A stretch of DNA of 5,454 nt. Origin: Alkalimonas sp. GTDB taxonomy: Bacteria; Pseudomonadota; Gammaproteobacteria; Enterobacterales; Alteromonadaceae. The notes below the pieces were generated by a model. The model did no database searches and was not told where the DNA came from. It was given only the letters and a program-made list of their open reading frames with translations. The stretch covers positions 1 to 5,454 of the forward strand of contig SKGJ01000049.1 in assembly GCA_007117525.1 (NCBI GenBank). The letters run 5' to 3'. This document shows positions 1 through 5,454 of this stretch, piece after piece. Both the position numbers and the translations under genes were made by a program. Position 1 is the first letter of the stretch. Each line of letters begins with the position of its first letter.

Positions 1-1625
1 ACATGTACTACAGCTGGATGCGCGATATTCAGGACTGGTGCATTTCCCGCCAGCTGTGGTGGGGCCATCGCATTCCGGCCTGGTACGACGACAACGGCAA
101 GGTCTATGTCGGCCGCAACGAACAGGAAGTCCGTAGCCAGCATGGTCTGGACGACAGTGTGACACTGCGCCAGGACGAAGACGTGCTGGACACCTGGTTC
201 AGTTCTGGCCTCTGGACTTTCTCTACCTTAGGCTGGCCGGAGCAAACACCGGAGCTGGCACGTTTTCACCCGACCGATGTGCTGGTGACCGGCTTTGACA
301 TCATCTTCTTCTGGGTCGCCCGGATGATTATGATGACCATGCATTTGATTAAAGATGCCGACGGCAAGCCGCAGGTGCCTTTCAAAACCGTGTACGTCAC
401 TGGCCTGATCCGCGATGAAAACGGCGATAAGATGTCCAAGTCCAAGGGCAACGTCATCGATCCGCTGGACTTAATCGACGGCATTGAACTCGATGCGCTG
501 CTGGCCAAGCGCACCAGCAACATGATGCAGCCCAAGCTGGCCGAGAAAATCGCCAAGCAAACCAAAACCCAGTTTCCGGAAGGGATCCAGGCCAGTGGCA
601 CCGATGCGCTGCGCTTTACCCTGGCAGCACTGGCTTCGACCGGTCGCGACATCAACTGGGATATGAAGCGACTGGAAGGCTACCGCAATTTCTGCAACAA
701 ACTGTGGAACGCCAGCCGTTATGTGCTGATGAACACCGAAGGCCAGGATTGCGGCCAAAACGGCGGTGACTGCACCTTGTCGCTGGCCGATGAGTGGATC
801 CTGACCCAGTACCAGCACACAGTGAAAGCGGTGCGCCAGGCGATGGACAACTACCGCTTTGATATGGCCGCCCACACTTTGTACGAGTTTACCTGGAACC
901 AGTTCTGCGACTGGTACCTGGAGCTGACCAAGCCGGTACTGCAACAAGGCGACGAAGCCGCCCAGCGCGGCACCCGCCGCACCCTGGTCACCGTGCTGGA
1001 AAGCCTGCTGCGCTTAATGCACCCCATTATGCCTTTTATGACCGAAACCATCTGGCAGCAAGTCGCACCACTGGCAGGCGTGCAGGGCGACAGCATTATG
1101 CTGCAACCCTATCCTGAGTATCAGGCCGAGGAAGTCAACGACACGGCGCTGCAGGATTTGGAGTGGCTCAAACAGGTGATCCTGGCAGTACGTACCATTC
1201 GTGGTGAGATGAACATCTCTCCGGGCAAGCCGCTGTCGATTTTGCTGCGTCAGCTTAGCAGCGACGAGCTACGCCGGCTGGAGCAAAACCGCAACTTCCT
1301 GCAAGTGATGGCCAAGCTGGAACAGATCACCGTGCTCAGCAGTCAGGACAAAGCGCCGGCCTGTGCCGTGCAGCAAGTCGGCGCCATGGATGTGCTGATC
1401 CCAATGGCCGGCCTGATCGACAAAGACGCCGAACTGGCACGTCTTGGCAAGCTACTGGAAAAAGCCAAGCAGGAACTGGCCCGGGTGGATGGCAAACTGA
1501 GCAACGAGAAGTTTGTCAACAATGCACCCGAGGCGGTACTGGAAAAAGAGAAAGCCAAACAGGCCGAGCTGAAGCTCAGTCTCAGCAAGTTGGAAGCGCA
1601 AATCGAGGAAATCGCTGCGCTCTAA
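1..1625 (+). CDS. valS: Valine--tRNA ligase (ValS), C-terminal part, 5' truncated by window edge
   Basis: Class I aminoacyl-tRNA synthetase that charges tRNA-Val in the cytoplasm. The frame is open from the first base, so the N-terminus (Rossmann-fold start with HIGH motif, most of the CP1 editing domain) lies outside the window. About 540 residues are visible. They begin just before the conserved [15 protein letters not shown] segment, which follows the editing domain. The KMSKS ATP-binding loop is at visible residues 143-147 (bases 429-443). The segment after it ([12 protein letters not shown], then [31 protein letters not shown]) is nearly the same as I recall for E. coli ValS. The anticodon-binding helical domain follows (about residues 260-400). 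The Lys/Glu/Leu-rich C-terminal coiled-coil arm (about 470-540) is characteristic of ValS and contacts the tRNA. If the E. coli length of 951 residues applies, about 411 residues are missing. The gene ends in TAA and is followed after 22 bases by a terminator hairpin. I see no frameshift or missing motif. Confidence 0.98.
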
Positions 1626-1647
1626 CTGCGGGCTATCCGTCCCTGAT

Positions 1648-1671
1648 ACGGCAGCTGCGGCTGCCGTTTTT
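1648..1671 (+). terminator. Rho-independent terminator of valS
   Basis: A perfect 8-bp stem (ACGGCAGC at 1648-1655 pairing with GCTGCCGT at 1660-1667) with a TGCG tetraloop is followed directly by a run of five T (1667-1671) and then seven A (1672-1678). It lies 22 bases after the valS stop. No T run lies on the other side of the stem as read on the minus strand, so it looks one-directional. Confidence 0.9.
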
Positions 1672-1817
1672 AAAAAAACTTCGAGCAATCACTTTAAACA
1701 CTCCCCTGACCATCCAGCCTACCACAGCCATTGAGATCACTTTGCTGTTCCGTTTTTGTTGAAACGCTCCAAGACTAAAAACCTTCTGTTACCGGCTTTG
1801 ACTCCGGTTTTGTGCCC

Positions 1818-1845
1818 TTGCAATCTGAGCTGTCTGCTCTAGATT
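1818..1845 (+). promoter_or_regulatory. Weak candidate sigma-70 promoter for the lipase pair
   Basis: TTGCAA (1818-1823, 4 of 6 matches to the -35 consensus) and TAGATT (1840-1845, 4 of 6 to the -10) are 16 bases apart. They would give a leader of roughly 65-70 bases. A second possible -35, TTGACT at 1798-1803, has no good -10 at the right distance. This is consensus matching by eye and could be chance. Confidence 0.3.
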
Positions 1846-1890
1846 AGGACAGGTCGGACATCAAACCATCGGTTCAGGGAAGCAGTATCG

Positions 1891-1914
1891 AACAACAACA
1901 ACAAACGATAGAGG
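1891..1914 (+). promoter_or_regulatory. AAC-repeat leader and ribosome binding site of the lipase gene
   Basis: Four tandem AAC triplets (1891-1902) run into AAAC and then a GAGG Shine-Dalgarno core (1911-1914), five bases before the ATG at 1920. The leader is almost free of G and T, so it should stay unstructured and leave the start site open. The GAGG decides the ATG at 1920 as the start. Confidence 0.6.
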
Positions 1915-1919
1915 CTTGC

Positions 1920-2975
1920 ATGAAATACATACTCTCCACCGCTGTTTTAGCGGCCACGCTCTGGCACAGCTCAGCCGAAGCCAGCGACTACCCCATAGTG
2001 TTGGTGCATGGTTTCCAACCTGCTCAGCTCGCCAGCAGACCCAACCAAACGGAAGTAGCACAGGATGGCGCCAATTACTGGCAAGATTTCTGGTTGCCTA
2101 AGGCCAGTGCCCGTATCGACTGGCCATCGCATGAACGCATTACCGACCGGATCATCAGCGACTATGCCTGGCCGGTGTTGCAGCAACTGTCGCAACAAGG
2201 CACCTGCCAAAATGGCTGCATCTTTGTGACCCATTCCACCGGCGACCTGGTGACCCGTTACATTCTGGATAATCAGGCTTTATGGCTGCAAAATGCCGGC
2301 CTGCAGCCGCTGAACATTGTTGCCACCCTGGATTTTGCCGGGGCAGGTGGCGGCTCTGAGCTGGCCGATTTGGCCATCAATGTCGCTAACAGCGGCAGCT
2401 GGATTGATGCCACCCTGCGTTTTGCCATCTCGCTGTGGCTGGGTGAAACGCCTTCGCCGGCTAACCTCGGGGTGTTGAATGATTTGCGTGTCAACAGTGC
2501 CCGACAACTGGCCGCTTTTCCAGATGAGCGCATCCCGCGCATTCGTATGGTCGCAGCCAGCAACGATTACTTTGGCACCACGGGATTGTTCCTGCCAGGT
2601 ACCGATGATGGTGTGGTTGCCAGTCACTCCAGCTGCGGCGCTGCCAGCGTGGCAGCCTTTCACAGTTGTTCCAACCAGGTCGGCTTTAATGGCAAAGTCG
2701 CAGCCCAAAGCCAGGCAGTGACCAGCTTTATGCCCTACCACTACCCGATGCTAATGAGCGATAACTACAGCCACAATGGCATCCTGACCGACCGTCAGCG
2801 CGGCCAGGTTACCTTGGCCAATGCGTCGGTCAATTTTACCGATCAAACCGGCTATGGCTTTGACAGCGACGATATCAGCTCAGGCTGGTGGATATTCCGC
2901 TCCACCTATCGGGTGGTGCGCGGCTCGGATCAGTTCAGTTTATCCGAGCTGGTGTATCAGGAGTTGCTGGATTGA
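1920..2975 (+). CDS. Exported alpha/beta-hydrolase, probable triacylglycerol lipase/esterase
   Basis: A 351-residue protein with a Sec signal peptide: MKY, a hydrophobic core, and AEA with likely cleavage after Ala21. It should act in the periplasm or be secreted, perhaps by a type II system (inference). The mature protein starts with a lipase beta strand and oxyanion turn, YPIVLVHGF (24-32). The nucleophile elbow is VTHSTGD with Ser106 as probable catalytic Ser. The acid is probably Asp230 in GTDDGVV (227-233), and the base is His285 in DNYSHNG. The order and spacing of the last two resemble the NDGLV / DNYRMNH segments of Pseudomonas family I lipases. Four Cys (96, 100, 239, 250) fall in two close pairs and could form local disulfides. 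The elbow has Thr instead of the usual Gly two residues before Ser. The stop overlaps the start of the next gene by 4 nt, so the two are probably co-translated. The substrate (triglyceride, phospholipid or other ester) cannot be read from the sequence. Confidence 0.85.
   Translation: MKYILSTAVLAATLWHSSAEASDYPIVLVHGFQPAQLASRPNQTEVAQDGANYWQDFWLPKASARIDWPSHERITDRIISDYAWPVLQQLSQQGTCQNGCIFVTHSTGDLVTRYILDNQALWLQNAGLQPLNIVATLDFAGAGGGSELADLAINVANSGSWIDATLRFAISLWLGETPSPANLGVLNDLRVNSARQLAAFPDERIPRIRMVAASNDYFGTTGLFLPGTDDGVVASHSSCGAASVAAFHSCSNQVGFNGKVAAQSQAVTSFMPYHYPMLMSDNYSHNGILTDRQRGQVTLANASVNFTDQTGYGFDSDDISSGWWIFRSTYRVVRGSDQFSLSELVYQELLD
2959..2963 (+). promoter_or_regulatory. Shine-Dalgarno that decides the TTG start of the lipase partner
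   Basis: AGGAG at 2959-2963 lies inside the last codons of the lipase, eight bases before the TTG at 2972. This is near-optimal spacing. It favours the TTG start over the in-frame ATG at 2888, for which I see no comparable site. Confidence 0.75.
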
Positions 2976-4015
2976 ATAAGGCGTTATTGGTCGCAGCTGC
3001 TGTCCTCAGCTGCCTGCTGCTAGTCTGGTGGCTGTGGCCCACAACAACCGGCACGGCTAAGGTTGCCGGGAAAGCCCCAGCTACTGTCTCTCAGGACAGG
3101 CAGGCCACGGCAAGCCTGGCATCGGTCCAGCACCCCGAGCTCATCCAGTTGGAGCCAGAGCAAGCACCGATGCAGCAACAGCTGCAGTGGCTGGCCAGTG
3201 CTTACGCCGAGGAGATCACCATTCCGTCGTATTCCCGACCGCTAACCACAGCGGATAGCCAGTTGCTGCAGCCCAACCGCTTTATTGCCCAGCCTGTTCC
3301 GCTGAAAGATGGTGCCAGTGCCAGCCTGTTTCCCAGCCAGTACCGTTTTATCTACCCAGAGCCCATCGACATCACGCTGCAACTGCAAGGAATTTCGGTG
3401 CAAGGTGCGACCTTACGTTTGCTGCATGAATGGAGCGGCGAGCAGCTGGCCGAACAGGCGATGCAGCCAACTCAGGACGGCTTTGAGCTGCAACTACCCA
3501 GCAGAGAAAGCTGGGATGGCAATGTCACCGCCGAAGTGCGATTGCATGGCACCACTGAGCCGCTGCTGCTTCGTACCGGCTTTGAAATCAGCGCGCCGGT
3601 CGCGCAGATCACCGGCATCGACAGCAGCTATGGTGAAGGGCCCGATATGGTGATCCCGGTGCAATTGCGGGCAGAGCTGGCCGGCCATTACCGGTTAAGA
3701 GCCAACTTGTTGACTGCCGGGCGCCAGCCGATAGCGGTGCTGACGGCCAGAGCAGCGCTGAAAGCTGGCAGCAATACCCTACACCTAAGAGCGCACCGCT
3801 CGGTACTGCCCGACACAGACGAGCCTTTCTGGCTCACTAGCTTTCAACTGGAACGGCTATCACCTGCCCCAGGGCAACCCACCCGCTACGGCGACTCAGC
3901 CGAACCGGAGTTCCGCTTAGAGCCCTTCTCGCTGCATCAGCTAACCAAAGAACCCTACCAGGCAGACGAGCAGGAGCAACAACGATTGCAGCTGCTGCAA
4001 CAACTGGCGCAATAA
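2972..4015 (+). CDS. Membrane-anchored, beta-rich periplasmic protein coupled to the lipase; unknown function
   Basis: From the TTG start this is a 347-residue protein whose stop is TAA. The start overlaps the lipase stop as TTGA, is preceded by AGGAG, and puts a short MNK n-region directly before one hydrophobic segment (about residues 4-22, rich in Leu/Val/Trp). This gives an N-terminal anchor with the body in the periplasm. Residues 23-60 are an Ala/Thr/Pro/Gln-rich linker. A short helical stretch (about 66-82) leads to a conserved-looking block IPSYSRPLT...PNRFIAQPVPLKDG (84-114) and YRFIYPEPIDITLQL (124-138). Alternating polar/hydrophobic strands then run to about 300, suggesting two Ig-like or similar beta domains. 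It ends in a Gln-rich helix (331-347). Gln is about 10% overall. The layout mimics lipase foldases (Lif), but I cannot see the Lif motif RxxFDYxxSxxGE or a helical extended fold. It recalls DUF4785-type proteins, from memory and not verified. A role in folding, holding or exporting the lipase is inference. Confidence 0.8.
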   Translation: MNKALLVAAAVLSCLLLVWWLWPTTTGTAKVAGKAPATVSQDRQATASLASVQHPELIQLEPEQAPMQQQLQWLASAYAEEITIPSYSRPLTTADSQLLQPNRFIAQPVPLKDGASASLFPSQYRFIYPEPIDITLQLQGISVQGATLRLLHEWSGEQLAEQAMQPTQDGFELQLPSRESWDGNVTAEVRLHGTTEPLLLRTGFEISAPVAQITGIDSSYGEGPDMVIPVQLRAELAGHYRLRANLLTAGRQPIAVLTARAALKAGSNTLHLRAHRSVLPDTDEPFWLTSFQLERLSPAPGQPTRYGDSAEPEFRLEPFSLHQLTKEPYQADEQEQQRLQLLQQLAQ

Positions 4016-4026
4016 GACCTTGCAGC

Positions 4027-4052
4027 AACGGCTTTATGGCCGTTTCTGTTTT
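4027..4052 (+). terminator. Rho-independent terminator of the lipase pair
   Basis: A 6-bp stem (AACGGC at 4027-4032 with GCCGTT at 4039-4044) and a TTTATG loop are followed by a T-rich tail (TTTCTGTTTT, broken by C and G). It begins 11 bases after the stop of the lipase partner gene. An outer 6-bp complement (TTGCAG at 4020-4025 with CTGCAA at 4055-4060) could extend the structure. It separates this pair from the downstream phosphatase gene. Confidence 0.7.
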
Positions 4053-4060
4053 CACTGCAA

Positions 4061-4078
4061 TTGTCATCGCAATGTCAT
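4061..4078 (+). promoter_or_regulatory. Pho box (PhoB binding site) upstream of phoX
   Basis: Two 7-bp direct repeats, TTGTCAT (4061-4067) and ATGTCAT (4072-4078), are separated by exactly four bases (CGCA). The E. coli consensus is CTGTCAT, four mostly AT bases, CTGTCAT. Each repeat matches 6 of 7. The spacer is less AT-rich than usual. The box ends 78 bases before the start codon of a PhoX-type alkaline phosphatase, a typical Pho regulon member. Activation by phosphorylated PhoB under phosphate limitation is therefore the likely control. Confidence 0.85.
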
Positions 4079-4088
4079 AGACTGCAGC

Positions 4089-4094
4089 TAGCAT
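4089..4094 (+). promoter_or_regulatory. -10 element of the phoX promoter
   Basis: TAGCAT matches TATAAT at 4 of 6 positions and starts exactly 10 bases after the Pho box. This is the same spacing as in the E. coli phoA promoter, where the second PhoB repeat stands in for the -35 element. Transcription would start near 4101, giving a leader of about 56 bases. Confidence 0.65.
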
Positions 4095-4106
4095 CCAGGT
4101 TTTTCA

Positions 4107-4125
4107 GCGCAGCTTCAGACTGCGC
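4107..4125 (+). other. Stem-loop in the phoX mRNA leader
   Basis: GCGCAG (4107-4112) pairs perfectly with CTGCGC (4120-4125) around a 7-base loop. It would sit a few bases from the predicted 5' end of the phoX transcript. The following bases (CCTTTGCAGTTT) are a poor terminator tail, so a role in mRNA stability is as likely as attenuation, and it may have no role. Confidence 0.4.
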
Positions 4126-4156
4126 CCTTTGCAGTTTAAAAAAACAGGTAGTTTTT

Positions 4157-5454
4157 ATGACCAAGGCATCGAAACAACACGTATTTGATTTATCAGGCGC
4201 AGAGCCGCAAGCCAACTTTTCTGCCAACCCGGAGTTTTCCGAGGTGCTGGAGAAACGCCTGAATCGCCGCCGCTTCTTGCAAGGCAGTGTGGCGCTGGCT
4301 GTGTCCGGCTTTTTGGGCCAAGGCTTGCTCGGCTGCAGCAGCCAAAGCTCAACGGCTGCCTTGTTGCAGCAACCGGCGGGCTTGCTGGGTTTTGATGCCA
4401 TCCCCATCAATCGTTTTGATACCGTCACCGTGCCTGCCGGCTACCGCACCCAGGTGTTTTTGCCCTGGGGCACACCACTCACCGCCGATGCGCCGGCCTA
4501 CCGGGCCGATGCCAGCCACAGCGCAGCCGAACAAGCCAAACAAGTCGGCATGCACCACGATGGCATGCACTTTTTCCCCATTGATTTAAAGCAAGGCGGC
4601 CAAAGCTCGGACGAAGGCTTGTTGGTGATGAACCACGAGTACGTCGACCCCAACATTCTGCACGCCTTTGGCGGCAAAGGGATCCCGCGCGATAAAGAAG
4701 AAGTGCACAAAGAGCTGGCTGCGCACGGCGTCTCCGTAGCGCACATCAAAAAACAGGCCGATGGCAACTGGCAGTTGCTGCAACAAAGCCCGCTGAACCG
4801 GCGCATTACCGGCCATACGCCGATGGAGTTGACCGGCCCGGTGCGCGGCCATGCCAAGGTGGTCACCAAATTCAGCCCGGATGGCACACGCACCCGCGGC
4901 ACCCTGAACAATTGCGCGCATGGCGTCACGCCTTGGGGCACTTACCTGACCTGCGAAGAAAACTGGGCACTGCTGTTTGTCAATCATCAGCAAGCCATGC
5001 CGCGTGAGCATCGCCGCTACAGCATTGCCGATGAGCACAGCATTTTGCACTGGGAAACCGCCGGGCGCAGCGACGATGCCATCAGCCGTTTCAACGCTAC
5101 CCCTTTTGCCGATAACGCCAGCGAGGATTACCGCAACGAGCCGAACAACTTTGGCTGGATTGTCGAAATCGACCCGTTCAATCCAGACAGCACCCCGGTG
5201 AAACACACCGCCATGGGCCGCTTTGCCCACGAAGGACTTATTTTCGCCAAGCCAGAAGCCGGCAAGCCGCTGGTGGCCTATTCGGGCGATGATGCCCGCT
5301 TTGAGTACATTTACAAATTTGTTTCGGCCAAGCCGTACGACCCGGCCACCGCAGGGCCGCACTTGCTGGATGAAGGCACCCTTTATGTTGCCCGCTACAA
5401 CGAAGACGGCAGTGGCGACTGGTTGCCGCTTGATATTGAGAACGCGGATTTTCA
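4157..5454 (+). CDS. phoX: PhoX-family alkaline phosphatase (DUF839), N-terminal part, 3' truncated by window edge
   Basis: The frame is open from ATG 4157 to the window end, giving 432 complete residues. PhoX enzymes are Ca/Fe-dependent phosphatases that release phosphate from phosphoesters outside the cytoplasm. A long polar n-region (1-35), usual for this family, precedes a twin-arginine motif NRRRFLQG (36-43) and a weakly hydrophobic stretch ending LLGC (Cys60). Export is thus by Tat, which fits cofactor loading before export. Conserved family blocks in order are MHHDGMHFFP (132-141), NHEYVDP (159-165), NNCAHGVTPWGTYLTCEENW (251-270; Cys253 is the candidate metal-bridging Cys known from PhoX structures), R-x-x-HEG (355-360) and YSGDD-x-RFEYIYKFVS (375-390). 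Family members of this type are usually well over 550 residues, so the rest lies outside the window. The ATG has a weak AGG site (4146-4148) eight bases upstream and its own Pho-box promoter. DUF839 proteins of uncertain activity exist, but the Pho box supports a true phosphatase. Confidence 0.93.
   Translation, partial: MTKASKQHVFDLSGAEPQANFSANPEFSEVLEKRLNRRRFLQGSVALAVSGFLGQGLLGCSSQSSTAALLQQPAGLLGFDAIPINRFDTVTVPAGYRTQVFLPWGTPLTADAPAYRADASHSAAEQAKQVGMHHDGMHFFPIDLKQGGQSSDEGLLVMNHEYVDPNILHAFGGKGIPRDKEEVHKELAAHGVSVAHIKKQADGNWQLLQQSPLNRRITGHTPMELTGPVRGHAKVVTKFSPDGTRTRGTLNNCAHGVTPWGTYLTCEENWALLFVNHQQAMPREHRRYSIADEHSILHWETAGRSDDAISRFNATPFADNASEDYRNEPNNFGWIVEIDPFNPDSTPVKHTAMGRFAHEGLIFAKPEAGKPLVAYSGDDARFEYIYKFVSAKPYDPATAGPHLLDEGTLYVARYNEDGSGDWLPLDIENADF

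What the first reader, a model, noticed from the sequence alone, without database searches (positions are those of the whole stretch)
1920..4015. Lipase coupled to a membrane-anchored beta-rich partner that is not a classical Lif foldase
Seen: an exported lipase-like hydrolase overlaps by 4 nt a gene for a protein with one N-terminal anchor, a Pro/Ala/Thr/Gln linker and a beta-rich periplasmic body. Known: family I.1/I.2 lipases are followed by a membrane-anchored steric foldase (Lif, Lipase_chap family) with the same topology but a helical fold and an RxxFDYxxSxxGE motif. That motif is not visible here. Inference: the partner may be an unrelated protein in the foldase's position, acting as chaperone, inhibitor, secretion adaptor or surface tether for this lipase. 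Tight coupling suggests matched amounts of the two proteins.
Basis: partly seen in the sequence, partly recalled or inferred. Interest (0 to 1): 0.72.

Follow-up and report, generated by a model that had tools for sequence, protein, structure and literature searches.

The report
Lipase with unusual membrane-anchored partner
A bacterial lipase gene sits, in dozens of marine and soda-lake species, beside a gene for a protein that is predicted to hang from the inner membrane and is unrelated to the known lipase-folding helpers; it likely folds or escorts the lipase for export, which would make it a third kind of such helper.

Summary

The two genes are a true pair. All 76 lipase loci examined carry the partner directly downstream (one lipase is a deletion remnant). 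In 147 related genomes the same 14 have both, always adjacent. Adjacency survives gene-order changes. In three genomes the pair lies beside a classical lipase and its Lif. One genuine DUF4785 protein (Legionella) also sits, with a 4-nt overlap, after an exported hydrolase.

Best reading: a dedicated, membrane-tethered periplasmic chaperone or escort for the lipase. It shares Lif's layout, including linker length (37-46 residues; Lif commonly 30-55), but has an unrelated beta fold. Chaperoning is inferred; no complex could be modelled, and inhibitor or tether remain open. A 2026 paper counts only two classes of steric foldase, so this would be a candidate third.

The parts
1920..2975 (+). exported lipase-like alpha/beta hydrolase, 351 aa
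1920..1982 (+). predicted Sec signal peptide of the lipase (residues 1-21, read by eye)
   Evidence: sequence; inference, no signal predictor run
2229..2243 (+). nucleophile motif T-H-S-T-G (S106)
   Evidence: H105, S106, G108 in 38 of 38 homologues
2604..2609 (+). presumed catalytic Asp (D229 or D230)
   Evidence: both in 38 of 38; role inferred
2772..2774 (+). presumed catalytic His (H285)
   Evidence: 38 of 38; role inferred
2959..2963 (+). Shine-Dalgarno-like AGGAG for the partner, inside the lipase gene
   Evidence: sequence
2972..2975 (+). 4-nt overlap TTGA: partner start TTG, lipase stop TGA
   Evidence: sequence
2972..4015 (+). partner protein, 347 aa
   Evidence: model pLDDT 88.0; 29 homologues at E <= 1e-3 by single-sequence search
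2975..3037 (+). predicted N-terminal membrane anchor (residues 2-22)
   Evidence: hydropathy in 45 of 45 members; helix 2-20 in the model
3044..3154 (+). disordered Ala/Thr/Gln/Pro linker (residues 25-61)
   Evidence: pLDDT < 50; linker 37-46 residues long over 45 members
3167..3316 (+). conserved segment (residues 66-115, helix then extended) in front of the Ig-like domains; possible client-binding part (inferred)
   Evidence: 14 of 50 columns at least 90% conserved; outside every Pfam domain matched
3317..3592 (+). first Ig-like domain (residues 116-207)
   Evidence: strands in the model; fold match to 4KH9 and other Ig-type chains
3593..3856 (+). second Ig-like domain (residues 208-295), DUF4785_3rd-like
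   Evidence: PF20943 15.6 bits, below its cut-off of 24.5; 39 of 45 members match at E <= 1, best 3.6e-6
3857..4012 (+). conserved C-terminal tail ending in a helix (residues 296-347)
   Evidence: 11 of 52 columns at least 90% conserved; helix 333-346
4027..4044 (+). terminator-like hairpin after the partner (weak: 3 such sites found, 2.6 expected)

Best explanation
The partner is likely a dedicated helper of this lipase: predicted to hang from the inner membrane by one helix and a flexible linker, it would bind the lipase as it enters the periplasm, help it reach its folded form and hand it to the type II secretion system, as Lif does for classical lipases, but with an unrelated Ig-like (DUF4785-type) body. 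Shown: the gene pair, its conservation and co-occurrence, the absence of any Lif similarity, the GspD secretin in 10 of 11 tested pair-bearing genomes. Predicted: anchor, disordered linker, Ig-like fold, alpha/beta-hydrolase fold. Inferred and untested: binding, folding help, release to the T2SS.
For: Pairing: 76 of 76 loci have the partner directly downstream on the same strand (75 named loci plus the window's own), while the next gene family at any fixed slot reaches 15 of 76 (31 of 76 at any position). Co-occurrence: same 14 of 147 relatives; in 369 genomes of the class 5 have the partner and the same 5 the full lipase; in 394 of the order 12 have both intact. Adjacency is kept in three arrangements: of 24 pairs in 23 genomes, 17 lipase-partner, 6 partner-lipase, 1 divergent. 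Four of 4 Vibrio/Photobacterium replicons with the lipase have the partner. Layout equals that of Lif and CpaB: adjacent gene, one N-terminal TM helix, periplasmic body (definition in PMC4713064, section 15 and passages); linker 37-46 residues against 30-55 commonly in 858 Lif homologues (PMC13381987 passages). In three genomes (L112, L115, L116) the pair lies in one cluster with a classical lipase and a true Lif (Lipase_chap 77.4, 81.0 and 81.4 bits). In 8 of 10 pair-bearing genomes tested no Lif was found, so Lif cannot serve this lipase there. GspD above cut-off in 10 of 11.
Confidence: 0.55

Rival explanations
1. The partner is an inhibitor that keeps the lipase silent in the periplasm, protecting the cell's own membranes until export, and stays behind because it is anchored.
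For: Obligate pairing, an anchor and a binding-type Ig-like fold suit an inhibitor as well as a chaperone; partner loss without lipase loss was not seen (the 12 genomes of the order with an intact lipase all have an intact partner; G697 is cut by a contig end, and G660 keeps only a lipase remnant).
Against: Layout and linker length equal those of known secretion chaperones rather than of a known lipase inhibitor; no evidence in these calls that the lipase is toxic to its cell.
Confidence: 0.2
2. The partner tethers or displays the lipase: it holds the active enzyme at the inner membrane or in the periplasm, or acts as a secretion adaptor without helping folding.
For: Predicted anchor plus conserved linker; the lipase has a signal peptide but no anchor of its own (read by eye).
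Against: A lipase held in the periplasm would have little substrate outside the cell's own lipids; Legionella's DUF4785 protein is released (PMC5904407 section 11).
Confidence: 0.15
3. The two proteins work together outside or at the surface as an enzyme and its accessory (substrate-binding) subunit, as would fit the secreted DUF4785 proteins.
For: The DUF4785 protein of L. jamestowniensis sits after an exported hydrolase and starts with what looks like a cleavable signal peptide; NttD is found in culture supernatants (PMC6617341 passage).
Against: All 45 aligned members of the window's family keep a long hydrophobic N-terminus, in many followed by W/F-W-P rather than a cleavage-type motif, so an anchored protein is more likely.
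Confidence: 0.07

Closest known systems
Lif / LipB / LipH lipase-specific foldase (PF03280, Lipase_chap) with family I.1/I.2 lipases
   Same: gene beside an exported lipase; predicted N-terminal anchor; unstructured linker of the same length; periplasmic body of similar size
   Different: no PF03280 similarity; mainly beta Ig-like body instead of helices; client lipase belongs to another sequence family; gene order not fixed
CpaB, chaperone of the protease CpaA, and the 'membrane-bound T2SS chaperones' of PMC4713064
   Same: adjacent gene, predicted N-terminal TM helix, periplasmic domain, no Lif similarity
   Different: CpaB was described there as having an SRPBCC-type domain and serves a protease; the pair here is not in that paper's Table 1 (section 15 read), whose other lipase with a hypothetical neighbour, LipH, carries PF03583, which none of the 38 lipases here matches; need for secretion untested here
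DUF4785 proteins, solved example NttD/lpg0956 (PDB 4KH9)
   Different: the N-terminal domain PF16024 is missing here, replaced by anchor, linker and a conserved segment; NttD is secreted, the partner is predicted to be anchored
Exported hydrolases of Legionella next to DUF4785 (DUF7379-like)
   Same: same order of HG, THSxG, Asp-Gly and His motifs; hhalign 94.8%, E 4.9e-8
   Different: no closer than an ordinary alpha/beta-hydrolase relation can be claimed: a classical LipA scores 88.2%, E 3e-6 against the same profile

Membership tests
Lif foldase (PF03280) | Lipase_chap domain | tested here: not met
   no Lipase_chap among the families shown for 45 members at E <= 1 (25 of 27 families shown); hhalign against a true Lif 0.2%; true Lifs score 77-81 bits in the same library
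Lif foldase (PF03280) | N-terminal membrane anchor plus disordered linker of about 30-55 residues | tested here: met
   predicted only: hydropathy in 45 of 45, pLDDT < 50 at 25-61, linker 37-46; yardstick from PMC13381987 passages
Lif foldase (PF03280) | helical periplasmic body | tested here: not met
   model is mainly strands
Lif foldase (PF03280) | needed for active lipase | not testable with these tools
   needs expression with and without partner
membrane-bound T2SS chaperone (definition in PMC4713064) | gene adjacent to the exported client | tested here: met
   76 of 76 loci; 24 of 24 pairs in 23 genomes
membrane-bound T2SS chaperone (definition in PMC4713064) | N-terminal TM helix and periplasmic C-terminal part | tested here: met
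   predicted from hydropathy only
membrane-bound T2SS chaperone (definition in PMC4713064) | client is a T2SS substrate and needs the partner for secretion | not testable with these tools
   only GspD presence checked: 10 of 11 genomes above cut-off
DUF4785 | C-terminal domain PF20943 above its cut-off | tested here: inconclusive
   window protein 15.6 < 24.5 bits; G051 member 25.4; 3 of 29 homologues carry it precomputed; not found in the window's genome by family search
DUF4785 | N-terminal domain PF16024 and full three-domain layout | tested here: not met
   no PF16024 in the window protein or among families shown for 45 members; the Legionella protein has all three
DUF4785 | fold of the two Ig-like domains | tested here: met
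   4KH9 is top by Foldseek and by Z (13.2, rmsd 3.6, 210 residues; next unrelated chain 11.4)
lipase family I.1/I.2 (client) | alpha/beta-hydrolase lipase fold with Ser-Asp-His | tested here: met
   roles of the residues inferred
lipase family I.1/I.2 (client) | sequence family (PF00561 hit as in classical LipA) | tested here: not met
   0 of 38 members match PF00561 at E <= 1; the classical LipAs beside it do

The most novel reading that the evidence does not exclude
This is a third structural class of membrane-tethered steric foldase: an Ig-like, DUF4785-type body on a Lif-style anchor and linker, dedicated to a lipase family outside I.1/I.2, spread over Alteromonadales, Vibrionaceae and other Gammaproteobacteria. 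DUF4785 proteins in general, including NttD of unknown function, would then be partners of exported hydrolases.
Probability: 0.4. Interest if true: 0.75.

Novelty: new variant of a known kind. Interest (0 to 1): 0.6.

Why it matters
Steric foldases are rare: a 2026 paper on P. aeruginosa LipH counts only two classes (PMC13381987, passage). A third, with an unrelated beta fold but the same anchor-linker layout, would show that this solution to exporting hard-to-fold enzymes arose more than once. It would explain why these lipases, many annotated only as hypothetical, may stay inactive when expressed alone, and give enzyme makers a partner to co-express. It also offers a testable role for DUF4785, a family so far without one.

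Tried and rejected
Lif membership: rejected. Chance operon neighbour: rejected. PDB by sequence: no relative of the lipase; for the partner profile only 4KH9 at a non-significant E 0.16. NCBIfam gave nothing for the partner. Lipase kinship to the Legionella hydrolase as special evidence: weakened by my control, since a classical LipA scores as well against the same profile as the single Legionella sequence does. Plasmid search with the Legionella DUF4785 protein: no match. DUF4785 neighbourhoods: only 1 of 158 class genomes had PF20943, so the hydrolase link there rests on one locus. Promoter scan: none; terminator count at chance. G183 is a 20.8-bit match over 53 positions and was dropped from the pair count; G697 (broken partner, lipase cut by the contig end), G567 (24-residue partner remnant only) and G660 (lipase remnant only) were also left out. 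Fold lists: no Lif chain appears among the rows shown for the partner, which alone excludes nothing. Considered, not run: complex prediction (no tool) and residue covariation between the two proteins (too few sequences). Literature on the pair: searches (open-licence papers only) showed no paper on it in the listings; DUF7379 gave 0 papers, DUF4785 gave 2.

Full report
What is there. The window is contig C96 of an incomplete genome (2.09 Mb, 71.6% complete); 97%- and 94%-identical lipases lie in named Alkalimonas records, so the source is an Alkalimonas. The end of a valyl-tRNA synthetase gene (3-1625; PF10458) precedes and a PhoX-type phosphatase gene (4157 onward; PF05787) follows two genes: a lipase (1920-2975, 351 aa) and the partner (2972-4015, 347 aa). 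The partner starts with TTG inside the lipase stop (TTGA), with AGGAG 8 nt upstream.

The pair. Query and sampling were by the lipase (75 loci; with the window's own, 76). All 76 have the partner immediately downstream on the same strand. One of the 76, L076, has a lipase with an internal deletion and an intact partner. The second-best family at a fixed slot is found in 15 of 76, and in 31 of 76 at any place. Sampling independently of either gene: 147 relatives, 14 with partner and the same 14 with lipase; 369 of the class, 5 with partner, 6 with a lipase match of which one (G183) is a 20.8-bit fragment; 394 of the order, 14 and 14 matches, of which 12 are the same intact pairs and the rest remnants (G697 both, G567 partner only, G660 lipase only). 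These samples overlap each other and the named loci. Together they give 24 intact adjacent pairs in 23 genomes: 17 lipase then partner, 6 partner then lipase, 1 divergent. One genome, G288, has two separate pairs. Four of 4 large Vibrio/Photobacterium replicons with the lipase have the partner; three of the four are near-identical Vibrio strains. Adjacency kept through changes of order and orientation argues for a functional link and not just for an inherited neighbourhood.

Side by side with a classical pair. In G288, G400 and G495 the order is partner, lipase, a small gene, classical lipase, Lif. The two lipase-helper couples thus coexist, each with its own lipase. In 8 of 10 other tests (G000, G005, G012, G022, G030, G067, G093, G293 without; G023 and G288 with) no Lif was found. 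GspD of the T2SS is above cut-off in 10 of 11 pair-bearing genomes tested; the window's incomplete genome shows only a match below cut-off.

A wider pattern, resting on one locus. The only genuine PF20943 gene among 158 class genomes lies in a genome identified through as Legionella jamestowniensis. It is a full DUF4785 protein (PF16024, PF20942, PF20943) that begins 4 nt before the end of an exported hydrolase gene (L144 3881-4783 and 4780-5961), the same layout as here. L. pneumophila NttD is the second gene of a four-gene operon (PMC5904407 section 11); that the first gene is this hydrolase is my inference. In S. maltophilia a DUF4785 gene carries the locus tag next to a hypothetical protein with which it goes down in expression (PMC12394494 passage). 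The hydrolase and the lipase family are related (94.8%, E 4.9e-8), but a classical LipA is about as close (88.2%), so this is no more than shared hydrolase ancestry.

How it likely works (inferred). The lipase is secreted into the periplasm by Sec. The anchored partner, on a flexible arm of the same length as in Lif (37-46 against 30-55 residues), captures it, perhaps through the conserved segment 66-115, helps it fold, and lets it go to the T2SS while itself staying in the membrane. Against this: NttD is itself secreted, and its mutant had normal supernatant lipase activity; an inhibitor, tether or accessory subunit would be coupled just as tightly.

Known or new. The layout is that of the membrane-bound T2SS chaperones defined in PMC4713064 (section 15 and passages); the fold is not that of Lif, nor the SRPBCC type reported for CpaB there. 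PMC13381987 (passages) counts two classes of steric foldase. Searches listed no paper on this pair in an open-licence library. I therefore call it a new variant of a known kind, with chaperone function at 0.55.

Noticed in passing
L112, L115, L116: Compact lipase cluster near mnmE and yidC-like genes: DUF4785-like partner, new-type lipase, cupin-like small gene, classical lipase, Lif.
   Followed up: yes
L113 3982-6341: Second, paralogous partner-lipase pair in genome G288.
   Followed up: partly
L144 3881-5961: Exported hydrolase and full three-domain DUF4785 gene overlap by 4 nt in Legionella jamestowniensis; suggests a hydrolase partner role for DUF4785/NttD.
   Followed up: partly
L076 about 5900-6285: Arsukibacterium sp. 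MJ3 lipase is a deletion remnant while the partner is intact.
   Followed up: yes
L138, L139, L140: Decayed or fragmentary pairs in three genomes of the order: broken partner beside a lipase cut by a contig end, lipase remnant alone, partner remnant alone.
   Followed up: partly
window 4157-5454: PhoX-type alkaline phosphatase gene (PF05787, 342 bits) with a TAT-like signal follows the pair; not part of the conserved unit.
   Followed up: no
window 2604-2609: Two adjacent invariant aspartates in the lipase; which one is catalytic and whether the other binds calcium is open.
   Followed up: no
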